Below the pieces are notes generated by a model. That model was not told the DNA's origin. It saw only the letters and a program-made list of their open reading frames with translations, and did not search any database. 64,000 bases of DNA from Glycomyces fuscus (GTDB lineage Bacteria; Actinomycetota; Actinomycetes; Streptosporangiales; Streptosporangiaceae). The translations under genes and the position numbers were made by a program. The DNA lies in assembly GCA_002529455.1 (NCBI GenBank), contig NYMS01000004.1:124001-188000 (forward strand), read 5' to 3'. Shown here one piece after another: positions 1 through 64,000 of the stretch (positions are counted from its first letter, which is position 1; each line of letters starts with the position of its first letter).

Positions 1-261
1 CTGTACCGGCTCGCCGAACACGACACCGAGAAGTTCGACGAGGCGATGGCGCAGGGGATCCAGCTCTTCCACGACTACTACACCGCCGACGAAGAGCGCA
101 CCAAGGACGTCATGGGCGCGGTCCCGCTGTTCCTGCTCGGCGTCGCATGCCTGGCCTACGACACGAACCAGCTCGCCCCGGACTTCAACCCCGACTTCAG
201 CTCGGACTACCTGCCCAAGCACATCCTCCAGCGCAGCTGGCACGGGGAGTTCGCCATCTGA
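1..261 (+). CDS. Immunity 49 (Imm49) family protein, C-terminal part
   Basis: The reading frame is open from the first base and ends at 261, so only the last 86 residues are present. The ending (LACLAYD-like helix, then SDYLPKHILQ and a terminal WHGEF) resembles the C-terminus of Imm49 proteins, helical cytoplasmic proteins predicted to neutralise polymorphic toxins. No toxin is visible; it would lie upstream of the window if there is one. The neighbour 54 bp downstream is a DUF6177 protein on the same strand. The family call rests on pattern resemblance of a fragment, so it is moderate; a plain helical hypothetical protein remains possible. Confidence 0.6.
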   Translation: MYRLAEHDTEKFDEAMAQGIQLFHDYYTADEERTKDVMGAVPLFLLGVACLAYDTNQLAPDFNPDFSSDYLPKHILQRSWHGEFAI

Positions 262-314
262 CCGGCCAGGACCCGACCCCACCGCACCGACCCCACCCCC
301 GTGAAGGAACCCCG

Positions 315-1742
315 TTGAGCCACGACGTCGTCGCTCTCCTCGCCGAGAGCCCCAGCCGCCGCTCCCTCCTGGACGCGCTGGTCGCCGCAGGCCCCAAGCT
401 GCGTGTCCGGCTCGTGGTCGAGGGCACCGTGGTGCAGCTGCGCGACGGCTCCGACCGTCTGGTGATCGCCGTGCAGGCGGCGCAGCGGCTCGCGGTGTCG
501 GCGGAGGCCGACCGCCTCCTGGGCGACGGGATCACTGACGACCTGCCCGCGCAGCCGCTGTGGGTCGAGGTCCGGGGAACGGAACTGGCGGGCACCGACA
601 CGGCCGCGACGGCACGCCGGTTCGCCCGCTGCCTGGTCGAACGGCACGGCGGGGCGGTGTGGGAACCGGAGCGGCGGCTGCCCCGGGACGACGCGCACCT
701 GCTGGGGGCGACCGAGCACCCGGCGGTGAGCGCGGTGACCGGGGCCAACGCCGTGCTGGTGCAGGACCGGCCGGTGGTCCCCCTGTCCAGCTGGTTCGTG
801 GACGCGCTGGCCGAGCACGGCCGCCGGGGGCGGGGCCTACAGGTGGTCACCCCGTCCACGAGCGTCCTCACCCACGCGCTGCGCTGGTTCCTGAGCAGAC
901 CCCGCGCCACGTGGGTCGTGCGCGCTCCGGACGGACGCTACTACGACGGCTTCAACGGTCTGCCGCTGGTGTGGGACGCGGAGACCGGTTTCGTCCCCGA
1001 CCCCGGGGTGGACGCGAAGGACGGCCCCAACGAGGCCTTCCGGGCGTCGGCCGACGAGGAACCGGGCACTCACCTGCACGTGGACCTGAGGATCGACCAC
1101 CCGGTCGGCGACGGCCTGGTGCTGGGCACCACCGTGGAACTGCTCGCCGAGCACCTGGCCGCGGGCCCGCCCGCGGTGTGGGGCGTCTCCGAACCGCTGA
1201 CCCGGGCGTGGGACACCGGGCGGGTCACCGCCATGGCGCGGCGCCGCTCCCCCGGTGAGACCCTGCTGGCCTTCGCCGGGCAGCCCGAGGGCGTCCGGGA
1301 GGAGGGCGCGCGCCCCCTGGCGGGGAGCCTGCGGGTGTCACGCACGCCGTCGGGGGTGCGCGAGCGGATCCTGTTCTCGGTGGGGTACCGGCCGGGTGAG
1401 AAGCCCGACCTGGACGCCCTCGAACCCCTGGTACGCGAGCTGACCGCGCGGGACGGCCTGCGCAGCATGACCGTGCACCGCGCCCTCGGGCGCGCCGACC
1501 TGACGTACGCGCCCCGGTGGGCGGGCGTGTCCGTCCCGGTCGGGCTGGCCGTGGGTCCGGAGGGGGTACTGGAGGCGGGACGGGAGCGGGCCCTGGCCGC
1601 CCCGGTGCCGGGCCTCGCCTTGGGCTCCCCCATGGCCCCGGTGGTCTGGTACCGGATGGGGGACGGGGTGGAACCCGACGCCTGGAGCCGCTTCCGGGAG
1701 CTGATGGAGCACCTCGGCCCCCCAGCGGCGTCCGCCTCCTGA
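315..1742 (+). CDS. DUF6177 family protein
   Basis: This 475-residue protein begins at TTG 315, preceded by gaagga at 304-309; the open frame extends further upstream but over the Imm49 gene. It starts SHDVVALLAESPSRRSLLDAL and contains a central stretch 'WFVDALAEHGRRGRGLQVVTPSTSVLTHALRWFL' (broken here by length) followed by WVVRAPDGRYYDGF, the layout of actinobacterial DUF6177 proteins. No signal peptide or membrane segment is seen, so it is probably cytoplasmic. The family has no known activity; members often sit near secretion or toxin-immunity genes, which fits the Imm49-like neighbour. Function unknown. Confidence 0.7.
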   Translation: MSHDVVALLAESPSRRSLLDALVAAGPKLRVRLVVEGTVVQLRDGSDRLVIAVQAAQRLAVSAEADRLLGDGITDDLPAQPLWVEVRGTELAGTDTAATARRFARCLVERHGGAVWEPERRLPRDDAHLLGATEHPAVSAVTGANAVLVQDRPVVPLSSWFVDALAEHGRRGRGLQVVTPSTSVLTHALRWFLSRPRATWVVRAPDGRYYDGFNGLPLVWDAETGFVPDPGVDAKDGPNEAFRASADEEPGTHLHVDLRIDHPVGDGLVLGTTVELLAEHLAAGPPAVWGVSEPLTRAWDTGRVTAMARRRSPGETLLAFAGQPEGVREEGARPLAGSLRVSRTPSGVRERILFSVGYRPGEKPDLDALEPLVRELTARDGLRSMTVHRALGRADLTYAPRWAGVSVPVGLAVGPEGVLEAGRERALAAPVPGLALGSPMAPVVWYRMGDGVEPDAWSRFRELMEHLGPPAASAS

Positions 1743-1810
1743 CCGGGCACACCACCACCGAAGGCCCGGGACGCCTCCGGGTGCCGAAGGCTCCGGCCGC
1801 GCACAGGGGT

Positions 1811-1840
1811 CCCGGCCCCGACCCGAGAACCCGGGCCGGG
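1811..1840. terminator. Possible bidirectional terminator hairpin
   Basis: An inverted repeat with arms cccggccc (1811-1818) and gggccggg (1833-1840) lies between the convergent ends of the DUF6177 gene and the ROK gene. There is no T-run, as is usual in very high-GC actinomycetes. Confidence 0.4.
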
Positions 1841-1851
1841 GTTCACGGAGC

Positions 1852-3066
1852 TCAGCCGTTGACGAGCGCGTCGGCGTGCTCGGGGCTCAGGCAGTGCTCG
1901 ATCACCATGACGGCCGCGCCGACCACGCCCGCGCTCTCGCCCGCCACGGACGAGACGATGCTCAGGTGCTCGGTGGCCAGCGGCAGCGACCGCTGGTAGA
2001 TGATCTCCCGCACCCCGGCGAGCAGGTGGTCCCCGGCCAGGGCCAGCGCGCCGCCGATGACGATGACCGACGGGTTGAACATGTTCACCGACGCGGCCAG
2101 GACCTCGCCGATGTCGCGGCCCGCCTGGCGCAGCGCGCGCAGGGCGGGCACCGACCCGTTGCGGGACAGCTCGACCACGTCGCGGGCGCCGCTCGCGGGC
2201 ACGCCCTCGGCGGTGAGCGCCGCGGCCAGGGCGGCGCCGCTGGCCACGGCCTCCAGGCAGCCGGTGTTGCCGCAGCGGCAGGGCCGCTCGCCGCCGCTGG
2301 GGACGTGGATGTGCCCCATGTCCCCGGCCGCGCCCTGCGCGCCCCGGTAGACGCTGCCCTCGCTGACGATGCCGCAGCCGATGCCCGTGGCGACCTTGAC
2401 GAACATCAGGTGGCTGGCCTCGGGCCAGGCCGTGTGGTGCTCCCCGATCGCCATGATGTTGACGTCGTTGTCGACCAGGACCGGCACGTCGAGCCGGTCG
2501 TGGACGTAGCCGGGCACGTCGAAGTTGTCCCACCCCGGCATGATCGGCGGGTTCACCGCGCGCCCGGTGGTGTGCTGGACCGGGCCGGGCAGGCCGATAC
2601 CCAGGCCGAGCAGCTCGTCCACCCGCCGCTCCGCGCCCTCCAGCAGGACCCGGCCCCGGTCCACGACCCAGTCCAGGACGTGCTCGGGGCCCAGGGCGAT
2701 GTCCAGGTCGGCGCGCTCCTCGGCGAGCACGGTCCCCGACATGTCGGTGAGGGCGAGGCGGGCGTGGGTGGCCCCCAGGTCGGCGGCCAGGACCACGCGG
2801 GCGTCCGGCCGGAACGAGAAGGTCGTGGGCGGCCTGCCCCCGGTGGAGACGGCCTCCCCGGCGGGCCCGATGAGTCCGCTGGCGAGCAGCGCGTCCACGC
2901 GCTGGGTGACGGTCGAGCGGGCCAGACCGGTGACCGACGCCAGTTCCGAGCGGGTGCGCGGCCGGCCGTCGCGCAGGAGCCGGAGCAGGGTGCCCGCACC
3001 GGGTGCGGTGGTCGGAGCGACAGTCAGGCCGGGGCGCTCCGCGTGAGTCAGCGCGTCTTCCGTCAT
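1852..3066 (-). CDS. ROK family transcriptional repressor
   Basis: A 404-residue ROK protein: an N-terminal winged helix-turn-helix (about residues 25-85, TRSELASVTGLARSTVTQRVDALL) followed by a sugar-kinase-like ROK domain. Visible marks are GLGIGLPGPV, VLVDNDVN and the zinc-binding motif GERPCRCGNTGCLE. Such proteins are repressors relieved by a sugar or sugar phosphate. It is divergent from the oxidoreductase/ABC-transporter operon starting at 3176, with a 109-bp shared promoter region holding an inverted repeat, so it most likely controls that operon and itself. The inducer cannot be read from sequence. Confidence 0.93.
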   Translation of the reverse strand: MTEDALTHAERPGLTVAPTTAPGAGTLLRLLRDGRPRTRSELASVTGLARSTVTQRVDALLASGLIGPAGEAVSTGGRPPTTFSFRPDARVVLAADLGATHARLALTDMSGTVLAEERADLDIALGPEHVLDWVVDRGRVLLEGAERRVDELLGLGIGLPGPVQHTTGRAVNPPIMPGWDNFDVPGYVHDRLDVPVLVDNDVNIMAIGEHHTAWPEASHLMFVKVATGIGCGIVSEGSVYRGAQGAAGDMGHIHVPSGGERPCRCGNTGCLEAVASGAALAAALTAEGVPASGARDVVELSRNGSVPALRALRQAGRDIGEVLAASVNMFNPSVIVIGGALALAGDHLLAGVREIIYQRSLPLATEHLSIVSSVAGESAGVVGAAVMVIEHCLSPEHADALVNG

Positions 3067-3082
3067 GCGAACAGTGAAGCAC

Positions 3083-3127
3083 AGGATCTATTGACTGTCC
3101 GTCATCCGCCTATTGCAGATAGATCCT
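3083..3127. promoter_or_regulatory. Inverted repeat, probable ROK operator
   Basis: Perfect 9-bp arms aggatctat (3083-3091) and atagatcct (3119-3127), AT-rich against a GC-rich background, sit between the divergent ROK and oxidoreductase genes. Position and symmetry suggest the operator of the ROK repressor; the 27-bp spacer could instead indicate DNA looping or two half-sites. Confidence 0.5.
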
Positions 3128-3138
3128 ACGACTTTTGC

Positions 3139-3168
3139 TTGACGATCGACAGAAGTCCGGCGTACCGT
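3139..3168 (+). promoter_or_regulatory. Probable promoter of the sugar operon
   Basis: TTGACG at 3139-3144 and TACCGT at 3163-3168 are separated by 18 bp and lie just ahead of the oxidoreductase gene. This matches a sigma-70-type promoter giving a very short leader. Confidence 0.45.
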
Positions 3169-3175
3169 TCGGAGC

Positions 3176-4324
3176 ATGTCAGTGAGTAAGGTCACAAGCC
3201 TGGGTGAGGCGGCCGAACCCGGGCCGACCGCCCCGAACGCCTACCGCGCCGCGGTGATCGGCACCGGTTTCATGGGCCGGGTCCACTCCCACGCCGTCCG
3301 CGCCGCGGGAGGCGAGGTCGTCGGGGTCGCGGGCTCCTCCCCCGACAAGGCCGAGCGGTTCCGCGCCGCCCACGGCCTCGCCCGGGCCCACGCCGACGCC
3401 CTCGAACTCGTCCGCAGCGACGACGTGGACGTGGTCCACGTGTGCACCCCCAACCACCTGCACGCGCCGCTGAGCCTGGCCGCCCTGGCCGCCGGGAAGC
3501 ACGTCGTGTGCGAGAAGCCCCTGGCCACCGACGCCGGCACCGCCCGCGAGCTGGTCCGGGCCGCGGAGGAGGCCGGCCGGGTCGCCGTCGTCCCCTTCGC
3601 CTACCGCTTCCACCCCATGGCCCGCGAGGCGCGCGCCCGCGTGGCCTCGGGCTCCATCGGCCGCGTCAGCCTCGCCCACGGCGGCTACCTCCAGGACTGG
3701 CTCCTGTACCCGGACGAGGACAACTGGCGGGTGGACCCCGAGCTCGGCGGCCCCACCCGCGCGTTCGGGGACATCGGCTCGCACTGGTGCGACATGCTGG
3801 AGTTCGTCACCGGCGACCGCATCACCTCGGTCAGCGCCCAGACCTCGCGGGTCAACGACACCCGCGGCGGGCGCTCCGTGGCCACCGAGGACCTGGTGGC
3901 CTTCCAGTTCTCCACCGCGGGGGGCGTGGTCGGCAGCGCCGTCATCAGCCAGGTCTCCCCCGGCCGCAAGAACCGGCTCGTGCTGGAGGTCTCCGGCACC
4001 GAGGGCACCCTGCTGTTCGACCAGGAGCGGCCCGAGACCCTCTGGGCGGGCGGCCGGGGCCGCACCTGCACCATCACCCGCGACGACCCCGAGCTGAGCT
4101 CCGACGCCGCGCGCCTGTCCACGACCCCCGTCGGCCACCCGCAGGGCTACCAGGACTGCTTCAACGCGCTCGTGGCCGACACCGGGGCCGCCATCGCCGG
4201 GCGGGCCCCCGAGGGCCTGCCGGTGTTCGCCGACGGCCTGCGCGCCGCCGTCCTGGCCGAGGCCGTCCTGACCTCGGCCGGGGAGCGCCGCTGGGTCGAC
4301 GTGCCGGAGGTGGACGGGGGATGA
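3176..4324 (+). CDS. Gfo/Idh/MocA family NAD(P)-dependent oxidoreductase
   Basis: 382 residues. The N-terminal Rossmann fold shows AVIGTGFMGRVHSHAV (about residues 22-37) and the family motif EKPLATD near residue 108; the C-terminal half is the alpha/beta domain ending in VFADGLRAAVLAEAVLTS. Family members oxidise or reduce sugars, cyclitols and related polyols; the substrate here is unknown. It is the first gene of the sugar operon and its stop overlaps the ABC ATPase start (ATGA). The ATG at 3176 has ggag only one base away; the in-frame GTG at 3182 lies 7 bases after that ggag and may be the true start. Confidence 0.92.
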   Translation: MSVSKVTSLGEAAEPGPTAPNAYRAAVIGTGFMGRVHSHAVRAAGGEVVGVAGSSPDKAERFRAAHGLARAHADALELVRSDDVDVVHVCTPNHLHAPLSLAALAAGKHVVCEKPLATDAGTARELVRAAEEAGRVAVVPFAYRFHPMAREARARVASGSIGRVSLAHGGYLQDWLLYPDEDNWRVDPELGGPTRAFGDIGSHWCDMLEFVTGDRITSVSAQTSRVNDTRGGRSVATEDLVAFQFSTAGGVVGSAVISQVSPGRKNRLVLEVSGTEGTLLFDQERPETLWAGGRGRTCTITRDDPELSSDAARLSTTPVGHPQGYQDCFNALVADTGAAIAGRAPEGLPVFADGLRAAVLAEAVLTSAGERRWVDVPEVDGG

Positions 4325-5955
4325 GCGGCCCGCCCCTGCTCCGCATGAGCGGTATCACCAAGTCCTTCCTGGGCGTGCGCGTCCTGCACGGTGTCGACCT
4401 GGAGCTCCACCCCGGAGAGCTGCACGCCCTGGTCGGCGAGAACGGCGCGGGCAAGTCCACCCTGATGAAGGTGCTGGCCGGGGTGCACCGGGCGGACGGG
4501 GGCACGGTCGAGCTGGAGGGCGAGGCCGTCTCCTTCGAGCACCCCCTCCAGGCCCAGCGCGCGGGCGTGACCACGGTCTTCCAGGAGTTCAACCTCCTGC
4601 CCGACCGCACCGTCGCCGAGAACGTGTTCCTCGGCCGCGAGACCCGCCGCCGCGGCCTGGTGGACGGCCGGGCCATGGAGCGGGCCACCGCCGAACTGCT
4701 CTCCGAGCTGGACCTGGAGGGCATCGACCCCCGGGCCCGGGTGCGTTCGCTGTCGGTGGCCGAGCAGCAGATCGTGGAGATCGTCAAGGCGCTCTCGCAC
4801 GACGCGCGCATCATCTCCATGGACGAGCCGACCGCCGCGCTGGCCGACCACGAGGTGGAGGTGCTCTACCGGATCATCGGCCGCCTGCGCGAACGCGGGG
4901 TGGCGGTGCTGTACGTGTCGCACCGCATGCGGGAGATCTTCGACCTGGCCGACACCATCACCGTCCTCAAGGACGGCCACCTCGTCGACACCGTGCCCGC
5001 CGACCGGATCGGTCCGGCCGAGCTGGTCCGCAAGATGGTGGGGCGCCCGGTCTCGGCGGTCTTCCCCGAGCCGTTGGAGCCGCACGGCGAGCACGTGGGA
5101 CGGGTGCGCCTGTCGGTCTCCGGGGGCGGCAACACCCAGCTGGACGGGATCGGCTTCGAGGTGCGCGGCGGCGAGATCCTGGGCCTGGGCGGGCTCCAGG
5201 GCAGCGGGCGCACCGAGGTCGCCCACGCCCTCTTCGGCGTCGAGCGCTTCACCCGGGGCGAGGTCCGCGTGGACGGGCGCCGGATCGACCCGCGCTCACC
5301 GCGCGCGGCGGTGCGCGCCGGGCTGGTGCTGGTCACCGAGGACCGCAAGGCGCAGGGGCTGGCGCTGAACCAGTCGGTGGCGGCCAACGGCCGCCTGGTC
5401 CTGGACGCGGTCTGGCCCCTGGGCTCGGCCCGCGGGGCCCGGCGGCTGCCCGGCATCCTCTCCTCCCTGGAACTGGTGGCGCGCGGCGGCCAGGACCAGG
5501 AGGTCCGGTACCTGTCCGGCGGCAACCAGCAGAAGGTCGTGCTGGCCAAGTGGCTGGCCGCCGAACCCGGCGTGATGGTGCTCGACGAGCCCACGCGCGG
5601 CATCGACGTGGGCGCCAAACAGGCCGTCTACCGGCTCATGCGCGAGCTGGCGGCGGCCGGTGTGGCGATCGTGCTCATCTCCTCCGAGCTGCCCGAGCTG
5701 ATCGGCATGTCCGACCGGCTGGTCGTCCTCCGGGACGGCCGGGTGGCGGGAGAGCTGCCCGGCGGGTCGGCCGAGGAGGCCGTCATGGCGACGGCCACCG
5801 GATCGCCGCTCCCGGACGGCCCCGCCGCGCCGTCCCCCGGCGAGGACGGGCCGGCCGCCCGCGGCCCCCGCGCGCCGGCCGACGGCGCCTCCCCCGGCGC
5901 CCCGCCCCGCGACGGCGGCGGATCCCCCGCACGGCACGAGGAGGCCGCCCCGTGA
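4321..5955 (+). CDS. Sugar ABC transporter ATP-binding protein (tandem ATPase, RbsA/XylG type)
   Basis: 544 residues with two ABC domains. The first has Walker A GENGAGKST and Walker B IISMDEPTAAL; its signature region is the degenerate LSVAEQQIVEI. The second has an altered P-loop (GLQGSGRTEVA), as is normal in this family, with signature LSGGNQQKVVLAKWLA and Walker B VMVLDEPTRGIDVGAK. It energises import of a monosaccharide or cyclitol through the two permeases that follow. The last ~45 residues are a low-complexity Pro/Ala/Gly tail not typical of the family. Its start overlaps the preceding stop and its stop overlaps the next start (GTGA), indicating translational coupling. Confidence 0.95.
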   Translation: MSGPPLLRMSGITKSFLGVRVLHGVDLELHPGELHALVGENGAGKSTLMKVLAGVHRADGGTVELEGEAVSFEHPLQAQRAGVTTVFQEFNLLPDRTVAENVFLGRETRRRGLVDGRAMERATAELLSELDLEGIDPRARVRSLSVAEQQIVEIVKALSHDARIISMDEPTAALADHEVEVLYRIIGRLRERGVAVLYVSHRMREIFDLADTITVLKDGHLVDTVPADRIGPAELVRKMVGRPVSAVFPEPLEPHGEHVGRVRLSVSGGGNTQLDGIGFEVRGGEILGLGGLQGSGRTEVAHALFGVERFTRGEVRVDGRRIDPRSPRAAVRAGLVLVTEDRKAQGLALNQSVAANGRLVLDAVWPLGSARGARRLPGILSSLELVARGGQDQEVRYLSGGNQQKVVLAKWLAAEPGVMVLDEPTRGIDVGAKQAVYRLMRELAAAGVAIVLISSELPELIGMSDRLVVLRDGRVAGELPGGSAEEAVMATATGSPLPDGPAAPSPGEDGPAARGPRAPADGASPGAPPRDGGGSPARHEEAAP

Positions 5956-7061
5956 CACGCCCACCGACCTCCGCCCTCAAGGCCCTGCGCTCCCGGGCGG
6001 GCACCACCGGGCTGGTCTACCTGGCCCTGGTGCTGCTGCTCGCGGTCAGCGCGGCCTTCGTCGCCGCCCGGGGCGGCAGCCTGTTCACCACGGCCAACAC
6101 CGTCGACCTGTTCACCCGCAGCAGCCTGCTGGGGTTCCTGGCCATCGGGATGACCCTCGTCATCCTGTGCCGCTCCCTGGACCTGTCGGTCGGCTACGTC
6201 GCCGCCCTGTCCACCGTGGTCGCGGCCACCACCATGGCGGGCGACCCCTCCCGGATCGTGCTCGGCGTGGCCGCCGCGCTCGGCCTGGCCGCGCTGATCG
6301 GCCTGGTCAACGGGCTGGTGGTCACGGGTCTGCGGGTCAACCCCTTCATCGCCACCCTGGGCATGGGACTGGTGATCAAGGGCTACCTCGACACGAACTT
6401 CCAGGGCCCGGCCGGAGAGGTGCCCGCCGCCTTCCAGGCCTTCGGCTACACCCGGATCGGCGTGCTGCCCGTCTCCACCCTGGTCATGCTGGGCGTGGCG
6501 GTGGCGGCGGTGCTGTTCCTGCGCCGCACCCGGATGGGCTACCACATCTACGCCGTCGGCGGCGACGCCGACGTGGCCCGGCTCTCCGGCATCCGCTCCG
6601 GGGTGCCCACGGTCACCGCGCACGTACTGTGCTCGGTCACCGCCGGTGCGGCCGGTCTGCTGCTGGCCGCCCGGTTCGGCACCGGCAGCGCCACCGTCTA
6701 CTCCGGGGGCTACGAACTGGAGGCCATCGCGGCCGTGGTGCTGGGCGGGACCTACCTGCTCGGCGGGCGCGGCGGCGTGGCCGGGACGGTGGCGGGGGTG
6801 CTCATCCTCGCCACGCTCGACACCGTGTTCAACGTGCTGGCGGTCGACCCGTTCGTCAAGGACGTGCTGCGCGGCGTCATCGTCATCGCCGCCGTGGCCG
6901 TCTACGCCCGCGGCGGGCGCTCCGCCGCGCGGACGCGCTTCCCCTCCGGCGGCGCGCCGCAGCCCTCCCCCGTACCGCGGCCCGCCCCGGACCCCGGGGC
7001 CGCCCCCGATCCGGATCCCGGGCCGGGGTCCGCACCGCAACCCCTCGGAGGCCGCCGATGA
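5952..7061 (+). CDS. Sugar ABC transporter permease (BPD_transp_2 family)
   Basis: 369 residues starting at GTG 5952 in a four-base overlap with the ATPase stop. The protein is almost wholly hydrophobic with about 8-10 predicted membrane segments and contains the ribose-type permease hallmarks LSVGYVAALS, NGLVVTGLRVNPFIATLGM and LEAIAAVVLGGTYLLGGRG. The C-terminal ~35 residues are a Pro/Ala/Gly-rich cytoplasmic extension. It should form the membrane channel with the next permease, probably as a heterodimer. Substrate unknown. Confidence 0.94.
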   Translation: MTRPPTSALKALRSRAGTTGLVYLALVLLLAVSAAFVAARGGSLFTTANTVDLFTRSSLLGFLAIGMTLVILCRSLDLSVGYVAALSTVVAATTMAGDPSRIVLGVAAALGLAALIGLVNGLVVTGLRVNPFIATLGMGLVIKGYLDTNFQGPAGEVPAAFQAFGYTRIGVLPVSTLVMLGVAVAAVLFLRRTRMGYHIYAVGGDADVARLSGIRSGVPTVTAHVLCSVTAGAAGLLLAARFGTGSATVYSGGYELEAIAAVVLGGTYLLGGRGGVAGTVAGVLILATLDTVFNVLAVDPFVKDVLRGVIVIAAVAVYARGGRSAARTRFPSGGAPQPSPVPRPAPDPGAAPDPDPGPGSAPQPLGGRR

Positions 7062-8155
7062 CCCCGACCCCCACCCAGGACGCGCGCGGCCAGGCCGGGC
7101 CGCGCGGGCCCGAGTCGCGCGGACCGGGCCCGATGGCGGCGCTGGCCGCGCTGGGCCGGGGCGGCACGGCGACCGTCGCCCTGCTGCTGGCGCTGATCTT
7201 CGTGGTGATCGCCACCCAGAACCCCTCGTTCTTCGAGGGTCCGCCGCTGATGGCCTTCGCCAAGAAGGCCGCTCCGCTGGTGGTCCTGGCCATCGGCCAG
7301 TACCTGGTGATCGTCTCCGGGGAGTTCGACCTGTCGGTCGGGTCCCTGGTGGGCGCGCAGGTGGTGGTCGCGGCCCGCCTCATCGACGGCGACGAGGCCA
7401 TGACCTGGCCGGTGATCGGCCTCATGCTGGTCTTCGGCCTGGTCGTGGGCCTGGTCAACGGCCTGGTGACCACGCTGCTGCGGGTGCCGTCGATCATCAC
7501 CACGCTCGGCACGATGCTGATCCTGTTCGGCGCCGTGCGCTACTGGACCGGCGGCGCGCCCACCGGGGCCCTGTCGGAGTCCTTCCGCGTGTTCGGGCGG
7601 CACGGGATCGAGGGCGTGCCCGTCCTGGGCCAGATCCCGTGGGCGCTGGTCATCGCCCTGGTGCTGGCGGCGGGCGCGGTGGTGCTCATGCGCTCGCCCT
7701 ACGGCCGCTCCCTCGTGGCGACGGGCGACAACGACGTCGCCGCCTCGTTCTCGGGGGTGCGGGTGTGGCGGGTGCGCACGGCGGCCTTCGTCGGCTCCTC
7801 CCTCATGGCCACCGTCGCCGCCGTCCTCATCGGCGGCTACGCCGGGGTCACCGCGCAGGTCGGGGACGGGCTGGAGTTCACCGCGATCACCGCCGTGGTC
7901 CTGGGCGGGGTGGTGCTGGGCGGCGGACGCGGCACGGTGGTCGCCGCCGTGCTGGGCGCCCTGACCGTGGAGGCCCTGTTCACCCTGTTCAACCAGCTGT
8001 ACCTGCCCTCGACGCTCCAGCCCTCGGTGCAGGGGCTCATCATCATCGCCGCGGTGGCCTACGCCGCCCGCCGGGGCGACCTTCGACTGCCGGAGCGCCT
8101 GCGACGGCGACCGGACCATCCGACCGAGCGGTCGCTCGGCACTTCCAGGAGGTAA
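7058..8155 (+). CDS. Sugar ABC transporter permease (second subunit)
   Basis: 365 residues, starting at ATG 7058 and overlapping the preceding stop by four bases. A polar N-terminus of about 30 residues is followed by a ribose-type permease core: FDLSVGSLVGAQ, NGLVTTLLRVPSIITTLGTM and LEFTAITAVVLGGVVLGGG. It pairs with the upstream permease, which has only the same motif pattern and is not a recent duplicate. Part of the ROK-controlled operon; the binding-protein gene follows after 2 bases. Confidence 0.94.
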   Translation: MTPTPTQDARGQAGPRGPESRGPGPMAALAALGRGGTATVALLLALIFVVIATQNPSFFEGPPLMAFAKKAAPLVVLAIGQYLVIVSGEFDLSVGSLVGAQVVVAARLIDGDEAMTWPVIGLMLVFGLVVGLVNGLVTTLLRVPSIITTLGTMLILFGAVRYWTGGAPTGALSESFRVFGRHGIEGVPVLGQIPWALVIALVLAAGAVVLMRSPYGRSLVATGDNDVAASFSGVRVWRVRTAAFVGSSLMATVAAVLIGGYAGVTAQVGDGLEFTAITAVVLGGVVLGGGRGTVVAAVLGALTVEALFTLFNQLYLPSTLQPSVQGLIIIAAVAYAARRGDLRLPERLRRRPDHPTERSLGTSRR

Positions 8156-8157
8156 CC

Positions 8158-9357
8158 ATGCGCGTCCCCCGCGTGCTGCTCGCCGGCGCCGCCGGCCTGA
8201 CCCTGACGCTCACGGCGTGTACGACGGACGCCCCCACCGACGGCCCGGAGGAGGCCGGCGCCGAGCTCACCCCCGACGGGGAGTGGTTCGACGAGGCCGA
8301 GTTCGAGGCCCAGCTGGCCCAGCGCGAGATCACCCCGGAGGGCCCCGAGGACGAGCCCTGGCTGCAGGCGATCGAGCCCGAGTGGATCGACACCTCGGAG
8401 TTCACGCACGACGCCCCCGAGGACGCGACGCTGTGCTTCTCCAACGCCTCGGTGTCCAACCCCTGGCGCGTCACCGGCTTCATCACCATGGAGCAGCAGG
8501 TGGAGGCGCTCCAGGAGGAGGGCCGCATCGGCGAGTTCCGGGTGTCGGACGCCGCCGACGACGACAACCAGCAGATCTCCGACATCCAGGCGTTCGTGGA
8601 CTCCGGGGACTGCGACGTCATCATCATCTCCCCCTCCACCACCGCGACCCTGACCCCGGCGGTGGAGACCGCCTGCGAGAGCGGCGTCCCGGTCGTGGTC
8701 TTCGACCGCGGCGTGAACACCGACTGCATGGTCACGTTCATCCACCCGATCGGCGGCTACGCCTACGGCGCGGACGCCGCCGAGTTCCTGGTCGAGGAGC
8801 TGGAGCCCGGCTCGACCGTGCTGGCGCTGCGCATCCTGCCCGGCGTGGACGTGCTCGAACACCGCTGGGCGGCGGCCCAGGAGATCTTCGCCGACAGCGA
8901 GCTGGAGGTGCTCGGCCACGAGTTCACCGAGGGCGACGGAGCCATGATCAAGGACCTGGTCTCCCAGCACCTCCAGCGCGGCGAGGTCGACGGCATCTGG
9001 ATGGACGCCGGGGACGGCGCCGTGGCGGCCCTGGAGGCCTTCGAGGACGCGGGCCAGCCCTACCCGGTGATCTCCGGGGAGGACGAGCTGAGCTTCATGC
9101 GCAAGTGGCAGGAGGAGGAGCTCACCGCGATCGCGCCCGTCTACTCCAACTTCCAGTGGCGGACCCCGGTCCTGGCCGCCGGCATGATCCTCGCCGGCGA
9201 GGAGGTGCCCTCGGAGTGGGTCCTGCCGCAGGAGCCGATCCGCGAGGACGAGCTGGACGAGTACCTGGAGCGCAACGCGGAGATGCCGTCCCTGCACTAC
9301 GCGAAGTTCGGCGGCGAGGACCTGCCGGGCTTCCCCGAGGCCTGGACGGACCGGTAG
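8158..9357 (+). CDS. Sugar ABC transporter substrate-binding lipoprotein
   Basis: 399 residues, preceded by a strong aggagg at 8147-8152. The signal peptide ends in the lipobox LTAC with Cys21 as the lipidation site, so the mature protein is anchored outside the membrane. A Glu/Asp-rich linker of ~80 residues precedes a type I periplasmic-binding-protein fold (LCFSNASVSNPWRVTGF; QISDIQAFVDSGDCDVIIISPS; VPVVVFDRGVNTDC), as in ribose/inositol binding proteins. It delivers the substrate to the two permeases. The ligand cannot be deduced. The isomerase start follows the stop directly. Confidence 0.93.
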   Translation: MRVPRVLLAGAAGLTLTLTACTTDAPTDGPEEAGAELTPDGEWFDEAEFEAQLAQREITPEGPEDEPWLQAIEPEWIDTSEFTHDAPEDATLCFSNASVSNPWRVTGFITMEQQVEALQEEGRIGEFRVSDAADDDNQQISDIQAFVDSGDCDVIIISPSTTATLTPAVETACESGVPVVVFDRGVNTDCMVTFIHPIGGYAYGADAAEFLVEELEPGSTVLALRILPGVDVLEHRWAAAQEIFADSELEVLGHEFTEGDGAMIKDLVSQHLQRGEVDGIWMDAGDGAVAALEAFEDAGQPYPVISGEDELSFMRKWQEEELTAIAPVYSNFQWRTPVLAAGMILAGEEVPSEWVLPQEPIREDELDEYLERNAEMPSLHYAKFGGEDLPGFPEAWTDR

Positions 9358-10389
9358 ATGAGGGCGCTGGGGGTCAACACGTGGGTGTGGACGTCGCCGC
9401 TGACCGACGCCGCGCTGGAGCGGATCGCGCCCCGCGTGGCGGAGTGGGGGTTCGACGTGGTCGAGCTCCCCGTGGAGGACGCGGGTGACTGGGACCCCCG
9501 GCGCGCCCGGGCCCTGCTGGACGGGCTGGGGCTGACGGCCAGCGTCGTGCTGGTCATGGGGCCGGGCCGGGAGCTGGTCGCGACCGACGCGGCCACCCGC
9601 TCGGCCACGCAGGACTACCTCAGGAGGGTCCTGGACGCGGCGGCCGCGGTGGGCTCCCCCGTCGCCGCCGGTCCGGCCTACGCCTCGGTCGGCCGCACCT
9701 GGCGGATGTCCCCGCGAGAGCGGGCGGGGATCGGCGCCGAGCTGACCGAGGCGCTGGCCCCCGTGGTCGAGCACGCCTCGGCCACGGGGGTCCGCCTGGC
9801 GGTGGAGCCGCTCAACCGGTACGAGACGAGCGTGCTCAACACGGTGGACCAGGGGCTGGAGATGCTGGCGGACCTGCCCGCCGAGCACTGCGGGCTGGCC
9901 CTGGACGTCTACCACATGAACATCGAGGAGCGGGACGTGGCGGCGGCCGTGCGGCGCGCGGGGACGGGAACCGCGCCGGAGGCGGCCGTGGGGGGTGGTG
10001 GTCGGGTGACGGATCGAGGAGGAACCGCGCCGGAGGCGGCCGTGGGGGGTGGTGGTCGGGTGACGGATCGAGGAGGAACCGCGCCGGAGGCGGCCGTGGG
10101 GGGTGGTGGTCGGGTGACGGGTGGGCGGATCGCGCACGTGCAGGTGTGCGCGAACGACCGCGGCGCCCCCGGCGCCGACCACCTGGACTGGAGCGGGATC
10201 CTCGGCGCGCTCGACGAGACGGGGTACGCAGGCCCCCTGGTGATCGAGTCGTTCACGGCGGACAATGCCAGCATCGCCACGGCGGCCTCCGTCTGGCGAC
10301 CGCTGGCGGCGACCCAGGACGCGATCGCCGTCGACGGCCTGGCCTTCCTTCGCGCCCTGAGCCGACGAGAGGAGCCTCCGTGCAGGTAG
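9358..10389 (+). CDS. Sugar phosphate isomerase/epimerase with an in-frame 54-bp triplication
   Basis: 343 residues of a TIM-barrel (AP endonuclease 2-like) isomerase: NTWVWTSPLTDAALERIAP at the N-terminus, metal-site features VEPLNRYE, LDVYHMNIEE and HVQVCANDRGAPG, then VIESF. It probably isomerises the imported sugar or its oxidation product together with the Gfo/Idh enzyme. Residues ~204-257 are three near-identical 18-residue units (GTAPEAAVGGGGRVTDRG) placed between the strand bearing LDVYHMNIEE and the GGRIAHVQV strand, where relatives have a short loop. The reading frame is kept, so the enzyme is probably intact but with a Gly-rich bulge. Starts immediately after the binding-protein stop. 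Confidence 0.9.
   Translation: MRALGVNTWVWTSPLTDAALERIAPRVAEWGFDVVELPVEDAGDWDPRRARALLDGLGLTASVVLVMGPGRELVATDAATRSATQDYLRRVLDAAAAVGSPVAAGPAYASVGRTWRMSPRERAGIGAELTEALAPVVEHASATGVRLAVEPLNRYETSVLNTVDQGLEMLADLPAEHCGLALDVYHMNIEERDVAAAVRRAGTGTAPEAAVGGGGRVTDRGGTAPEAAVGGGGRVTDRGGTAPEAAVGGGGRVTGGRIAHVQVCANDRGAPGADHLDWSGILGALDETGYAGPLVIESFTADNASIATAASVWRPLAATQDAIAVDGLAFLRALSRREEPPCR
9967..10120 (+). repeat. Three tandem copies of a 54-bp unit inside a CDS
   Basis: Copies at 9967-10020 and 10021-10074 are identical; the third (10075-10120) is identical for 46 bp and then diverges. The unit begins ggaaccgcgccggaggcggc and is a multiple of three, so it adds 18 residues per copy without a frameshift. Confidence 0.97.
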
Positions 10390-10591
10390 GCAGCGCTCCT
10401 CGGGGACCGCACCGCGCCCGTGCCCGGTCGGCCGGGCCCCGCGCGGGACGGGAGCCGGCCGCCGTGCCCGCACCACGGCCGACGGCGCCCCCGGGCCAGG
10501 AGGAAACGTCCACCACCCCCGCTCGGTGCCGCGCTCACCGGAAAGCGCTGACTGAAGTAGGGCGGCTCCATCCCCACGAGGAGACGTCACG

Positions 10592-11320
10592 ATGCCCGCT
10601 CACAGGACCCCCTCCGCCGCCGGATCCGGGTTCCCGGACCCGGTGGCGGACACCCCGGCCACCTGGTGGCTGACCGGGGTGTCGTTCGCGGTGGCCGGTG
10701 CCGCCGTCGCCTCCGCCGTGTTCCTCGGCGGTGACGGCGCGGACGGCGCCTCCGCCGCGCCGGAGGCCTCCGCGGAACACCCCGACGCCGAACAGGTCGG
10801 CGCGCTGCTCACCCACACCCGCACGGCCCACGAGGGACTCGTCCCCGTGGTGGAGGACATGGAGGAGTTCCTGCCCACCGACGGATCGCACCCGCCCCTG
10901 GAGATGACCGAGGCCTCGGTGGTCAACTCCTGGCGCACCGAGGTCCAGGGCGCCGCGGTCCACCTCGGCGAGGTCCCCGAGGCCGGTAGCGCCCACCGGA
11001 CGGCCCATGCGGGCCTGGCCTCCTCCGTCCAACTGCTGTCCATGTCGGTCGAGACCTACGCCAAGGCCGCCCTGGTCGAGGACGAGGACCTGCGCATGGA
11101 CGTCCTGCACATCGCCATGGACCTGCGCGACCAGGCGGTCATCTCGTGGTCGGTGGCCGCCACGCACCTGGACGCGGTCAGCGTGGACACCGGCCACGGC
11201 CACGTCCACCTGTACCTGCCCGCCGCCCCCGACAGCGGCGCCCTCGGGCCCGACGGCGCCGAGGGGGACGCGGGGTCCGGGGACGCCGGGGAGGGCTCCG
11301 GCGGCGGACACGACCACTGA
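10592..11320 (+). CDS. Membrane-anchored or secreted protein of unknown function
   Basis: 242 residues, preceded by gaggag at 10579-10584. One hydrophobic segment (about residues 26-46, [19 protein letters not shown]) acts as signal anchor; the following acidic, helical region ([31 protein letters not shown]) and a His/Asp/Gly-rich tail (GHGHVHLY and GGGHDH) would be extracellular. I do not recognise a family. The His-rich tail might bind metal ions, but this is only suggested by composition. It sits between two isomerase genes with its own ribosome-binding site, 30 bp ahead of the second. Confidence 0.75.
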
Positions 11321-11349
11321 CCCACCCCCTACTCCAGGAGGAGACGAAC

Positions 11350-12354
11350 ATGCCGCGACCAGTCACCCTGTTCACCGGACAGTGGGCCGACCTGCCCTTC
11401 GAGGAGGTGTGCTCCCTGGCCTCCTCGTGGGGCTACGACGGCCTGGAGATCGCCTGCTGGGGCGACCACCTCGACGTCACCCGGGCCGCCGTGGACGACG
11501 ACTACGTGCGCGACCGGCTGGACACGCTCAAACGCCACGGCCTGAGCGTGTGGGCGATCTCCAACCACCTGCTGGGCCAGGCCGTCTGCGACGACCCGAT
11601 CGACCACCGCCACCGGGACATCCTGCCCGCGCGGGTGTGGGGCGACGGCGAGCCCGAGGGCGTGCGGCGGCGGGCCGCCGAGGAGATGAGGACCACCGCG
11701 CGCGCCGCCGCCAGGCTCGGCGTGTCCACGGTGGTGGGCTTCACGGGCTCGGCCGTCTGGAAGTACGTGGCGATGTTCCCACCGGTGGGCGAGGACGTCA
11801 TCGAGGCCGGGTACCGGGACTTCGCCGACCGGTGGAACCCGATCCTGGACGTGTTCGACGAGGTGGGGGTGCGCTTCGCGCACGAGGTCCACCCCTCCGA
11901 GATCGCCTACGACTACTGGTCCACCCAGAGGGCGCTGGAGGCGGTGGGGCACCGCCCGGCCTTCGGTCTGAACTGGGACCCCAGCCACATGGTGTGGCAG
12001 GACATCGACCCGGTCGGGTTCCTGTGGGACTTCCGGGACCGGATCTACCACGTGGACTGCAAGGACGCCCGCAAGCGGGTGGGCAACGGCCGCAACGGGC
12101 GGCTGGGCTCCCACCTGCCGTGGGGCGACCCGCGCCGGGGCTGGGACTTCGTCTCGACCGGGCACGGCGACGTGCCCTGGGAGGACTGCTTCCGCACGCT
12201 GAACGCGATCGGCTACCAGGGGCCGATCTCGGTGGAGTGGGAGGACGCGGGCATGGACCGGCTGGTCGGGGCGGCCGAGGCGGTGGACTTCGTGCGCTCC
12301 AACGCCTACGACCCGCCGGAGGCGTCGTTCGACTCCGCCTTCGGGTCGGACTGA
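11350..12354 (+). CDS. Sugar phosphate isomerase/epimerase
   Basis: 334 residues starting at ATG 11350 after aggagg (11337-11342). TIM-barrel isomerase: [61 protein letters not shown] and [11 protein letters not shown] give the metal-binding Glu/Asp/His pattern of the family. It is distinct from the 9358 gene (no repeat, little similarity). Substrate unknown; the position after the sugar operon suggests a catabolic step for the same or a related sugar. Confidence 0.9.
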
Positions 12355-12412
12355 CCCGCCCGCCGGAGGAACCGGGGGGCGCGCCGGGGACCCCCTCCAC
12401 GGGGAGGCTCGG

Positions 12413-12658
12413 TCAGCTCATCGGGGCGATGACCACCCGGTAGCGCCCCCCGTCCTCGGTGGAGACGTCGCAGCGGAAGTCGTTGAACCGGTTGACCGAG
12501 CCCTGCACCACGCTGTCGCCGAAGGCCGCCGTGTCCACCCCGGGCAGGTGCCTGCGGATGAAGGACACCGCCTCGTTGACGGACATGGCGGTGTCCTTCT
12601 GCTCTGGGGTGACACGCTGTCCGTTGTCGGTGAGACGACTGATGACGACCCGGAACAT
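12413..12658 (-). CDS. Small protein of unknown function (81 aa)
   Basis: An 81-residue protein starting MFRVVISRLTDNGQRVTPEQ, with gggag ahead of the ATG on the minus strand. Compact alternating beta/alpha composition (SVNEAVSFIRRHLPGVD; RYRVVIAPM) suggests a small globular domain. I recognise no family. It is the last gene of a minus-strand run after two roadblock genes (gap 107 bp) and may be cotranscribed with them. The longer open frame covering it upstream is not supported by a ribosome-binding site. Confidence 0.65.
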   Translation of the reverse strand: MFRVVISRLTDNGQRVTPEQKDTAMSVNEAVSFIRRHLPGVDTAAFGDSVVQGSVNRFNDFRCDVSTEDGGRYRVVIAPMS

Positions 12659-12765
12659 GTGTTGTCTCCCTACGGTGCCGGGGGGCGGACACCGGCATTC
12701 TGCCCCATCGCCTCCCGGACTGGGAATCCTCCGGGGAGCGGGGGGCTCCGGGGCCTCCCGCCCGC

Positions 12766-13137
12766 TCAGACCTCCAGGTCCGCCTCGATGCCCTTGAGGC
12801 GGTGCCTGGCCAGGGCGAGGTTGCCCCGGGAGCGGTCCAGGGCCAGGTAGAGGAAGAGGCCCTGGCCCTTGCGGCTGGTGAGCGGCCGGATGAGGTGGTA
12901 CTGGCCGGACAGGGTGATGAGGATGTCCTCGATCGCGTCGTTGAGCCCCAACTGGTCCATGGTGCGCATCTTCGCGCGGACCACCTCGGTGTTCCCGGCG
13001 GCGGCCACGGTGAGGTCGAGGGAGTTGGTGGAGGCGAGGGTGCCCAGCGCCATTCCGCTGCTGTAGTCGACGACGGCGGCGCCCACCGCCCCGTCGATCT
13101 CCATCATGTCCTTGAGCCCGGCTTCGATGTTCGGCAT
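12766..13137 (-). CDS. Roadblock/LC7 domain protein
   Basis: 123 residues, starting MPNIEAGLKDMMEIDGAVGAA after a clear ggagagaagg on the minus strand. The fold is a roadblock/LC7 (MglB-like) domain: an N-terminal helix, then GAAVVDYSSGMALG, EVVRAKMRTM and DILITLSGQYHLIRPL. In actinomycetes such proteins occur with a kinase-like membrane protein, a DUF742 protein and a small GTPase (conservons), where they act as GTPase partners. None of those partners is present here; only a second, divergent roadblock gene lies upstream. Probably a cytoplasmic homodimer or heterodimer with that neighbour. Confidence 0.85.
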   Translation of the reverse strand: MPNIEAGLKDMMEIDGAVGAAVVDYSSGMALGTLASTNSLDLTVAAAGNTEVVRAKMRTMDQLGLNDAIEDILITLSGQYHLIRPLTSRKGQGLFLYLALDRSRGNLALARHRLKGIEADLEV

Positions 13138-13232
13138 GTCCTTCTCTCTCCTTGACGTGGGTCGGCGCGGCGCCCCGCGGTCGGTGATCCAGCGGCGCAG
13201 GCCGAAGGCACCGCGGCGGGGCTGTCCACCGG

Positions 13233-13721
13233 TCACGCGGCCACCGGCCGGGGCCGGTCGGCGGACAGCGTCCGCAGCGCGGTGAGCACGCGTTCGAGCA
13301 CCTTGCGCTCCACGGACGCGGACGCCCGCGCGGCGGGCCGGGGCGGGTTCCGCCGGGGCGGTCGGTCGGTGTCGTCGCGGGGCGGCGGCACCCTCGCCGT
13401 GCGCACCAGGTCGCGCAGCCGCCGCAGGGCGAAGCCGAGGCTGCCCTCCGTCCGGCCCATCCGCACCCGTACACACAGGTCGGAACCCTCCACGACGGCG
13501 AACAGCAGGTGGTGGTCGGCGTCGGTCACGACGACGTCCTCCACCCGCTGGTCGGCGCACAGCGGACCCTCGCGGACGGCCCTGAGGATCGCCGCCGCGT
13601 CCGCGGCCGGATCTTCGGCGCCGGCGTGGGCGAGGACGCGCCCGCGCCGCCAGTCCACGAGGCAGGCACTGCGCACCCCCGGTGTCTGGAGCATCTCCCG
13701 CAACTGCTGGTCGAAGCGCAC
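13233..13721 (-). CDS. Divergent roadblock-like protein
   Basis: 162 residues: MRFDQQLREMLQTPGVRSACLVDWRRGRVLAHAG followed by EDVVVTDADHHLLFAVVEGSDLCVRVRMGR, the helix-strand pattern of roadblock domains, then a basic, Pro/Arg-rich stretch (about residues 108-135) and a final helix. It is first in the minus-strand set, 95 bp ahead of the better-conserved roadblock gene. Two adjacent unequal roadblock genes suggest a heterodimeric regulatory pair. Function otherwise unknown. Confidence 0.72.
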   Translation of the reverse strand: MRFDQQLREMLQTPGVRSACLVDWRRGRVLAHAGAEDPAADAAAILRAVREGPLCADQRVEDVVVTDADHHLLFAVVEGSDLCVRVRMGRTEGSLGFALRRLRDLVRTARVPPPRDDTDRPPRRNPPRPAARASASVERKVLERVLTALRTLSADRPRPVAA

Positions 13722-14204
13722 GTCGGTCCTTTGCGAAGGCTGGGGCCGGGACTTGTGTCGGCCCGCGACTCATCAGACGAACTGTCCTTTGCGGACATCA
13801 CGAGAATAGGCGCCGGACGTTCGCACCGCAGCCTTTTCGGCGATTTATTGTGTTATGCCTGACAGGAGGGGGTGGGAGAAAGACCGAAAGGAAAAGGGGG
13901 GATGAATGCGTGTTTCGCCCCGAGGAGAAAGGCGATCGGCCGGAGTGTTCCGCGCGGTCACCTTTTCTCCCGTGCGGGGCCTTCGGGACCTCGGACCCGG
14001 GGCGCGGGGCGGGGCCGGTTGTCCCGGGAGGACTCGGAAGGCCCACACGTCCCGGGAGGGCGCAAAAGACTCAGATGTCCCAGGGAGTGCGCGGCAGGCT
14101 CGGTCCGCCGCGAGGGGCGCGGAGCGGGGGCGTCCGGCGGGGGAAGGCGGCCGGGCGGACCGGGGGCAGGGGTCCGGGAGGGGCGGACGGGGGCGGCCCG
14201 AAGG
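13722..14204. other. Intergenic region with three 28-bp-spaced direct repeats
   Basis: No convincing gene in 483 bp. Near the roadblock start it is AT-richer (gatttattgtgttatg), a likely promoter region. Further up, gtcccgggag, gtcccgggag and gtcccaggga begin at 14021, 14049 and 14077, exactly 28 bp apart. Short open frames here have no ribosome-binding site or codon bias. Confidence 0.6.
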
Positions 14205-14903
14205 TCAGAGCCAGGTGACCCCGGAGGTCTCCAGGTCGTAGCGGGCGGGGACGACGTCCAGGCGCCCGGACTCGACCAGCTCGCGCAGGTCGCCGTCCAC
14301 GCGGAGCTGGTCGGCGATGTACTCGGCGTTGGCCCGGACGCAGGCGTCCACGAAGTCGCCGCCGTCGTCGGGGGTCTCCTCGACCACCGGCAGGATGCCC
14401 TCCACCAGGTAGCCGACGTGGCCGTGCGGGACCTCTCCGGTCCGGTGGGCCTCCACGGCCGCGGTGACCGCGCCGCACGAGGAGTGCCCCAGGACGACGA
14501 TGAGCGGAACCGCCAGGTGCTCGGCGGCGTAGCTGATGCTGCCGAGGACGGACTCGTCCAGGACCTGGCCCGCGGAGCGGATGGTGAACAGGTCGCCGAG
14601 CCCGCGGTCGAAGACCAGCTCGGGGGCCACGCGGGAGTCCGCGCAGCCGAGGACCACGGCGAAGGGGGCCTGCCCCCGCGCCATCTCCTCCCTGCGGGCG
14701 CGGTCTTCGTTGGGGTGCCGGGAGTCGTACCGGCGCCAGCGCTTGTTGCCCTGTTTGAGCAGGCGCAGCGCCTCCGCGGCGTCCCCCGGCCGGGGCGCGG
14801 GCATGGGTGCCGCCCAGGCGGGAGCGGCGGCCGCGGCGGCGACCGCGGCCCCGACCCCTCCGGCGAGCGAGGCGCGCAGGGCGTTACGACGGGTGATGGC
14901 CAT
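14205..14903 (-). CDS. Tat-exported beta-class carbonic anhydrase
   Basis: 232 residues with a twin-arginine signal peptide (MAITRRNALRASLAGG, Ala-rich core, cleavage near AWA-AP). The mature part carries beta-carbonic anhydrase signatures: GCADSRVAPE (zinc Cys and the Asp/Arg dyad) and GHSSCGAV (zinc His and Cys), so it should interconvert CO2 and bicarbonate outside the membrane. The start at 14903 is favoured because aaggatgag lies upstream; ATG 14915 would sit directly on that sequence. It is a single gene between the roadblock set and a divergent TetR gene. Confidence 0.93.
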   Translation of the reverse strand: MAITRRNALRASLAGGVGAAVAAAAAAPAWAAPMPAPRPGDAAEALRLLKQGNKRWRRYDSRHPNEDRARREEMARGQAPFAVVLGCADSRVAPELVFDRGLGDLFTIRSAGQVLDESVLGSISYAAEHLAVPLIVVLGHSSCGAVTAAVEAHRTGEVPHGHVGYLVEGILPVVEETPDDGGDFVDACVRANAEYIADQLRVDGDLRELVESGRLDVVPARYDLETSGVTWL

Positions 14904-15322
14904 GTGGGGTCTCATCCTTGAAGTCGACAAATCTGGACTTTTGCCGCCAAACGAGGGCCAAATTACTCTTGCTCCGATAACCAGATCAAGGGTTTTTAAC
15001 GCCCCTCTAACACCCTCGGCCACAGGACCCGCACCAGGAGGAATACGGAGAGCCGCGCCAACGCCGCTGAACTCACGAAACGCCGCGCGAGAACGCCTTC
15101 CTTCAGTTTTTCGCCCTTTTTCTCATGTTTGACGAACGGTGTTTCCTGGAGTACGCCCCGCGACCGGACGGAGGGGTCGGTGCCGGAACCCGGGAGGCCG
15201 GGGCTAGAATGTGTTACCAACCGACCGTTCGTTAAGAAATCCTCGTGGGGCCCGGTGACATGGGACGCGCTTGCGCCCGTCCCCGCCCACGGGCCCGCTC
15301 CCACCAGGTAGATTCGACAACC
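14904..15322. other. Divergent promoter region between carbonic anhydrase and TetR genes
   Basis: 419 bp without a gene. The carbonic-anhydrase side is AT-rich (around 14925-15000). Closer to the TetR gene, aaccgaccgttcgttaa at 15218-15234 is an imperfect palindrome resembling TetR operators. Confidence 0.5.
15218..15234. promoter_or_regulatory. Possible TetR operator
   Basis: The sequence aaccgaccgttcgttaa has partial dyad symmetry (aacnna...tnngtt) and lies about 90 bp ahead of the TetR-family gene, the usual place for autoregulation. Assignment is by position and symmetry only. Confidence 0.35.
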
Positions 15323-15958
15323 GTGTCCAGACCTTCCCCTGTCGAACCAGCGCCCTCCCGCCGCGGGGCGGCGGGGCGGCGCCGCTCCGGCCGCCCCGGC
15401 CACGACGCCGACTCCGTCCTGCGCGTGGCCGCCCGCGTGTTCAACGAACGCGGGTACGACGGCACGAGCATGGAGGACCTGGCGCGCGCCCTGGGCGTGA
15501 CCAAGTCGGCCATCTACCACCACGTCACCGGCAAGACCGAGCTGCTGCGCCGCTCCCTGGACCTGGCCATGGACGCCCTGTTCGCGGTCACCCGCGAGGA
15601 GGCCTCGACCACCGGCCCGGCCATCGACCGCCTGGAGCACGTGCTGCGCGGCAGTGTCCGGGTGCTGGTGGAGGAACTGCCCCACGTGACCCTGCTGCTG
15701 CGGGTGCGCGGCAACACCGAGGTGGAGAAGCGCGCGCTGGAACGGCGCCGGGAGTTCGACCACCTGGTCGCCGACCTGGTGCGCGAGGGCGCCGCCGACG
15801 GCGACATCCGACCGGACGTGGACCCCGCGGTCGCGGCGCGCCTGCTGTTCGGCATGGTCAACTCGATCTCGGAGTGGTACAAGCCGGACCGCGGGCTGGA
15901 CTCCGACGAGATCGCCGACACCCTGGCGGGGATCGCCTTCGCGGGTCTGCGGGCCTGA
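15323..15958 (+). CDS. TetR/AcrR family transcriptional regulator
   Basis: 211 residues from GTG 15323. A basic Ser/Arg-rich leader precedes a TetR helix-turn-helix at about residues 34-80 (VFNERGYDGTSMEDLARALGVTKSAIYHHVTGKTELL) and an all-helical ligand domain (LEHVLRGSVRVLVEELPHVTLLLRVRGNTEVE). It closely resembles regulators found beside phenylacetate-degradation genes in actinobacteria, but no such genes are in the window, so the regulon is uncertain. A perfect hairpin lies just downstream. Confidence 0.9.
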   Translation: MSRPSPVEPAPSRRGAAGRRRSGRPGHDADSVLRVAARVFNERGYDGTSMEDLARALGVTKSAIYHHVTGKTELLRRSLDLAMDALFAVTREEASTTGPAIDRLEHVLRGSVRVLVEELPHVTLLLRVRGNTEVEKRALERRREFDHLVADLVREGAADGDIRPDVDPAVAARLLFGMVNSISEWYKPDRGLDSDEIADTLAGIAFAGLRA

Positions 15959-16006
15959 GCGCCCGGCCGCTCCGCGCGGCCCCCCGGCGGCCCGCGCACG
16001 CACACC

Positions 16007-16023
16007 CCGCCCGTGACGGGCGG
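16007..16023 (+). terminator. Hairpin after the TetR gene
   Basis: Perfect 8-bp stem ccgcccgt/acgggcgg with a single-base loop, about 50 bp after the TetR stop. No T-run. The remaining intergenic sequence to 16292 shows a second hairpin (gttccc...gggaac, 16052-16071) and no gene. Confidence 0.5.
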
Positions 16024-16292
16024 CGGGGGCGGCGCGGCCACCGTGCGCCGCGTTCCCCCGCAAGCGGGAACACGCCCTCGGAGGAGGGCGCGAAGGCCCG
16101 CGCGGCCCGTCACCGCGCCGGCGCCGTGCGGAGCCCCCGGAACTGAGGGTCGCACCCGCGTTCCCCTGCGTTGCCGCTGGCCACATCAGGCCACATACGT
16201 TGAAGAACACCTCTGGCGCCTCAGTCTCAGGCCTCCCTACTATCCATGGAACCCGACCGAAATGGGACCAAGGTCATGGAAAGTAGTGAGCC

Positions 16293-17156
16293 GTGCTCGA
16301 TCACCTCGCCCAGGACTGGCTGACCCCCTCCATCGCCTTCGCGGTCTCGGTGATCGGATCGTTCCTCGGGCTGTCCTTCGCCTCACGCGCGCGCCGGGCG
16401 AGGGGCCCCGTCCGGTGGCAGTGGCTGGCCCTGGCCTCCCTCTCCCTGGGCGGGATGGCCGTGTGGTCGATGCACTTCATCGCCATGATGGGCTTCTCCC
16501 CGCCCGGCGCGGCCATCCGCTACGACGCCACGCTCACCGTGGTCAGCGGCCTCATCGCCATCGCGGTGATGGCCGTGGCGCTCACCCTGACCGTCGCCGG
16601 GGGGACGGCCCCCCGGCTCCTGCTGGGCGGGCTCATCGCCGGGACCGGCGTCGTCGCCATGCACTACCTCGGCATGTACTCGATGAACGTGCACGGGGAG
16701 ATCCACCACGACCCCCTCTACGTCGCCCTGTCCTGCGCGGTCGCGCTGGTGGCCGCCACCGCCTCCCTGTGGTTCGCCTCCCGGCTGCGCGGCCTCCCGG
16801 CCATCACCGCCGCCTCCGTGGCCATGGCGGTCGCGGTGACCACCATGCACTACACCGGCATGATGGGTGTGCACTTCACGGAGCCGCGCTTCTCCCGGCA
16901 CGGCCCCCCGCCCGGTTCCAGCGCACCGGACCTGGTGCTGCCCCTGCTCACGGGCCTGTTCGTCTTCCTGCTGATCTGCAGCCTCTTCCTCCTGCTGGGC
17001 GAGGAGGAGCGCCCGGACCACTCCCGTCGCGCGGACCCCTCCGCCCCGCCCCCGTCCCGGAGCGCGCCGGAGGAGCCCCCCGCGGGGTACGTGCCCCGGC
17101 ACGCCACCGGACCGCAGGCCCCGCCGGCCGACGACGTGTGGACCAGGCGCCGCTGA
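16293..17156 (+). CDS. MHYT-domain integral membrane sensor protein
   Basis: 287 residues from GTG 16293 with about seven membrane segments. Three copies of the MHYT signature are visible: MHFIAM, MHYLGM and MHYTGM, each at a membrane helix end, where His and Met are thought to bind copper and sense O2, CO or NO. In many bacteria the domain is fused to a kinase or GGDEF output; here there is only a ~75-residue Pro-rich cytoplasmic tail, so the output partner is not evident. Stand-alone gene. Confidence 0.9.
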   Translation: MLDHLAQDWLTPSIAFAVSVIGSFLGLSFASRARRARGPVRWQWLALASLSLGGMAVWSMHFIAMMGFSPPGAAIRYDATLTVVSGLIAIAVMAVALTLTVAGGTAPRLLLGGLIAGTGVVAMHYLGMYSMNVHGEIHHDPLYVALSCAVALVAATASLWFASRLRGLPAITAASVAMAVAVTTMHYTGMMGVHFTEPRFSRHGPPPGSSAPDLVLPLLTGLFVFLLICSLFLLLGEEERPDHSRRADPSAPPPSRSAPEEPPAGYVPRHATGPQAPPADDVWTRRR

Positions 17157-17199
17157 GCCGCCCCCGCTCCCCGGCCCCGCCCCCATCCGGAAAAAACCC

Positions 17200-17230
17200 T
17201 TGGTGCGCTCCGCCCCGGCGGTCCTAGACT
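17200..17230 (+). promoter_or_regulatory. Possible rsgA promoter
   Basis: TTGGTG at 17200-17205 and TAGACT at 17225-17230, 19 bp apart, precede rsgA by about 155 bp. A stem gcgctccg/cggagcgc (17205-17212 and 17239-17246) overlaps it. Confidence 0.3.
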
Positions 17231-17386
17231 CCCCGGAGCGGAGCGCGCCGTGCCCTCGGCGCCGACGACGGAGAGGAAGCAGTGATGACCGTTCCTGCCC
17301 ATGGTCCGAACCCCGACCTCCCGTCCGTTCGCGAGCCCTGAGGGGCGTCTCCCCTCCTGACGGCTCGCCGCTCCAGAGAGTCCGTC

Positions 17387-18499
17387 GTGAACACGCACAA
17401 CAGCACAGACACACCCCCCTCCTCCCCGCTGACCGCGCTGGGATGGAACCGCCGCGTCGAGCGGGCCTTCGACGCCGCCGCCGCGGCGAGCCCCCACCCG
17501 GTGGTCCCCGCGCGCGTCTCCTCCGCACGCCGCGGCGGGGCGGTGGTCCGCCTCCCCGGGGAGGCGGCCGCCGACTACTCGCCCTCCGTCACCAGGGCCG
17601 CCCAGGCCGACCCGTCCTCCGCTCCGTGCAGCGGCGACTGGGTCGCGGTGCGCCGCTCCGGCGACACCTGGGTCGTCGAGGCCGTCCTCGAACGCTCCGG
17701 CAGCCTCGTCCGCCAGGGCGTGGCCAAGGACTCGCACGACCAGGTGCTCGCCGCCAACATCGACGGGGTCCTGGTCTGCGAGGCCGCCGACCAGGGGCCC
17801 AACGTGGGCCGCCTGGAACGCTTCCTCAGCCTGGCCTGGGCGAGCGGGGCGACCCCGGTCGTGGCGGTCACCAAGGCCGAACTGGCCGGGGACCGCCTCC
17901 CCGAGGTGCTCGAACTCGTCCGTTCGGTGACCGCCGGCGCCGACGTGTACACCGTCAGCGCCCACACCGGCCTCGGGGTGGAGGACCTGGCCTCACGGTT
18001 CCTGCCCGGCACCACCTGGGTCCTGCTCGGCACCTCGGGAGCGGGCAAGTCCAGCCTGGTCAACGCGGTGGCCGGGCAGAACCTGATGGACACCGGCGAG
18101 ATCCGCCACGACAGACGGGGGCGGCACACCACCACCCGCCGCCAGCTCCTCCAGCTGCCGGGCGGCGCGCTGGTCCTGGACATCCCCGGGGTGCGGCGCA
18201 TCGACGTGCCCGGCGACGGGGAGGGCGTGGACCGGACCTTCGCCGACGTCTCCGAGCTCGCCGAACAGTGCCGTTTCCGGGACTGCGGGCACGGCAGCGA
18301 GCCCGGCTGCGCGGTCAACGCCGCCGTGGACGAGGGCGAGCTGGACGCCGGGCGCCTGGAGCGCTGGAGCCGTCTGCGGCGCGAGTCCGAGTGGAACCGT
18401 TCCCGGGGCGACGCCCGCCTGCGCGCCGAGCGCAGGAAGCAGTGGAAGGCCGCCGAGCGGCAGGCCCGGGAGAACGCCTGGCGCAAGCGGGGCGGCTAA
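17387..18499 (+). CDS. rsgA: Ribosome small subunit-dependent GTPase A (RsgA)
   Basis: 370 residues from GTG 17387. Order of parts fits the circularly permuted GTPase: N-terminal OB-fold (GDWVAVRRSGDTWVVEAVL), G4 TKAE, then G1 GTSGAGKSS at residues 215-223, G3 DIPGV, and a C-terminal zinc knuckle with Cys295, Cys300, His302 and Cys308. RsgA releases the late 30S assembly factor and checks 30S maturation. The basic C-terminal tail is usual. Single gene, convergent with tatD, with a strong hairpin between. Confidence 0.95.
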   Translation: MNTHNSTDTPPSSPLTALGWNRRVERAFDAAAAASPHPVVPARVSSARRGGAVVRLPGEAAADYSPSVTRAAQADPSSAPCSGDWVAVRRSGDTWVVEAVLERSGSLVRQGVAKDSHDQVLAANIDGVLVCEAADQGPNVGRLERFLSLAWASGATPVVAVTKAELAGDRLPEVLELVRSVTAGADVYTVSAHTGLGVEDLASRFLPGTTWVLLGTSGAGKSSLVNAVAGQNLMDTGEIRHDRRGRHTTTRRQLLQLPGGALVLDIPGVRRIDVPGDGEGVDRTFADVSELAEQCRFRDCGHGSEPGCAVNAAVDEGELDAGRLERWSRLRRESEWNRSRGDARLRAERRKQWKAAERQARENAWRKRGG

Positions 18500-18537
18500 C
18501 CCGTCCTCCTTCCGCGCGGGAGGGGCGGTCACCGGGG

Positions 18538-18575
18538 CGGGGTCCCCCGCGTTCCGGAGGGGACGCGGGGCCCCG
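18538..18575. terminator. Bidirectional terminator between rsgA and tatD
   Basis: Arms ggggtcccccgcgt and acgcggggcccc form a long GC stem with one bulge in the gap between the convergent rsgA and tatD genes. Confidence 0.6.
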
Positions 18576-18655
18576 CCGCCGGGGCCGCCACGGCTCGGCG
18601 GGCGGGGGCCGGGGCCGCGCCCCTGCGGTGGGAACCGGGGCTCGCGGGCCCCGGG

Positions 18656-19579
18656 TCAGAAGCCGAAGGCGCGCCCCGCGTTGCCCGCGATGATCCCGGC
18701 GAGCTCGTCCTCGTCCATGCCCTTGACCCGCGCCAGCGCCCGCAGCGTGTGCGGGACCAGGTACGGGGCGTTGGGACGGCCCCGGTAGGGCTTGGGGGTG
18801 AGGAAGGGCGCGTCGGTCTCCACCAGCATCAGCTCCGGCGGCGCCGCCGCGGCGGCCTCGCGCAGGGACTCGGCGCTGGCGAAGGTGACGTTGCCCGCGA
18901 AGCTCATGAAGTACCCGCGCTCGGCGCACACCTTGGCCATGTCGGCGTCACCGGAGAAGCAGTGGAAGACCACCCTGTCCGGCGCGCCCTCCTCCTCCAG
19001 GATCCGCAGCACGTCCTCGTGGGCGTCGCGGTCGTGGATCATCACGGCCTTGCCGCGGCTCCTGGCGATGGCGATGTGGCGGCGGAAGGACTCCTCCTGG
19101 GCCCGCGCGCCCTCGGGGCCGGTACGGAAGGTGTCCATGCCGGTCTCGCCGACCGCCACCACCTGGGGCAGCGCGGCCAGCTCGTCGATGGCCGCCAGCT
19201 GCGCCTCCAGCTCCGCCGTCCCGCCGGGCTCGCGGAGCTTGCCCGCCCAGTCGGTGTCGTCCACCTCCACGCCCCGGGCGCCGTCGCCGTGCACGATGCG
19301 CGGCGCCTCGTTGGGGTGCAGGGCCACGGCCGCCCACACCCGGCCCGGGTGCGCGGCGGCGACCTCGGCCGCCCAGCGCGAGGAGGCCAGGTCCACGCCC
19401 ACCTGGACGAGGGGGGTCACCCCGACGCCCTCGGCGGCGGCGATGATCTCCTCGACCTCCGGGGTCTGCATGTCCATGTGGGTGTGGCTGTCGGCCACCG
19501 GTACACGCAGGGGCTCGGGTACCGGAGGGGGCGTCTGGTCGTTGCGCTCCCTGACCGCTCTGCCGCTGCGCTTTCCCAT
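18656..19579 (-). CDS. TatD family metal-dependent hydrolase/DNase
   Basis: 307 residues starting MGKRSGRAVRERN, with ggagga ahead of the ATG. TIM-barrel metal sites are visible: DSHTHMD, VALHPNEAP, GETGMD, HDRDAHED, FHCFSGD and ETDAPFLTP. TatD proteins are Mg-dependent 3'-5' exonucleases or deoxyribonucleases of the cytoplasm. It lies 80 bp downstream of metG on the same strand, the conserved metG-tatD order of actinobacteria, so the two are probably cotranscribed. The basic N-terminal 30 residues are an extension. Confidence 0.94.
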   Translation of the reverse strand: MGKRSGRAVRERNDQTPPPVPEPLRVPVADSHTHMDMQTPEVEEIIAAAEGVGVTPLVQVGVDLASSRWAAEVAAAHPGRVWAAVALHPNEAPRIVHGDGARGVEVDDTDWAGKLREPGGTAELEAQLAAIDELAALPQVVAVGETGMDTFRTGPEGARAQEESFRRHIAIARSRGKAVMIHDRDAHEDVLRILEEEGAPDRVVFHCFSGDADMAKVCAERGYFMSFAGNVTFASAESLREAAAAAPPELMLVETDAPFLTPKPYRGRPNAPYLVPHTLRALARVKGMDEDELAGIIAGNAGRAFGF

Positions 19580-19659
19580 GCTCACGTTCCTCCACGGAAG
19601 AAGCGCCGACGGGCGGTGCCCGCCGACGCGGTCGTCCCTCGTGCCGCCGCGGCCGGAGC

Positions 19660-21477
19660 CTACTCGGCGGCGCCCTCCAGGCGGGCCAGTTCCTCGTCCA
19701 CGACCGACTGGTCGAGCTTGGCGAACAGCGGCTCCGGGCGGCTGAGCGGGGTGCCCGGCACGATCGGCCGCGACTCCCAGCGCGCCTCGTTGTCGGCGTA
19801 GTCCCCGGTGATGACCGGGTACTCCACCTCCTCCTCCGAGCCCCCGACGCGATCGCGCCCGGAGTCGATGCGGGGCATGCCCGTCCAGGTGCCGGTGCCG
19901 CCGAGCATCGCGTACACCTTGTTCGCCGACTCGGGCAGGTACGGGGTGAGCAGCGTGTTGGCGTCCTGGACCAGCTGGAGGGCCACGTGCAGCACGGTGG
20001 CCATCCGGTCGGGGTCGGTCTTCTTCAGCGCCCACGGGGCCTGGTCGGAGATGTACTTGTTGGCCTCGGCCACGGTACGCATGGCCTCCTGCAGGCCCGC
20101 CTTGAACTGGGACCGCTCCAGCCGCTCGCCCACCCTGGCGAACGCGGCCCGCGAGTCCTCCAGCACCCGGCGGTCCTCGTCGGTCAGCTCGCCGGCCGCG
20201 GGGATCTCGCCCAGGTTCTTGGCCGCCATCGAGATCGAGCGGTTGACCAGGTTGCCCCAGGCCGCCACCAGCTCGTCGTTGTTGCGGCGCACGAACTCGG
20301 CCCAGGTGAAGTCGGTGTCCTGGGTCTCGGGGCCGGCGGCCATGATGTAGTAGCGCAGCGCGTCGGCCGAGTAGCGCTCCAGGAAGTCGCGCACGTAGAT
20401 CACCACGCGCCGCGAGGAGGAGAACTTGCGCCCCTCCATGGTGAGGAACTCACTGGAGACCACCTCGGTGGGCACGGCGAGTCCGCCCAGCGGGCCGGGC
20501 TCGCCGCCCCGGTCGCCCTCGCCGTTGTGGCCCAGCAGGATCGCGGGCCAGACCACCGAGTGGAAGACGATGTTGTCCTTGCCCATGAAGTAGTAGGACC
20601 GGGCCTCGTCGTCCTGCCACCAGCGGCGCCAGGCCTCGGGCTCACCGATGCGCCGGGCCCACTCCACCGACGCCGACAGGTAGCCGATGACCGCGTCGAA
20701 CCACACGTACAGGCGCTTGTTGGCGTTGTCGCTCCAGCCCTCCAGCGGGACGGGCACGCCCCAGTTGAGGTCGCGGGTGACCGCGCGCGGCTGGAGGTCC
20801 TCCACCAGGTTCAGGGAGAACTTGAGGACGTTGGGCCGCCACTGCCCCTCCTTGCCCTTGAGCCAGGTGGTGAGGGCGTCGGCGAAGGCGGGCAGGTCGA
20901 GCATGAAGTGCTCGGTGTCCACGAACTCCGGCTTCTCGCCGTTGATCCGCGAGCGCGGCGAGATGAGGTCGATGGGGTCGAGCTGGTTGCCGCAGTTGTC
21001 GCACTGGTCGCCGCGCGCGCCGTCGTAACCGCAGATGGGGCAGATGCCCTCGATGTAGCGGTCGGGCAGCGTGCGGCCGGTGGACGGGGACACCGCGCCC
21101 TTGGTGGTGCGGGCGAACACGTACCCGTTCTCGTACAGCGCCGTGAACAGCTGCTGCGCGATCGCGTAGTGGTTGCCGGTGGTGGTGCGGGTGAACAGGT
21201 CGTAGGACAGGCCGAGGCCGACCAGGTCCTCGGCGATGATCCGGTTGTAGCGGTCGGCCAGCTCGCGGGGGGTCACACCCTCCTGGTCGGCCAGGACCTG
21301 GACCGGGGTGCCGTGCTCGTCGGTCCCGCTGACCATCAGCACGTGGTTGCCCGACATTCGCTGGAAGCGGGAGAAGACGTCGGAGGGGACTCCGAAGCCG
21401 GACACGTGACCGATGTGGCGCGGTCCGTTGGCATAGGGCCAGGCGACCGCGGTCAGGATGTGACGATTCGACGACAT
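19660..21477 (-). CDS. metG: Methionyl-tRNA synthetase
   Basis: 605 residues. Class I synthetase: the HIGH motif appears as HIGH in [14 protein letters not shown] near residue 20, the KMSKS loop as KFSSSR, and the zinc module as [18 protein letters not shown], matching the MetG1 (zinc-containing) type. It lacks the C-terminal tRNA-binding dimerisation domain, as usual in actinobacteria; the protein ends about 95 residues after the helical anticodon-binding region. Charges tRNA-Met with methionine for initiation and elongation. Precedes tatD. Confidence 0.97.
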
Positions 21478-21691
21478 GGGCCAAGCCTAACGGCACCGCT
21501 CGCGCGGCGCTGACCCCTCTTTCGCGCGCGCGGCCCCGGGGCCGCCGCGGCCCGGCGGTGCGCCGGGGGCCGAAGGGACATTCCCCGCGGCTTGCCGCTA
21601 CCCGTATGCTCTGCTGGACGAGCCGTGTGTCACCGGGACGCGCGGTCGGGAACAGCCCTTCTCCCGGTCCTTCTCCGAGGCGGTGGTCACC

Positions 21692-22138
21692 ATGGTTGCC
21701 GGTGCCCCACCCCGCCCTGCCCGGCACACGACCGCGCTGCTGACCAGCGTGGTCCTGCTCGTCATCCTGTCCTTCCCCGTCGCCTCCGGCGGCGGACAGC
21801 CGGCCGCACCGCCCCTGCCGCCGCACGGCCTGCTCAGCGCCCCCGCGGGCGCCGCGGCCGCGTCGGCGGACCAGGACCGGGTGACCCCGCGCGAACGCGC
21901 GGACCTGGCCGAGAACCCGATGGTCACCGTCGGGCCGCCCGCCTCCACCTGCGACCACCGGTCGGTGCTGCGCGACCTGCCGGACGCCGTGCCCAGCAGC
22001 GCACTGCGGCTGGCGGTGTGGGACCAGCCCTGGTGGCCGCTCTCGCCCCCCGCGCCCGATCCGGTCCCGGACTCGGACTCCCCGGGAGAGCTGCCGCCGA
22101 CACGGGCGCCCCCCTCCACCGCGAACACCGCCATCTGA
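21692..22138 (+). CDS. Small secreted or membrane-anchored protein of unknown function
   Basis: About 148 residues from ATG 21692 (GTG 21683 is an alternative, but gagg at 21677 fits 21692 better). One hydrophobic segment (HTTALLTSVVLLVILSFPVA) near the N-terminus acts as a signal sequence; the rest is a Pro/Ala-rich, low-complexity extracellular part with one Cys. I recognise no family. It sits between the divergent metG and the secDF gene. Reality of the gene is plausible from codon usage and signal peptide, not proven. Confidence 0.55.
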   Translation: MVAGAPPRPARHTTALLTSVVLLVILSFPVASGGGQPAAPPLPPHGLLSAPAGAAAASADQDRVTPRERADLAENPMVTVGPPASTCDHRSVLRDLPDAVPSSALRLAVWDQPWWPLSPPAPDPVPDSDSPGELPPTRAPPSTANTAI

Positions 22139-22213
22139 CCATCCCCGCGCGCACCCCCCTTTCTCAGGCGTGCGTCGGGATCACCCGTATTCGCAGTGAG
22201 AGGTACCAGGTCC

Positions 22214-24871
22214 TTGTCCAGTCAAACGGGAGCGGGCGCGCGTTGGATACGCGCTCTCATCTCCCTTCTCGTCATCCTCGTCGCGTTCGGTGCGGCATGG
22301 TTCATCCCGCCGCGCCTGGGGCTCGACCTCAGCGGCGGTACACAGATCGTCCTGGAGACCCAGGACGGCCCCGAGGGCACACCCGCCAACTCCGAGAACA
22401 CCGACCAGGTCGTCGAGGTGCTGCGCCAGCGCATCGACCGCCTGGGCGTGTCCGAGGCGACCATGTCGCGCTCGGGCGAGAACCGGATCATCGTCGAACT
22501 GCCCGGTGTGCAGGACCCGGCGGAGGCCGCGCAGATCATCGGCCAGACCGCGCAGCTGTCCTTCCACCCCGTTCTGGGCGTGGGCCAGGCCGGCGGCCAG
22601 GGCGTGCAGGCGCCCGCGCCGGGCGACTCCGCCAACGCCCCGCAGGCCACCGCGGACGAGGCCCGCGCCCCGTCCGACGCCGCGGCCGAGGGCGGTGACG
22701 AGGCCGCCGAGGGCGGCGGCGAGGAGATGACCCAGGAGCAGCTCGAGGAGCTCATGAGCGGCATGGGCGGTGCGGGCGGCCAGCAGCCCCCCGCCGGCCC
22801 CACCGCGGAGAACCCCGAGGACGTCGTGATGACGCTCCCCGACTCCGACGGCACCCAGCTCCAGCTCGGCGAGACCGCCATCCAGGGCGACCAGGTGGCC
22901 AGCGCCGAGGCGGCGCTGGACAACGTCAACCGCGCGCAGTGGACGGTCAACGTCAACTTCCGCGGCGAGGGCGCCGACCAGTGGACCGCGCTGACCGCCG
23001 ACGCCGCCTGCTACGAGCAGGGCGACCCGCGCCGCCGGGTGGCGATCGTGCTGGACGGGCAGATCATCTCCGCCCCGGAGGTGAACCCGGAGTTCTCGTG
23101 TGACGTCGGCATGCCCGGCAACACCACCACCATCACCAGCCCCGACTTCACCAGCGAGACCGCCAACGACCTGGCCGTGCTGATCGAGGGCGGCTCCCTG
23201 CCGCTGCCGGTCACCGAGGTCCAGCGCCAGACGGTCGGCCCGACCCTGGGCGCCGAGGCCATCCAGGCCAGCGCCGTCGCCGCGGCCCTGGGCCTGGCGT
23301 TCACCACGCTCTACATCACGCTGGTCTACCGGCTGGTCGGCTTCCTGGCCGCCCTGGCCCTGGGCTTCTACACGCTCATCGCCTACGGTGCCCTGGTCGC
23401 CATCAACGCCACACTGACACTGCCGGGCCTGGCGGGTTTCGTGCTGGCGATCGGTATGGCCATCGACGCCAACGTGCTGATCTTCGAGCGCACGCGCGAG
23501 GAACACCAGCGCCAGGTGAAGGTCTACGAGGCCAACAAGTCCGCGGGCCTGCGGGACGCCACCGAGGACGAGGCCGCCAAGGCCGAGTCCGGCGTGCTCA
23601 CCCGCAGGCGGCGCCGGGCGGTGCCGCCGAGCCTGGAGAAGGCCTTCGTCTCGGGCTCGCGCAAGGCGTGGAGCGCCGTCATCGACACCAACATCACCAC
23701 GCTCATCGCCGCGGCCCTGCTGTTCTTCTTCGCCTCGGGCACCGTGCAGGGCTTCGGTGTGACCCTGAGCATCGGTACCCTCGTCTCGATGTTCTCCGCG
23801 CTGGTCATCGCGCGCGTGTTCGTCGAGTGGGCGGTGCGCCGCGCGGTCGTGCGCAAGCACCCGGCCGTCAGCGGCCTGAACCGGATCGGCGGCATCCGCA
23901 CCTGGCTGGTCGAGAAGAACCCCGACCTCATGGGCCACCGCGCCAAGGGCCTGATCGTGGCGGGTCTGATCGTGGCGGCCGCGATCGCCGCGCCGCTGGT
24001 CCGCGACACCAACCTCGGTGTGGAGTTCACCGGCGGCCGCGTGCTGGAGTACGAGGTCAGCGGTGAGGAGAGCGTCTCGGTCGACGAGGCCCGCTCGCTC
24101 ATCTCCGCGCTGGACTTCCCCGGGTCGGACACGGCCGTGGTCCAGGAGGCCGGTGACGGCGACATCTCGGTGCGCACCGGCAACATCTCCGACGACGACG
24201 CGGCCAGGATCGCCGACGCCCTGGACGAGCGGACCGGAGGCGTGGAGCTGGTCAGCGACGAGCTGATCGGCCCGAGCATGGGCGACGAGCTGCGCAACCG
24301 CGCGCTGATCGCCCTGGGCGCGGCCCTCGCGCTCCAGATGGTCTACCTGGCCTGGCGCTTCCGCTGGTCGTTCGGCGTGTCCACCATGCTGTCGCTGGCC
24401 TTCAACCTGATCCTCGTGATCGGGCTGTTCATCTGGCTGGGCAAGCCGATCGACGGCGTGTTCCTCGCGGCGCTCCTGAGCGTCATCGGCTTCTCCGTCA
24501 ACGACACGGTGGTGGTGTTCGACCGGGTGCGCGACGAATGGGCCCGGGACGAGAAGTCGAAGTTCTCCGAGATCGCCAACCGCGCGGTGCTCAACACCCT
24601 GCCGCGTACCGTCAACACCTCGGTCGGCGCGCTGATCATCCTGGGCTTCCTGACCTTCCTCGGCGGGTCCTCGCTCCAGGACTTCTCCATCGCCATGCTG
24701 GTGGGTCTGGTGACGGGCGTCCTCTCGACGATCTTCGTCGCCGTCCCGCTGGCCGTCTGGCTCCAGAGGTGGGACAGGACCGACCCGCCCCACGTGGTCA
24801 AGGAGCGCAAGGCCAGGCAGAAGGTGGCCGCCAAGGCCGCCCGTGAGGCCGACGACGGCGCCGTCGTGTAG
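22214..24871 (+). CDS. secDF: Protein translocase SecDF (fused SecD-SecF)
   Basis: About 885 residues from TTG 22214 (gagagg at 22197-22202); GTG 22196 is possible but has no ribosome-binding site. The SecD half has one membrane helix, the periplasmic P1 domain (LGLDLSGGTQIVLET; VLRQRVDRLGVSE-like stretch) and five helices with GMAIDANVLIFERTRE. The SecF half begins near residue 570 (NLGVEFTGGRVLEYEV) and has VGFSVNDTVVVFDRVR-like helices. It uses proton motive force to assist Sec export. P1 carries an acidic Gly/Glu-rich insert of ~75 residues (around residues 135-210). Fusion is one ORF; no yajC neighbour. Confidence 0.94.
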   Translation: MSSQTGAGARWIRALISLLVILVAFGAAWFIPPRLGLDLSGGTQIVLETQDGPEGTPANSENTDQVVEVLRQRIDRLGVSEATMSRSGENRIIVELPGVQDPAEAAQIIGQTAQLSFHPVLGVGQAGGQGVQAPAPGDSANAPQATADEARAPSDAAAEGGDEAAEGGGEEMTQEQLEELMSGMGGAGGQQPPAGPTAENPEDVVMTLPDSDGTQLQLGETAIQGDQVASAEAALDNVNRAQWTVNVNFRGEGADQWTALTADAACYEQGDPRRRVAIVLDGQIISAPEVNPEFSCDVGMPGNTTTITSPDFTSETANDLAVLIEGGSLPLPVTEVQRQTVGPTLGAEAIQASAVAAALGLAFTTLYITLVYRLVGFLAALALGFYTLIAYGALVAINATLTLPGLAGFVLAIGMAIDANVLIFERTREEHQRQVKVYEANKSAGLRDATEDEAAKAESGVLTRRRRRAVPPSLEKAFVSGSRKAWSAVIDTNITTLIAAALLFFFASGTVQGFGVTLSIGTLVSMFSALVIARVFVEWAVRRAVVRKHPAVSGLNRIGGIRTWLVEKNPDLMGHRAKGLIVAGLIVAAAIAAPLVRDTNLGVEFTGGRVLEYEVSGEESVSVDEARSLISALDFPGSDTAVVQEAGDGDISVRTGNISDDDAARIADALDERTGGVELVSDELIGPSMGDELRNRALIALGAALALQMVYLAWRFRWSFGVSTMLSLAFNLILVIGLFIWLGKPIDGVFLAALLSVIGFSVNDTVVVFDRVRDEWARDEKSKFSEIANRAVLNTLPRTVNTSVGALIILGFLTFLGGSSLQDFSIAMLVGLVTGVLSTIFVAVPLAVWLQRWDRTDPPHVVKERKARQKVAAKAAREADDGAVV

Positions 24872-24922
24872 CGGCGCGTGCGGGTTCCCGGCCCCGCGGC
24901 CGGGGACCAGCCGCGGTCACAC

Positions 24923-24960
24923 GGCCCGCCGCGCCGCCCTCCCGGGCGGTACGGCGGGCC
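24923..24960 (+). terminator. Hairpin after secDF
   Basis: ggcccgccg and cggcgggcc arms enclose a second stem (ccgccc/gggcgg), about 50 bp after the secDF stop. Confidence 0.5.
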
Positions 24961-24970
24961 GGACGACGAA

Positions 24971-25000
24971 GGGCCCCGGGGACGCGCGTCCCCGGGGCCC
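24971..25000. terminator. Strong bidirectional terminator
   Basis: A perfect 30-nt palindrome (arms gggccccggggacgc) lies between convergent secDF and the AIM24 gene, followed by tcttct on the plus side. Confidence 0.8.
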
Positions 25001-25030
25001 TCTTCTCGCGGAGGCCGGCTGAGGCCGGGA

Positions 25031-25693
25031 TCAGCCCGCCTGGGCCGGGGCCGGGGCGCCCTCGGAGGCCTGCACCAGGACGAAGCCCTGGCCCTCGAAG
25101 GCGAGCTGGAGCGCCTCGCCGCTGCCCCGCCCGATGAGCGCGCCCGCCTTGACCGTGCGGCGCACGCCCGTGTGCAGCGAACTGGACCAGGCGACCGCGG
25201 AGTCGGTGTCCACGAAGGTCGGCTGGTCGACGTTGATCAGCACCGGGGCGCCGTGGCAGGCGATGGCCACCCTGCCCCGCCCGCTGAAGACCGTGTTGAA
25301 GAGCCCTCCGGCGGCCATGCCCGCGCCCTCCACCCGGCGGATGTCCCAGCTCAGACCGGCCTCGAAGGCGAGCACGTTGTCGCCGTTGACGGTGAGGTGG
25401 TCGTCCTCCAGGTCCACCAGGTGCACGTCCCAGGCGTCGCGGGCCAGGAACACGTCGCCGCGCCCGGACACCTTCATCAGCGGCAGCCCCTCGCCGGTGA
25501 AGGCCTTCTTGAAGAACTTGCTGACGCTGCCGGACCCCTCGTAGGAGAAGTCGACCTGGCCCTGGTAGGCGACCATGGAACCCTGCCGGGCGAAGAACTC
25601 ACCGTTGAGGCCCACCCGGAGCATCTTGTGGTTCTGCAGGTGCATACCCGGCTGGCTGGTCTCCTGGGCCTGCTGGAAGAGGTGGCTTCTCAT
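25031..25693 (-). CDS. AIM24 family protein
   Basis: 220 residues. Beta-rich AIM24/TRAF-like fold: MLRVGLNGEFFARQGSMVAYQG near the start, then GEGLPLMKVSGRGDVFLA, VHLVDLEDDHLTVNGDNVLAFE and GEALQLAFEGQGFVLVQ, the usual order. Bacterial AIM24 proteins are cytoplasmic and of unknown function; the mitochondrial namesake affects inner-membrane organisation. Single-gene unit downstream of rsmI on the same strand, with a 99-bp gap that contains a plus-strand terminator-like hairpin. Confidence 0.9.
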   Translation of the reverse strand: MRSHLFQQAQETSQPGMHLQNHKMLRVGLNGEFFARQGSMVAYQGQVDFSYEGSGSVSKFFKKAFTGEGLPLMKVSGRGDVFLARDAWDVHLVDLEDDHLTVNGDNVLAFEAGLSWDIRRVEGAGMAAGGLFNTVFSGRGRVAIACHGAPVLINVDQPTFVDTDSAVAWSSSLHTGVRRTVKAGALIGRGSGEALQLAFEGQGFVLVQASEGAPAPAQAG

Positions 25694-25769
25694 GAACGGT
25701 TCCCCATCGACGGTCTGGCTGGTTCACCTGGTCAGACGCTCCGGAGCGGGAAAGGTTCCGCCTGCGGTC

Positions 25770-25789
25770 CCGCGCTTCCGCGGTTTTTT
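25770..25789 (+). terminator. Intrinsic terminator on the plus strand
   Basis: Stem ccgcg-cttc-cgcgg is followed by six T residues (25784-25789), the canonical layout for transcription toward higher coordinates. No plus-strand gene ends here; both flanking genes are on the minus strand. Confidence 0.6.
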
Positions 25790-25792
25790 CCG

Positions 25793-26674
25793 TCAGCCGG
25801 CGGACACGACCCCGTGCACCAGGTCGTAGACCCGGCGCTTGGGGACCCCGAACTCCCTGGCCACGCGGGTGATCGCCTCCTTGCGGCGCACGCCCTCCTC
25901 CTCTTCCAGGGCCGAGACCGCGGCGACCAGGTCGGTGTCACCGACCGACCCCGGGTTGCGGCGTGCGCCCTCCACCACGACGGAGATCTCGCCCCGCACG
26001 CCCTCGGCGGCCCAGGCGGCCAGCTCGCCGAGGCCGCCCCGGCGCACCTCCTCGTAGGTCTTGGTCAGCTCGCGGCACACGGCGGCGCGCCGGTCGGCGC
26101 CGAAGGCCGCCGCCATCGCCTCCAGGGTGGCGGCGACGCGGTGGGGGCTCTCGAAGAACACCATCGTGCGGCGCTCGGCCGCCAGGTCGGCCAGGTAGCC
26201 GGACAGGCCCTTGCGCGGCGGGAAGCCCTCGAAGCAGAAGCGGTCGGTGGGCAGCCCCGAGACCACGAGCGCGGTGGTGACGGCGGAGGGCCCCGGGATG
26301 GCGGTCACCGGGATGCCCTCCTCCGCGCAGGCGGCGGCCAGCCGGTAGCCGGGGTCGGACACCCCCGGCATCCCGGCGTCGGTGACGACGAGGACGTCGC
26401 TCCCGGAGCGCAGGTCGCCGAGCAGTTCGTCGGTGCGGCGGCTCTCGTTGGCGTCGTAGTAGGACACGACGCGTGCGCCCGTGTCCCCGCCCAGGCGCAC
26501 GTCCGCGCGGGAGGCGAACTGGCGTAGCCTGCGGGTGTCCTCGGCCGCGATGACACGGGCGCCCTCCAGTGCGCGCAGCAGCCTGGGCGGCGCGTCCTCC
26601 ACGTTCCCGATGGGCACACCGGCGAGCGTCAGGGTTCCCGTCCCACCACTCGCTCCAGCTCCACCCTCAACCAC
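25793..26674 (-). CDS. rsmI: 16S rRNA (cytidine(1402)-2'-O)-methyltransferase RsmI
   Basis: 293 residues, GTG start at 26674. SAM-dependent tetrapyrrole-methylase fold: LTLAGVPIGNVEDAP (usual TPIGN), AEDTRR, VTDAGMPGVSDPG and AIPGPSAVTTAL. It methylates the ribose of C1402 in 16S rRNA. The gene is divergent from the O-mannosyltransferase with a 111-bp gap, an arrangement conserved in actinobacteria, including mycobacteria. Confidence 0.95.
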   Translation of the reverse strand: MVEGGAGASGGTGTLTLAGVPIGNVEDAPPRLLRALEGARVIAAEDTRRLRQFASRADVRLGGDTGARVVSYYDANESRRTDELLGDLRSGSDVLVVTDAGMPGVSDPGYRLAAACAEEGIPVTAIPGPSAVTTALVVSGLPTDRFCFEGFPPRKGLSGYLADLAAERRTMVFFESPHRVAATLEAMAAAFGADRRAAVCRELTKTYEEVRRGGLGELAAWAAEGVRGEISVVVEGARRNPGSVGDTDLVAAVSALEEEEGVRRKEAITRVAREFGVPKRRVYDLVHGVVSAG

Positions 26675-26785
26675 TGTGATCCCCGTCCTGTCGCGCTACG
26701 GTTGGCTCTGTCACGCCACCCGAAACCTGGTTTCGTGGTCCGTCCGCAAAGGACAACCATCTCCGACCCCAACCTACGAGCCGAG

Positions 26786-28423
26786 ATGACCACCACCGCA
26801 CCTTTCTCCGAGGCAGAGCCCTCGCATCCGCCGCGGTCAGCGCGGATCCGTGCCCGCTTCCTGCCCGTCGACCCCGCGCCCCTCTGGCTGGGCTGGCTGG
26901 GCGCCGTCGCCGTCGCGCTGTTCGCGGGTGCGCTGAGGTTCTTCCACCTCGGCCAGCCCGACCGGATCTACTTCGACGAGACCTACTACGCCAAGGACGC
27001 CTACGGGCTCTGGAACTTCGGCTACGAGCACGAGACCGTCGAGGAGCCCGTCGAGGCCGACGACCTGCTCGCCCAGGGGTACCAGGACATCTTCACCGGC
27101 ACGGGCGACTTCATCGTGCACCCGCCGGTGGGCAAGTGGATGATCGCCCTGGGCGACTGGCTGTGGTCGCTCCTGCCGTTCGGTACGACCATGACCCCCG
27201 AGGCCTGGCGGTTCGCCTCCGCCGTGGCCGGGGTGCTCTCGGTCCTCATCCTGGTGCGGCTGGCCACCCGGCTGACGCGCTCGGTGCTGCTGGGCTGCAC
27301 GGCGGGGCTGATCATGGCGCTGGACGGCCTGCACTTCACGCTGAGCCGCATCGCCATGGTGGACATCTTCCTCACCCTGTGGATCCTGGCGGGGTTCGCG
27401 TGCCTGGTGATCGACCGGGACCGCACCCGGGAGCGGCTGGCCCGGCTGGCGGAGGCGGGAGCCGACCTGACGGCGGTGGGCTGGCTGGGGATGCGCTGGT
27501 GGCGGCTGGCGGCCGGGCTGTGCTTCGGCCTGGCGGTGGGCACCAAGTGGTCGGCCCTGTTCTTCGTGGCGGCGTTCGGCCTGCTCACGGTGGCGTGGGA
27601 CTACGGGGCCCGCAGCAGCGTCGGCCAGCGCCACTTCTTCTGGCGGTGGCTGGGGATCGACGCCGTCCCGGCGTTCGTGCAGACCGTGGTGGTCTCGGGG
27701 GTCGTCTACCTGGTCTCGTGGTCGGGGTGGCTGTCCACCCGCGGCGGCTACAACCGCGACTTCGCGGACGGCATGGCGCCCGAGTGGGTGCCCGGTCTCC
27801 TGCGAGGACCGGTGGAGGCGCTGTGGAGCCTGGTGGACTACCACCGGCGGATGATGACCTTCCACACCGAGCTGACCAGCGACCACTCCTACATCTCCGC
27901 GCCGTGGGAGTGGCTGGTCATGCGCACCCCGGTGATGTTCCACTACAACGGCGAGGTCGCCTCGTGCGACACGGGCGACTGCGTCACCTCGGTGGTCTCC
28001 ATCGGCACACCGGTCATCTGGTGGTCCAGCCTGCTCGCGCTGACGGTGATGCTCGGCTGGTGGGTGACCTTCCGCGACTGGCGCGCCGGAGCGGTGCTGC
28101 TGGCCGTGGCGGCGGGGTGGCTGCCGTGGTTCGCCTACCCGGACCGGCCCATGTTCCTGTTCTACGCCGCCCCGCTGCTGCCCTTCCTGGTCCTGGCGAT
28201 CGTGCTGGCGCTGGGCCTGGCGATGGGGGCCGGGGAGGACAGCCCGCGTTTCGCCCCCTACACGCGTGCGGCGGGCGGCATCGTCTACGGCGTGGTCCTG
28301 CTGTTGATCGTCGCCAATTTCGCGTACTTCTACCCGGTGTTGTCGGCGTATCCGATCGACGAGGGCATGTGGCGCGAACGGCTGTGGTTCGACGTGTGGA
28401 TCTACGGCAACGGCGGTTCCTGA
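26786..28423 (+). CDS. pmt: Polyprenol-phosphate-mannose--protein O-mannosyltransferase
   Basis: 545 residues from ATG 26786. GT39/PMT family: after a ~35-residue polar N-terminus there are about 10-11 membrane helices and the catalytic acidic pair in RIYFDETYYAKDA (near residue 66), then the loop VHPPVGKWMIALGDW. It transfers mannose from polyprenyl-phosphate-mannose to Ser/Thr of exported proteins at the outer face of the membrane, often linked to Sec translocation. Divergent from rsmI. The predicted start has only a weak cgag ribosome-binding site; upstream in-frame starts are worse. Confidence 0.94.
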   Translation: MTTTAPFSEAEPSHPPRSARIRARFLPVDPAPLWLGWLGAVAVALFAGALRFFHLGQPDRIYFDETYYAKDAYGLWNFGYEHETVEEPVEADDLLAQGYQDIFTGTGDFIVHPPVGKWMIALGDWLWSLLPFGTTMTPEAWRFASAVAGVLSVLILVRLATRLTRSVLLGCTAGLIMALDGLHFTLSRIAMVDIFLTLWILAGFACLVIDRDRTRERLARLAEAGADLTAVGWLGMRWWRLAAGLCFGLAVGTKWSALFFVAAFGLLTVAWDYGARSSVGQRHFFWRWLGIDAVPAFVQTVVVSGVVYLVSWSGWLSTRGGYNRDFADGMAPEWVPGLLRGPVEALWSLVDYHRRMMTFHTELTSDHSYISAPWEWLVMRTPVMFHYNGEVASCDTGDCVTSVVSIGTPVIWWSSLLALTVMLGWWVTFRDWRAGAVLLAVAAGWLPWFAYPDRPMFLFYAAPLLPFLVLAIVLALGLAMGAGEDSPRFAPYTRAAGGIVYGVVLLLIVANFAYFYPVLSAYPIDEGMWRERLWFDVWIYGNGGS

Positions 28424-28729
28424 ACTCCGCCCGGAGCGCCCGTGTCCGACCGCGCTCCATTAGTCGCCCGGCGGGTGGAAATCAACAGTCACGAGTAGCC
28501 GAAACAGGACAGGGGAGGAACGCAATTCCCGCGTGGAAAGGCTCGGCAGGGCAGCACCCTCCCTGGTACTGTCAGCAACTGGTTGCTGTTGTAGTTTCCA
28601 TGGATGCCCGGGGCGCCTCGCGGAACTTCACGTGGGCGCTCGTCGATGCGGGATTCACCCGCCGGTCAGGCGCCCGGCGACCCGGGGCCAGCAGGGTGCG
28701 GCCCCGCAGTAGTCCCCAAGGGAGAGCAC
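28424..28729 (+). promoter_or_regulatory. Long leader of the cold-shock gene, with a 16-bp dyad
   Basis: 306 bp with no gene. At 28573-28588, cagcaac-tg-gttgctg is a dyad with 7-bp perfect arms, followed by a T-rich ttgttgtagtttcc. A long 5' leader is typical for cold-shock genes; the dyad may be an operator or RNA hairpin. Confidence 0.45.
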
Positions 28730-28933
28730 ATGGCTCAGGGCACCGTGAAGTGGTTCAACTCTGAGAAGGGTTTCGGGTTCATCGCCGTCGAGGGCGGTCA
28801 GCCCGACGTGTTCGTCCACTACTCGGCGATCGCGGGCAGCGGCTTCCGGAACCTGGAAGAGGACCAGAAGGTCGAGTTCGACATCATCCAGGGCCCCAAG
28901 GGCCCGCAGGCCGCGGACGTCAGAGCGGTCTAG
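28730..28933 (+). CDS. Cold-shock protein (CspA family)
   Basis: 67 residues from ATG 28730 with aagggag upstream. Full OB-fold with RNP1 KGFGFI (after KWFNSEK) and RNP2 DVFVHY; length is standard. Acts as an RNA chaperone binding single-stranded RNA/DNA. Single gene with a long leader and a strong hairpin downstream (29144-29176). Confidence 0.96.
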
Positions 28934-29143
28934 GGTCGTCCTTTCCACGCGGTCCGCGGAATTCCCGGTCGCCCGACGGCACCGTCCGCGTCCGCGTTCC
29001 CTTACTTGCCGGCGCGCCCGGACAGCCGGGACCGGGTGTCGTCCAACGACCTCCCCGGCCCCGGACCGGGGCGTTCCGTCCGGCGGCCCCGCACCGGGCC
29101 CCGGAGCCGGATCCGACCCCGGAGCACACCGGGAGCGCCTGTC

Positions 29144-29176
29144 ACCAGCCCTCCGCTCGACGAGCGGAGGGCTGGT
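29144..29176. terminator. Perfect 15-bp-stem hairpin between csp and tatB
   Basis: Arms accagccctccgctc and gagcggagggctggt with a 3-nt loop; strong enough to terminate without a T-run. It also lies in the tatB leader. The rest of the 347-bp gap shows nothing else clear. Confidence 0.75.
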
Positions 29177-29280
29177 CCGCGTCCACCCCTTCCGGACGAC
29201 CGGGGCAGGGTTACCCAAGCCTCCCGATACCGGTTAACCTGCTTGAAGCCGGTCGGTACACCGAGGGACTGAGGTCGCGC

Positions 29281-29589
29281 ATGTTCAACATCAGCGGAGG
29301 AGAGTTCGTCGTCCTCCTCCTGCTCGCGCTGCTGATCTTCGGACCGGACCAGCTGCCCAAGGCCGCCCAGCAGGTGGGCAGGGTGCTGCGCCAGCTGCGG
29401 ACGATGGCCAACTCCGCCTCCAACGACATCCGGGAGGGCCTGGGCCCGGAGTTCAAGGACTTCGACGTGCAGGACCTCAACCCCCGGCGCTTCGTGCAGA
29501 AGCACTTCTGGGAGGAAGAGGAACAGGAGAGCAAGCCCGTGGCCCGGCTGAACGGCAAGCGCCCCCCCTTCGACGACGAGGCCACCTGA
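29281..29589 (+). CDS. tatB: Sec-independent translocase TatB-like protein
   Basis: 102 residues starting MFNISGGEFVVLLLLALLIFGPDQLPKAA: one N-terminal membrane helix, the FGP...LP hinge and an amphipathic helix (QVGRVLRQLRTMANSASNDIREG) are the TatA/B hallmarks. Length and the acidic start (E8 in the helix) favour TatB over TatA. With TatC it forms the receptor for twin-arginine substrates such as the carbonic anhydrase encoded at 14205. tatA and tatC are not in the window. Confidence 0.9.
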   Translation: MFNISGGEFVVLLLLALLIFGPDQLPKAAQQVGRVLRQLRTMANSASNDIREGLGPEFKDFDVQDLNPRRFVQKHFWEEEEQESKPVARLNGKRPPFDDEAT

Positions 29590-29631
29590 CCCCGGCCGGG
29601 GCTCCCCTCCCCCCGCGCGGTCCCGCGGTGC

Positions 29632-30204
29632 TCACCCCACGAGCATGAGCACGAACAGGGCCAGGCCCAGCAGGATCACCGAACCCACGATGATCGCCGG
29701 GGACCCGAAGGCCAGGACCAGGACCTCCACCGCCAGCGCCCCGCCGAAGGCCCCGGCCAGCCAGGGCCAGCGCACGCCCGGCTCCCAGCCGTTGCGGCGT
29801 TCACGGTCGAGCGTGATCAGGAACGCGGCGCCCGTGAGCAGCCAGAACACCAGGTGGGCGAACGCGCGGGTCTGCGGTTCGACGTAGTCGGCCATCCCGC
29901 CGACCACCATCACGTAGGTCGTCGTCCCCGCGAGCAGCCGCCAGTGCCCGCCGCCCCTGCGGGCGGGGATGACCTTGCGCCGGGCCGGCGTGGTGCGGCG
30001 GAAGCGCTCCGCCGCGACCGCGGGCTCCTCCTCCACGGGTTCGACCGTGGTCTCGCGGAGTCCGGGGGGCGCGGGGGGCGGTGGCTCGGGGGGCGGGGGT
30101 TCGTATCCCCCCGCCAGGACGGGCTCCTGGGGGGCCGGGGGCTCCTCCGGCGGGGGCTCCTCGGGGTACTGGTATCCGCCGGGGTACTTCGGGGAGTCGG
30201 ACAC
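29632..30204 (-). CDS. Proline-rich membrane protein of unknown function
   Basis: 190 residues, GTG start at 30204. The first ~60 residues are Pro/Glu-rich and probably cytoplasmic; a basic segment (TPARRKVIPARRGG) precedes about four membrane helices (GTTTYVMVVGGMADY; AHLVFWLLTGAAFLITL; LAGAFGGALAVEVLVLAFG; IIVGSVILLGLALFVLMLV). I recognise no family. It is convergent with tatB (42-bp gap). About 150 bp upstream is a terminator-like hairpin preceded by a possible small peptide gene. Confidence 0.7.
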   Translation of the reverse strand: MSDSPKYPGGYQYPEEPPPEEPPAPQEPVLAGGYEPPPPEPPPPAPPGLRETTVEPVEEEPAVAAERFRRTTPARRKVIPARRGGGHWRLLAGTTTYVMVVGGMADYVEPQTRAFAHLVFWLLTGAAFLITLDRERRNGWEPGVRWPWLAGAFGGALAVEVLVLAFGSPAIIVGSVILLGLALFVLMLVG

Positions 30205-30351
30205 GGGAGATCCGCCCCTTCACGGTCGCATGGTGGGCCCCTGCCGGGGCCGGGATCGGTGCCCGGATCCCTACCCGGTGCCGTGCCCGGTCAAATCCCC
30301 GTCCCCGGCCTTCGGCGGCGGCGCGGGCGGGAGGGCGCGGGGAACGGAGAA

Positions 30352-30389
30352 AGGACCCGGCCGGTCCTCGGGGGGTCCGGCCGGGTCCT
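30352..30389 (-). terminator. Intrinsic terminator, minus strand
   Basis: Perfect 13-bp arms aggacccggccgg (30352-30364) and ccggccgggtcct (30377-30389). On the minus strand the stem is followed by ttctcc. It lies between the possible 16-residue ORF and the membrane protein gene, so it can end a short transcript or attenuate the gene. Confidence 0.65.
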
Positions 30390-30425
30390 ACGCCGGGGTT
30401 CGGCGGAACCCGTTCGGCGGGCTGG

Positions 30426-30476
30426 TTACAACCAGGCCCACCCGCTGTCACGGGCAGTAATCACGTGCGTGGTCAT
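30426..30476 (-). CDS. Possible 16-residue peptide or leader ORF
   Basis: On the minus strand a gaaagg lies 8 bases before ATG 30476, and the frame encodes MTTHVITARDSGWAWL and stops at TAA. It ends ~37 bp before a perfect terminator hairpin. It has a good ribosome-binding site and two Trp codons near the end. It could be a leader peptide for the membrane protein downstream or an independent peptide; a chance ORF is also possible. Confidence 0.4.
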   Translation of the reverse strand: MTTHVITARDSGWAWL

Positions 30477-30489
30477 GGCATCTACCTTT

Positions 30490-31271
30490 CGTATGACTTC
30501 CAGCCCATCCCAGGACCACGATGGCGTAGAGCACTCGCGGTCCGCAAGACCCGCAGTCGAATGTTCATCGTTTTATGGCGCGGGCACCACCAAAGTCTGC
30601 GGAGGCATCGTCCAAATAACCGAATCCTGACCTGTTCCCGCAGTTCAGAAGGGTTTTCATTACTGTCGGTAGAACGGGTCGCGACTGGACGTCCTGCCAA
30701 AACAAGACATCGTCCAGGTCAAATCCGCACCATGAATATAACGGAGAGCGACGGCGTTCCCTTTTCCTCGGAACAGGAAATCAGGATATCCGACGGCGCA
30801 CCCGGGCGCGGCACCACGGAAGAACACGGGCCGTTACCAGGGAGAACCCCTCGAACAGAATGTCGGAAAGCAGAGTTATGCCCAACTTTGCACCGTCACA
30901 TCCGTTCTGTCTGATCGTGACTCTGCGTCATGGCGCCTCCGCCCCGGATCTCGGGGTGCGGCTTCGGGGAGAGGGACTCCGTGCGCCTGTTTCGGTCATG
31001 CACAAAAGCGCATATCTCGCTTCCCTCTTCCCGTCCCCTCCCTCCGGCGGCACTCTTCCGCGCCCGCACCCCGGCGACGTTCGCACCGTTTCACGCGGGT
31101 ATGCCCCGGGTAGCGGGCGGTAAGTTCGTTCGTTACTGCCGCAGTCGGCGGGAAGCCCGCCTAAAGTGGAAAGACCCGCCCCAAGACGTGTGCGCGGACG
31201 ACACCGCCGCACCCCCGCGGGTGGGGATCTGGAGTCTCCCCCTGGCTGTCGCACCCAAGGAAGGCACCGCC
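30490..31271. other. Long AT-richer intergenic region
   Basis: About 780 bp with clearly lower GC than its surroundings and no convincing gene. Short frames (for example 30732-30914, starting MNITESDGVPF) lack a ribosome-binding site. It probably contains the promoter(s) of the response-regulator gene and of the minus-strand unit at 30476. Confidence 0.5.
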
Positions 31272-32009
31272 GTGAGTCCGCACCCCCCGAGCCCCGTGGC
31301 CCTCACCCCGGCCGTGGAGGACCACCCGCCGGGTGCCCCCCGTACCCGCCCCATCCGCGTCATGGTCGTGGACGACCACGCCTTCTTCCGACGCGGCCTG
31401 GTGTCCGTGCTGGACGAGGAGGCGGACATCAACGTGGTCAGCGAGGCGGGCGACGGCGAGGAGGCCGTCCGGCTCGCCGCCGACCTGCGCCCCGACGTGG
31501 TGCTCATGGACGTGTGGATGCCGCACTCCAACGGCATCGACGCCTGCCCGCGCATCCGCGAGGCGGTCCCGCACGCCAAGTTCGTCATGCTGACCATGAG
31601 CGACGAGGAGTCCGACCTCTTCGACGCCCTCAAGGCGGGGGCCACGGGCTACCTGCTCAAGGAGATCTCGGTCACCGAGCTGCCCCGGGCGGTGCGCGCG
31701 ATCGCCGACGGCCAGTCCTTCATCAACCCGGCGATGGCGACCAAGCTCATCGGGGAGTTCGCCGAGCTGGCCAAGCAGGAGAGCGCCCCGCCCAGCCGCC
31801 CGTCCATCCCCGAGCTGACCCGGCGCGAGACCGAGGTGCTCAAGCTGCTGGCCCGCTCCCTGAACAACAGGGAGATCGGGGAGCGGCTGTTCATCACCGA
31901 GAACACCGTCAAGAACCACGTCCGCAAGATCCTGGAGAAGCTCCAGGTGCACTCGCGGACCGAGGCCGCCATCTACGCCGTGCGGGCCGAGTACGTCTCC
32001 GGGCGCTGA
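31272..32009 (+). CDS. NarL/FixJ-type response regulator
   Basis: 245 residues from GTG 31272 with aaggaagg (31258-31265) upstream. A ~27-residue Pro-rich leader precedes the receiver domain: acidic pair VVDDHAFF, phospho-acceptor Asp80 in VVLMDVWMP, and Lys in GYLLKEI. The C-terminal LuxR helix-turn-helix is LTRRETEVLKLLARSLNNREIGERLFITENTVKNHVRKIL (about residues 178-217). No sensor kinase is adjacent, so it is an orphan or works with a kinase elsewhere. It has a long upstream region, suggesting complex control. Confidence 0.93.
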   Translation: MSPHPPSPVALTPAVEDHPPGAPRTRPIRVMVVDDHAFFRRGLVSVLDEEADINVVSEAGDGEEAVRLAADLRPDVVLMDVWMPHSNGIDACPRIREAVPHAKFVMLTMSDEESDLFDALKAGATGYLLKEISVTELPRAVRAIADGQSFINPAMATKLIGEFAELAKQESAPPSRPSIPELTRRETEVLKLLARSLNNREIGERLFITENTVKNHVRKILEKLQVHSRTEAAIYAVRAEYVSGR

Positions 32010-32150
32010 GCCCCGCACCCACCGGAGGGCCCCAGCCGGACGCTGGGGGCCCGGCGGGCGCCAGGGGCGCACCCGGGGCCCGGAACACCGGGAACACCCG
32101 CCCAGGCGCGCCCTGGGCGCGGGAGGGGACCGCCGGCCGGAGCGGGGCGT

Positions 32151-32765
32151 CTACTCCCGTGGGCCGCGGGCGGAGGAGAACGGGCCGAAGAGCAGTCCGG
32201 CGCTGCGGCGGGTGACGGCGAGCAGGTCGGCGTCGGCGAACAGGTCCCCGAACCCGGAGCTGTCCAGGTTCCCGGTGAGGGAGAGCGTGGCGATGCCGTG
32301 CACGACCGACCAGCCCGCGACCATGGTGGCGGCCGCGTCCTCGACCTCCCGCCCCTCCTCGGCCAGGGACTCCACCCCGGCGCGGAGCTCGTCGAAGGCC
32401 GCCGTGCGCGCGGCGTTGAGCTCGTCGTCGTCCCGGCTCAGCAGGCTGGGGGTGAACATCACGTCGAAGTGCGCCGGATGGCCGGTCGCGAAGCGCACGT
32501 ACTCCACGCCCGCGTCCAGGAAGCCGCCGCCGGACTCGCGGTTGGCCCGCAGCCGTTCGGCCAGCTCGCGGAAGCCCTCGGCGGCCAGGGCGTTGAGCAC
32601 GCCCTCACGGCTGCCGAAGTGGTGCCGGGGGGCGGTGTGGCTGACCCCGAGTTCGAGCGCCAGCGAGCGCAGGCTGAAGGCGTGGGGCCCCTCCCTGGCG
32701 ATGACCTCGGCCGCCTTCTCCAGGACGGCGGCCCGGAGGTTCCCGTGGTGGTATCCGTCTGCCAT
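32151..32765 (-). CDS. TetR/AcrR family transcriptional regulator
   Basis: 204 residues, start MADGYHHGNLRAAVLEKAAEVI. The DNA-binding domain (AFSLRSLALELGVSHTAPRHHFGSREGVL) is the TetR type, followed by a C-terminal WHG-like domain (YVRFATGHPAHFDVMFTPSLL; AGWSVVHGIATLSLTG). Longer upstream extensions of the frame run into non-coding sequence. Convergent with the response regulator; targets unknown. It lies between that gene and tRNA-Ala. Confidence 0.92.
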   Translation of the reverse strand: MADGYHHGNLRAAVLEKAAEVIAREGPHAFSLRSLALELGVSHTAPRHHFGSREGVLNALAAEGFRELAERLRANRESGGGFLDAGVEYVRFATGHPAHFDVMFTPSLLSRDDDELNAARTAAFDELRAGVESLAEEGREVEDAAATMVAGWSVVHGIATLSLTGNLDSSGFGDLFADADLLAVTRRSAGLLFGPFSSARGPRE

Positions 32766-33054
32766 AACCCCGCACCCTACGGCGATGAGTTTCCACTGTA
32801 AAGATTTGGCGGGCCGGCTCCGCCACGGGGCCGGGGAGTACGCTGGAGGGGTACCGGCACCCCGCCACAGGGGATAGCCGCTTCGCCGGTGACACTCGGG
32901 GCTCCGGTCCGGAAACGACCGCCCGCCGCAGGGAACAGCAGCACCGCCTCCGGACCGGAGCCCGCCCGGGCGTGTGCGACGGGGCGCCGCGAGGGCCCCG
33001 CACGGCACCGGGATCCCACCGCGGGCCTCCCACGGGTCTGCCGGGAACACGACG
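32766..33054. other. Intergenic region
   Basis: No gene seen. The first bases (around 32790-32810, ccactgtaaagatttgg) are AT-rich and may hold the TetR promoter; the rest is GC-rich without clear features up to the tRNA terminator. Confidence 0.5.
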
Positions 33055-33086
33055 AAGGCCCCGTCCCACGGGTGGGACGGGGCCTT
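33055..33086 (-). terminator. Terminator of tRNA-Ala
   Basis: Perfect 15-bp arms aaggccccgtcccac and gtgggacggggcctt with a 2-nt loop, just after the 3' end of the tRNA on the minus strand. Confidence 0.8.
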
Positions 33087-33096
33087 CTACCTTCGG

Positions 33097-33170
33097 TGGA
33101 GCTATGGGGATTTGAACCCCAGACCCCCTCGATGCGAACGAGGTGCGCTACCGGACTGCGCCATAGCCCC
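33097..33170 (-). tRNA. tRNA-Ala (CGC)
   Basis: On the minus strand the 74-nt sequence folds as a tRNA: acceptor GGGGCTA/TAGCTCC containing the G3:U70 pair that identifies alanine tRNAs, D arm GCGC, anticodon stem CCTCG/CGAGG with loop TTCGCAT (anticodon CGC), and T arm GGGGTTCAAATCCCC. The CCA end is not encoded. It lies beside sepX as in other actinobacteria. Confidence 0.95.
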
Positions 33171-33284
33171 GAAGACGAGAACAACACTAGCAGGAAACCC
33201 GGAGTGGTCCGAACCGGCCTTTCCCGGTCGGCCCCGGACCGGCTCCGACCCCGCCCCCGGCCCGTTCCCGGCCGACCCCCGGGG

Positions 33285-33920
33285 TCAGTCCCCGGCCGCC
33301 CGCAGCCGGGCGTCCGCGTACTGGTCGTAGACCTGGTTGCGCCGCTCCCGGAGGGCGATCACCTCGGCCTCGCGTTCGGCCTCGCGCCGCCGCTCCGCCT
33401 CGGCGCGGCGGGCGCGCAGAACCTCCCGGCGGCGGGCCCGCAGGTCCGCCTCCCTGCGCTCGGCGTCGGCCTTGGCGGCCTCCCGGAGCAGGACCAGGTG
33501 GCCGGCGAACAGCAGCACCGGCGGGACCGTCACCCACCAGGGCCCCAGCCCGAAGGCCACGGCCACGACGGTGGCGGCGTTCACCAGGACCAGCGTCGTG
33601 GTGCGACGGCGGCGGCGGGCGATGACGCGGGCGCGCGGCCCGGACTCGGCGCGGTACCGCCCCGGGCGGGGCGCGTCCCCACGGGCCCCGGACGCGTCCG
33701 CCGGAGCGTCGTCGTAGCCGTCGCGGCGCAGGACCCGGGTCCCGGCGGCGTCCGGGTCCTCCTCGGACCCCTCGGCGTCCTCGTCCTCGGCCCCCGCGGG
33801 CTCCTCGTCCTCCCGGTGGTCCTCGTGGTAGGTGTCCACGGGGTCCTTCCGCAGCAGCATCGGCACCAGGACTATGAGCCACACCACCACGATGGCCAGG
33901 TACAGAGGAGAGCTGCTCAT
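33285..33920 (-). CDS. sepX: SepX/GlpR-type divisome membrane protein
   Basis: 211 residues; ATG 33920 is preceded by gaggagggg (GTG 33923 would overlap it). An N-terminal membrane helix (LYLAIVVVWLIVLVPMLL) is followed by RKDPVDTYHE, an acidic disordered stretch, two further hydrophobic segments (TTLVLVNAATVVAVAFGLG; WWVTVPPVLLFAGHLVLL) and a basic coiled coil (about residues 150-195). This layout and its place in galU-glp-rimJ-x match SepX of Streptomyces (GlpR, receptor of the gephyrin-like Glp, in corynebacteria), which stabilises division septa with FtsZ/SepF. Assigned mainly from layout and synteny. Confidence 0.82.
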   Translation of the reverse strand: MSSSPLYLAIVVVWLIVLVPMLLRKDPVDTYHEDHREDEEPAGAEDEDAEGSEEDPDAAGTRVLRRDGYDDAPADASGARGDAPRPGRYRAESGPRARVIARRRRRTTTLVLVNAATVVAVAFGLGPWWVTVPPVLLFAGHLVLLREAAKADAERREADLRARRREVLRARRAEAERRREAEREAEVIALRERRNQVYDQYADARLRAAGD

Positions 33921-34315
33921 CACCCCTCCTCACGATGACGGCCACTGGACGTTGATCGACACCTCGTCGACACCGCGCCGCGTGGTGCTCCTCGAAGCGG
34001 AGACGTCCCGCTCGGGGACATCGTTCCCGCTCCTCCCCGGACCCGGGGAGTTTCCGGTGCGCTATATCCACGCGTTGCCCGCATCGTCAATGCGTCTATG
34101 TTCCGCACGGTACGACCCCGTGTCCATAAATGCGCCACATTCTGACCGGAGTGTCGCAAGATTGTGGACTCTCAGTTTCGGCTGGCCCACCCCCGGGGGC
34201 GAAAGGGCAGGTCAACCAGCGACTGCGGAGTGCAGTCCCAATTCAACGCAAAGTAATGAATCAATGTCACTAAAGTGAGGTTTAAGTTCCGGATGCTTCT
34301 GTGATGTTGGCACGT
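33921..34315. other. Intergenic region upstream of sepX
   Basis: About 395 bp without a gene, AT-richer in the middle (around 34060-34300). It separates rimJ from sepX, so sepX probably has its own minus-strand promoter here. Confidence 0.5.
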
Positions 34316-35035
34316 TCAGTTCGGCCCCGGGTGTGGACTCGCCGGATCGCGCGGATCCCGGCCGCCGTTCGGGCCCTGTGGCCCCAAAGCGGAACCGGAT
34401 CCGGAACCGGCCTCCTCGGACGGCCCGGAAGACGATCCGTGGCGCCACCGGTACAGCAGCCCCCGGGGGACCTCCTCCGCGGTGACCGCGTAACAGATGT
34501 GGTCGCGCCAGGCGCCGTCGATGTGCAGCTGCCGTCTGCGCACGCCCTCGTCGCGGAAGCCGAGCTTGGCGACCACGCGCCTGCTCGCCCGGTTCTCCGG
34601 CCGGATGCTGGCCTCGATCCGGTGCAGCCCGACGCGGAAGAAGGAGTGGTCCACGGCCAGCGCGACCGCCGTCGGGGTGATGCCGCGCCCGGCGTGGGCG
34701 CTGTCGATCCAGTAGCCGACCTGCGCGGACCTGGAGGAACCCCACACGATGGCCCCCACGGTGATCTGGCCGACGAACCTGTCGTCGTAGAGGATCGCCC
34801 AGGGCATGGACAGGCCCCGCCTGGCCTCGTGGCGGATGGACTGGAGCATCGAGACGTAGGGGGTGAGCCCGGTGGTGCGCAGCGGCATCTCCGGATAGGT
34901 GGGCTCCCAGGGGCGCAGCCACTCCTCGTTGCGCGAGCGCGTGTCCCGGAGTGCCGCGGCGTCGCGGAGCCGCAGTGGCCGGAGTACGACCGGTCCCTCC
35001 TGAAGGGTGACGGGCCACCCATGTCTGCGATTCAC
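34316..35035 (-). CDS. GNAT family N-acetyltransferase (RimJ-like)
   Basis: 239 residues from GTG 35035, with gaaggga upstream; the longer frame to 35200 is not needed. The GNAT core runs from GPVVLRPLRLRDAAALRDTRSRNEEWL to FRDEGVRRRQLHIDGAWRDHICYAVT, with acetyl-CoA loop AHAGRGITPTAVAL and NRASRRVVAKLGF. RimJ-type enzymes acetylate protein N-termini. Gene order rimJ beside sepX is conserved in actinobacteria, though a role in division is not known. The last ~35 residues are a Ser/Gly/Pro tail. Confidence 0.9.
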   Translation of the reverse strand: MNRRHGWPVTLQEGPVVLRPLRLRDAAALRDTRSRNEEWLRPWEPTYPEMPLRTTGLTPYVSMLQSIRHEARRGLSMPWAILYDDRFVGQITVGAIVWGSSRSAQVGYWIDSAHAGRGITPTAVALAVDHSFFRVGLHRIEASIRPENRASRRVVAKLGFRDEGVRRRQLHIDGAWRDHICYAVTAEEVPRGLLYRWRHGSSSGPSEEAGSGSGSALGPQGPNGGRDPRDPASPHPGPN

Positions 35036-35285
35036 GACCGTCCCTTCGATGCCCTCGGCACCGTAGCCCAGCGGTGCGACACCGGACGCGGAGGCGTCGG
35101 GTTCCCGTCGCCGGTGACGGGTTCCAGTATTCCACTCCCCGGGGCTCGGCACGGCTGCCGTCACCCCTGAGGGCAAGAATCGGATGATTCCTAACTCCAA
35201 TACTCCCGTACCGAAAACCGGCGCTACCCCAAGGAATTCTCAACGGTCGGAATGCCCGGGATGTGATTCCGGTCATTGTCCGGTG

Positions 35286-35798
35286 TCATTCGGAACGGAC
35301 GTGGTCTCCTCCGCGCAGCTGGTCCACCGCGTGCCGCAGCACCGGTGCCAGCACCTCCATCCCGTCGGCGGCACCGCCCCGGGAGCCGGGCAGGTTGACC
35401 ACCAGCATCCGGTGCCCGTCGCGCTCGGCGACCCCGGCCAGGCCGCGCGACAGGATCGCCGTGGGCACACCCTTGTCCCGGCCCGCCGCCCGCAGCGCCT
35501 CGGCGATCCCGGGGATCTCGTAGGACAGCAGCGCGCGCGTCACCTCGGGCGTGTGGTCGTGCGGGGTCAGCCCGGTGCCCCCGGTGGTGACGACGGCGTC
35601 GAGCCGCTCGTCCAGGGCGCGGCCGATGGCCTCCGCCACCGGCTCCCCGTCGGGGACCACCCACGGCCCCACGACGGCGCAGCCGATCCCGCGCAGGCCC
35701 TCGGCGACGACCGGTCCGGAGCGGTCCGGGTAGACGCCCGCCGCCGCCCGGTTGGAGGCCGTGACGACCGCGACGCGGGGGACGGGGGTCTCAGTCAC
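35286..35798 (-). CDS. mog: MogA/MoaB family molybdopterin adenylyltransferase
   Basis: 170 residues with the MPT-binding signatures VVTTGGTGLTPHDHTPE and NLPGSRGGAADG. MogA activates molybdopterin by adenylylation before metal insertion by MoeA. It overlaps the end of moaC by 8 bp, so moaC-mog are translationally coupled. A 250-bp gap to rimJ follows. Confidence 0.92.
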   Translation of the reverse strand: MTETPVPRVAVVTASNRAAAGVYPDRSGPVVAEGLRGIGCAVVGPWVVPDGEPVAEAIGRALDERLDAVVTTGGTGLTPHDHTPEVTRALLSYEIPGIAEALRAAGRDKGVPTAILSRGLAGVAERDGHRMLVVNLPGSRGGAADGMEVLAPVLRHAVDQLRGGDHVRSE

Positions 35799-36300
35799 CG
35801 CGCCTCCAGTGGCCCTTCCTGCCGCCGGTCTTCTCCTCGACGCGCACCCCGGTGACCTCGGCCCCGGGGTCGATCGCCTTGACCATGTCGACCAGCCCGA
35901 GGGCGGCGGCCATGACGCAGGTGAGGGCCTCCATCTCCACGCCGGTGCGGTCGGCGGTGCGGACCGTGGCGCGGATCTCCACGCCCTCGTCCACGACGGT
36001 GAGGTCCACGTCCACGCCGTGCACGGCGATGGGGTGGCACAGGGGCACCAGGTCGGGGGTGCGCTTGGCCGCCTGGATCCCCGCGATCCGGGCGACGGCC
36101 AGGGCGTCGCCCTTGGGCACCTCTCCCCCGCGCAGGGCGGCGACGGCCTCGGGGCCGAGCAGCACCCGGCCCGCCGCGGTGGCGGTGCGCGCGCTCACCG
36201 CCTTCTGCGAGACGTCGACCATGCGCGCGGCGCCGGACCCGTCCAGGTGGGTGAACCCGGAGGGGTGGTCGGCCCCCTCCCGCCGTGGGGTGTCGGTCAT
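35791..36300 (-). CDS. moaC: Cyclic pyranopterin monophosphate synthase MoaC
   Basis: 169 residues from ATG 36300. Hallmarks: MVDVSQKAVSARTATA, the catalytic KGDALAVARIAGIQAAKRTPDL...LCHPI stretch, GVDVDLTV, GVEMEALTCVMAAALGLVDMVKA. It converts the GTP-derived 3',8-cyclo intermediate to cPMP, the first stable molybdenum-cofactor precursor. The MoaA partner is not in the window. Start of the Mo-cofactor pair with mog. Confidence 0.95.
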   Translation of the reverse strand: MTDTPRREGADHPSGFTHLDGSGAARMVDVSQKAVSARTATAAGRVLLGPEAVAALRGGEVPKGDALAVARIAGIQAAKRTPDLVPLCHPIAVHGVDVDLTVVDEGVEIRATVRTADRTGVEMEALTCVMAAALGLVDMVKAIDPGAEVTGVRVEEKTGGRKGHWRRGD

Positions 36301-36439
36301 GGGCCCGCCTACTCCTCCGCTCGGAACGCGGGACGCGGCCGGCCGACCGCGTCCGGGCGCGCCGGAGCGCGCCACCACGACCGTACGGCACTTTCGGGTA
36401 CGCCCCGTCCACCGGTCCGCGGGCTCCGGCGGGCTCGGC

Positions 36440-37672
36440 TCAGGCCGGTTCGGGCAGGCGCACCACCTCGACGCGGCTGCCCGCGGCCAGCTCGGTCACC
36501 TCCTCGGGCACCACCACGAGCGCGTTGGCCCCGGCCAGGGCGGACAGCTGGTGCGAGCCCTGGTGGAGCGCCGGGGAGACCGTGGACTCGGCGTCGCGGC
36601 CGTAGGGGGACTCCTCCAGCACCGCCCGCAGGAAGGAGCGGCGCCCGGGCGGGGAGGTGACCGGCGAGGTGAGCAGGGCCCGCATGCTCGGCAGCGGCCG
36701 GGGGTCGAGCCCGCGCAGGCGGAGCAGCGCGGGCCGGACGAAGACCTGGAAGGACACGAAGGCGCTCACCGGGTTTCCGGGCAGCGTGACGATGGGGGTC
36801 CGGTCCGGGCCGATCGTGCCGAAGCCCTGGGGCTTGCCCGGCTGCATCGCCACCTGGGTGAACTCCACGGTGCCCTCGCGGGTGAGCACCTCCTTGACCA
36901 CGTCGTGGGCGCCCATGCTCACCCCGCCCGTGGTCACCACGATGTCGGCGCGCACCAGCAGGTCCTCCAGCGTGTCGCGCACCGTCTGCGGGTGGTCGCC
37001 GACGAACCCGTGGCGGTGCACCTCGCACCCGGCGTCGCGGGCCGCGGCGGCGATCATGAAGCTGTTGGACTCCCAGATCTGGCCGGGGCCGAGCGGGCGC
37101 CCGGGCTCGACCAGCTCCTCGCCGGTGGAGAGCACCATCACACGGGGCCGGGCGTAGACGGGCACCGAGCGGCGTCCGACGGCCGCCAGGACGCCCATCT
37201 CCCCCGGGCCCACGCGCACGCCGGGCAGCAGCACGGTGGCGCCCTTGGTGACGTCGTCCCCGGCGCGGCGCACGGCGTTGCCGGTTCTCACCGGCCGGTC
37301 GAAGGTCACCCGGGCCGTGCCGCCGTCGGTCCACTCGACCGGGACGACCGCGTCGGCCCCCGAGGGCATGGGCGCGCCGGTCATGATCCGGGCGGACCTG
37401 CCCGGCAGGACCGCGGTCGGGGAGGGGTCGCCCGCCGGGATGTCGGCGACGACCGGCAGCCGCACGGGGTTCTCCGGCGAGGCCGACTCCAGGTCCGCGG
37501 CGCGCACCGCGTACCCGTCCATGGACGAGTTGTCGAAGCCCGGCAGCGACACGGGCGAGGTGACGGCCTCGGCCAGCACGGCACCGTGTGCCTGGAGCAG
37601 GTCCAGCTCGGTCGGCACGGGTTCGGGGATCAGTGCCAGGACATCGGCGACGTGCTGTTCGACGCTCTTCAC
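36440..37672 (-). CDS. glp: Gephyrin-like molybdotransferase Glp (MoeA family)
   Basis: 410 residues from GTG 37672, with ggagg 7 bases upstream. MoeA domains: GFDNSSMDGYAVRA, MTGAPMPSGADAVVPVE, VLSTGEELVEPG, TTGGVSMGAHDVVKEVL and TLPGNPVSAFVSFQVFVRP, so it may insert molybdate into molybdopterin-AMP. The order galU-moeA-(moaC-mog)-rimJ-sepX is the locus where this MoeA homologue (Glp) binds FtsZ and helps division with its membrane receptor GlpR/SepX. Which role dominates here cannot be told; the second MoeA at 57305 may take the metabolic role. Confidence 0.9.
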   Translation of the reverse strand: MKSVEQHVADVLALIPEPVPTELDLLQAHGAVLAEAVTSPVSLPGFDNSSMDGYAVRAADLESASPENPVRLPVVADIPAGDPSPTAVLPGRSARIMTGAPMPSGADAVVPVEWTDGGTARVTFDRPVRTGNAVRRAGDDVTKGATVLLPGVRVGPGEMGVLAAVGRRSVPVYARPRVMVLSTGEELVEPGRPLGPGQIWESNSFMIAAAARDAGCEVHRHGFVGDHPQTVRDTLEDLLVRADIVVTTGGVSMGAHDVVKEVLTREGTVEFTQVAMQPGKPQGFGTIGPDRTPIVTLPGNPVSAFVSFQVFVRPALLRLRGLDPRPLPSMRALLTSPVTSPPGRRSFLRAVLEESPYGRDAESTVSPALHQGSHQLSALAGANALVVVPEEVTELAAGSRVEVVRLPEPA

Positions 37673-37812
37673 GGGGGTTCCTCCCGGTTCGCGGTTCCTG
37701 TGGTGGCCCCGCCTCCCCTCCCTCAGGAGACGGCTCACGCCCCATTCTTGCCGCGTCCTGGCCCGTATGCGGCGCGCCTGACCCCGGCCGGGGCGCTCGG
37801 GCGTCCCCCCGG

Positions 37813-38751
37813 TCAGGGGCGACGGGCCTCCGCCCGGTCGACGAAGTCGCGCAGCCAGGGCAGCAGCTCGTCGGCGAGGTCGGGCCGGCGGCAGGCGAAG
37901 TCCACGACCGTGCGGATGTAGTCGGCCTTGTTGCCGGTGTCGTAGCGGCGGCCGCGGAAGAGGACGCCGTGCACCGTGCCGCCGTCCTCGGGCTTGCGCC
38001 GGGCCAGCTCGCGCAGGGCGTCGGTCAGCTGGATCTCACCGCCCCGGCCGGGCCGGGTCTCGTGCAGGACGGGGAAGACCGCCGGGTCGCAGACGTAGCG
38101 GCCGATGATCGCCCAGCGGCTCGGCGCCTGCTCGGGGGCGGGCTTCTCGACCAGGTCGGTGACGGTGACGACGTCGTCCTCGTCGGTGGGCTCGATGCCC
38201 GCGCACCCGTACAGGGACACCTGCTCGGGCTCCACCTCCATGAGGGCGACGACGCTGCCGCCGTGGCGCTCGCGCACCTCGATCATGCGGCGCAGCAGGT
38301 CGGCGGACTCGATGAGGTCGTCGCCCAGCAGGACGGCGAAGGGGTTGTCGCCCACGTGCGCCTCCGCGCACAGCACCGCGTGGCCCAGGCCGCGCGGCTC
38401 GCCCTGGCGGACGTAGTGCACCTGGGCGAGGTCGCTGGACTCGCGCACCGAGCGCAGCCGCGCGTCGTCGCCCTTGGCCTCCAGCGCCTCCTCGAGCTCG
38501 TAGGCCCGGTCGAAGTGGTCCTCGATGGAGCGCTTGCTGCGGCCGGTGATCATCAGGACGTCCTGGAGGGAGGCGGCCACCGCCTCCTCCACGACGTACT
38601 GGATCGCGGGCTTGTCCACGATCGGCAGCATCTCCTTGGGCGTGGCCTTGGTCGCGGGCAGGAAACGCGTACCGAGGCCCGCGGCGGGCACGACCGCCTT
38701 CGTGACGGACACGGAACCGGAGGGACGCTTCTGGTCGGTGGAGTCGTTCAT
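37813..38751 (-). CDS. galU: UTP--glucose-1-phosphate uridylyltransferase
   Basis: 312 residues from ATG 38751. N-terminal nucleotide-binding motif KAVVPAAGLGTRFLPATKATPKEMLPI, then QYVVEEAV and EKPAPEQAPS; length matches bacterial GalU. It makes UDP-glucose for polysaccharides and teichoic acids. First gene of the minus-strand galU-glp-moaC-mog set, divergent from the 5-FTHF cyclo-ligase. Confidence 0.95.
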   Translation of the reverse strand: MNDSTDQKRPSGSVSVTKAVVPAAGLGTRFLPATKATPKEMLPIVDKPAIQYVVEEAVAASLQDVLMITGRSKRSIEDHFDRAYELEEALEAKGDDARLRSVRESSDLAQVHYVRQGEPRGLGHAVLCAEAHVGDNPFAVLLGDDLIESADLLRRMIEVRERHGGSVVALMEVEPEQVSLYGCAGIEPTDEDDVVTVTDLVEKPAPEQAPSRWAIIGRYVCDPAVFPVLHETRPGRGGEIQLTDALRELARRKPEDGGTVHGVLFRGRRYDTGNKADYIRTVVDFACRRPDLADELLPWLRDFVDRAEARRP

Positions 38752-38909
38752 GTCGGCACTTTAGGACAGCCATGGGCCGTCCCAGCGTCTCCACACACAG
38801 GAGGGCCCCAAGAAGTCCCGACGGTTTCGGGCGGCGGAGGGCGGACCGCCACCGCGTGTTCACCACGCGGGGCATCCTGCCGCGGTCGCGGCGGTGCCAC
38901 ACTGGGGCC

Positions 38910-39557
38910 ATGGGCGAGAGCGAGCTGCGTGAGGCCAAGGCCGGGCTGCGGAGGGGTTTCCTGGAGCGGCGGCGCGCCCGGGGGCCCGAGGAGCGCTCCC
39001 GTGCCGGGTCGGCGCTCCGCGACGCGCTGCTGGACGTCCCGTGGCTGGCCATGGGCGGGACGGTCGCCTGCTACTACTCCGTGGGCGGTGAGCCCGACAC
39101 CCGCAAGCTGGTGGCGGCGCTGTGGAAGCGCGGTGCCTACGTGCTGCTGCCCGTGTTCCTCCCGGACGGCGAGCTGGACTGGGCCGCCTTCGAGGGACCG
39201 GACTCCCTGGCCCCGGCCGGGCACGGGCTGCTGGAGCCCGTGGGCCACCGGTACGGGCCCGACGCGCCGGCCCGGGCGGACGCGGTGGTCTGCCCGGCCC
39301 TGGCCGTGGACCGGCGGGGGACGCGCCTGGGGCGCGGCGCCGGGTGCTACGACCGCGCGCTGGCCCGCAAGGGCCCGCACACCCCGGCGATCGCCCTGGT
39401 CCACGACGAGGAGTTCGTCGAATCGCTGCCCGCCGAGCCGCACGACCGCCCCGTGGACGCCGTGGTCACCCCGTCCGGCGGCGTGCGGGTCCTCGGCGCC
39501 GGCGTGTGGCCGGGCGGGCGGGGCTGGGCGGGGGCGGGCCGCGCCGGACGGGATTAA
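38910..39557 (+). CDS. 5-formyltetrahydrofolate cyclo-ligase
   Basis: 215 residues from ATG 38910 (upstream frame is non-coding). Family marks: N-terminal Arg/Lys-rich helix (LREAKAGLRRGFLERRRA), CYYSVGGEPDTRKLV, and the C-terminal RGTRLGRGAGCYDRAL (GxGxGxYDR). ATP-dependent conversion of 5-formyl-THF to 5,10-methenyl-THF. Divergent from galU, as in other actinobacteria. The Gly-rich end is an extension. Confidence 0.93.
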   Translation: MGESELREAKAGLRRGFLERRRARGPEERSRAGSALRDALLDVPWLAMGGTVACYYSVGGEPDTRKLVAALWKRGAYVLLPVFLPDGELDWAAFEGPDSLAPAGHGLLEPVGHRYGPDAPARADAVVCPALAVDRRGTRLGRGAGCYDRALARKGPHTPAIALVHDEEFVESLPAEPHDRPVDAVVTPSGGVRVLGAGVWPGGRGWAGAGRAGRD

Positions 39558-39730
39558 CACGGCTCCCGGAGGCGTTGTCGCTGGCGGTCGCGCCCCGGCG
39601 GCCTCCGGTGTCCGGCGGCGCGCTCCCCCGCGTCCGCGTTCACGGGCGAGGCCCTGTCACGGCTCCGGTCGGCGAGCGCGTACTATTTAGCAGTCAACGG
39701 GCGAGAGTGCCAGCAAGGAGGACCCGAACA

Positions 39731-40093
39731 GTGCCTACGTACCAGTACGCGTGCACCGAGTGCGGCGCCCAGATGGAGGTCGTGCAGAGCTTCAGCGACG
39801 ACGCGCTGACCGTCTGCCCCGAGTGCGAGGGTCGCCTGCGCAAGGTGTACTCCGCCGTGGGCATCGTCTTCAAGGGCTCCGGCTTCTACCGCACCGACAG
39901 CGGCAAGTCCTCCAACAGCTCCGTGCTGACCGGCTCGGGCTCCGGCTCCGGCGAGAGCAAGGACGGCGGGAACTCGGGCTCCACCGACTCCTCCTCCACC
40001 TCCTCGGACGCCAAGGGCTCCTCTTCGGACACCGGCAGCGGCACCACCACGAGCAAGGCCGGCAGCACCAGCGCCGCCGCCGCGACGGGCTGA
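39731..40093 (+). CDS. FmdB family zinc-ribbon protein
   Basis: 120 residues from GTG 39731 with aaggagg ahead. Start PTYQYACTECGAQMEVVQ and the second knuckle CPECEGRLRKVYSAVGIVFKGSGFY form the FmdB zinc ribbon (two CxxC pairs). The second half is a Ser/Gly/Thr low-complexity tail common in actinobacterial members. The family is thought to be regulatory; precise role unknown. Confidence 0.93.
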   Translation: MPTYQYACTECGAQMEVVQSFSDDALTVCPECEGRLRKVYSAVGIVFKGSGFYRTDSGKSSNSSVLTGSGSGSGESKDGGNSGSTDSSSTSSDAKGSSSDTGSGTTTSKAGSTSAAAATG

Positions 40094-40283
40094 CCCGCCG
40101 GGCCGTTGACCGCCACCGCGCCGCCGACCGCTCGGCGGCGCGCGGCATGTCCGGCCCCGGCGCGGGGCAGCGGACGGGCTCCCGCGGCGCCCCGCCCGAG
40201 GACGCCTGCGGCCGGGAGGCGACCGCCCGATCCGGCCTGTGGACAACCCCCGGACGCCCCCTCCGCGACCTAGCGTTGGGGGT

Positions 40284-40940
40284 ATGACCAACGCCGCGCC
40301 CCTCCCCTACCGGCACCGTCGCGCGCTCACCCGGCTCCTGGACCGCCACCGGCGCGTCGTCGCCGCCCTGCTGGCCGCCGCGGCGCTCCTCAGCGCCGTC
40401 CTGGCCGTACGCCCTCCGCCGGTGCCCACCACCCGGGTCCTGGTCGCCTCCCGCGACCTCGGCGCCGCGGACCCCCTCACCGGAGGCGACCTCACCGCCC
40501 TGGACCTGCCCGCCGGGGCCGTGCCGAGCGGCGCGCTCGCGGCGGACACCGCGACCGCCGGGCTCCTCCTCAACGCTCCGGTGCGCCGCGGCGAGGTGAT
40601 CACCGACGCCCGGCTCTCCGACCCGCCCGCACGGCCCTACGGGCCCGGCCTGGTCGCCGTCCCGGTACGGGTGGCCGACCCCGGCGCGGCGGGCCTGCTC
40701 TCCCCCGGCAGCCGGGTGGACGTCCTCGCCGCCGGGGGAGGCGACGGCCTCGCTCCCGCCCGCGCCGGCCCCGCCGTGGAGGTGGCCAGCGACCGCCCCG
40801 TCCTCGCCCTGCCCCGGGAGGAGCCGTCGGGCGGCGGGGAGGGCGGCGCGCTGATCGTCATCGCGGCCACGCCCGCCGAGGCCAGGAGTCTGGCGGGCCA
40901 CGCGGCCGGCTCCCGGCTGTCCATCACCATCCGCGGTTGA
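40284..40940 (+). CDS. SAF-domain protein, CpaB/RcpC-like
   Basis: 218 residues from ATG 40284, preceded by ttgggggt. A membrane helix (VVAALLAAAALLSAVLAV, about residues 22-40) is followed by a SAF domain (TTRVLVASRDLGAADPLTGGDLTALDLPAGAVP) and a second beta-rich half (VAVPVRVADPGAAGLLSPGSRVDVLA). Such proteins assemble Flp pili when beside tad genes; no tad genes are here, so the role is open. Located between fmdB and mscL. Confidence 0.85.
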   Translation: MTNAAPLPYRHRRALTRLLDRHRRVVAALLAAAALLSAVLAVRPPPVPTTRVLVASRDLGAADPLTGGDLTALDLPAGAVPSGALAADTATAGLLLNAPVRRGEVITDARLSDPPARPYGPGLVAVPVRVADPGAAGLLSPGSRVDVLAAGGGDGLAPARAGPAVEVASDRPVLALPREEPSGGGEGGALIVIAATPAEARSLAGHAAGSRLSITIRG

Positions 40941-41046
40941 CCGGCGACCTCCGGTGGGCAAAGCTGGCCGGGCGCCGCGGGCTCCCACCAGGGGGTCCCC
41001 GCTCCGGCGCCCGTACGGACACCACGAGTATGTAGGGCTTGTATCC

Positions 41047-41454
41047 ATGCAGGGCTTCAAGAAGTTCCTGCTCCAGGGCAACCTGGTGCAGCTGGCGGTA
41101 GCGGTCGTGATCGGCGCGGTCTTCGCCAACCTCATCACCGCGTTCACCGAGGGGTTCGTCACCCCGCTGATCGGTATCTTCGGCGGGGTCCCCACCTTCG
41201 GCGACCTCTACTTCGAGATCAACGGGAGCCGGTTCCTGTACGGCGCGTTCGTCGACGCGCTGGTCTCGTTCCTGATCACCGCGACGATCCTGTACTTCCT
41301 CGTGGTCCTGCCCATCGCCAAGGTGATGGAGCGGTTCGCCAGGGCCGAGGAGGCCACCACGCGGGAGTGCCCGCACTGCTTCACCGAGATCAGCAAGAAG
41401 GCGACCCGCTGCGCCCACTGCACCAGCGAGGTGGTGCCCACGACCGCCGTCTGA
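41047..41454 (+). CDS. mscL: Large-conductance mechanosensitive channel MscL with C-terminal zinc knuckle
   Basis: 135 residues from ATG 41047. MscL core: QGFKKFLLQGNLVQLAVAVVIGAVFANLITAF (pore helix), NGSRFLYGAFVDALVSFLITATILYFLVVLP (second helix). It opens under membrane tension to release solutes in osmotic downshock. The C-terminus carries two CxxC pairs (CPHC, CAHC) in ECPHCFTEISKKATRCAHCTSEV, a zinc-ribbon end seen in some actinobacterial forms and absent from E. coli MscL. Confidence 0.94.
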   Translation: MQGFKKFLLQGNLVQLAVAVVIGAVFANLITAFTEGFVTPLIGIFGGVPTFGDLYFEINGSRFLYGAFVDALVSFLITATILYFLVVLPIAKVMERFARAEEATTRECPHCFTEISKKATRCAHCTSEVVPTTAV

Positions 41455-41502
41455 CGCGGCGGGAGGCACCGGGGGCGGTCCGGGCGGTCCGCCCCCGCGC
41501 GG

Positions 41503-42609
41503 TCAGCCGCTGTACTCCCAGTGCCAGGGCTCGAAGGGGCTGGACTTGGCCCAGGCCGGGTGGTGCCAGCCGAAGTCGGGTCCGTTGGCCTCCATCCAGA
41601 GCCAGCGGTCGGACCGGTAGTTCTGGATACCGCAGCCGAGGTCGATCGCCTGTCCCAGACCGTGGTTGCTCGTACCGGGGACGGCCGCGAAGCCCGGCGC
41701 GACCTGGCCGTAGACGCGGTGCTGGTTGGGCAGGTCGCGGTAGGCGCTGGTGATGCAGATGTTCTCGCCGTACTCGTCCACGTACCTGGCGTTGAGCTGG
41801 AGGAAGTCCACCGCGGCGTCGGCGCGCAGCTTCTTGTCGTCGTAGAGGTCGCACAGGGAGTTGGCCGGGAGCAGGCCGTTGGCCGCCCCCTGGGCGTTCG
41901 CGGCCGCGGCCGGGTCGCAGTCCCCGGCCGCCATGTAGGCCTCCGGGTCGATGCCGCGGTCCTCCAGCTCCTGCACGAGCTCGTTCGTGGTCTCCTCGGA
42001 CCGCTCCCGCAGCGCCTCGATGTCCGCGGCCAGCTCGACCTGTTCGAGCTGGGTGGTGGTCTGCAGCTCCTGTGCCTGGCTCGCCAGTTCGACCTGCTCC
42101 TCGCGCAGGTCGGTGGCGTCCTGGATGAGGGCCTGGTTGTCCTGGGAGATCTTCGCCGCGTAGGACTGGATCTGCAGGTCCTCGACGAGCGTTCCCGACG
42201 CCAGGACGGCGAGCATGCCGCCGTCGGGCTGTTTGTACAGCGTGCTGGCCAGCCGGGCCAGCGGCTCGCGCATCTCGGTGAGTTCGAGTTCGGTCTGCTG
42301 GAGGTCGTAGATGGTCTGGACCAGCTCCGCCTGGGCCTCCTCCAGCGCCTCCTGGCGCTCGACGAGGTCCTGGTTGGCCTCCTCCAGCTCCGCGGAGGCG
42401 GTCTCCGCCCTCTCCCGGAACTCCTCCAGGCTCGCCTCGGCCGGTTCCAGCGCGCCGATCGGCGCCGGCGCCACGAGGAGCGCGGTGACGAGCGTGAGCG
42501 TCAGCGCCTGTGCGAAGCGGACCCGGTAGGACAGGGCGAAGGCGGTGAGCGCCCCGCCGCCACCCGGTACGCGGGACCTGCGCCGCGCCGCATCAGAAGT
42601 GAACGGCAC
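41503..42609 (-). CDS. Exported M15 family D,D-carboxypeptidase with coiled coil
   Basis: 368 residues from GTG 42609 (ggagga 6 bases upstream). A basic N-terminus and hydrophobic segment (FAQALTLTLVTALLVAPAPIGA) form a signal peptide. Residues ~55-205 are a Glu/Gln-rich coiled coil, as in peptidoglycan hydrolases with a regulatory coil. The C-terminal domain is VanY/M15B: SAYRDLPNQH, SNHGLGQAIDLG (SxHxxGxAxD) and EPWHWEY. It trims D-Ala-D-Ala peptides of the cell wall. Upstream lies a 10-bp inverted repeat (42647-42689). Confidence 0.93.
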   Translation of the reverse strand: MPFTSDAARRRSRVPGGGGALTAFALSYRVRFAQALTLTLVTALLVAPAPIGALEPAEASLEEFRERAETASAELEEANQDLVERQEALEEAQAELVQTIYDLQQTELELTEMREPLARLASTLYKQPDGGMLAVLASGTLVEDLQIQSYAAKISQDNQALIQDATDLREEQVELASQAQELQTTTQLEQVELAADIEALRERSEETTNELVQELEDRGIDPEAYMAAGDCDPAAAANAQGAANGLLPANSLCDLYDDKKLRADAAVDFLQLNARYVDEYGENICITSAYRDLPNQHRVYGQVAPGFAAVPGTSNHGLGQAIDLGCGIQNYRSDRWLWMEANGPDFGWHHPAWAKSSPFEPWHWEYSG

Positions 42610-42646
42610 GAATGATCCTCCGGCTGCTTTTCCTCGAACACCTACC

Positions 42647-42689
42647 CGTGGCCGCAAGGCAACGTACTACATGTCCACATGCGGCCACG
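42647..42689. promoter_or_regulatory. Inverted repeat upstream of the M15 peptidase
   Basis: Perfect arms cgtggccgca (42647-42656) and tgcggccacg (42680-42689), spacer 23 bp, 38 bp before the peptidase start. Could be an operator or an mRNA leader hairpin. Confidence 0.4.
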
Positions 42690-43029
42690 CGAGATCGGTC
42701 CACCGGGCGGAGCGGGTCGCGGACGGGTGCCTCCCCGCCCCACCGCCCTCTGCCCCGGGCCTCGGTGAAACACCTGGTCACCGCCGGGCTGGTCAACGCC
42801 GAGCCCACGTCCCCATCGTTATCGAGGGTACATACGCGGCCATAACACGACATGCGCCATGAACAACATCACACCGCACCAGGACAACCAATCGTAGGTC
42901 AGCGTACTCCGCCATGCACGCAGAGTCCCCCAACCTCCCCCGCCGACGGCGGACCGACACCCCATCCACGTCCATCCTGGGTTAGGCTTGGTCCGGTGGC
43001 GGGGTAAGACATACCTCCGTCAGACCCAT
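42690..43029. other. Intergenic region before tRNA-Arg
   Basis: No gene seen in 340 bp. AT-richer around 42820-42900; the tRNA promoter is probably within 42975-43010 (gggttaggcttgg). A dyad ggtgaaacacctggtcacc at 42765-42783 is also present. Confidence 0.45.
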
Positions 43030-43102
43030 GGCTCCGTAGCTCAGGGGATAGAGCACCGCTCTCCTAAAGCGGGTGCCGCAGGTTCGAATCCTGCCGGGGC
43101 CG
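43030..43102 (+). tRNA. tRNA-Arg (CCT)
   Basis: 73 nt: acceptor GGCTCCG/CGGGGCC (one G-U pair), D arm AGCTC...GAGC, anticodon stem CCGCT/AGCGG with loop CTCCTAA (anticodon CCT, reads AGG), T arm GCAGGTTCGAATCCTGC. CCA is not encoded. Confidence 0.95.
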
Positions 43103-43110
43103 CACAGCGT

Positions 43111-43146
43111 GTTCTGGGGTCCCTCCTCCGGGAGGGGCCCCAGAAC
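43111..43146 (+). terminator. Terminator of tRNA-Arg
   Basis: 16-bp stem with one wobble pair (gttctggggtccctcc / ggaggggccccagaac) and loop tccg, directly after the tRNA. Confidence 0.8.
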
Positions 43147-43621
43147 GCTTTCCGGGCCCGTCGCGGGCCCCGTCCCATGCCGGACCGCACACCCGCGCGC
43201 CGCCCCGGAGCCGGGCCCGCCGCCCGCGGCCGGCTACCGGCGGCCGTCAACCCCGGCCGGGGCGGTCGTCGGCGTTCTCCACCCACCGCTGCGCGGACCC
43301 GGAGGCCGAACCGGCGCGGGGACCGGCGCGGGCGCCCACAGCGGGGTCCGGCGGCCTCGGGGGCGTGCCCGACGTGCTCCGGCAGCTCGGAGCCGACCCG
43401 TCCGGCGCCTGCCTCGACTCCGTCGGCCAGACCTCCGCGGCAGGCGCTCGCCCGCAGGGGGACAGGGGCCCGCGGGGCGCCGCGCACCGGAGCGCGGCCG
43501 GGACCCGTGCGCCCGTTCTCCCCGGTCACCGGTCCCGGTTCCCCCACGTGTCGCCATGACACCGGGGGGCGACTCGTCCGATCATGGAGCCGGAGCAGGT
43601 ACCCGACGGGAGGTCACACGG
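43147..43621. other. GC-rich stretch without a clear gene
   Basis: 475 bp; open frames on both strands are of the uninterrupted high-GC kind and have no recognisable domain or ribosome-binding site. Nothing supported. Confidence 0.4.
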
Positions 43622-43840
43622 ATGGCGCACGCGGAGCACGCCGGGGACGAGCGGTCGGGGGAACAGGACAGGGCCCCCGCCCGGCAGCGGGGCGGATCGC
43701 CCTCCGCCATCGCCGGGGCGCTCCACCGCACCCCGCACCCCGGCCCCCAGCACTGGGGCGGGCCGCGGCCCCGCAAGACGGACCCGGACCCGTTCTTCCC
43801 CAAGCGGCTGGGGCCGCCGCCCAAGCGCCGCCGCTCCTGA
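43622..43840 (+). CDS. Small basic protein of unknown function (72 aa)
   Basis: 72 residues from ATG 43622, with gggagg 8 bases ahead. Composition: acidic/polar N-terminus (MAHAEHAGDERSGEQD), then HRTPHPGPQHWGG and a basic end DPFFPKRLGPPPKRRRS. No membrane segment; looks disordered. I recognise no family. Supported by the ribosome-binding site only. Confidence 0.5.
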   Translation: MAHAEHAGDERSGEQDRAPARQRGGSPSAIAGALHRTPHPGPQHWGGPRPRKTDPDPFFPKRLGPPPKRRRS

Positions 43841-44005
43841 GCCGGGCGCACGTACCGGCCCCGCGCGGGGCCGGGAGCGGCCCTCAGGGGAGGGTCGTCG
43901 CAGTCCGCTCCCGTACCCGCTCCGGTGCGCCGGAGGGCGGGTGCGCCGGCGAACGCACCGGTTCGGCGCGCGGCTGCCGGGGGATGCGGGGGCCTCCCCC
44001 GCCCC

Positions 44006-45247
44006 TCACAGGAACGGCCGCCAGGGGGCCAGCACGGCCTCACCGAACTTGGCGTACCAGGGGCGGTCCCGCCACTCCCGCTCGGTCAGCTCGTAGGCGT
44101 TGGCGAGGTCGTTGGCGAAGACCTCCTCCAGGTGCTTGGCCACGCCCTCGTCGAAGATCTCCACGTTGATCTCGTAGTTGCCCGTCAGGCTCAGCCGGTC
44201 CACGTTGGCGGTGCCGATCGTGGACCAGCGGCCGTCCACCGTCGCCGTCTTGGCGTGCACCATGGCGTCGCGGTACAGCCACAGGCGCACGCCGCCGCGC
44301 AGCAGCACCGAGTACTGGCTGCGGGAGATCCAGTCCGCGACGACGTGGTTGGACTCCTCCGGCACGAGGATGTTGACGTCCACGCCGCGCTCCACCGCGT
44401 CGACCAGGGCGCTCTGGAACTCCCGGTCGGGCATGAAGTAGGCCTGGGTGAACAGCACCCGCTCCTTGGCCCGGTCGATGGCCTCCAGGAACATCGCCCG
44501 GATGGGGTAGATGAGCATCTCGGGCACGTTGCGGTGCACGCGGAAGTGCGCGTCCCAGTCGGCCTCGCCCAGCCCCTCCAGCTCGGGCTGGCGGGACCGG
44601 CGGTTCATGTTCCAGAAGTCGCTGAAGGCGTTCTCCAGCTCCCACACCGCCGGGCCGGTCACGCGCAGGTGGGTGTCGCGCCAGTCGGTGGCGTAGAGCG
44701 AGCCCACGTTGTACCCGCCGACGAAGCCCACCTCGCCGTCGACGGTGAGGATCTTGCGGTGGTCGCGGCCGGACTTGCGGATGTTCAGCAGCAGCACGCC
44801 GGGCCGGAAGGCCGGGTACTCCAGCACGCGGACGTTGGACGGGAAGCGGAAGAAGGACCGGGGCACCACCAGGTTCGCGAAGCCGTCGTAGACGACGTAC
44901 ACCTCGACGCCCCGGTCGGCCGCCTCGATGAGCGCGCGCTTGAACCGCTGGCCCACCCGGTCGTCCTTGACGATGTAGGACTCGAACAGGACGCGGCGCC
45001 GGGCCCCCCGGATCGCCTCGATCATGTCCTCGAACAGGTCCTCGCCGTAGGTGTACACGGTGGCCGTGGTCCCGCTGTCGCCGACCGGCAGCTCGGTCGG
45101 CTCCGTGCGGGGGAAGAAGGCCCGGCGCGGCCGCACCTTCCTGCGCCAGTGGTTGACCCCCATGAGGGTCGCCGCCACGGCGACCTGGGTGGTCACCAGC
45201 CCGACGAGCCCCCACTTGGCCACCGAGGTGATGGTGGAGCGTCGCAC
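44006..45247 (-). CDS. Phospholipase D-like / cardiolipin synthase family protein
   Basis: 413 residues. An N-terminal membrane helix (LVGLVTTQVAVAATLMGV) is followed by two HKD motifs: DHRKILTVDGEVGFVGGYNVG (broken form HxKx4D) and VHAKTATVDGRWSTIGTANVD. This is the ClsA/B type that condenses phosphatidylglycerol (or PG with CDP-DAG-like donors) at the membrane to give cardiolipin. Single gene; a 144-bp gap separates it from the next minus-strand gene. Confidence 0.9.
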   Translation of the reverse strand: MRRSTITSVAKWGLVGLVTTQVAVAATLMGVNHWRRKVRPRRAFFPRTEPTELPVGDSGTTATVYTYGEDLFEDMIEAIRGARRRVLFESYIVKDDRVGQRFKRALIEAADRGVEVYVVYDGFANLVVPRSFFRFPSNVRVLEYPAFRPGVLLLNIRKSGRDHRKILTVDGEVGFVGGYNVGSLYATDWRDTHLRVTGPAVWELENAFSDFWNMNRRSRQPELEGLGEADWDAHFRVHRNVPEMLIYPIRAMFLEAIDRAKERVLFTQAYFMPDREFQSALVDAVERGVDVNILVPEESNHVVADWISRSQYSVLLRGGVRLWLYRDAMVHAKTATVDGRWSTIGTANVDRLSLTGNYEINVEIFDEGVAKHLEEVFANDLANAYELTEREWRDRPWYAKFGEAVLAPWRPFL

Positions 45248-45391
45248 AGTCGCCTCCCGAGCAGGGACCTCCGCGGTGCCGGGCCCGACCGCGGACGCCC
45301 CTGGTACAAAGTGGACGTCAACCGTATCCCGGGGCGCCGGCGGACGGCGGCGCGTCCGCCCCGTGTCCTCCGTGACACAGGACTCTTCCCC

Positions 45392-46189
45392 CTACCCCCG
45401 TTCCCGGCGGCGGAACGCCACCAGCTCCGTGGTCGGGCTCTCCCTGCGGCCCCGGACCAGGCGCCGCTCCAGCGGGTACAGCGCCGCACCAGCGAGCCAG
45501 CCGGTCGGCGCGGTGAGGGTGGCCGCGCGCAGGGCCCCTCCCCACGCCTTGCGCCACGGCGCGGGGGCGTCCACCTGGGCGTTCATCAGCATGAGCATGG
45601 GCACCCGGCGGACCAGGTCGAACCCGGCCCGGTCCGCGGTGTCCGTGATCCACTCCAGGGTGCGGTTGACCTGGTGCTCGCCGCGCTGCTCGGGGCGGCG
45701 GAGGCAGTTCTCGGAGACCAGGAGGAGGCCGCCGGGGCGCAGCACCCGGGCGAACTCGCCGACGGCCCGGGTGTAGCGCTCGTCGTCGGTGATGTGGAAG
45801 AGCACGTCCATGCAGGACAGCGCGTCGAAGGAGTCGTCGTCGAAGGCGTCGAGGTCGGCGGCGTCCTGGCGGACGAACCGGTGGTCGGGGAACCTGCCGC
45901 GCAGGCGCTGCACGGCCGCGTCGGTCATGTCGCACCCGGTGACGTCCCCGACGCCCATCCGCTCCCACAGGCGCACGTAGAAGCCGGTGCCGCTGCCCAC
46001 GTCGAGGACGCTGGCGCCGGACCGGCCGGGGGTCAGCCGGGCGGCCTCGCGCAGGAACACCTCCTCGCGCACCTTGTACATCCACGTGTTGAAGGGGCGG
46101 CCCAGGGCCCGGTAGCCGACGCCGCTCTCGGTCCAGTCGCCTTCGAGACGGCGTTCCCAGAAGTCTCGCAGTTCGCTGTGCGTAGCCAT
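45392..46189 (-). CDS. Class I SAM-dependent methyltransferase
   Basis: 265 residues from ATG 46189. SAM-binding motif I VLDVGSGTGFYVRLWERMG, then TGCDMTDAAVQRLRGRFPDHRF, FDALSCMDVLFHITDDERY and LRPGGLLLVSEN. The substrate is unknown; the C-terminal part (PAPWRKAWGGALRAATL...LYPLERRL) resembles methyltransferases of glycan or lipid modification. Minus-strand gene 140 bp from the next methyltransferase; whether they are linked is unclear. Confidence 0.9.
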   Translation of the reverse strand: MATHSELRDFWERRLEGDWTESGVGYRALGRPFNTWMYKVREEVFLREAARLTPGRSGASVLDVGSGTGFYVRLWERMGVGDVTGCDMTDAAVQRLRGRFPDHRFVRQDAADLDAFDDDSFDALSCMDVLFHITDDERYTRAVGEFARVLRPGGLLLVSENCLRRPEQRGEHQVNRTLEWITDTADRAGFDLVRRVPMLMLMNAQVDAPAPWRKAWGGALRAATLTAPTGWLAGAALYPLERRLVRGRRESPTTELVAFRRRERG

Positions 46190-46329
46190 GGGACCACTGT
46201 CACACCGCGCCCGCGGGAAGTCCCGCCGAAGCGCCGGAACAGCCCCGGCGAGCCGCGTGCGCCCGGTTTTCGGACAGCCCTGCACCCCGCAGGCGAAGGA
46301 CCGGATTCCGGGCCCCGGCCGTCCGCCGC

Positions 46330-46920
46330 TCAGGAGACGCGGTGGGCGGCCACGCGCTCCACGAACCCCAGCGCGGTCCGGTCGTGGTGGTCGACCGCGA
46401 AGCCCACGTCGAGGGCCACGTACCGGGGCAGCCGGCGGGGCCGCTCCTTGCGGGCCTCCCGGGCGCGCAGGGGCCAGCGGGTGTACTCGACGTGGTCGAC
46501 CAGCAGCAGGATCCCGCCCGGCCTCAGGACGCGGTGCATCTCGGACAGGGCGCGGTACTGGTCGGGGATGGTGCACAGGGCGAGCGCGCACAGGACGGTG
46601 TCGAACTCCTGGTCGGCGAAGGGCAGGTCCTGCGCGTCGCCCTCGCGCAGGGTGAAGCTCCCCTCCAGTCCGGCGGCCCGCTCCCGGGCCCGGTCCAGCA
46701 TGCCGGGGCTCAGGTCCACCCCGGTGACCTCCACACCGTCCCGGTAGTACGGCAGGTTCTGGCCGGTGCCCACGGCGACCTCCAGGACCCGGCCGCGCGC
46801 CCCGGCGCACAGCCGGGCGCGGGTGCGGCCGAGCACGGCCCGCTGCACCCCCGCGCCGCGGTCGTAGCCCCGCGACATCCGATCCCACTCGCCGCGCACC
46901 CGCTCGGTCCGCTCGTCCAC
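46330..46920 (-). CDS. Class I SAM-dependent methyltransferase (UbiE-like)
   Basis: 196 residues from GTG 46920, preceded by gaggagg. WDRMSRGYDRGAG, VLEVAVGTGQNLPYYRDGVEVTGVDLSPGMLDRARE, LREGDAQDLPFADQEFDTVLCALALCTIP and LRPGGILLLVDH are the motif order of UbiE/MenG-like enzymes, and the short length matches the small phosphatidylethanolamine- or metalloid-type members. Substrate unknown. Divergent from the MerR gene with only 58 bp between, so probably controlled by it. Confidence 0.9.
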   Translation of the reverse strand: MDERTERVRGEWDRMSRGYDRGAGVQRAVLGRTRARLCAGARGRVLEVAVGTGQNLPYYRDGVEVTGVDLSPGMLDRARERAAGLEGSFTLREGDAQDLPFADQEFDTVLCALALCTIPDQYRALSEMHRVLRPGGILLLVDHVEYTRWPLRAREARKERPRRLPRYVALDVGFAVDHHDRTALGFVERVAAHRVS

Positions 46921-46943
46921 GGTGTCCTCCTCAGTTCGGTTCC

Positions 46944-46978
46944 TTGACCGGAGCCCCAGTGTGGAAGTTAATGTCCAC
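46944..46978 (+). promoter_or_regulatory. MerR-type promoter/operator; leaderless merR start
   Basis: TTGACC (46944-46949) and TAATGT (46969-46974) are 19 bp apart, the long spacer typical of MerR-controlled promoters. The dyad gtgga...tccac (46961-46978, centre ttaa) overlaps the -10. The ATG at 46979 would be at the transcript start. The methyltransferase start lies 24 bp away on the other strand. Confidence 0.55.
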
Positions 46979-47434
46979 ATGAAGTCAAGCGAGTCGGAGC
47001 TGTCCATCGGCGAACTGGCCGAACCCTTCGGACTGGCCACCCACGTGCTGCGGCACTGGGAGTCGGTCGGCGTCCTGGAACCGTCCCGCCGCGCGGGCGG
47101 CCAGCGCCGGTACACGCCCGAGCAGCGCCTGCGGGTGGCGCTGGTGCTGCGCGCCCAGGAGGCCGGGTTCAGCCTGGAGCAGATCCGCGAACTGTTCGGC
47201 GCCGCGGACGGGGCGGCGCGGCGCGAGCGCCTGGTCGAACACCTGGCACGGCTGGACGAGCGCCTGGCCCGGCTGCGGGCGGTCCGCGACATGGTGGCGC
47301 ACACGCTCTCCTGCGAGGCCCCGGACATCCTGGAGTGCCCGACCATGAGGGCGGTGCTGGAGGAGGACGCGGTGTCGGAGTGCGGTGCTATGCATGACCG
47401 CACACACCCTCCGAGACTCCGGGAGTCCCCTTGA
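46979..47434 (+). CDS. MerR family transcriptional regulator
   Basis: 151 residues from ATG 46979. N-terminal MerR winged helix: LSIGELAEPFGLATHVLRHWESVGVLEPSRRAGGQRRYTPEQ, then a dimerisation helix and a C-terminal part with Cys residues in LSCEAPDILECP and SECGAMH, possibly a metal- or redox-sensing site. Likely regulates the divergent methyltransferase at 46920 and itself. Its stop overlaps the TTG start of the first STM4015 paralogue by four bases, so it may also be coupled to that gene. Confidence 0.9.
   Translation: MKSSESELSIGELAEPFGLATHVLRHWESVGVLEPSRRAGGQRRYTPEQRLRVALVLRAQEAGFSLEQIRELFGAADGAARRERLVEHLARLDERLARLRAVRDMVAHTLSCEAPDILECPTMRAVLEEDAVSECGAMHDRTHPPRLRESP
47380..47425 (+). 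promoter_or_regulatory. Conserved upstream element of STM4015 copy 1
   Basis: gtcggag..gcggtgctatgcatgacc followed by cacaccctccgag lies inside the merR 3' end. The same arrangement recurs before copy 2 (48509-48555) and partly before copy 3 (49630-49660, gctgctagatatgtgcc), suggesting a copied promoter with -10-like tatgcat/tagatat. Confidence 0.4.
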
Positions 47435-48453
47435 CCTTCAGCACCCACCGGACCGAGCTCGCCGGACTGCCCGTCGCGGGCTACCTGGAGGCCCGCCACC
47501 TGGTCCGGGGCGGGGAGGCCGCCCCGCACGGCGCCCCGTCCCCGGAGAGGGACGGCCTCGCCGACCCGGGATCGGTGGCCTGGCGGTTGGACCGGTACTG
47601 CCGCGGGGAGGAGGTGCCGGAGGACCCCCGGGAGTACCTGGAGGGCTTCCTGGAGTTCGTCGGCGCCCCGGCCGCGGTCCGCGCCCTGGTGGTCGGCGGG
47701 TTGGTGGAGGGCTTCGATGTGGGCTCCTCCGACGCCGTCCGCGACGCCCTGGTGGAACTCGCTCCGCGCCTGCCCGGCCTGCGCTCCCTCTTCTACGCCG
47801 ACCTGACCTTCGAGGAGTGCGAGGCGTCGTGGATCGAGCACGGGGACCTGTCCCGGCTGGTGAACGCCTTTCCCGGTCTGGTCGGGTTCGCGGTGCGCGG
47901 CACCGCCCGCCTGGGACTGGAGGCGCTGGAGCACGACGGGCTGCGCCGCCTCGCCCTCCAGGGCGGGGGACTGCCCGGCAGGCTCACCCGCGAGGTCGTC
48001 TCCTCCCGGCTCCCCGCCCTGGAGCACCTGGAGCTGTGGCTGGGGACCGAGGACTACGGCGGCGACACCACGGCGGAGGACCTCGCCCCGGTGCTGTCCG
48101 GCGAGGCCTTCCCCGCGCTGCGCTCGCTGGGACTGCGCAACGCCGAGCACACGGGCGCCTGGGTGCGGGTCCTCGCCGAGGCCCCCGTCACGCGCGGCCT
48201 GCACACCCTGGACCTGTCCCTGGGCACCCTGCGCGACAAGGACGTCGCGCCCCTGCTGGGGTCGCCCGTGTTCCGCGGACTCGGGAAGCTGGACCTGCAC
48301 CACCACTACCTGTCCGAGGAGGCGGAGAAGGAGGTCCGCGCGGCGCTCGCCGGGGCCGGGGTGGAGGTCGACCTGTCCGAACGCGAGGAGCCGGAGGTCG
48401 ACACGTACGACGGGGAGACCGAGACCTACTACTACACGGCCGTCTCCGAGTAG
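47431..48453 (+). CDS. STM4015 family leucine-rich-repeat protein, copy 1
   Basis: 340 residues from TTG 47431 (4-bp overlap with merR stop). N-terminal THRTELAGLPVAGY, then a leucine-rich-repeat-like body (LPGLRSLFYADLTFEECEASWIEHGDL; HDGLRRLALQGGGLPGRL; LPALEHLELWLG; FPALRSLGLRNAEHTG; GLGKLDLHHHYLSEE) and an acidic linker ending YYYTAVSE. STM4015 proteins occur with STM4011-STM4014 genes; function unknown. The conserved last ~7 residues could be a tail recognised or modified by the cluster enzymes. First of three tandem copies; it is the least similar in the N-terminal linker. Confidence 0.88.
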   Translation: MTFSTHRTELAGLPVAGYLEARHLVRGGEAAPHGAPSPERDGLADPGSVAWRLDRYCRGEEVPEDPREYLEGFLEFVGAPAAVRALVVGGLVEGFDVGSSDAVRDALVELAPRLPGLRSLFYADLTFEECEASWIEHGDLSRLVNAFPGLVGFAVRGTARLGLEALEHDGLRRLALQGGGLPGRLTREVVSSRLPALEHLELWLGTEDYGGDTTAEDLAPVLSGEAFPALRSLGLRNAEHTGAWVRVLAEAPVTRGLHTLDLSLGTLRDKDVAPLLGSPVFRGLGKLDLHHHYLSEEAEKEVRAALAGAGVEVDLSEREEPEVDTYDGETETYYYTAVSE

Positions 48454-48508
48454 TCCCCAGGACCGCCGGGGCGCCTCCGGACCGCCCGTGCCCGGGCGTC
48501 CGGGGAGC

Positions 48509-48555
48509 GTCGGTGCGCGCTGGTAGGCATGGACGCACACCCTCCGAACCCCTGG
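48509..48555 (+). promoter_or_regulatory. Conserved upstream element of STM4015 copy 2
   Basis: cgtcggtgcgcgctggtaggcatgg followed by acgcacaccctccgaa matches the element before copy 1. It supports duplication of gene plus promoter. Confidence 0.4.
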
Positions 48556-48563
48556 GAGAGACC

Positions 48564-49613
48564 GTGGCCTTCGAGACCCACCTGACCGAGTTCGCCGGAC
48601 TGCCCGTCGTGGAGTACCGCTCCCCCGAGGAGTGGGCGCGGGAGGCGGAGAAGGATCGCGAGAGAGCGGAGCGGCGGGGCCGGGGCTTCACCGACCCCGG
48701 CCCGTACCCGCCCCCGGCACTGGCCGCGGCCCTGGCCGACCCCGGGTCGGCGGCCTGGCGCCTCAGCGCCGACGAGGAGCCCTCGGACCACTATCGGCGG
48801 TTCACCGCGCAGGTGGACCAGGACCGGGTCGCCGCCGTCGTGCTCGGGGACATGCGGGAGACCTTCTCCGTGCAGTGCCCCGACCCCCTCAAGCGCGCCC
48901 TCCTGGAGGTGGCGCCGGACCTGACCGGGCTGCGCTCCCTCTTCTACTGCGATGTGACCTACGAGCAGCTCGAGGTCTCGTGGCTCGAACTGGGCGACAT
49001 GGCACCGGTCCTGGACGCCCTCCCCCGGCTGACCGAGTTCGCGGTGCGCGGCACGGGTGGCATGAGCCTGCACGTGCCCCGGCACGACTCGCTGCGCCGC
49101 CTCACCCTCCAGGGGGGCGGGCTGCCCGCCGGACTCACCCGCGAGGTCGTCTCGTCCGGTTACCCGGCACTGGAGCACCTGGAGCTGTGGCTGGGCGTGG
49201 AGAACTACGGGGGTGACACCACCCCGGAGGACCTCGCACCCGTCCTGTCCGGCGAGGCCTTCCCCCGGCTGCGATCGCTGGGGCTGCGCAACGCCGAGCA
49301 CACCGACGACTGGGTTCCGGTCCTCGCCGAGGCCCCCGTCGCCTCGCGCCTGCACACCCTGGACCTGTCCCTGGGCACCCTCACCGACAAGGGCGGACAG
49401 GCCCTGGTCGAGGCCGCAGCCGCGTTCGGGCACCTGAAGCGGCTCGACCTGCACCGCCACTACCTGTCCGAGGAGATGAGCGAGCAGGTCCGGGCCGCCT
49501 TCGCCGGGACCGGTGTGGACGTGGACCTGTCCGGCCGCGAGGTCGGCAGCGACTGGGAGGACGAGAACTTCGACTACGACTCGGCCGGCTACTACACGGC
49601 CGTCGCCGAGTAG
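48564..49613 (+). CDS. STM4015 family leucine-rich-repeat protein, copy 2
   Basis: 349 residues from GTG 48564 (gggagag upstream). Same layout as copy 1: THLTEFAGLPVVEY at the N-terminus, a variable Glu/Arg-rich linker, LRR body (LTGLRSLFYCDVTYEQLEVSW; YPALEHLELWLGVENYGGDT; FPRLRSLGLRNAEHTDDW; HLKRLDLHRHYLSEE) and acidic linker DWEDENFDYDSAG before YYTAVAE. Much of the central part is nearly identical to copies 1 and 3, whereas linkers differ. Function unknown. Confidence 0.88.
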   Translation: MAFETHLTEFAGLPVVEYRSPEEWAREAEKDRERAERRGRGFTDPGPYPPPALAAALADPGSAAWRLSADEEPSDHYRRFTAQVDQDRVAAVVLGDMRETFSVQCPDPLKRALLEVAPDLTGLRSLFYCDVTYEQLEVSWLELGDMAPVLDALPRLTEFAVRGTGGMSLHVPRHDSLRRLTLQGGGLPAGLTREVVSSGYPALEHLELWLGVENYGGDTTPEDLAPVLSGEAFPRLRSLGLRNAEHTDDWVPVLAEAPVASRLHTLDLSLGTLTDKGGQALVEAAAAFGHLKRLDLHRHYLSEEMSEQVRAAFAGTGVDVDLSGREVGSDWEDENFDYDSAGYYTAVAE

Positions 49614-49689
49614 GGCCCGCGCCGTCCGTCATGTCACCGCGAGCTGCTAGATATGTGCCTGCCCGAAACCCCAAGGTAGGAGCCCCCCG

Positions 49690-50712
49690 ATGCTGAACAA
49701 CCACCACGTCACCGAGTTCGCGGGCCTGCCCGTGGTCGAGTTCCCCGCGGTCGGGGCCGAGGAGGGCGACGCCTACGCCGAGGAGCCCGCCCAGTCCGCC
49801 GAGGCGCTGGCCGCCGCGGTCGCCGACCCCGGCTCGGTGGCGTGGCGGCTGCGCGTCTCGTCGGTCTACCCGGCCGAGGACTTCGGGGACTACCTCGCCC
49901 GCTTCCTCGCGGCCGTGGACACCGGCCGGGTCCGGGCCCTGATCGTCGGCGGTTGGGGCGACTTCGAGGAGGAGCCGCCCTCCACCGTCCCGCGCGACGC
50001 GCTCATCGGCAGTGCCGACGCCTTCCCCGGTCTGCGGGCGCTGTTCTTCGGCGAGATCCTCCAGGAGGAGTACGAGATCTCCTGGATCCACCAGACCGAC
50101 CTGGCGCCCCTGGTGGCGGCGTTCCCCCGGTTGGAGGAACTGACCGTGCGCGGCACCGGCGACCCCTACCTGGGCGACGGCAGGCTGGAGATGGCCCTGG
50201 CCGAGCACACCGGCCTGCGGACCCTGGTCCTCCAGAGCGGCGGCCTGCCCGGCCGGGTCTCGCGCGAGGTCGCCGCCTCGCCGCTGCCCGCGCTGGAGAA
50301 CCTCGAACTGTGGCTGGGCGTGGAGGCCTACCGGGGCGACACCACCCCCGACGACCTGGCGCGGGTGCTCTCCGGCGAGGCCTTCCCCGCGCTGCGCTCG
50401 CTGGGACTGCGCAACGCCGAGGACGTCGACGACTGGATCCCCGTCCTGGCCCAGGCCCCCGTCCTGGCCTCCCTGGACTCCCTGGACCTGTCCCTGGGCA
50501 TCCTCACCGACAGGGGCGGACAGGCCCTGGTGGAGGCCGCGTCCGCGTTCGCCGGGCTGCGCCGCCTGGACCTGCACCACCACTACCTGTCCGAGGACGT
50601 GTGCGCACGGATCCGCGGGGCCCTGCCCGGCGTGGAGGTGGACCTGTCCGAGCACCGGGAGCCGTACACCCACGGGGGCGAGCCGTACTACTACACGGCC
50701 GTCGCCGAATGA
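49690..50712 (+). CDS. STM4015 family leucine-rich-repeat protein, copy 3
   Basis: 340 residues from ATG 49690 (aaggtagga ahead). NHHVTEFAGLPVVEFP, linker rich in Glu/Ala, then LRR repeats (FPGLRALFFGEILQEEYEISW; LPALENLELWLGVEAYRGDT; FPALRSLGLRNAEDVDDW; GLRRLDLHHHYLSED) and the tail GGEPYYYTAVAE. Its stop overlaps the STM4014 start (ATGA), so this copy is directly coupled to the enzymes. Three STM4015 genes before one enzyme set is notable; one is what I would expect of this locus. Confidence 0.88.
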   Translation: MLNNHHVTEFAGLPVVEFPAVGAEEGDAYAEEPAQSAEALAAAVADPGSVAWRLRVSSVYPAEDFGDYLARFLAAVDTGRVRALIVGGWGDFEEEPPSTVPRDALIGSADAFPGLRALFFGEILQEEYEISWIHQTDLAPLVAAFPRLEELTVRGTGDPYLGDGRLEMALAEHTGLRTLVLQSGGLPGRVSREVAASPLPALENLELWLGVEAYRGDTTPDDLARVLSGEAFPALRSLGLRNAEDVDDWIPVLAQAPVLASLDSLDLSLGILTDRGGQALVEAASAFAGLRRLDLHHHYLSEDVCARIRGALPGVEVDLSEHREPYTHGGEPYYYTAVAE

Positions 50713-51845
50713 CCCCCGGACGCCCCCTGGTCGTGGTGGGGGTCCCCGGCCACCGGCGCCTGGAGCTCTTCGGCGCCGCGGCCGGGGCACGGGGCCTTCC
50801 CGGACCGGTGGTCGTGCCGTGGCGCGCGCTGGCCTCCGGACCGGTGGAGCTGCCGCGGGACGCCCTGGTCCGGGTGGACTCCCCGGGCGGCGACGCGGAG
50901 ACCGAGCGCCTGCTGCGGGGCTGGGAGCACACCCCCGACCTGTACCGGGCCGAGGGCACCGCCGACCAGCACGCCGGGTTCCGGGCCGCGCTGGACCGGC
51001 TCGCGGCCGCGGCGCGCGCCACGCCGGGCGCGGCCCTGCTCCAGGAGCCCGCCGACCTGGTGGACATGTGCGACAAGCGGCGCTGCCACGCCCGTCTGGC
51101 GGCGGCCGGGGTGCCGGTGGCGCCCGCCCTGCCCGGGCCGGTCACCGGCTACGCGTCGCTGCGCGCGGCGATGGACGCCCACCGCTGGCCGAGGGTGTTC
51201 GTCAAGCCCGCGCACGGCTCCTCGGCCTCCGGCGTGGTGGCCCTGGCCACCGCCCCGGGCGGACGGATCCGCGCGGTGACCTCCGCCGACCTGGTCCGGG
51301 GCGCCGACGGGTCCGTGGAGCTGTACAACAGCCTGCGGCTGCGCGCCTACACCCGCGAGGAGGACGTCGCGGCGGTGGTGGACGCCCTGGCCCCCGACCG
51401 CCTGCACGTGGAGCGGTGGGTGCCCAAGGCGGGGTTCGACGGCAGGACCGTGGACCTGCGCGTGGTGGTGGTCGCGGGCCGGGCCACCCACGTCGTGGTG
51501 CGCTCCTCCTCCTCACCCATGACCAACCTGCACCTGGGCAACGCCAGGGGGGACCTGGCGGCCCTGCGGGCGTCGGTCGGCCCGCACGCCTGGGCGAAGG
51601 CCGTGGCCACCGCCGAGGCCGCCGCCGCGTGCTTCCCGCGCACCCTGCACGCCGGGGTGGACCTGCTGGCCTCACCGGGGTGGCGGGAGTTCACCGTGTG
51701 CGAGGTCAACGCCTTCGGCGACCTGCTCCCCGGCGTGCTGCACGAGGGCCGCGACACCTACGCCGAGCAGCTGCACGCCCTGGCCACCGGCCGGTTCCCC
51801 GTACCCGAAACCGAGAGCACATGCACAGCACCGCACCCGACATGA
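50709..51845 (+). CDS. STM4014 family ATP-grasp-like protein
   Basis: 378 residues from ATG 50709. ATP-grasp features: RVFVKPAHGSSASGVVAL (central Lys and flexible loop), LHVERWVPKAGFDGRTVDLRVVVVAGRATHVVVRSS, and the C-terminal acidic/Asn metal site in FTVCEVNAFGDLLPG. ATP-grasp enzymes link a carboxylate to an amine or thiol via acyl-phosphate, so it could ligate an amino acid or close an amide/ester. Always with STM4011-4015 relatives; exact reaction unknown. Starts in the stop of copy 3 and runs into the STM4013 start. Confidence 0.87.
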   Translation: MTPGRPLVVVGVPGHRRLELFGAAAGARGLPGPVVVPWRALASGPVELPRDALVRVDSPGGDAETERLLRGWEHTPDLYRAEGTADQHAGFRAALDRLAAAARATPGAALLQEPADLVDMCDKRRCHARLAAAGVPVAPALPGPVTGYASLRAAMDAHRWPRVFVKPAHGSSASGVVALATAPGGRIRAVTSADLVRGADGSVELYNSLRLRAYTREEDVAAVVDALAPDRLHVERWVPKAGFDGRTVDLRVVVVAGRATHVVVRSSSSPMTNLHLGNARGDLAALRASVGPHAWAKAVATAEAAAACFPRTLHAGVDLLASPGWREFTVCEVNAFGDLLPGVLHEGRDTYAEQLHALATGRFPVPETESTCTAPHPT

Positions 51846-52681
51846 ACGCCGTGGTGGGCACGCACGACATCCTGCTGCTCACCCTGGACACCCTCCGCCA
51901 CGACGTGGCCGCCGAACTCGCCGAGGCGGGCCGCACCCCGAACCTGGCCCGGCTGCTGCCGGGCGGGCGGTGGGAGCGCAGGCACGCGCCCGCGAGCTTC
52001 ACCTACGCCTCCCACCTGGCGATGCTCGCCGGGTTCCTGCCCACCCCCGCCTCCCCCGGACCGCACCCGCGCCTGTTCGCCGCCGCGTTCCCCGGCAGCG
52101 TGTCCACCGCGCCCGGCACCTGGACCTTCGACACGCCCGACCTGGCCTCCGGGCTGGCCCGGGCCGGGTACCACACGGCCTGCGTGGGGGGCACGGGCTT
52201 CTTCAACCGGCGGTCGGCGGTGGGCTCGGTCATCCCGGACATGTTCGCCGAGAGCCACTGGGAGGAGTCCTTCGGCGTGACCGACCCGCGCTCCTTCGAG
52301 CACCAGGTGGCGTGCGCGGCCCGGATCGCCGGGGAGCGCCCCGCGGACCAGCCGCTGTTCCTGCTGCTCAACGTGTCGGCGCTGCACCAGCCCAACTGGT
52401 TCCACCTGCCCGGGGCCGTCCCGGAGGACGGCGACACCAGGAGCAGCCACGCGGCGGCCCTGGAGTACGTGGACCGGCACCTGCCGCCGCTGCTGGCCGC
52501 GATGTCGGCCCGCCGCCCCTGCTTCGCGATCGTGTGCTCCGACCACGGCACCGCCTACGGGGAGGACGGCTACACCGGCCACCGGATCGGCCACGAGACC
52601 GTGTGGACGGTCCCCTACGCCCACGCGTTCCTGCCCCGGGGACGCACCGCTCCCGCCGACGCCCAGGAGGCGACCGCGTGA
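51842..52681 (+). CDS. STM4013/SEN3800 family alkaline-phosphatase-fold hydrolase
   Basis: 279 residues from ATG 51842 (ATGA overlap with the STM4014 stop; ATG 51821 is the alternative with gagag upstream). DILLLTLDTLRHDVA has the metal Asp pair and a Thr nucleophile position, and CSDHGTAYGEDGYTGHRIGHETVWTVPYA has the second metal site (Asp-His, His), as in sulfatases/phosphodiesterases. It may cleave a phosphate or sulfate ester in the pathway. Stop overlaps the STM4012 start. Confidence 0.87.
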   Translation: MNAVVGTHDILLLTLDTLRHDVAAELAEAGRTPNLARLLPGGRWERRHAPASFTYASHLAMLAGFLPTPASPGPHPRLFAAAFPGSVSTAPGTWTFDTPDLASGLARAGYHTACVGGTGFFNRRSAVGSVIPDMFAESHWEESFGVTDPRSFEHQVACAARIAGERPADQPLFLLLNVSALHQPNWFHLPGAVPEDGDTRSSHAAALEYVDRHLPPLLAAMSARRPCFAIVCSDHGTAYGEDGYTGHRIGHETVWTVPYAHAFLPRGRTAPADAQEATA

Positions 52682-54024
52682 CCACCGCCCCGACCCCGCG
52701 CCCCGAACCGGTGCGCGCCGACTCCCCCTACCAGTCCTACGTCTACGCCTACCCGCACAAGAGCGCCTACCGGCCCTTCACCGAGCCCCCCGCGCTCGCC
52801 GACCTGTGGCGCGGCGAGGACGTCGGCGCGCTGTCGCTGTACGCGCACATCCCGTTCTGCGAGATGCGCTGCGGGTTCTGCAACCTGTTCACCCGCTCCA
52901 CTCCCCCGGCCGAGCAGGTCACCGCCTACCTGGACGCGCTGGAGCGGCAGGCGGAGGCCGTGGCCGGGGCGCTGCCGGAGGGCGCCGCCTTCGCCCGGGC
53001 CGCCCTGGGCGGCGGCACCCCCACCTACCTGACCGCCGAGGAGCTCACCCGGGTCTACGACCTCACCGAGCGCGCGTTCGGGGTGGACCTGTCGGCGGTC
53101 CCGGTGTCGGTGGAGACCTCCCCGGCCACGGCCACGCCCGACCGGCTGGCGGTGCTCGACGCGCGCGGCGCCACCCGGATCAGCATGGGCGTGCAGAGCT
53201 TCCTGGACTCCGAGGCGCACGCGGCCGGGCGTCCGCAGAGGCGCGCCGAGGTGGACCGGGCTCTGGCCGCGATCCGCGAGCACGCCTCGGCCGACCTCAA
53301 CGTCGACCTCATCTACGGCATCGACCGGCAGGACGCCCGCACCTGGGCCTACTCCCTGGACACGGCGCTGGAGTGGGAGCCGGAGGAGGTCTACCTGTAC
53401 CCGCTGTACGTGCGGCCGCTCACCGGGCTGGGCCGCCGCGCACGGGCGTGGGACGACCACCGGCTGGGCCTGTACCGGCAGGGCCGCGACCACCTGCGCG
53501 AACGCGGCTACGAGCAGGTGTCCATGCGCATGTTCCGGCGGGCGGACGCCCCGGCGGCGGACGGGCCGGAGTACTGCTGCCAGACCGACGGCATGGTGGG
53601 GCTGGGCTGCGGGGCCCGGTCCTACACCTCCGCGGCGCACTACTCCTTCGACTACGCCGTGGGCGTGGGACAGGTGCGGTCCATCATCGCCGACTACACG
53701 GGCCGCGACCGGGCCGGCTTCGCCCGGGCCGAGGTGGGCTTCCACCTGGACGGGGACGAGCGGCGCCGCCGCCACCTGCTCCAGTCGCTGCTGCTCGCGG
53801 AGGGGATGGACTCCGCCGCCTACGCCGACCGGTTCGGCTCCCGCCCCGAGGAGGACTTCGCCGCGACCCTGGCGGTGCTGGACGGGCGCGGCTGGCTGGA
53901 GCGGGACGGGGCGCCGGACCGGCTGCGGCTGACCCCGGAGGGACTCGCGCACTCCGACGCGGTGGGGCCGATGTTCTTCTCGGCCGGGGTGGCGGCCCTG
54001 ATGGCCGACTACGAGGCCCGGTGA
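52678..54024 (+). CDS. STM4012 family radical SAM protein
   Basis: 448 residues from GTG 52678, with caggagg ahead and a GTGA overlap. The radical SAM cluster motif CEMRCGFC gives Cys61, Cys65 and Cys68; AALGGGTPTYL, DLNVDLIYGIDRQ and DGMVGLGCGARSY are HemW/coproporphyrinogen-oxidase-like. It should bind a 4Fe-4S cluster and SAM and start radical chemistry. Substrate unknown. Its stop overlaps the next start. Confidence 0.92.
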   Translation: MTTAPTPRPEPVRADSPYQSYVYAYPHKSAYRPFTEPPALADLWRGEDVGALSLYAHIPFCEMRCGFCNLFTRSTPPAEQVTAYLDALERQAEAVAGALPEGAAFARAALGGGTPTYLTAEELTRVYDLTERAFGVDLSAVPVSVETSPATATPDRLAVLDARGATRISMGVQSFLDSEAHAAGRPQRRAEVDRALAAIREHASADLNVDLIYGIDRQDARTWAYSLDTALEWEPEEVYLYPLYVRPLTGLGRRARAWDDHRLGLYRQGRDHLRERGYEQVSMRMFRRADAPAADGPEYCCQTDGMVGLGCGARSYTSAAHYSFDYAVGVGQVRSIIADYTGRDRAGFARAEVGFHLDGDERRRRHLLQSLLLAEGMDSAAYADRFGSRPEEDFAATLAVLDGRGWLERDGAPDRLRLTPEGLAHSDAVGPMFFSAGVAALMADYEAR

Positions 54025-54947
54025 GCGCCGTGACCCCGGCCTCCCCCGCCCCGGGCCCCGCGCTCCCGCCGCACCTGACCCTGCTCTACCGGGGGCCGCT
54101 GGCCAGCTGCGACTACGACTGCCCGTACTGCCCCTTCGCCAAGCGGCGCGACAACCCCGAGACGCTGCGCGCCGACCGGGCCGCGCTGGAGCGCTTCACG
54201 GGCTGGGCGGCCGCGCTGGCGGCTCAGCACCCCGGCACCCGGCTCTCGGTGCTGTTCACCCCGTGGGGCGAGGGGCTGGTGCGCTCCTGGTACCGGACCG
54301 CCATCACCCGGCTCAGCCACCTGCCGCACGTGGAGCGGGTGGCCATCCAGACCAACCTGAGCGGCCGCCTGGGCTGGCTGGCCGACTGCGACCCCGGCAC
54401 CGCCGCGTTGTGGACCACCTACCACCCCGGCCAGACCAGCCATGAGCGCTTCTTGGCCAAGGCGCGCGAACTGGTCGGCATGGGGGTGCGGTTCAGCGTC
54501 GGCGTGGTCGGCGAACCGGAGCACCTGGCGGCGGCCCGGCGGATGCGCGCCGACCTGCCCGGGCGGGTCTACCTGTGGGTGAACGCCGCCGAGGGCAGGA
54601 CCTACACCGACGCGGAGGCCGCCGAGTGGCAGGCCCTGGACCCCCACTTCCACTACAGCCGCCGCCCCCACCCCAGCCGGGGGCTGCCCTGCCGTACCGG
54701 TGACACTGTGCTGTCCGTGGACGGGGAGGGGAACGTGCGCCGGTGCCACTTCGTGGACACGCCGATGGGCAACCTCTACGACGGCTCGTTCGCCGCCCGG
54801 CTCGGACCCCGCGCGTGCCCCCTGACCAGCTGCGACTGCCACATCGGCTACGTCCATCTGGAGTCCCTGGACCTGTACGACGTGTTCCGCGGCGGGGTGG
54901 TGGAACGGATCCCGGCCGCCTTCGGTTCCCCGCTCCCGCTCGTGTGA
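54021..54947 (+). CDS. STM4011 family radical SAM protein
   Basis: 308 residues from GTG 54021. Radical SAM motif CDYDCPYC (Cys30, Cys34, Cys37), TPWGEGL, and the C-terminal Cys-rich stretch around VRRCHFVD and CPLTSCDCHIGYVHL, which could hold a second Fe-S cluster (SPASM-like). Last gene of the STM operon; the next gene has its own promoter. Second radical SAM enzyme in the same cluster, so two radical steps on one substrate are likely. Confidence 0.92.
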   Translation: MSAVTPASPAPGPALPPHLTLLYRGPLASCDYDCPYCPFAKRRDNPETLRADRAALERFTGWAAALAAQHPGTRLSVLFTPWGEGLVRSWYRTAITRLSHLPHVERVAIQTNLSGRLGWLADCDPGTAALWTTYHPGQTSHERFLAKARELVGMGVRFSVGVVGEPEHLAAARRMRADLPGRVYLWVNAAEGRTYTDAEAAEWQALDPHFHYSRRPHPSRGLPCRTGDTVLSVDGEGNVRRCHFVDTPMGNLYDGSFAARLGPRACPLTSCDCHIGYVHLESLDLYDVFRGGVVERIPAAFGSPLPLV

Positions 54948-54963
54948 GACGGGTCTAAAGCAC

Positions 54964-54992
54964 TTCGCAACGTCACTGGTAACAGACATAAT
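54964..54992 (+). promoter_or_regulatory. Promoter of the HAD gene (leaderless)
   Basis: TTCGCA at 54964-54969 and CATAAT at 54987-54992 are 17 bp apart. The expected start of transcription is near 55000, where an ATG lies, implying a leaderless mRNA. Confidence 0.5.
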
Positions 54993-54999
54993 GCGCACC

Positions 55000-55809
55000 A
55001 TGGTCTTTCCCCGGGTTATCGCGACCGACCTCGACGGCACACTCCTGGACGCGGGAGGCCTGGTCTCCGAGCGCAACCGGCGGGCGCTGACCGCCGCCGC
55101 GGAGGCGGGCGTCAAGGTGGTGGTCTCCACCGCGCGTCCACCGCGGACCACACAGCACATCGCCGAGCAGCTTCCCTGCGCCGCCGTGCTCTGCGGCAAC
55201 GGAGCGCTGGCCCACGTGCCCGGCGCCGACCCGCTGGTGCGCGCCATCGACCTGGAGACCGCCCGCTCGGTGGTCGAGAAGCTCAACGCGGAGCTGAGCG
55301 GGATCGGCTACGGCATCGAGACCGGTACCGACTTCTTCCACGACGCCGACTACCACCGGGAGCCGTGGCTGTCCGGCGAGTGGGTGCGCGAGGTGCTGGA
55401 GGACACCGAGGCGCTGCTGGCACGGGCCGCCCCGATCACCAAGCTGCTCGTGCGCTCCCGCGACATGCCGGTGGAGGCGCTGCACGAGGCGGCCGCGGCG
55501 GCGGTCGGTTCGCTGGCGGAGGTGACCTACTCGGGCAGCTACAGCCTGCTGGAGCTGAGCGCGCCGGGCGTGAACAAGGGCAGCACGCTCGCGATGGTCT
55601 GCGAGCGGTGGGGGGTGCCGGCCGAGGAGGTGGCGGCCTTCGGCGACATGCCCAACGACCTGGCCGCGCTGTCCTGGGCGGGCGGAGGGTACGCCATGGC
55701 CAGCGGGCACCCGGACCTGCTCGACCCGGCGCTGGGACTGCGGGTGGCCCCGCCCAGCGACGAGGACGGTGTGGGCCGGGTGGTCGAGCGGCTGCTGGCC
55801 GAGCGCTGA
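55000..55809 (+). CDS. HAD superfamily (Cof-type) phosphatase
   Basis: About 269 residues from ATG 55000; ATG 54991 lies within the predicted -10 and is less likely. Cof-type HAD: motif I VIATDLDGTLLD (nucleophile Asp), motif II VVVSTARP, Lys motif and C-terminal GDMPNDLAALSWAG (motif IV). Cap domain C2B. These phosphatases act on sugar phosphates and cofactors such as pyridoxal phosphate. Single gene with no visible partner. Confidence 0.92.
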   Translation: MVFPRVIATDLDGTLLDAGGLVSERNRRALTAAAEAGVKVVVSTARPPRTTQHIAEQLPCAAVLCGNGALAHVPGADPLVRAIDLETARSVVEKLNAELSGIGYGIETGTDFFHDADYHREPWLSGEWVREVLEDTEALLARAAPITKLLVRSRDMPVEALHEAAAAAVGSLAEVTYSGSYSLLELSAPGVNKGSTLAMVCERWGVPAEEVAAFGDMPNDLAALSWAGGGYAMASGHPDLLDPALGLRVAPPSDEDGVGRVVERLLAER

Positions 55810-55860
55810 CCGCGTCGACCGGAAATGTCACTGGCGTGAGACATGGGCTCTGAACTGCGA

Positions 55861-55917
55861 TGATCTTGTACTTATAGCCGATGTCGGCGCTCGAACCTCG
55901 CTATAAGTACAAGATCA
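55861..55917. repeat. Perfect 18-bp AT-rich inverted repeat
   Basis: Arms tgatcttgtacttatagc (55861-55878) and gctataagtacaagatca (55900-55917) with a 21-bp spacer. AT-rich in a ~73% GC region, between the HAD gene and the DUF2087 gene. No target-site duplication seen. May be a hairpin/terminator, an operator, or a small mobile (MITE-like) remnant. Confidence 0.85.
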
Positions 55918-56022
55918 CGGTGGAGGGAACGGGTTCCGGGCACCGCCCCGGAAAACGCCTGGACCGCTGCCGGGCCCGGCTCCTAGGGTCCCCCTTACAC
56001 GTACCCGGAGGAGGGACCGCTG

Positions 56023-56520
56023 TTGCCGCACCCCACCCAGATCGTCTCGTCCCTGGCCGACTCCGACCGCCTGGCGCTCTACGCCCGCGTGGTCGGCGCG
56101 GGAAGCGGGGGGCTGCCCGCCGAGGAGGTCCGCGCGGACGGGCCGCGGGGGCTCGGGAACCTGGCCCGGCTCGCGGAGGCGGGACTGGTGCGCGAGGACG
56201 GCGACCGCGTGGTGTGCGTGCCGGAGGCCTTCTCCGCCGCCCTGGCGCAGAACCGGCCCGTGCGCCGGGACCCGGTGGACGCGCTGTTCCACGACGGGCG
56301 CCTGACCGCGCTGCCCGCCAAGCGCGAGCTGCGCGGGCGCGTGTTCGCGCGGATCACCGAACGGTTCTTCGCCCCCGGCGCGACCTACACCGAGAAGCAG
56401 GTGAACGCCGCCCTGCGGTCCTGCTGGGACGACCACTCGGCCATGCGCCGCCACCTCGTGGACGAGGGCTACCTGGCCCGCGACGACGGCGGCGGCGCGT
56501 ACCGGGTCGCGGACTCCTGA
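56023..56520 (+). CDS. DUF2087 domain protein with ArsR-like N-terminus
   Basis: 165 residues from TTG 56023; ggaggaggga lies 7-8 bases ahead. The first ~75 residues look like an ArsR-type winged helix (IVSSLADSDRLALYARVVGAGSGGLPAEEV; LARLAEAGLVRED). The second half is DUF2087: ALFHDGRLTALPAKRELRGRVFARITERFF, YTEKQVNAALRSCWDDHSAMRRHLVDEGYLARDDGGGAYRV. Presumed transcriptional regulator; targets unknown. Confidence 0.9.
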   Translation: MPHPTQIVSSLADSDRLALYARVVGAGSGGLPAEEVRADGPRGLGNLARLAEAGLVREDGDRVVCVPEAFSAALAQNRPVRRDPVDALFHDGRLTALPAKRELRGRVFARITERFFAPGATYTEKQVNAALRSCWDDHSAMRRHLVDEGYLARDDGGGAYRVADS

Positions 56521-56553
56521 GCCGCCGCTGACGCGGGACGGGCGCGCGGCGGC

Positions 56554-57237
56554 TCAGGCCTCGGCGCCGTCCACCTGCTCGTGGTAGGTGCGCCTGGTGC
56601 GCTCGGTGTGCTCGCTCATCAGCCTCAGCGCCTGGTCGGCGTCCCCCGCCTCGATGACGTCGACGAGCGCGGCGTGCTCGTCCCAGGAGGCGGCGCCGCG
56701 GATGCTGGCGACCGGGGCGTAGTACCAGCGGACCCGCCGGTCGACCTGCGCGGCCAGCTCGGCGAGCACCCGGTTGCCCGAGGCCTCGGTGACCGTGCGG
56801 TGGAAGTCGGCGTTGGCCTGGACGACCGCGTCGGTGTCGGCGCGCTCGGTGGCCGCGCGCCCGGCGGAGACCAGCTCGCGCAGGAACCCGACCTGCTCGG
56901 GCGAGGCGTTCCCCGCGGCCAGGCGGGCCGACTCCGTCTCCAGCAGGGCGCGCACGGCCAGGAGCTGGTCGGCCTCGCTCTCGGTGGGCGTGTGCACGAA
57001 CGCGCCGTAGCCGGGCCGCAGGTCCACCCACCCCTCGTTGCTGAGCCGCTGCATCGCCTCGCGGACCGGCTGGCGCGAGACGCCGAGGGTCTGGGCCAGC
57101 TCGGTCTCGACCAGGTGCTGGCCGGGTGAGAGCGACCGGTTGGTGATCAGGTCGAGAATGGCCTCGTACACGGCTTCACGCAGCGGCACGGGGCGCTGGA
57201 CCCGTCCCGCGACGGCGTTCAACCCCTGTGGGGACAT
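56554..57237 (-). CDS. GntR family (FCD) transcriptional regulator
   Basis: 227 residues from ATG 57237. N-terminal GntR helix-turn-helix (LREAVYEAILDLITNRSLSPGQHLVETELAQTLGVSRQPVREAMQRL) and C-terminal FCD ligand domain (RALLETESARLAAG; NADFHRTVTEASGNRVLAELAAQVDRRVRWYY), FadR-like. The gene has palindrome A (57266-57282) just upstream, so it is likely self-controlled, and related palindromes are found upstream of moeA/panE and both formate dehydrogenase genes, so it probably regulates them. Ligand unknown. Confidence 0.93.
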   Translation of the reverse strand: MSPQGLNAVAGRVQRPVPLREAVYEAILDLITNRSLSPGQHLVETELAQTLGVSRQPVREAMQRLSNEGWVDLRPGYGAFVHTPTESEADQLLAVRALLETESARLAAGNASPEQVGFLRELVSAGRAATERADTDAVVQANADFHRTVTEASGNRVLAELAAQVDRRVRWYYAPVASIRGAASWDEHAALVDVIEAGDADQALRLMSEHTERTRRTYHEQVDGAEA

Positions 57238-57265
57238 AGGGCGGCTCCATCCGGATGCGTGTGCT

Positions 57266-57282
57266 TTGTAGACAGTGTACAA
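57266..57282. promoter_or_regulatory. Probable GntR operator A
   Basis: ttgtagacagtgtacaa, a near-perfect 17-bp palindrome (15 of 17), 29 bp upstream of gntR. Half-site tgta/taca shared with operators B-D. Confidence 0.6.
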
Positions 57283-57304
57283 AAGGCGGGGAGCGCGTGT
57301 GCCG

Positions 57305-58519
57305 TCACGGCAGCTCCACGAGTTCGACGCGGCCGGTCCGGCGGCCGGGCGGCACGACCGCGAGGGCGTCCGCGACGGCGGCGGCGCGCAGGTCGGCCGA
57401 GCCGGTGCCGGGCAGTTCCACCGCCAGGTCGCGGCTGACGCGCACCGGCACCAGGCGGGTGTCGGACGGGTGGGGCGGGGTCGGGCCGATGAGCCGGACC
57501 CGGCGGCCGAGGTGGGCGGGGTCGCGCCGGCCCGCGCGGCCGGTGAGCACCGGGACGAGCAGCGTGAGCGCGGCGGCCAGGGCGGCGCCGGGGTTGCCCG
57601 GCAGCCCCACGACCACCGTTCCCGAGGGCAGCACGGCCAGGACCTGCGGATGCCCCGGACGGCAGGCCACGCCGTCGACGACCATCCGCGCGCCGAGTTC
57701 GGCGAGCACCGCGCGCAGGTGGTCGGCGGGCCCGGCCGAGGAGGACCCGCAGACCGCGACGACGTCGCAGGGCGGGGCCCCGCCCAGGGCCCGGGCCGTG
57801 TCCCGGCCGCGGTCGGCGACCGCCAGCGCGGGCAGGCAGCGGCCCCCGGCCCAGGCGACCAGTCCGGGGAGCAGGGGGCCGATCGCGTCGCGCACGGCGC
57901 CCGGGCGCGGCACCCCCTCGCGCACGACCTCGTCCCCCGTGACCAGGACGCGCACCACGGGGCGGACCACGGGCAGCGTGTCCAGGCCCAGGCTCGCGGC
58001 CAGGCCCAGGAGGACGGGGGTGACGGGGCTGCCGCGGCGCGCGGCCAGCGCCCCGGCGGGGGTGGTCTCGCCCCTGCGGCGGATGTGCCTGCCGGCCTCG
58101 GCCTCGCCGCGCACCCGCCCGGAGGACACCGTCGCCCGCTCCCAGGGCAGGACGGCGGTGGTGCCCTCCGGCACGACGGCGCCCGTCGCGATCTCCACCG
58201 CCTCCCCCGGGCCGAGGCGGGCGACGGGTCCCCGCCGTCCGGCGAGCGAGCGGCCCCGGACGGTCCAGGGGCCCTCCCCGGCCACGGCGTACCCGTCCAT
58301 GGCCGCGCTGTCCAGCGCCGGGACGTCGACCGCGGAGACGAGGTCGGCGCCGAGGGTGGCACCGAGGGCGCCGTCGAGCGGCTCCTCGGCCATGGGCTGT
58401 CCACCCCCGGCGCCGGTCACCCACGCCAGCTCCCGCGCCTTGGTCCAGGGCAGCGGTGCGCGCGGGTGGCTTTTTCCGTGAAGAAGCGGAGAAGTTTCCG
58501 GGGCAACCGGGTCGGGCAT
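57305..58519 (-). CDS. MoeA-like molybdopterin molybdenumtransferase (second copy)
   Basis: 404 residues from ATG 58519. MoeA pattern: ALDSAAMDGYAVAG, IATGAVVPEGTTAVLPWE, VLVTGDEVV, and VVVGLPGNPGAALAAAL. The TTGG-like motif is replaced by VCGSSSAGPADHL, so catalysis may differ from the other copy at 36440. Location between gntR and panE beside a formate dehydrogenase suggests that it inserts Mo for this enzyme. GntR operator B lies 44 bp upstream of its start. Confidence 0.88.
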   Translation of the reverse strand: MPDPVAPETSPLLHGKSHPRAPLPWTKARELAWVTGAGGGQPMAEEPLDGALGATLGADLVSAVDVPALDSAAMDGYAVAGEGPWTVRGRSLAGRRGPVARLGPGEAVEIATGAVVPEGTTAVLPWERATVSSGRVRGEAEAGRHIRRRGETTPAGALAARRGSPVTPVLLGLAASLGLDTLPVVRPVVRVLVTGDEVVREGVPRPGAVRDAIGPLLPGLVAWAGGRCLPALAVADRGRDTARALGGAPPCDVVAVCGSSSAGPADHLRAVLAELGARMVVDGVACRPGHPQVLAVLPSGTVVVGLPGNPGAALAAALTLLVPVLTGRAGRRDPAHLGRRVRLIGPTPPHPSDTRLVPVRVSRDLAVELPGTGSADLRAAAVADALAVVPPGRRTGRVELVELP

Positions 58520-58562
58520 TCCTTCTCTCCCTGCGGTCGGGTGAAGAACGCTGCCTTGGAGC

Positions 58563-58578
58563 ATACTGTATACAGTAT
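58563..58578. promoter_or_regulatory. Probable GntR operator B
   Basis: atactgtatacagtat, a perfect 16-bp palindrome, in the divergent gap between moeA (start 58519) and panE-like (start 58598). Confidence 0.75.
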
Positions 58579-58597
58579 TTCATGGAAAGGAGTCCTC

Positions 58598-59620
58598 ATG
58601 CGAATCGCCGTACTCGGCGCCGGAGCGATCGGCGCCTACGCGGGAGCCGCGCTGCACAGGGGCGGGGCCGACGTGCACCTCATCGCCCGCGGCGAGCACC
58701 TGCGGGCCCTGCGCGAGCGGGGGGTCCGGGTCCTCAGCCCGCGCGGGGACTTCGACGCGCGCCCCCACGCCACCGACGACCCCACCGAGGTCGGGCCCGT
58801 GGACGCCGTCATCCTCGGACTCAAGGCCCAGCACTACGCGGGCTGCGGCCCGCTGCTGCGCCCCCTGCTGGGCCCCTCCACCATGGTCGTCGCCGCCCAG
58901 AACGGCATCCCCTGGTGGTACTTCCACGGGATCGAGGGGCCCCTGGCCGGGCACCGGATCGAGAGCGTGGACCCCGGCGGCGCGGTCAGCCGGACGATCC
59001 CGGTCGAGCGCGCCGTGGGCTGCGTGGTCTACGCGGCCACCGAGCTCGCCGGGCCGGGGGTGGTCCGGCACATCGAGGGGACCCGGTTCTCCATCGGCGA
59101 GCCGGACCGCTCCGTCTCCGGGCGCTGCCGCGCCCTCCAGGCCGCGATGGAGGCGGGCGGGCTCAAGTGCCCGATCGAGCAGGACCTGCGCGAGGACATC
59201 TGGGTGAAGCTGATGGGCAACATCGTCTTCAACCCGCTGAGCGCACTGAGCCGCTCCACCATGGCGCAGATCTGCCGCAACCGGCCGACCCGGGAACTGG
59301 CCCGCACCATGATGGCCGAGACCCTGGACGTGGCCGCGCGGCTCGGCGTGCGCCCCTCCATCTCCATCGACCGGCGCCTGGCCGGGGCAGAGCGCACCGG
59401 GGACCACCGCACCTCGACCCTGCACGACCTGGAGCGCGGACGCCCCATGGAGCTGGACGTCATCCTGTCCGCCGTGGTGGAGCTGGCCGACCTGACCGGC
59501 GCCCCCGTCCCCGCGCTCCGGGCGGTCGACGCCGTCGCGGGACTGCTCAACGCCCGGATGCTCGACGCGTCCGCCCCCGCCCCCTCCCCGACGCCCGCGG
59601 CGCCTTCCGTCGCCGCCTAG
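58598..59620 (+). CDS. Ketopantoate reductase family (PanE/ApbA) oxidoreductase
   Basis: 340 residues from ATG 58598 with aaagga at 58586-58591. MRIAVLGAGAIGAYAGAALHRGGADVHLIAR is the Rossmann NADPH motif; KLMGNIVFNPLSAL and the C-terminal all-helical domain (TSTLHDLERGRPMELDVI) fit PanE. True PanE reduces 2-dehydropantoate for CoA, but family members act on other 2-keto acids. Here it is under the GntR operator with formate dehydrogenase genes and may be part of that pathway. 239-bp gap follows with operator C. Confidence 0.9.
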   Translation: MRIAVLGAGAIGAYAGAALHRGGADVHLIARGEHLRALRERGVRVLSPRGDFDARPHATDDPTEVGPVDAVILGLKAQHYAGCGPLLRPLLGPSTMVVAAQNGIPWWYFHGIEGPLAGHRIESVDPGGAVSRTIPVERAVGCVVYAATELAGPGVVRHIEGTRFSIGEPDRSVSGRCRALQAAMEAGGLKCPIEQDLREDIWVKLMGNIVFNPLSALSRSTMAQICRNRPTRELARTMMAETLDVAARLGVRPSISIDRRLAGAERTGDHRTSTLHDLERGRPMELDVILSAVVELADLTGAPVPALRAVDAVAGLLNARMLDASAPAPSPTPAAPSVAA

Positions 59621-59780
59621 ACAGTGTTCCTCTGGACCTCCGCTCCGCTTCGGCCCGCCCGTCACCCGCCACCGCCCGTGGGAGGGCGCTTCGCGCCGAG
59701 GCGGGCTACCACCCTCAACGGACGCTACGCGCAGCACTCACCTTGTTCGGGCGCCCTTGACCCTTGTTCCTCCCAGTTAA

Positions 59781-59796
59781 ATACTGTATGCAGTAT
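59781..59796. promoter_or_regulatory. Probable GntR operator C
   Basis: atactgtatgcagtat, identical to operator B except one base, 64 bp before the molybdopterin oxidoreductase start. Confidence 0.7.
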
Positions 59797-59859
59797 TCCG
59801 CACAACTCCGCCGATCGGCGGCCCGGACGAATCCGGCCACGACCACCATGCGAGGCCAC

Positions 59860-61803
59860 ATGCGATCCGACGCTTTCTCCACACCCCTCAACCGACTCAC
59901 CCGACCCCTCGTCCGTGACGGCGGCGAGCTGCGCCCGGCCTCCTGGGAGGAGGCCCTGGACCGCGCGGCCGCCGGGTTCCGGCGCGGGGTGGCCGAACAC
60001 GGGCCGAACTCCTTCGGCATGCTCTCCTGCGCCCGGGCCACCAACGAGATGAACTTCATGGCGCAGAAGTTCACCCGGGTCGTCGTCGGCACCAACAACG
60101 TCGACTCGTGCAACCGCACCTGCCACGCCCCCAGCGTCGCCGGGCTGGCCGCGGCCTTCGGCTCGGGCGGGGGCACCTCCTCCTACACCGAGATCGAGGA
60201 CACCGACCTCATCGTGATCTGGGGCGGCAACCCGCGCTTCGCCCACCCGATCTTCTTCCAGCACGTGCTCAAGGCCGTGCGGCGCGGGGCGCGCCTGTTC
60301 GTCGTGGACCCCCGGCGCACCTCGACCGCCGAGTGGGCCGACCGCTGGCTGGGCCTGAACGTGGGCACCGACATCCCGCTGGCGCACGCCATCGGCCGCG
60401 AGATCCTGCACGCCGGGCTGGCCAACGACACCTTCGTCCAGCGCGCCACCAGCGGCCTGGACGAGTACCGGGCGCTGGTCGAGCCGTGGACGCTGGCCGC
60501 CGCCGAGGCCGAGACCGGCGTGCCCGCCGAGGCCATCCGCGAGCTGGCGCACGCCTACGCCCGCGCCGAGCGCGCCCAGATGTGCTGGACGCTCGGCATC
60601 ACCGAGCACCACAACGCCACCGACAACGTCCGTTCGCTGATCAACCTGGCGCTGCTCACCGGGCACGTGGGGCGGTACGGGTCCGGGCTCAACCCGCTGC
60701 GCGGCCAGAACAACGTGCAGGGCGGCGGCGACATGGGCGCCATCCCCGACCGGCTGGTCGGGTTCCAGGACATCCTGGACGCCCGGGTGCGCGAGCCCTT
60801 CGAGTCCGCCTGGGGGCGCCGGATCCAGCCGGCCAAGGGCCTGAACCTGACCCAGATGTTCGAGGCGATGGACGAGCGGGAGCTCAGGACGCTCTACGTG
60901 ATCGGGGAGAACCCCGTCCAGTCCGAGCCCGAGACGCACAAGACCACCCGCCGCCTGCGCGGCCTGGACCACCTGGTCGTGCAGGACATCTTCCTGACCC
61001 CGACCGCCGAACTGGCCGACGTGGTGCTCCCGGCGAGCGCCTCCTGGTGCGAGTCCGACGGCACCTTCACCAACAGCGAGCGCCGCGTGCAGCTGGTCCG
61101 CAGGGCGCTGGACCCGCCGGAGGGCGCCCGCGACGACATCGAGATCATGTGCGACCTGGCCACCCGGCTGGGCCACGACTGGGCCCGGCCCTCGGCCGAG
61201 GAGATCTGGGACGAGGTCCGCTCGCTCTCCCCCATGCACCGGGGCATGAGCTACGCGCGGCTGGCCGAGCTGCAGGGCATCCAGTGGCCGTGCTACTCCG
61301 AGGACACCGTGGAGCCGAGCTACCTGCACTCGCGGCTGTGGTCGGAGGACCCCGCCGAGCGCGGCGAACCCGCGCCGTTCGGGATCGTGGGCCACTCGCC
61401 GCCGGTGGACCTGCTGGACGAGGACTTCCCCTTCCGCCTGACCACCGGCCGCCGGCTGGACGACTACAACACCGGGGTGCAGACCAGCGGGTTCTCCTCG
61501 CCGCTGCGCCGGGGCGAGCTGTTGGACCTGTCCCCCGAGGACGCGGCCAAGCTCGGCGTCGGCGACGGGGAGACGGTCCGGGTGACCTCCCGGCGGGGCT
61601 CGGTCCTGGTCCCGGTCTCGGTCACCGAGGCCATGCGGCCCGGCCTGGTCTTCATGACCTTCCACTTCCCCGAGCAGGTGGACACCCAGCTGCTGACCAT
61701 CGACGCCACGGACCCCATCGCGGGGACCGCGGAGTACAAGGCCGCCGCCGTGCGGATCGAGCGGGTGGGACGGGCCGCGCGACCGGCCGCCGCCGCGAGC
61801 TGA
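59860..61803 (+). CDS. Formate dehydrogenase-like molybdopterin catalytic subunit, lacking the N-terminal Fe-S domain
   Basis: 647 residues from ATG 59860 (gagg upstream; ATG 59848 possible). The bis-MGD body is present: PLNRLTRPLVRDGGELRPASW at the start, Cys88-His89 in NRTCHAPSVAGL (active-site Cys, not Sec), VIWGGNPRFAHPIFF, LGITEHHNATDNVRSLINLALLTGHVGRYGSG, INPLRGQNNVQGGGDMG, ADVVLPASAS, and the C-terminal MGD domain LTTGRRLDDYNTGVQ. The usual N-terminal CxxCxxxC 4Fe-4S segment is absent, so Fe-S electron transfer must come from another subunit. Oxidises formate, or similar. Operator C upstream. Confidence 0.88.
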   Translation: MRSDAFSTPLNRLTRPLVRDGGELRPASWEEALDRAAAGFRRGVAEHGPNSFGMLSCARATNEMNFMAQKFTRVVVGTNNVDSCNRTCHAPSVAGLAAAFGSGGGTSSYTEIEDTDLIVIWGGNPRFAHPIFFQHVLKAVRRGARLFVVDPRRTSTAEWADRWLGLNVGTDIPLAHAIGREILHAGLANDTFVQRATSGLDEYRALVEPWTLAAAEAETGVPAEAIRELAHAYARAERAQMCWTLGITEHHNATDNVRSLINLALLTGHVGRYGSGLNPLRGQNNVQGGGDMGAIPDRLVGFQDILDARVREPFESAWGRRIQPAKGLNLTQMFEAMDERELRTLYVIGENPVQSEPETHKTTRRLRGLDHLVVQDIFLTPTAELADVVLPASASWCESDGTFTNSERRVQLVRRALDPPEGARDDIEIMCDLATRLGHDWARPSAEEIWDEVRSLSPMHRGMSYARLAELQGIQWPCYSEDTVEPSYLHSRLWSEDPAERGEPAPFGIVGHSPPVDLLDEDFPFRLTTGRRLDDYNTGVQTSGFSSPLRRGELLDLSPEDAAKLGVGDGETVRVTSRRGSVLVPVSVTEAMRPGLVFMTFHFPEQVDTQLLTIDATDPIAGTAEYKAAAVRIERVGRAARPAAAAS

Positions 61804-61813
61804 GGAAGGAACG

Positions 61814-61857
61814 GGTCCGTGCCGTCGCCCCAGCCCCCTGCGGCGGCGGCACGGACC
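61814..61857 (+). terminator. Terminator after the catalytic subunit
   Basis: 16-bp stem ggtccgtgccgtcgcc / ggcggcggcacggacc (one G-T pair), loop 12 nt, 10 bp after the stop. It separates this gene from the NuoEF fusion, which has its own operator. Confidence 0.7.
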
Positions 61858-61958
61858 GTCGTGCCAGGTCAGCGCCCTGCGGGAGCGGATCGGACCCTCG
61901 GGCGCATCCTTACGCGATCTTACCGCTTACAGGGGTTGTCAACCCGAACACCGTCATC

Positions 61959-61981
61959 ATACTGTTCTCTGTATACAGAAT
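61959..61981. promoter_or_regulatory. Probable GntR operator D
   Basis: An atactgt half-site (61959-61965) and the palindromic core ctgtatacag (61969-61978) share the operator consensus, 41 bp before the NuoEF start. Confidence 0.6.
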
Positions 61982-62021
61982 CCTGTGATCTGGATTACAT
62001 TCGATATGAGGTGACCCCGGC

Positions 62022-63992
62022 GTGGACCTGCGATTCCTGGACGAGACGCCCACCACCGCCGAACGCGAAGCCGTCGAGAGCGTGCTCGGGCCGCCCGAGT
62101 CCGGTTGGGACGGCGGCACCCGCCAGGACGCCGACCTGCGCTACGCGCGGGGCGGCCACTCCGCCCGCGACCGGCGCGACCTGCTCCTCCCGGCCCTGCA
62201 CGCGGTGAACGACCGCGTGGGCTGGATCAGCCGCCCCGCGCTCGACCACATCTGCCGCAGGCTGACCGTCCCCCCGGCGGAGGCCTACGCCGTCGCCTCC
62301 TTCTACGCGATGTTCGCCCTGCACCGCCGGCCCCGCCGGGTCGTGCACCTGTGCACCGACATCGCGTGCGCGGCGGCGGGCTCGGACCGGATGCGCGCCC
62401 GCCTGGCCGAGCGCCTCGGCCCGCCCGGCGGCCACGACGGGGAGGCCGCCTGGCACGAGAGCCCGTGCCTGGGCATGTGCGAACGCGCACCCGCCGCCCT
62501 GGCCCTGGAGGCGGGCGCCCCGGCCCGGTACGCCGTCGCCGCCCCCGCCACACCCGAGGCCCTGGACGCGATGGCCGCGCGCCCCCTGCCCGACACCGGG
62601 GCACCGGAGACCGACGGCCACCGGCCGTCCACCACCTTCGGGGCGGACCCCCTGCCCGGGACCGCGCCCGAGCCCGACCCCGCGGCGGCCGTGCCCGACG
62701 CGGGCTCCCCCGACCACGTGCTGCTCCGCCGGATCGGCACCGTCGACCCCCTCAGCCTGGACGACTACCGCGCCGCGGGCGGGTACGCCGCGCTGCGCCG
62801 GGCACTGCGTCTGGGCCCCGCCGGCGTCATCCGGGAGGTCACCGACTCCGGCCTCGTCGGCCGGGGCGGGGCGGCCTTCCCCACCGGGCGCAAGTGGCAG
62901 GCCACCGCCCAGCAGCCGGACGGCCCGCACTACGTGGTGTGCAACGCCGACGAGAGCGAGCCCGGCACCTTCAAGGACCGGGTCCTGATGGAGGGCGACC
63001 CGTTCTCCGTCGTCGAGGCGATGACCATCGCGGGGTACGCCGTCGGCGCCCGGACCGGCTACCTGTACATCCGGGGCGAGTACCCCCGGGCGCTGCGCCA
63101 CCTGGAGAACGCCGTCGCGCTGGCCCGCGGGCGGGGCCTGCTCGGGCCGGACATCCTCGGCTCGGGGTTCGCCTTCGACATCGAGATCCGGCGCGGCGCG
63201 GGCGCCTACATCTGCGGCGAGGAGACCGCGATCTTCGGCTCCATCGAGGGTCAGCGGGGCGAGCCCCGGAGCAAGCCGCCCTTCCCGGTGGAGAAGGGGC
63301 TGTTCGGCAAGCCCACCGCCGTGAACAACGTCGAGACGCTGGTCAACGTGCTGCCCGTCCTGCTGATGGGCGGCCCGGCCTACGCGGCCGTGGGCACCGG
63401 CCAGTCCACCGGCCCCAAGCTGTTCTGCCTGTCGGGCGGCGTGCGCCGCCCGGGGCTGTACGAGCTGCCCTTCGGCGCCACCCTGCGCGACCTCGTCGAG
63501 GCGGCCGGGGGACTGCCCGAGGGGCGCACCATCCAGGCGGTCCTGCTCGGCGGAGCGGCCGGGACCTTCGTTCGCGGGGACGAGCTGGACATCCCGCTGA
63601 CCTTCGAGGGCGCCCGCGCGGCGGGCACGTCCCTGGGGTCGGGGGTGGTGCTGGTCCTGGACGACACCGCCGACCTGGTCGCGACGCTGGTCCGGGTGGC
63701 GGCCTTCTTCCGCGACGAGTCCTGCGGCCAGTGCGTGCCCTGCCGGGTCGGCACCGTGCGGCAGGAGGAGTCGCTGCTGCGGATCAGGTCCGGGGCCGAC
63801 GCCGCCGCCGAGGTCCCCCTGCTCCGCGAGGTCGGCCTGGCGATGCGCGACGCCTCGATCTGCGGCCTGGGGCAGACCGCGTGGAACGCCGTGGAGTCGG
63901 CGATCGACCGGCTCGGCCTGTTCGACGCGCCCGACGACACCCACCACAGCACCGGCCCGGACACCCGGGCGGCAACCGAGGAGGCCCGATGA
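62022..63992 (+). CDS. NuoE-NuoF fusion: NAD-linked formate dehydrogenase electron-transfer subunit
   Basis: 656 residues from GTG 62022 (gaggtg at 62008-62013). The first ~160 residues are NuoE-like, with 2Fe-2S Cys in HLCTDIACAAAGS and ESPCLGMCE; an Asp/Pro/Ala linker follows; the rest is NuoF-like with FMN/NAD sites GRGGAAFPTGRKW, NADESEPGTFKDR and GAGAYICGEETA and 4Fe-4S Cys in ESCGQCVPCRVGT and SICGLGQ. It carries electrons from the catalytic subunit to NAD+. Fusion of E and F is known in soluble formate dehydrogenases. The next gene starts in its stop. Confidence 0.93.
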   Translation: MDLRFLDETPTTAEREAVESVLGPPESGWDGGTRQDADLRYARGGHSARDRRDLLLPALHAVNDRVGWISRPALDHICRRLTVPPAEAYAVASFYAMFALHRRPRRVVHLCTDIACAAAGSDRMRARLAERLGPPGGHDGEAAWHESPCLGMCERAPAALALEAGAPARYAVAAPATPEALDAMAARPLPDTGAPETDGHRPSTTFGADPLPGTAPEPDPAAAVPDAGSPDHVLLRRIGTVDPLSLDDYRAAGGYAALRRALRLGPAGVIREVTDSGLVGRGGAAFPTGRKWQATAQQPDGPHYVVCNADESEPGTFKDRVLMEGDPFSVVEAMTIAGYAVGARTGYLYIRGEYPRALRHLENAVALARGRGLLGPDILGSGFAFDIEIRRGAGAYICGEETAIFGSIEGQRGEPRSKPPFPVEKGLFGKPTAVNNVETLVNVLPVLLMGGPAYAAVGTGQSTGPKLFCLSGGVRRPGLYELPFGATLRDLVEAAGGLPEGRTIQAVLLGGAAGTFVRGDELDIPLTFEGARAAGTSLGSGVVLVLDDTADLVATLVRVAAFFRDESCGQCVPCRVGTVRQEESLLRIRSGADAAAEVPLLREVGLAMRDASICGLGQTAWNAVESAIDRLGLFDAPDDTHHSTGPDTRAATEEAR

Positions 63993-64000
63993 CCGTCCCC
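63989..64000 (+). CDS. Start of a further formate dehydrogenase-locus gene (partial)
   Basis: ATGACCGTCCCC overlaps the NuoEF stop by four bases (ATGA). Only four codons are visible. From context it may encode the ferredoxin/4Fe-4S segment missing from the catalytic subunit, but this cannot be seen. Confidence 0.35.

Follow-up and report, generated by a model that had tools for sequence, protein, structure and literature searches.

STM4015 LRR proteins end in an invariant glutamate and may be charged there by the STM4014 ATP-grasp ligase encoded next to them

The window analysed here, a stretch of 64,000 nucleotides from Glycomyces fuscus, contains the gene order 4015-4014-4013-4012-4011 (Table 1). 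All five families score above the curated NCBIfam cut-offs: STM4015 with 340.5, 335.8 and 351.6 bits for copies 1, 2 and 3 (cut-off 275), STM4014 with 445.5 bits (cut-off 175), STM4013 with 409.6 (250), STM4012 with 627.2 (380) and STM4011 with 399 (200). These matches bear out the initial annotation, which had named three STM4015 paralogues, an ATP-grasp protein, a hydrolase with an alkaline-phosphatase fold and two radical SAM enzymes. The start/stop overlaps that it had noted from copy 3 onward lie at 50709 and 51842 (ATGA) and at 52678 and 54021 (GTGA), and the three LRR tails are indeed flush with the stop codons. The GTG at 48564 is most likely the start of copy 2. A fourth STM4015 copy, unlinked to the cluster, is present elsewhere in the genome and likewise ends in YYYTAVSE; the initial annotation had not extended to this orphan copy, to the HAD and DUF6745 partners or to the promoter-like elements.

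Table 1. Features of the STM4011-STM4015 locus (positions within the window)
Feature	Position	Strand	Remarks
MerR-type regulator	46922..47434	+	stop overlaps TTG start (47431) of STM4015 copy 1
Promoter-like element GTC-N9-TGCTATGCATG, ahead of STM4015 copy 1	47374..47396	+	lies within the MerR-type gene, at its 3' end
STM4015 family LRR protein, copy 1	47431..48453	+	TTG start; tail YYYTAVSE
Promoter-like element ahead of STM4015 copy 2	48509..48531	+	
STM4015 family LRR protein, copy 2	48564..49613	+	GTG start (most likely); tail GYYTAVAE
Promoter-like element ahead of STM4015 copy 3	49633..49655	+	
STM4015 family LRR protein, copy 3	49690..50712	+	tail YYYTAVAE
C-terminal tail of copy 3, Y-Y-T-A-V-A-E	50689..50709	+	last seven codons preceding the stop
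STM4014 ATP-grasp ligase	50709..51845	+	NCBIfam match, predicted fold, catalytic residues
STM4013 alkaline-phosphatase/sulfatase-superfamily hydrolase	51842..52681	+	Thr54 at nucleophile position
STM4012 HemN-like radical SAM enzyme	52678..54024	+	NCBIfam match
STM4011 radical SAM enzyme	54021..54947	+	C-terminal Cys-rich (SPASM/twitch-like) domain
HAD (Cof-type, Hydrolase_3) phosphatase	54991..55809	+	likely accessory

The five-gene set was seen in several phyla, and STM4015 in six. Within the order, STM4014 and STM4015 share exactly the same 87 of the 150 genomes searched, and the number of STM4015 paralogues in a genome ranges from one to eight, above what a plain carrier would require. The same gene order is kept across phyla, in plasmid regions and in other clusters, and the Bacteroides finegoldii plasmid record lacks STM4013 and STM4012. 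Inside the conserved five-gene run of the annotated plasmid regions that we read there is neither a peptidase nor an exporter, and the label 'RiPP-like' given by the initial annotation is left unsupported; RiPP precursors are short, with a leader and a cleaved core; the would-be precursor here, STM4015, is modelled as a folded protein. NCBI labels STM4013, STM4014 and STM4015 'hypothetical equivalog', and the open-licence literature yielded no published function for the set, in agreement with the earlier statement that its function is not established. By curated score the proteins of the locus are members of these NCBIfam families; neither the family entries nor PDB 2ra8, a solved STM4015-type protein of B. 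fragilis with the tail YSYPMITE, carry an assigned function.

The initial annotation had staked its reading on the LRR tail being conserved beyond this genome, and the tail is so conserved. Among 193 distinct STM4015 sequences from six phyla (nearly all actinobacterial, with about a dozen copies outside Actinomycetota), 192 have Glu as the last residue before the stop codon (156 of 157 and 36 of 36 in two sets), the sole exception being frameshifted; the tail is kept in Actinomycetota, Deinococcota, Pseudomonadota (alpha and gamma), Bacillota, Bacteroidota and Cyanobacteriota. Even the 18 copies whose stretches hold no other cluster gene end in Glu. Position -6 of the Glu-ending sequences is Tyr in 156, Phe in 33, Ser in two (as in Methylobacterium) and Asn in one (Salmonella), and positions -7 and -8 are variable, while the Glu at -1 is constant across intact copies. 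In a 71-sequence alignment no column is invariant apart from the terminal Glu and Leu/Gly positions of the LRRs; the -6 column ranks sixth of 313 by conservation, and the linker ahead of the tail differs in length between sequences and shows little conservation. The commonest last residue in comparison tails from the same loci accounts for 18 of 92 STM4011, 50 of 93 STM4012, 33 of 91 STM4013 and 24 of 92 STM4014 sequences; a Tyr does recur at -4 of STM4012, in 86 of 93 sequences. The invariant feature of STM4015 is its terminal Glu and not a run of Tyr; of the 192 sequences, 189 also have Y or F at -6. The earlier idea of an LRR carrier with a Tyr-rich tail keeps its carrier part and is weakened as to the Tyr-rich substrate. 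Since Glu is constant at -1 while -6, -7 and -8 vary, the likely reactive point shifts to the carboxylates of the C-terminal Glu, with which the predicted fold of STM4014 agrees.

Conserved C-termini can also act as recognition signals, and the tail might be a non-covalent docking or degradation signal only, the enzymes working on a free small molecule. DUF6745 and its partner of about 100 aa in the neighbourhood, a pair found in many genomes in place of the HAD phosphatase, have strongly conserved C-termini too, as this explanation would have it. We nevertheless consider it unlikely, as every one of the 87 STM4015-bearing genomes among the 150 searched carries a ligase of a class known to use a C-terminal Glu.

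That class assignment stems from the predicted fold of STM4014, which most resembles those of LysX, ArgX and RimK, enzymes that add to the C-terminal Glu of a protein. The first Foldseek matches of the model are LysX (3vpd), ArgX-LysW (3vpb), PsnB and RimK, and the first nine rows given by VIA-align are all LysX, ArgX or RimK (Z 22.6-21.6), with DcsG and PurK only 0.2 to 1.2 Z from these rows and glutathione synthetase within 2, so that the acceptor is not fixed by fold alone. At the sequence level a profile search places biotin carboxylase slightly ahead of RimK or LysX, and the similarity to RimK-type ligases is at E about 1e-4; the class likeness rests on the fold. The ATP-grasp catalytic residues are invariant in 88 STM4014 sequences save E332 (87 E, one D).

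RimK extends the C-terminal Glu of ribosomal protein S6. STM4014 shares the ligase fold, with intact catalytic residues, and might similarly append glutamate(s) or another amino acid to STM4015 as a mark with a regulatory role, in which case the radical SAM enzymes would act elsewhere; RimK is as near as LysX by fold, and rimK_rel_E_lig is a weak NCBIfam match of STM4014 (E 2.7e-4). Such tailing is also improbable in our view, as the order of two radical SAM genes and a phosphoesterase gene with STM4014, kept across phyla, would be left unexplained. The STM set, unlike the S6 system, comprises a dedicated LRR substrate and an operon with radical SAM enzymes.

Charging of STM4015 by STM4014 as a step in a carrier pathway finds its nearest likeness in the amino-group carriers (LysW with LysX/ArgX; Vzb22), which also pair an acidic carrier ending in Glu with an ATP-grasp ligase of LysX/ArgX fold encoded alongside (in fold only, and tied with RimK). 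As in those systems, carrier and ligase are on average oppositely charged, with a mean net charge of -29.6 for STM4015 (157 sequences) vs +3.5 for STM4014 (90 sequences), although the contrast is not universal, STM4014 having a net charge of -2 in a Bacteroides-type cluster (L107). Amino-group carrier proteins have been described as docking electrostatically (PMC9303977). In LysW-type carriers the cargo is joined by an isopeptide bond to the gamma-carboxylate of the terminal Glu. The likeness does not extend to the carrier fold: the model of copy 3 is an ordered LRR structure (pLDDT 94.1; best match PDB 2ra8, Z 31.5), STM4015 proteins are 280-360 aa long whereas LysW is small, and STM4015 does not have a small LysW-like globular carrier domain. 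Where the LysW pathway has its later enzymes, the STM set has a phosphoesterase and a pair of radical SAM enzymes.

SPASM radical SAM enzymes combine CxxxCxxC with CX9-15GX4C and further Cys residues. STM4011 fits this motif, with C30, C34, C37, C224, G237, C242, C266, C271 and C273 present in 92 of 92 sequences, and its C-terminal domain matches SkfB (E 1e-4). This match and the well-conserved Y/F at -6 would suit a more specific form of the initial annotation's reading, in which the SPASM-like enzyme acts on the aromatic tail (W/Y-R/Y-Y/F) itself, cross-linking or oxidising it in the manner of cyclophane or PQQ-type RiPPs. We regard this as quite improbable, given the Phe, Ser and Asn found at -6, the variability of -7 and -8 and a conserved run devoid of peptidase or exporter; moreover, it gives no role to the ligase or to the terminal Glu. 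Elaboration of a group loaded onto the terminal Glu, as we propose for the STM set, has a parallel in the pearlins (3-thiaglutamate, 3-thiahomoleucine), where a residue is built on the carrier C-terminus; in the case of 3-thiahomoleucine a radical SAM enzyme goes on to modify it (PMC9303977). Pearlins differ in being loaded by a PEARL with aminoacyl-tRNA and released by a protease; neither is seen in the STM gene set, and the conserved STM4011-STM4015 set has no release peptidase.

Sulfatases that are matured to formylglycine have a Cys or Ser at the maturation site. STM4013 has Thr54 at this position in 88 of 88 sequences and does not match such a sulfatase. A HAD gene is also found in 10 of 80 genome loci, adjoins STM4011 in Salmonella and is fused to it, as a domain, in two Bacteroides-type clusters. 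The MerR-type gene that overlaps the start of copy 1 is a possible local regulator; a similar gene occurs in the stretches of nine of the 80 genome loci (above 100 bits in six of them).

The pattern GTC-N9-TGCTATGCATG, derived from the very four STM4015 upstream regions that it recovers, has exactly four matches in the 6.56-Mb genome, each preceding an STM4015 gene, the unlinked copy included; this exact motif is missing from 9 of 21 genomes of the same genus shown to hold STM4015. A looser element, TGTC-N12-TA, lies upstream of 92 of the 114 most-upstream actinobacterial STM4015 copies, vs a background of 1.4%, and at none of 11 non-actinobacterial STM4015 starts. Judged by sequence, it resembles the RecA-NDp/PafBC promoter, whose regulon DNA damage induces through PafBC, a resemblance that is new: TGTC and the spacing are shared, TGTCRGTG-N8-TA being found in 48 of 194 upstream regions, but the final T of TannnT is absent at STM4015 starts, where an extended TG accompanies a -10 of TAGAAC or TAGACA. 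The strict consensus (tTGTCRgtg - 8 nt - TannnT) accordingly precedes 0 of 194 STM4015 starts. For 18 of the 114 copies it occurs on the other strand, and it lies ahead of several DNA repair genes in four Streptomyces-like genomes; an initial search reported in one paper suggested a lack of conservation of the PafBC motif in S. venezuelae (PMC9380542).

Taken together, the terminal Glu, the adjoining ligase and the damage-like promoter suggest that in actinobacteria these genes may encode a carrier or protein-modification system that is induced by damage. A damage-type promoter, the co-occurrence with a ligase and a C-terminal Glu preceded by a small residue would also fit a modifier tag that STM4014 links to amines on other proteins, as Pup is attached through its own C-terminal Glu, but this is very improbable, as Pup is a small disordered protein served by a glutamine-synthetase-like ligase, whereas STM4015 is an ordered LRR protein of about 300 aa and STM4014 an ATP-grasp enzyme, so that the pair falls outside the Pup class, and the radical SAM enzymes would be left without a role.

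We tentatively favour a scheme, to which we would give somewhat less than an even chance, in which STM4015, folded and very acidic, serves as an LRR carrier or substrate to which groups are attached at the invariant C-terminal Glu. STM4014, as an enzyme of LysX/ArgX/RimK type, would turn a carboxylate of this Glu into an acyl phosphate and join it to a small amine, an amino acid or a related compound. STM4011 (SPASM-like) and STM4012 (HemN-like) would afterwards rebuild the attached group, docking on the LRR body together with the Y/F-x-x-V-x-E tail, and STM4013 with the HAD phosphatase, or the DUF6745 pair, might strip phosphate-containing parts or finish the group. The product would be either the modified LRR protein or a released group, and the actinobacterial system would be turned on within a RecA-NDp-like DNA-damage response. 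LRR proteins of Bacteroides-type clusters carry a WGR domain; a fuller version, in which damage-induced LRR families (WGR-bearing in those clusters) are charged at Glu by the LysX/RimK-like ligase and then fitted by the two radical SAM enzymes with a dedicated prosthetic group or tag, which the LRR protein delivers to a target as part of the damage response, seems doubtful to us. We know of no parallel for a damage-induced LRR carrier system charged at a C-terminal Glu.

The STM4011-STM4015 set, widespread yet uncharacterised, thus becomes testable at defined points: the terminal Glu, the action of STM4014 on STM4015, a mass change and induction by DNA damage. If the adduct exists, the set would represent a carrier-protein pathway of a new sort, one that employs two radical SAM enzymes, and the DNA-damage response of actinobacteria might have a new branch as well.

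The STM4011–4015 cluster combines three tandem copies of the LRR protein STM4015 with an ATP-grasp protein (STM4014), a protein of the alkaline-phosphatase fold (STM4013) and two radical SAM enzymes (STM4012 and STM4011), and all seven proteins pass the NCBIfam curated cut-offs. From the third STM4015 copy to STM4011 the genes are joined by ATGA, ATGA, GTGA and GTGA overlaps, and copy 1 begins at the very end of a MerR-type gene, overlapping it. A fourth STM4015 gene (tail YYYTAVSE) lies on another contig of the same genome, in a fetched stretch devoid of the cluster genes, where its neighbors show local synteny only and give no functional hint. A scan for sigma-70 promoters and terminators yielded nothing useful.

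Coordinates of the STM cluster, its partner genes and single STM4015 copies (window positions unless a stretch number, L, from another genome, plasmid or contig is given)
Feature	Position	Strand	Remark
STM4015-type LRR copy 1	47431-48453	+	
STM4015-type LRR copy 2	48564-49613	+	
STM4015-type LRR copy 3	49690-50712	+	
STM4014, STM4013, STM4012, STM4011, in that order	50709-54947	+	after the three STM4015 copies
HAD phosphatase gene	54991-55809		43 bases past STM4011
STM4011–HAD phosphatase domain fusion	L016:7959-9524		Bacteroides-type cluster; Pfam
STM4011–HAD phosphatase domain fusion	L107:5611-7161		Bacteroides-type cluster; sequence reading
DUF6745 with ~100-aa partner	L018:8909-10218; L019:2304-3629; L020:959-2423		near STM cluster
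Frameshifted second STM4015 copy	L075:5724-7502		Streptomyces altiplanensis; sole counted ORF without terminal Glu
STM4015-like protein	L021:2014-3288		Calothrix plasmid

The most constant feature of STM4015 outside the LRR framework is its last residue. Genome loci were selected via STM4011 (80 of 535 kept, all actinobacterial), so that the tail itself was not a selector; plasmid records were found in the same way (10 of the 13 bearing STM4011 were used), except that of Calothrix, found via the whole STM4015. Since the kept genome loci are all actinobacterial, the remaining diversity comes from plasmid and phage records and one viral-collection contig; altogether the sample spans Actinomycetota, Deinococcota, Pseudomonadota (alpha and gamma), Bacillota, Bacteroidota and Cyanobacteriota, with about a dozen STM4015 copies outside Actinomycetota. 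In a first set of 157 distinct ORFs (168 rows), 156 carry a Glu at the stop, the exception being frameshifted; this count leaves out three rows with a domain score of 150 or less, of which one is fragmentary, one is a shadow frame and one, ending DE, is the other part of the frameshifted copy. A very different end could lower the score because the profile covers the tail, but the 150-bit limit far exceeds the tail's share of the profile score. Terminal Glu was also found in all of 36 additional distinct copies (35 from genomes of the order), not counting an open-ended copy (L112) and a 38-bit fragment (L127); half of these (18/36) lie in stretches without any other cluster gene and still end in Glu. 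When both sets are counted together, 192 of 193 have the terminal Glu.

In the 192 Glu-ending proteins, position −2 (counted back from the C-terminus) is S, A, G or T in 190, position −3 is V in 159, and position −6 is Y in 156, F in 33, S in two and N in one, the single Gly at −6 in the first set belonging to the frameshifted ORF. The initial annotation had proposed the Tyr-rich tail as substrate or docking site; chemistry on Tyr only is ruled out as the conserved feature, since −6 is not Tyr in every STM4015. The linker preceding the tail differs in length between copies and shows little conservation, which climbs again in the tail (−6, 4.56 bits; −1, 3.33 bits; average of the 313 columns, 2.01 bits). 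When 71 diverse copies are aligned, no column is invariant except LRR Leu/Gly positions and the terminal Glu, and the last residues of STM4011–4014 show no comparable constancy. The Calothrix STM4015-like protein (424 aa, tail DRYCSVAE) is encoded in a stretch otherwise lacking cluster genes, and its N-terminal ~100 residues resemble parts of GUN4-annotated cyanobacterial proteins.

The STM4015 model has a pLDDT of 94.1 (87 for the tail block), and its nearest solved structure, 2ra8 from Bacteroides fragilis (Z 31.5), is itself a family member with the tail YSYPMITE. The alignment with 2ra8 extends to model residue 340, so that the tail appears to be ordered in the aligned range; neither 2ra8 nor Q64V53 was found named in open-licence papers. 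The STM4015 of the B. finegoldii plasmid record (L016) starts with a WGR domain, and by eye the N-terminus of its counterpart on the Bacteroides-type viral-collection contig (L107) has the same look. Two papers on Leptospira LRR proteins are listed as mentioning WGR domains.

STM4014 appears to be a ligase of a class that acts on C-terminal Glu. It matches PDB profiles of RimK (5zct, 4iwx) and LysX (1uc8) with E ~1e-4, beside biotin carboxylase (E 5e-5). The first structural matches of its AlphaFold2 model (pLDDT 90.7) are LysX (3vpd), ArgX with LysW (3vpb), PsnB and RimK; with VIA-align, the top nine rows are LysX, ArgX or RimK (Z 22.6–21.6), a small margin given that DcsG and PurK come next at Z 21.4. 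Across 88 sequences, residues K166, E235, D249, R251, R265, N273, D318 and N334 never vary; E332 is kept in 87 of them. The mean charges are opposite, −29.6 for STM4015 and +3.5 for STM4014, in a table that contains a few STM4011 ORFs with wrong starts; the STM4014 of L107 has a charge of −2. STM4013 matches Pfam Sulfatase, its best PDB matches being nucleotide pyrophosphatase/phosphodiesterases (E 6e-7); as its nucleophile position is Thr in 88/88 sequences, STM4011 is excluded as a sulfatase-maturating enzyme for it. STM4012 matches HemN (1olt, E 5e-53) and the methyltransferase NocN (E 3e-32), and STM4011, with nine Cys/Gly landmarks invariant in 92/92 sequences, has a C-terminal domain similar to SkfB (E 1e-4).

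STM4014 (above cut-off) and STM4015 occur in the same 87 of 150 genomes of the order, with one to eight STM4015 copies per genome (245 in total); in a phylum-wide draw, STM4015 was present in 6/396 genomes. The gene order is common to Salmonella, Paenibacillus, three Deinococcus, Methylobacterium, Streptomyces and the Bacteroides-type contig; STM4013 and STM4012 are missing from the B. finegoldii record, and the Salmonella cluster DNA was not matched in E. coli at megablast level. A defence system is rejected, the only PADLOC match being a weak one to STM4012, and so is a viral origin, since three scans of viral contigs yielded one Bacteroides-type cluster (L107) and a single phage contig (L108), whose radical SAM gene is distant. 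The record named Salmonella phage S.Kent 1-2-1 (L026) holds STM4014–4011 and HAD genes like those of a Salmonella plasmid record, and is therefore probably bacterial DNA. Clusters also lie on replicons listed as plasmids in Nonomuraea (11.9 Mb), where the replicon is probably the chromosome, and Embleya (5.7 Mb).

Among the 80 genome-locus stretches, a HAD gene occurs in 10, a DUF6745 gene in 52 and its ~100-aa partner in 54, HAD and DUF6745 never occurring together; outside this set, D. taeanensis has both. High-scoring DUF6745 (>300 bits) is found in 55/87 STM-positive genomes, i.e. those holding STM4014 and STM4015, and in 0/63 STM-negative ones; 19 of the 150 genomes, two of them STM-positive, have a lower-scoring DUF6745 alone. 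The C-termini of both proteins are strongly conserved, with Tyr at −7 (58/58) and a final Thr (55/58) in DUF6745 and a final Asp (63/64) in the partner, whose pattern is GEVTGHxH...RQREYxP...VAD.

All four STM4015 genes of the G. fuscus genome are preceded, about 57–60 nt ahead of the aligned start, by GTC-N9-TG[CG]TA[GT][AG][CT]ATG, a pattern derived from these sites and without other matches in the genome; a relaxed form retrieves the same four (reversed control, one). Across the genus, the exact pattern gives 28 matches in 13/40 genomes (reversed control, six), 24 of them outside this genome, and each is followed within 400 nt by an STM4015 start; of the 21 genus genomes listed as holding STM4015, nine have no match to it. 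When loci fetched by the pattern are left out, a loose element, TGTC-N12-TA, lies within 150 nt of 103/194 distinct STM4015 starts, 92/114 most-upstream copies and 68/74 most-upstream copies in named genome loci, the background being 137/9700 random windows. It precedes 0/11 non-actinobacterial STM4015 starts and, with pattern-fetched loci included, 16/91 STM4014 starts; its Streptomyces version approximates TTGTCAGTG-N8-TAGAAC.

The published RecA-independent DNA-damage promoter reads tTGTCRgtg - 8 nt - TannnT (PMC5656591). With the same loci left out, this strict form precedes 0/194 STM4015 starts; on the opposite strand it occurs within 700 nt in 18/114 cases, once, in genome G182, directly ahead of the ~100-aa gene. 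The G. fuscus genome has one strict site, and four apparently Streptomyces-like genomes of one genus (L158–L187) have 21–34 each (reversed control, 0–1). Of 29 ORFs chosen downstream of kept strict-motif loci, 20 were scanned. DNA repair families account for nine of them: ung, xseA, uvrB and ogt pass the cut-off, and uvrA, two helicases of UvrD/PcrA type, one of Hel308 type and an AddB-like protein score below it, several of the sequences being truncated where the stretch ends. The other 11 comprise two SigX5 sigma factors, one match to a kinase/cyclase family (below cut-off) and eight without a match. One paper places a RecA-NDp promoter ahead of a UV-inducible S. coelicolor gene (PMC5087735), but an initial search reported in another suggested a lack of conservation of the PafBC motif of M. 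smegmatis in S. venezuelae (PMC9380542). Simple scans for LexA-box and Deinococcus RDR motifs gave nothing convincing upstream of ten non-actinobacterial genes.

Among open-licence papers, STM4015 and STM4011–4014 each appear in one, as a table entry only, although a subscription paper could exist, and combined-part searches of such papers listed nothing judged relevant beyond one on carrier peptides (PMC9303977); the amino-group carrier proteins described there follow the logic proposed here for STM4015, but with a different carrier fold. Altogether, in view of the invariant Glu, the ligase class of STM4014, the opposite mean charges and the strict co-occurrence of the two genes, STM4015 is most simply explained as a carrier or substrate. 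Given that the conserved run contains no peptidase and that paralogues are numerous, we favor the view that the product would be the modified LRR protein itself.
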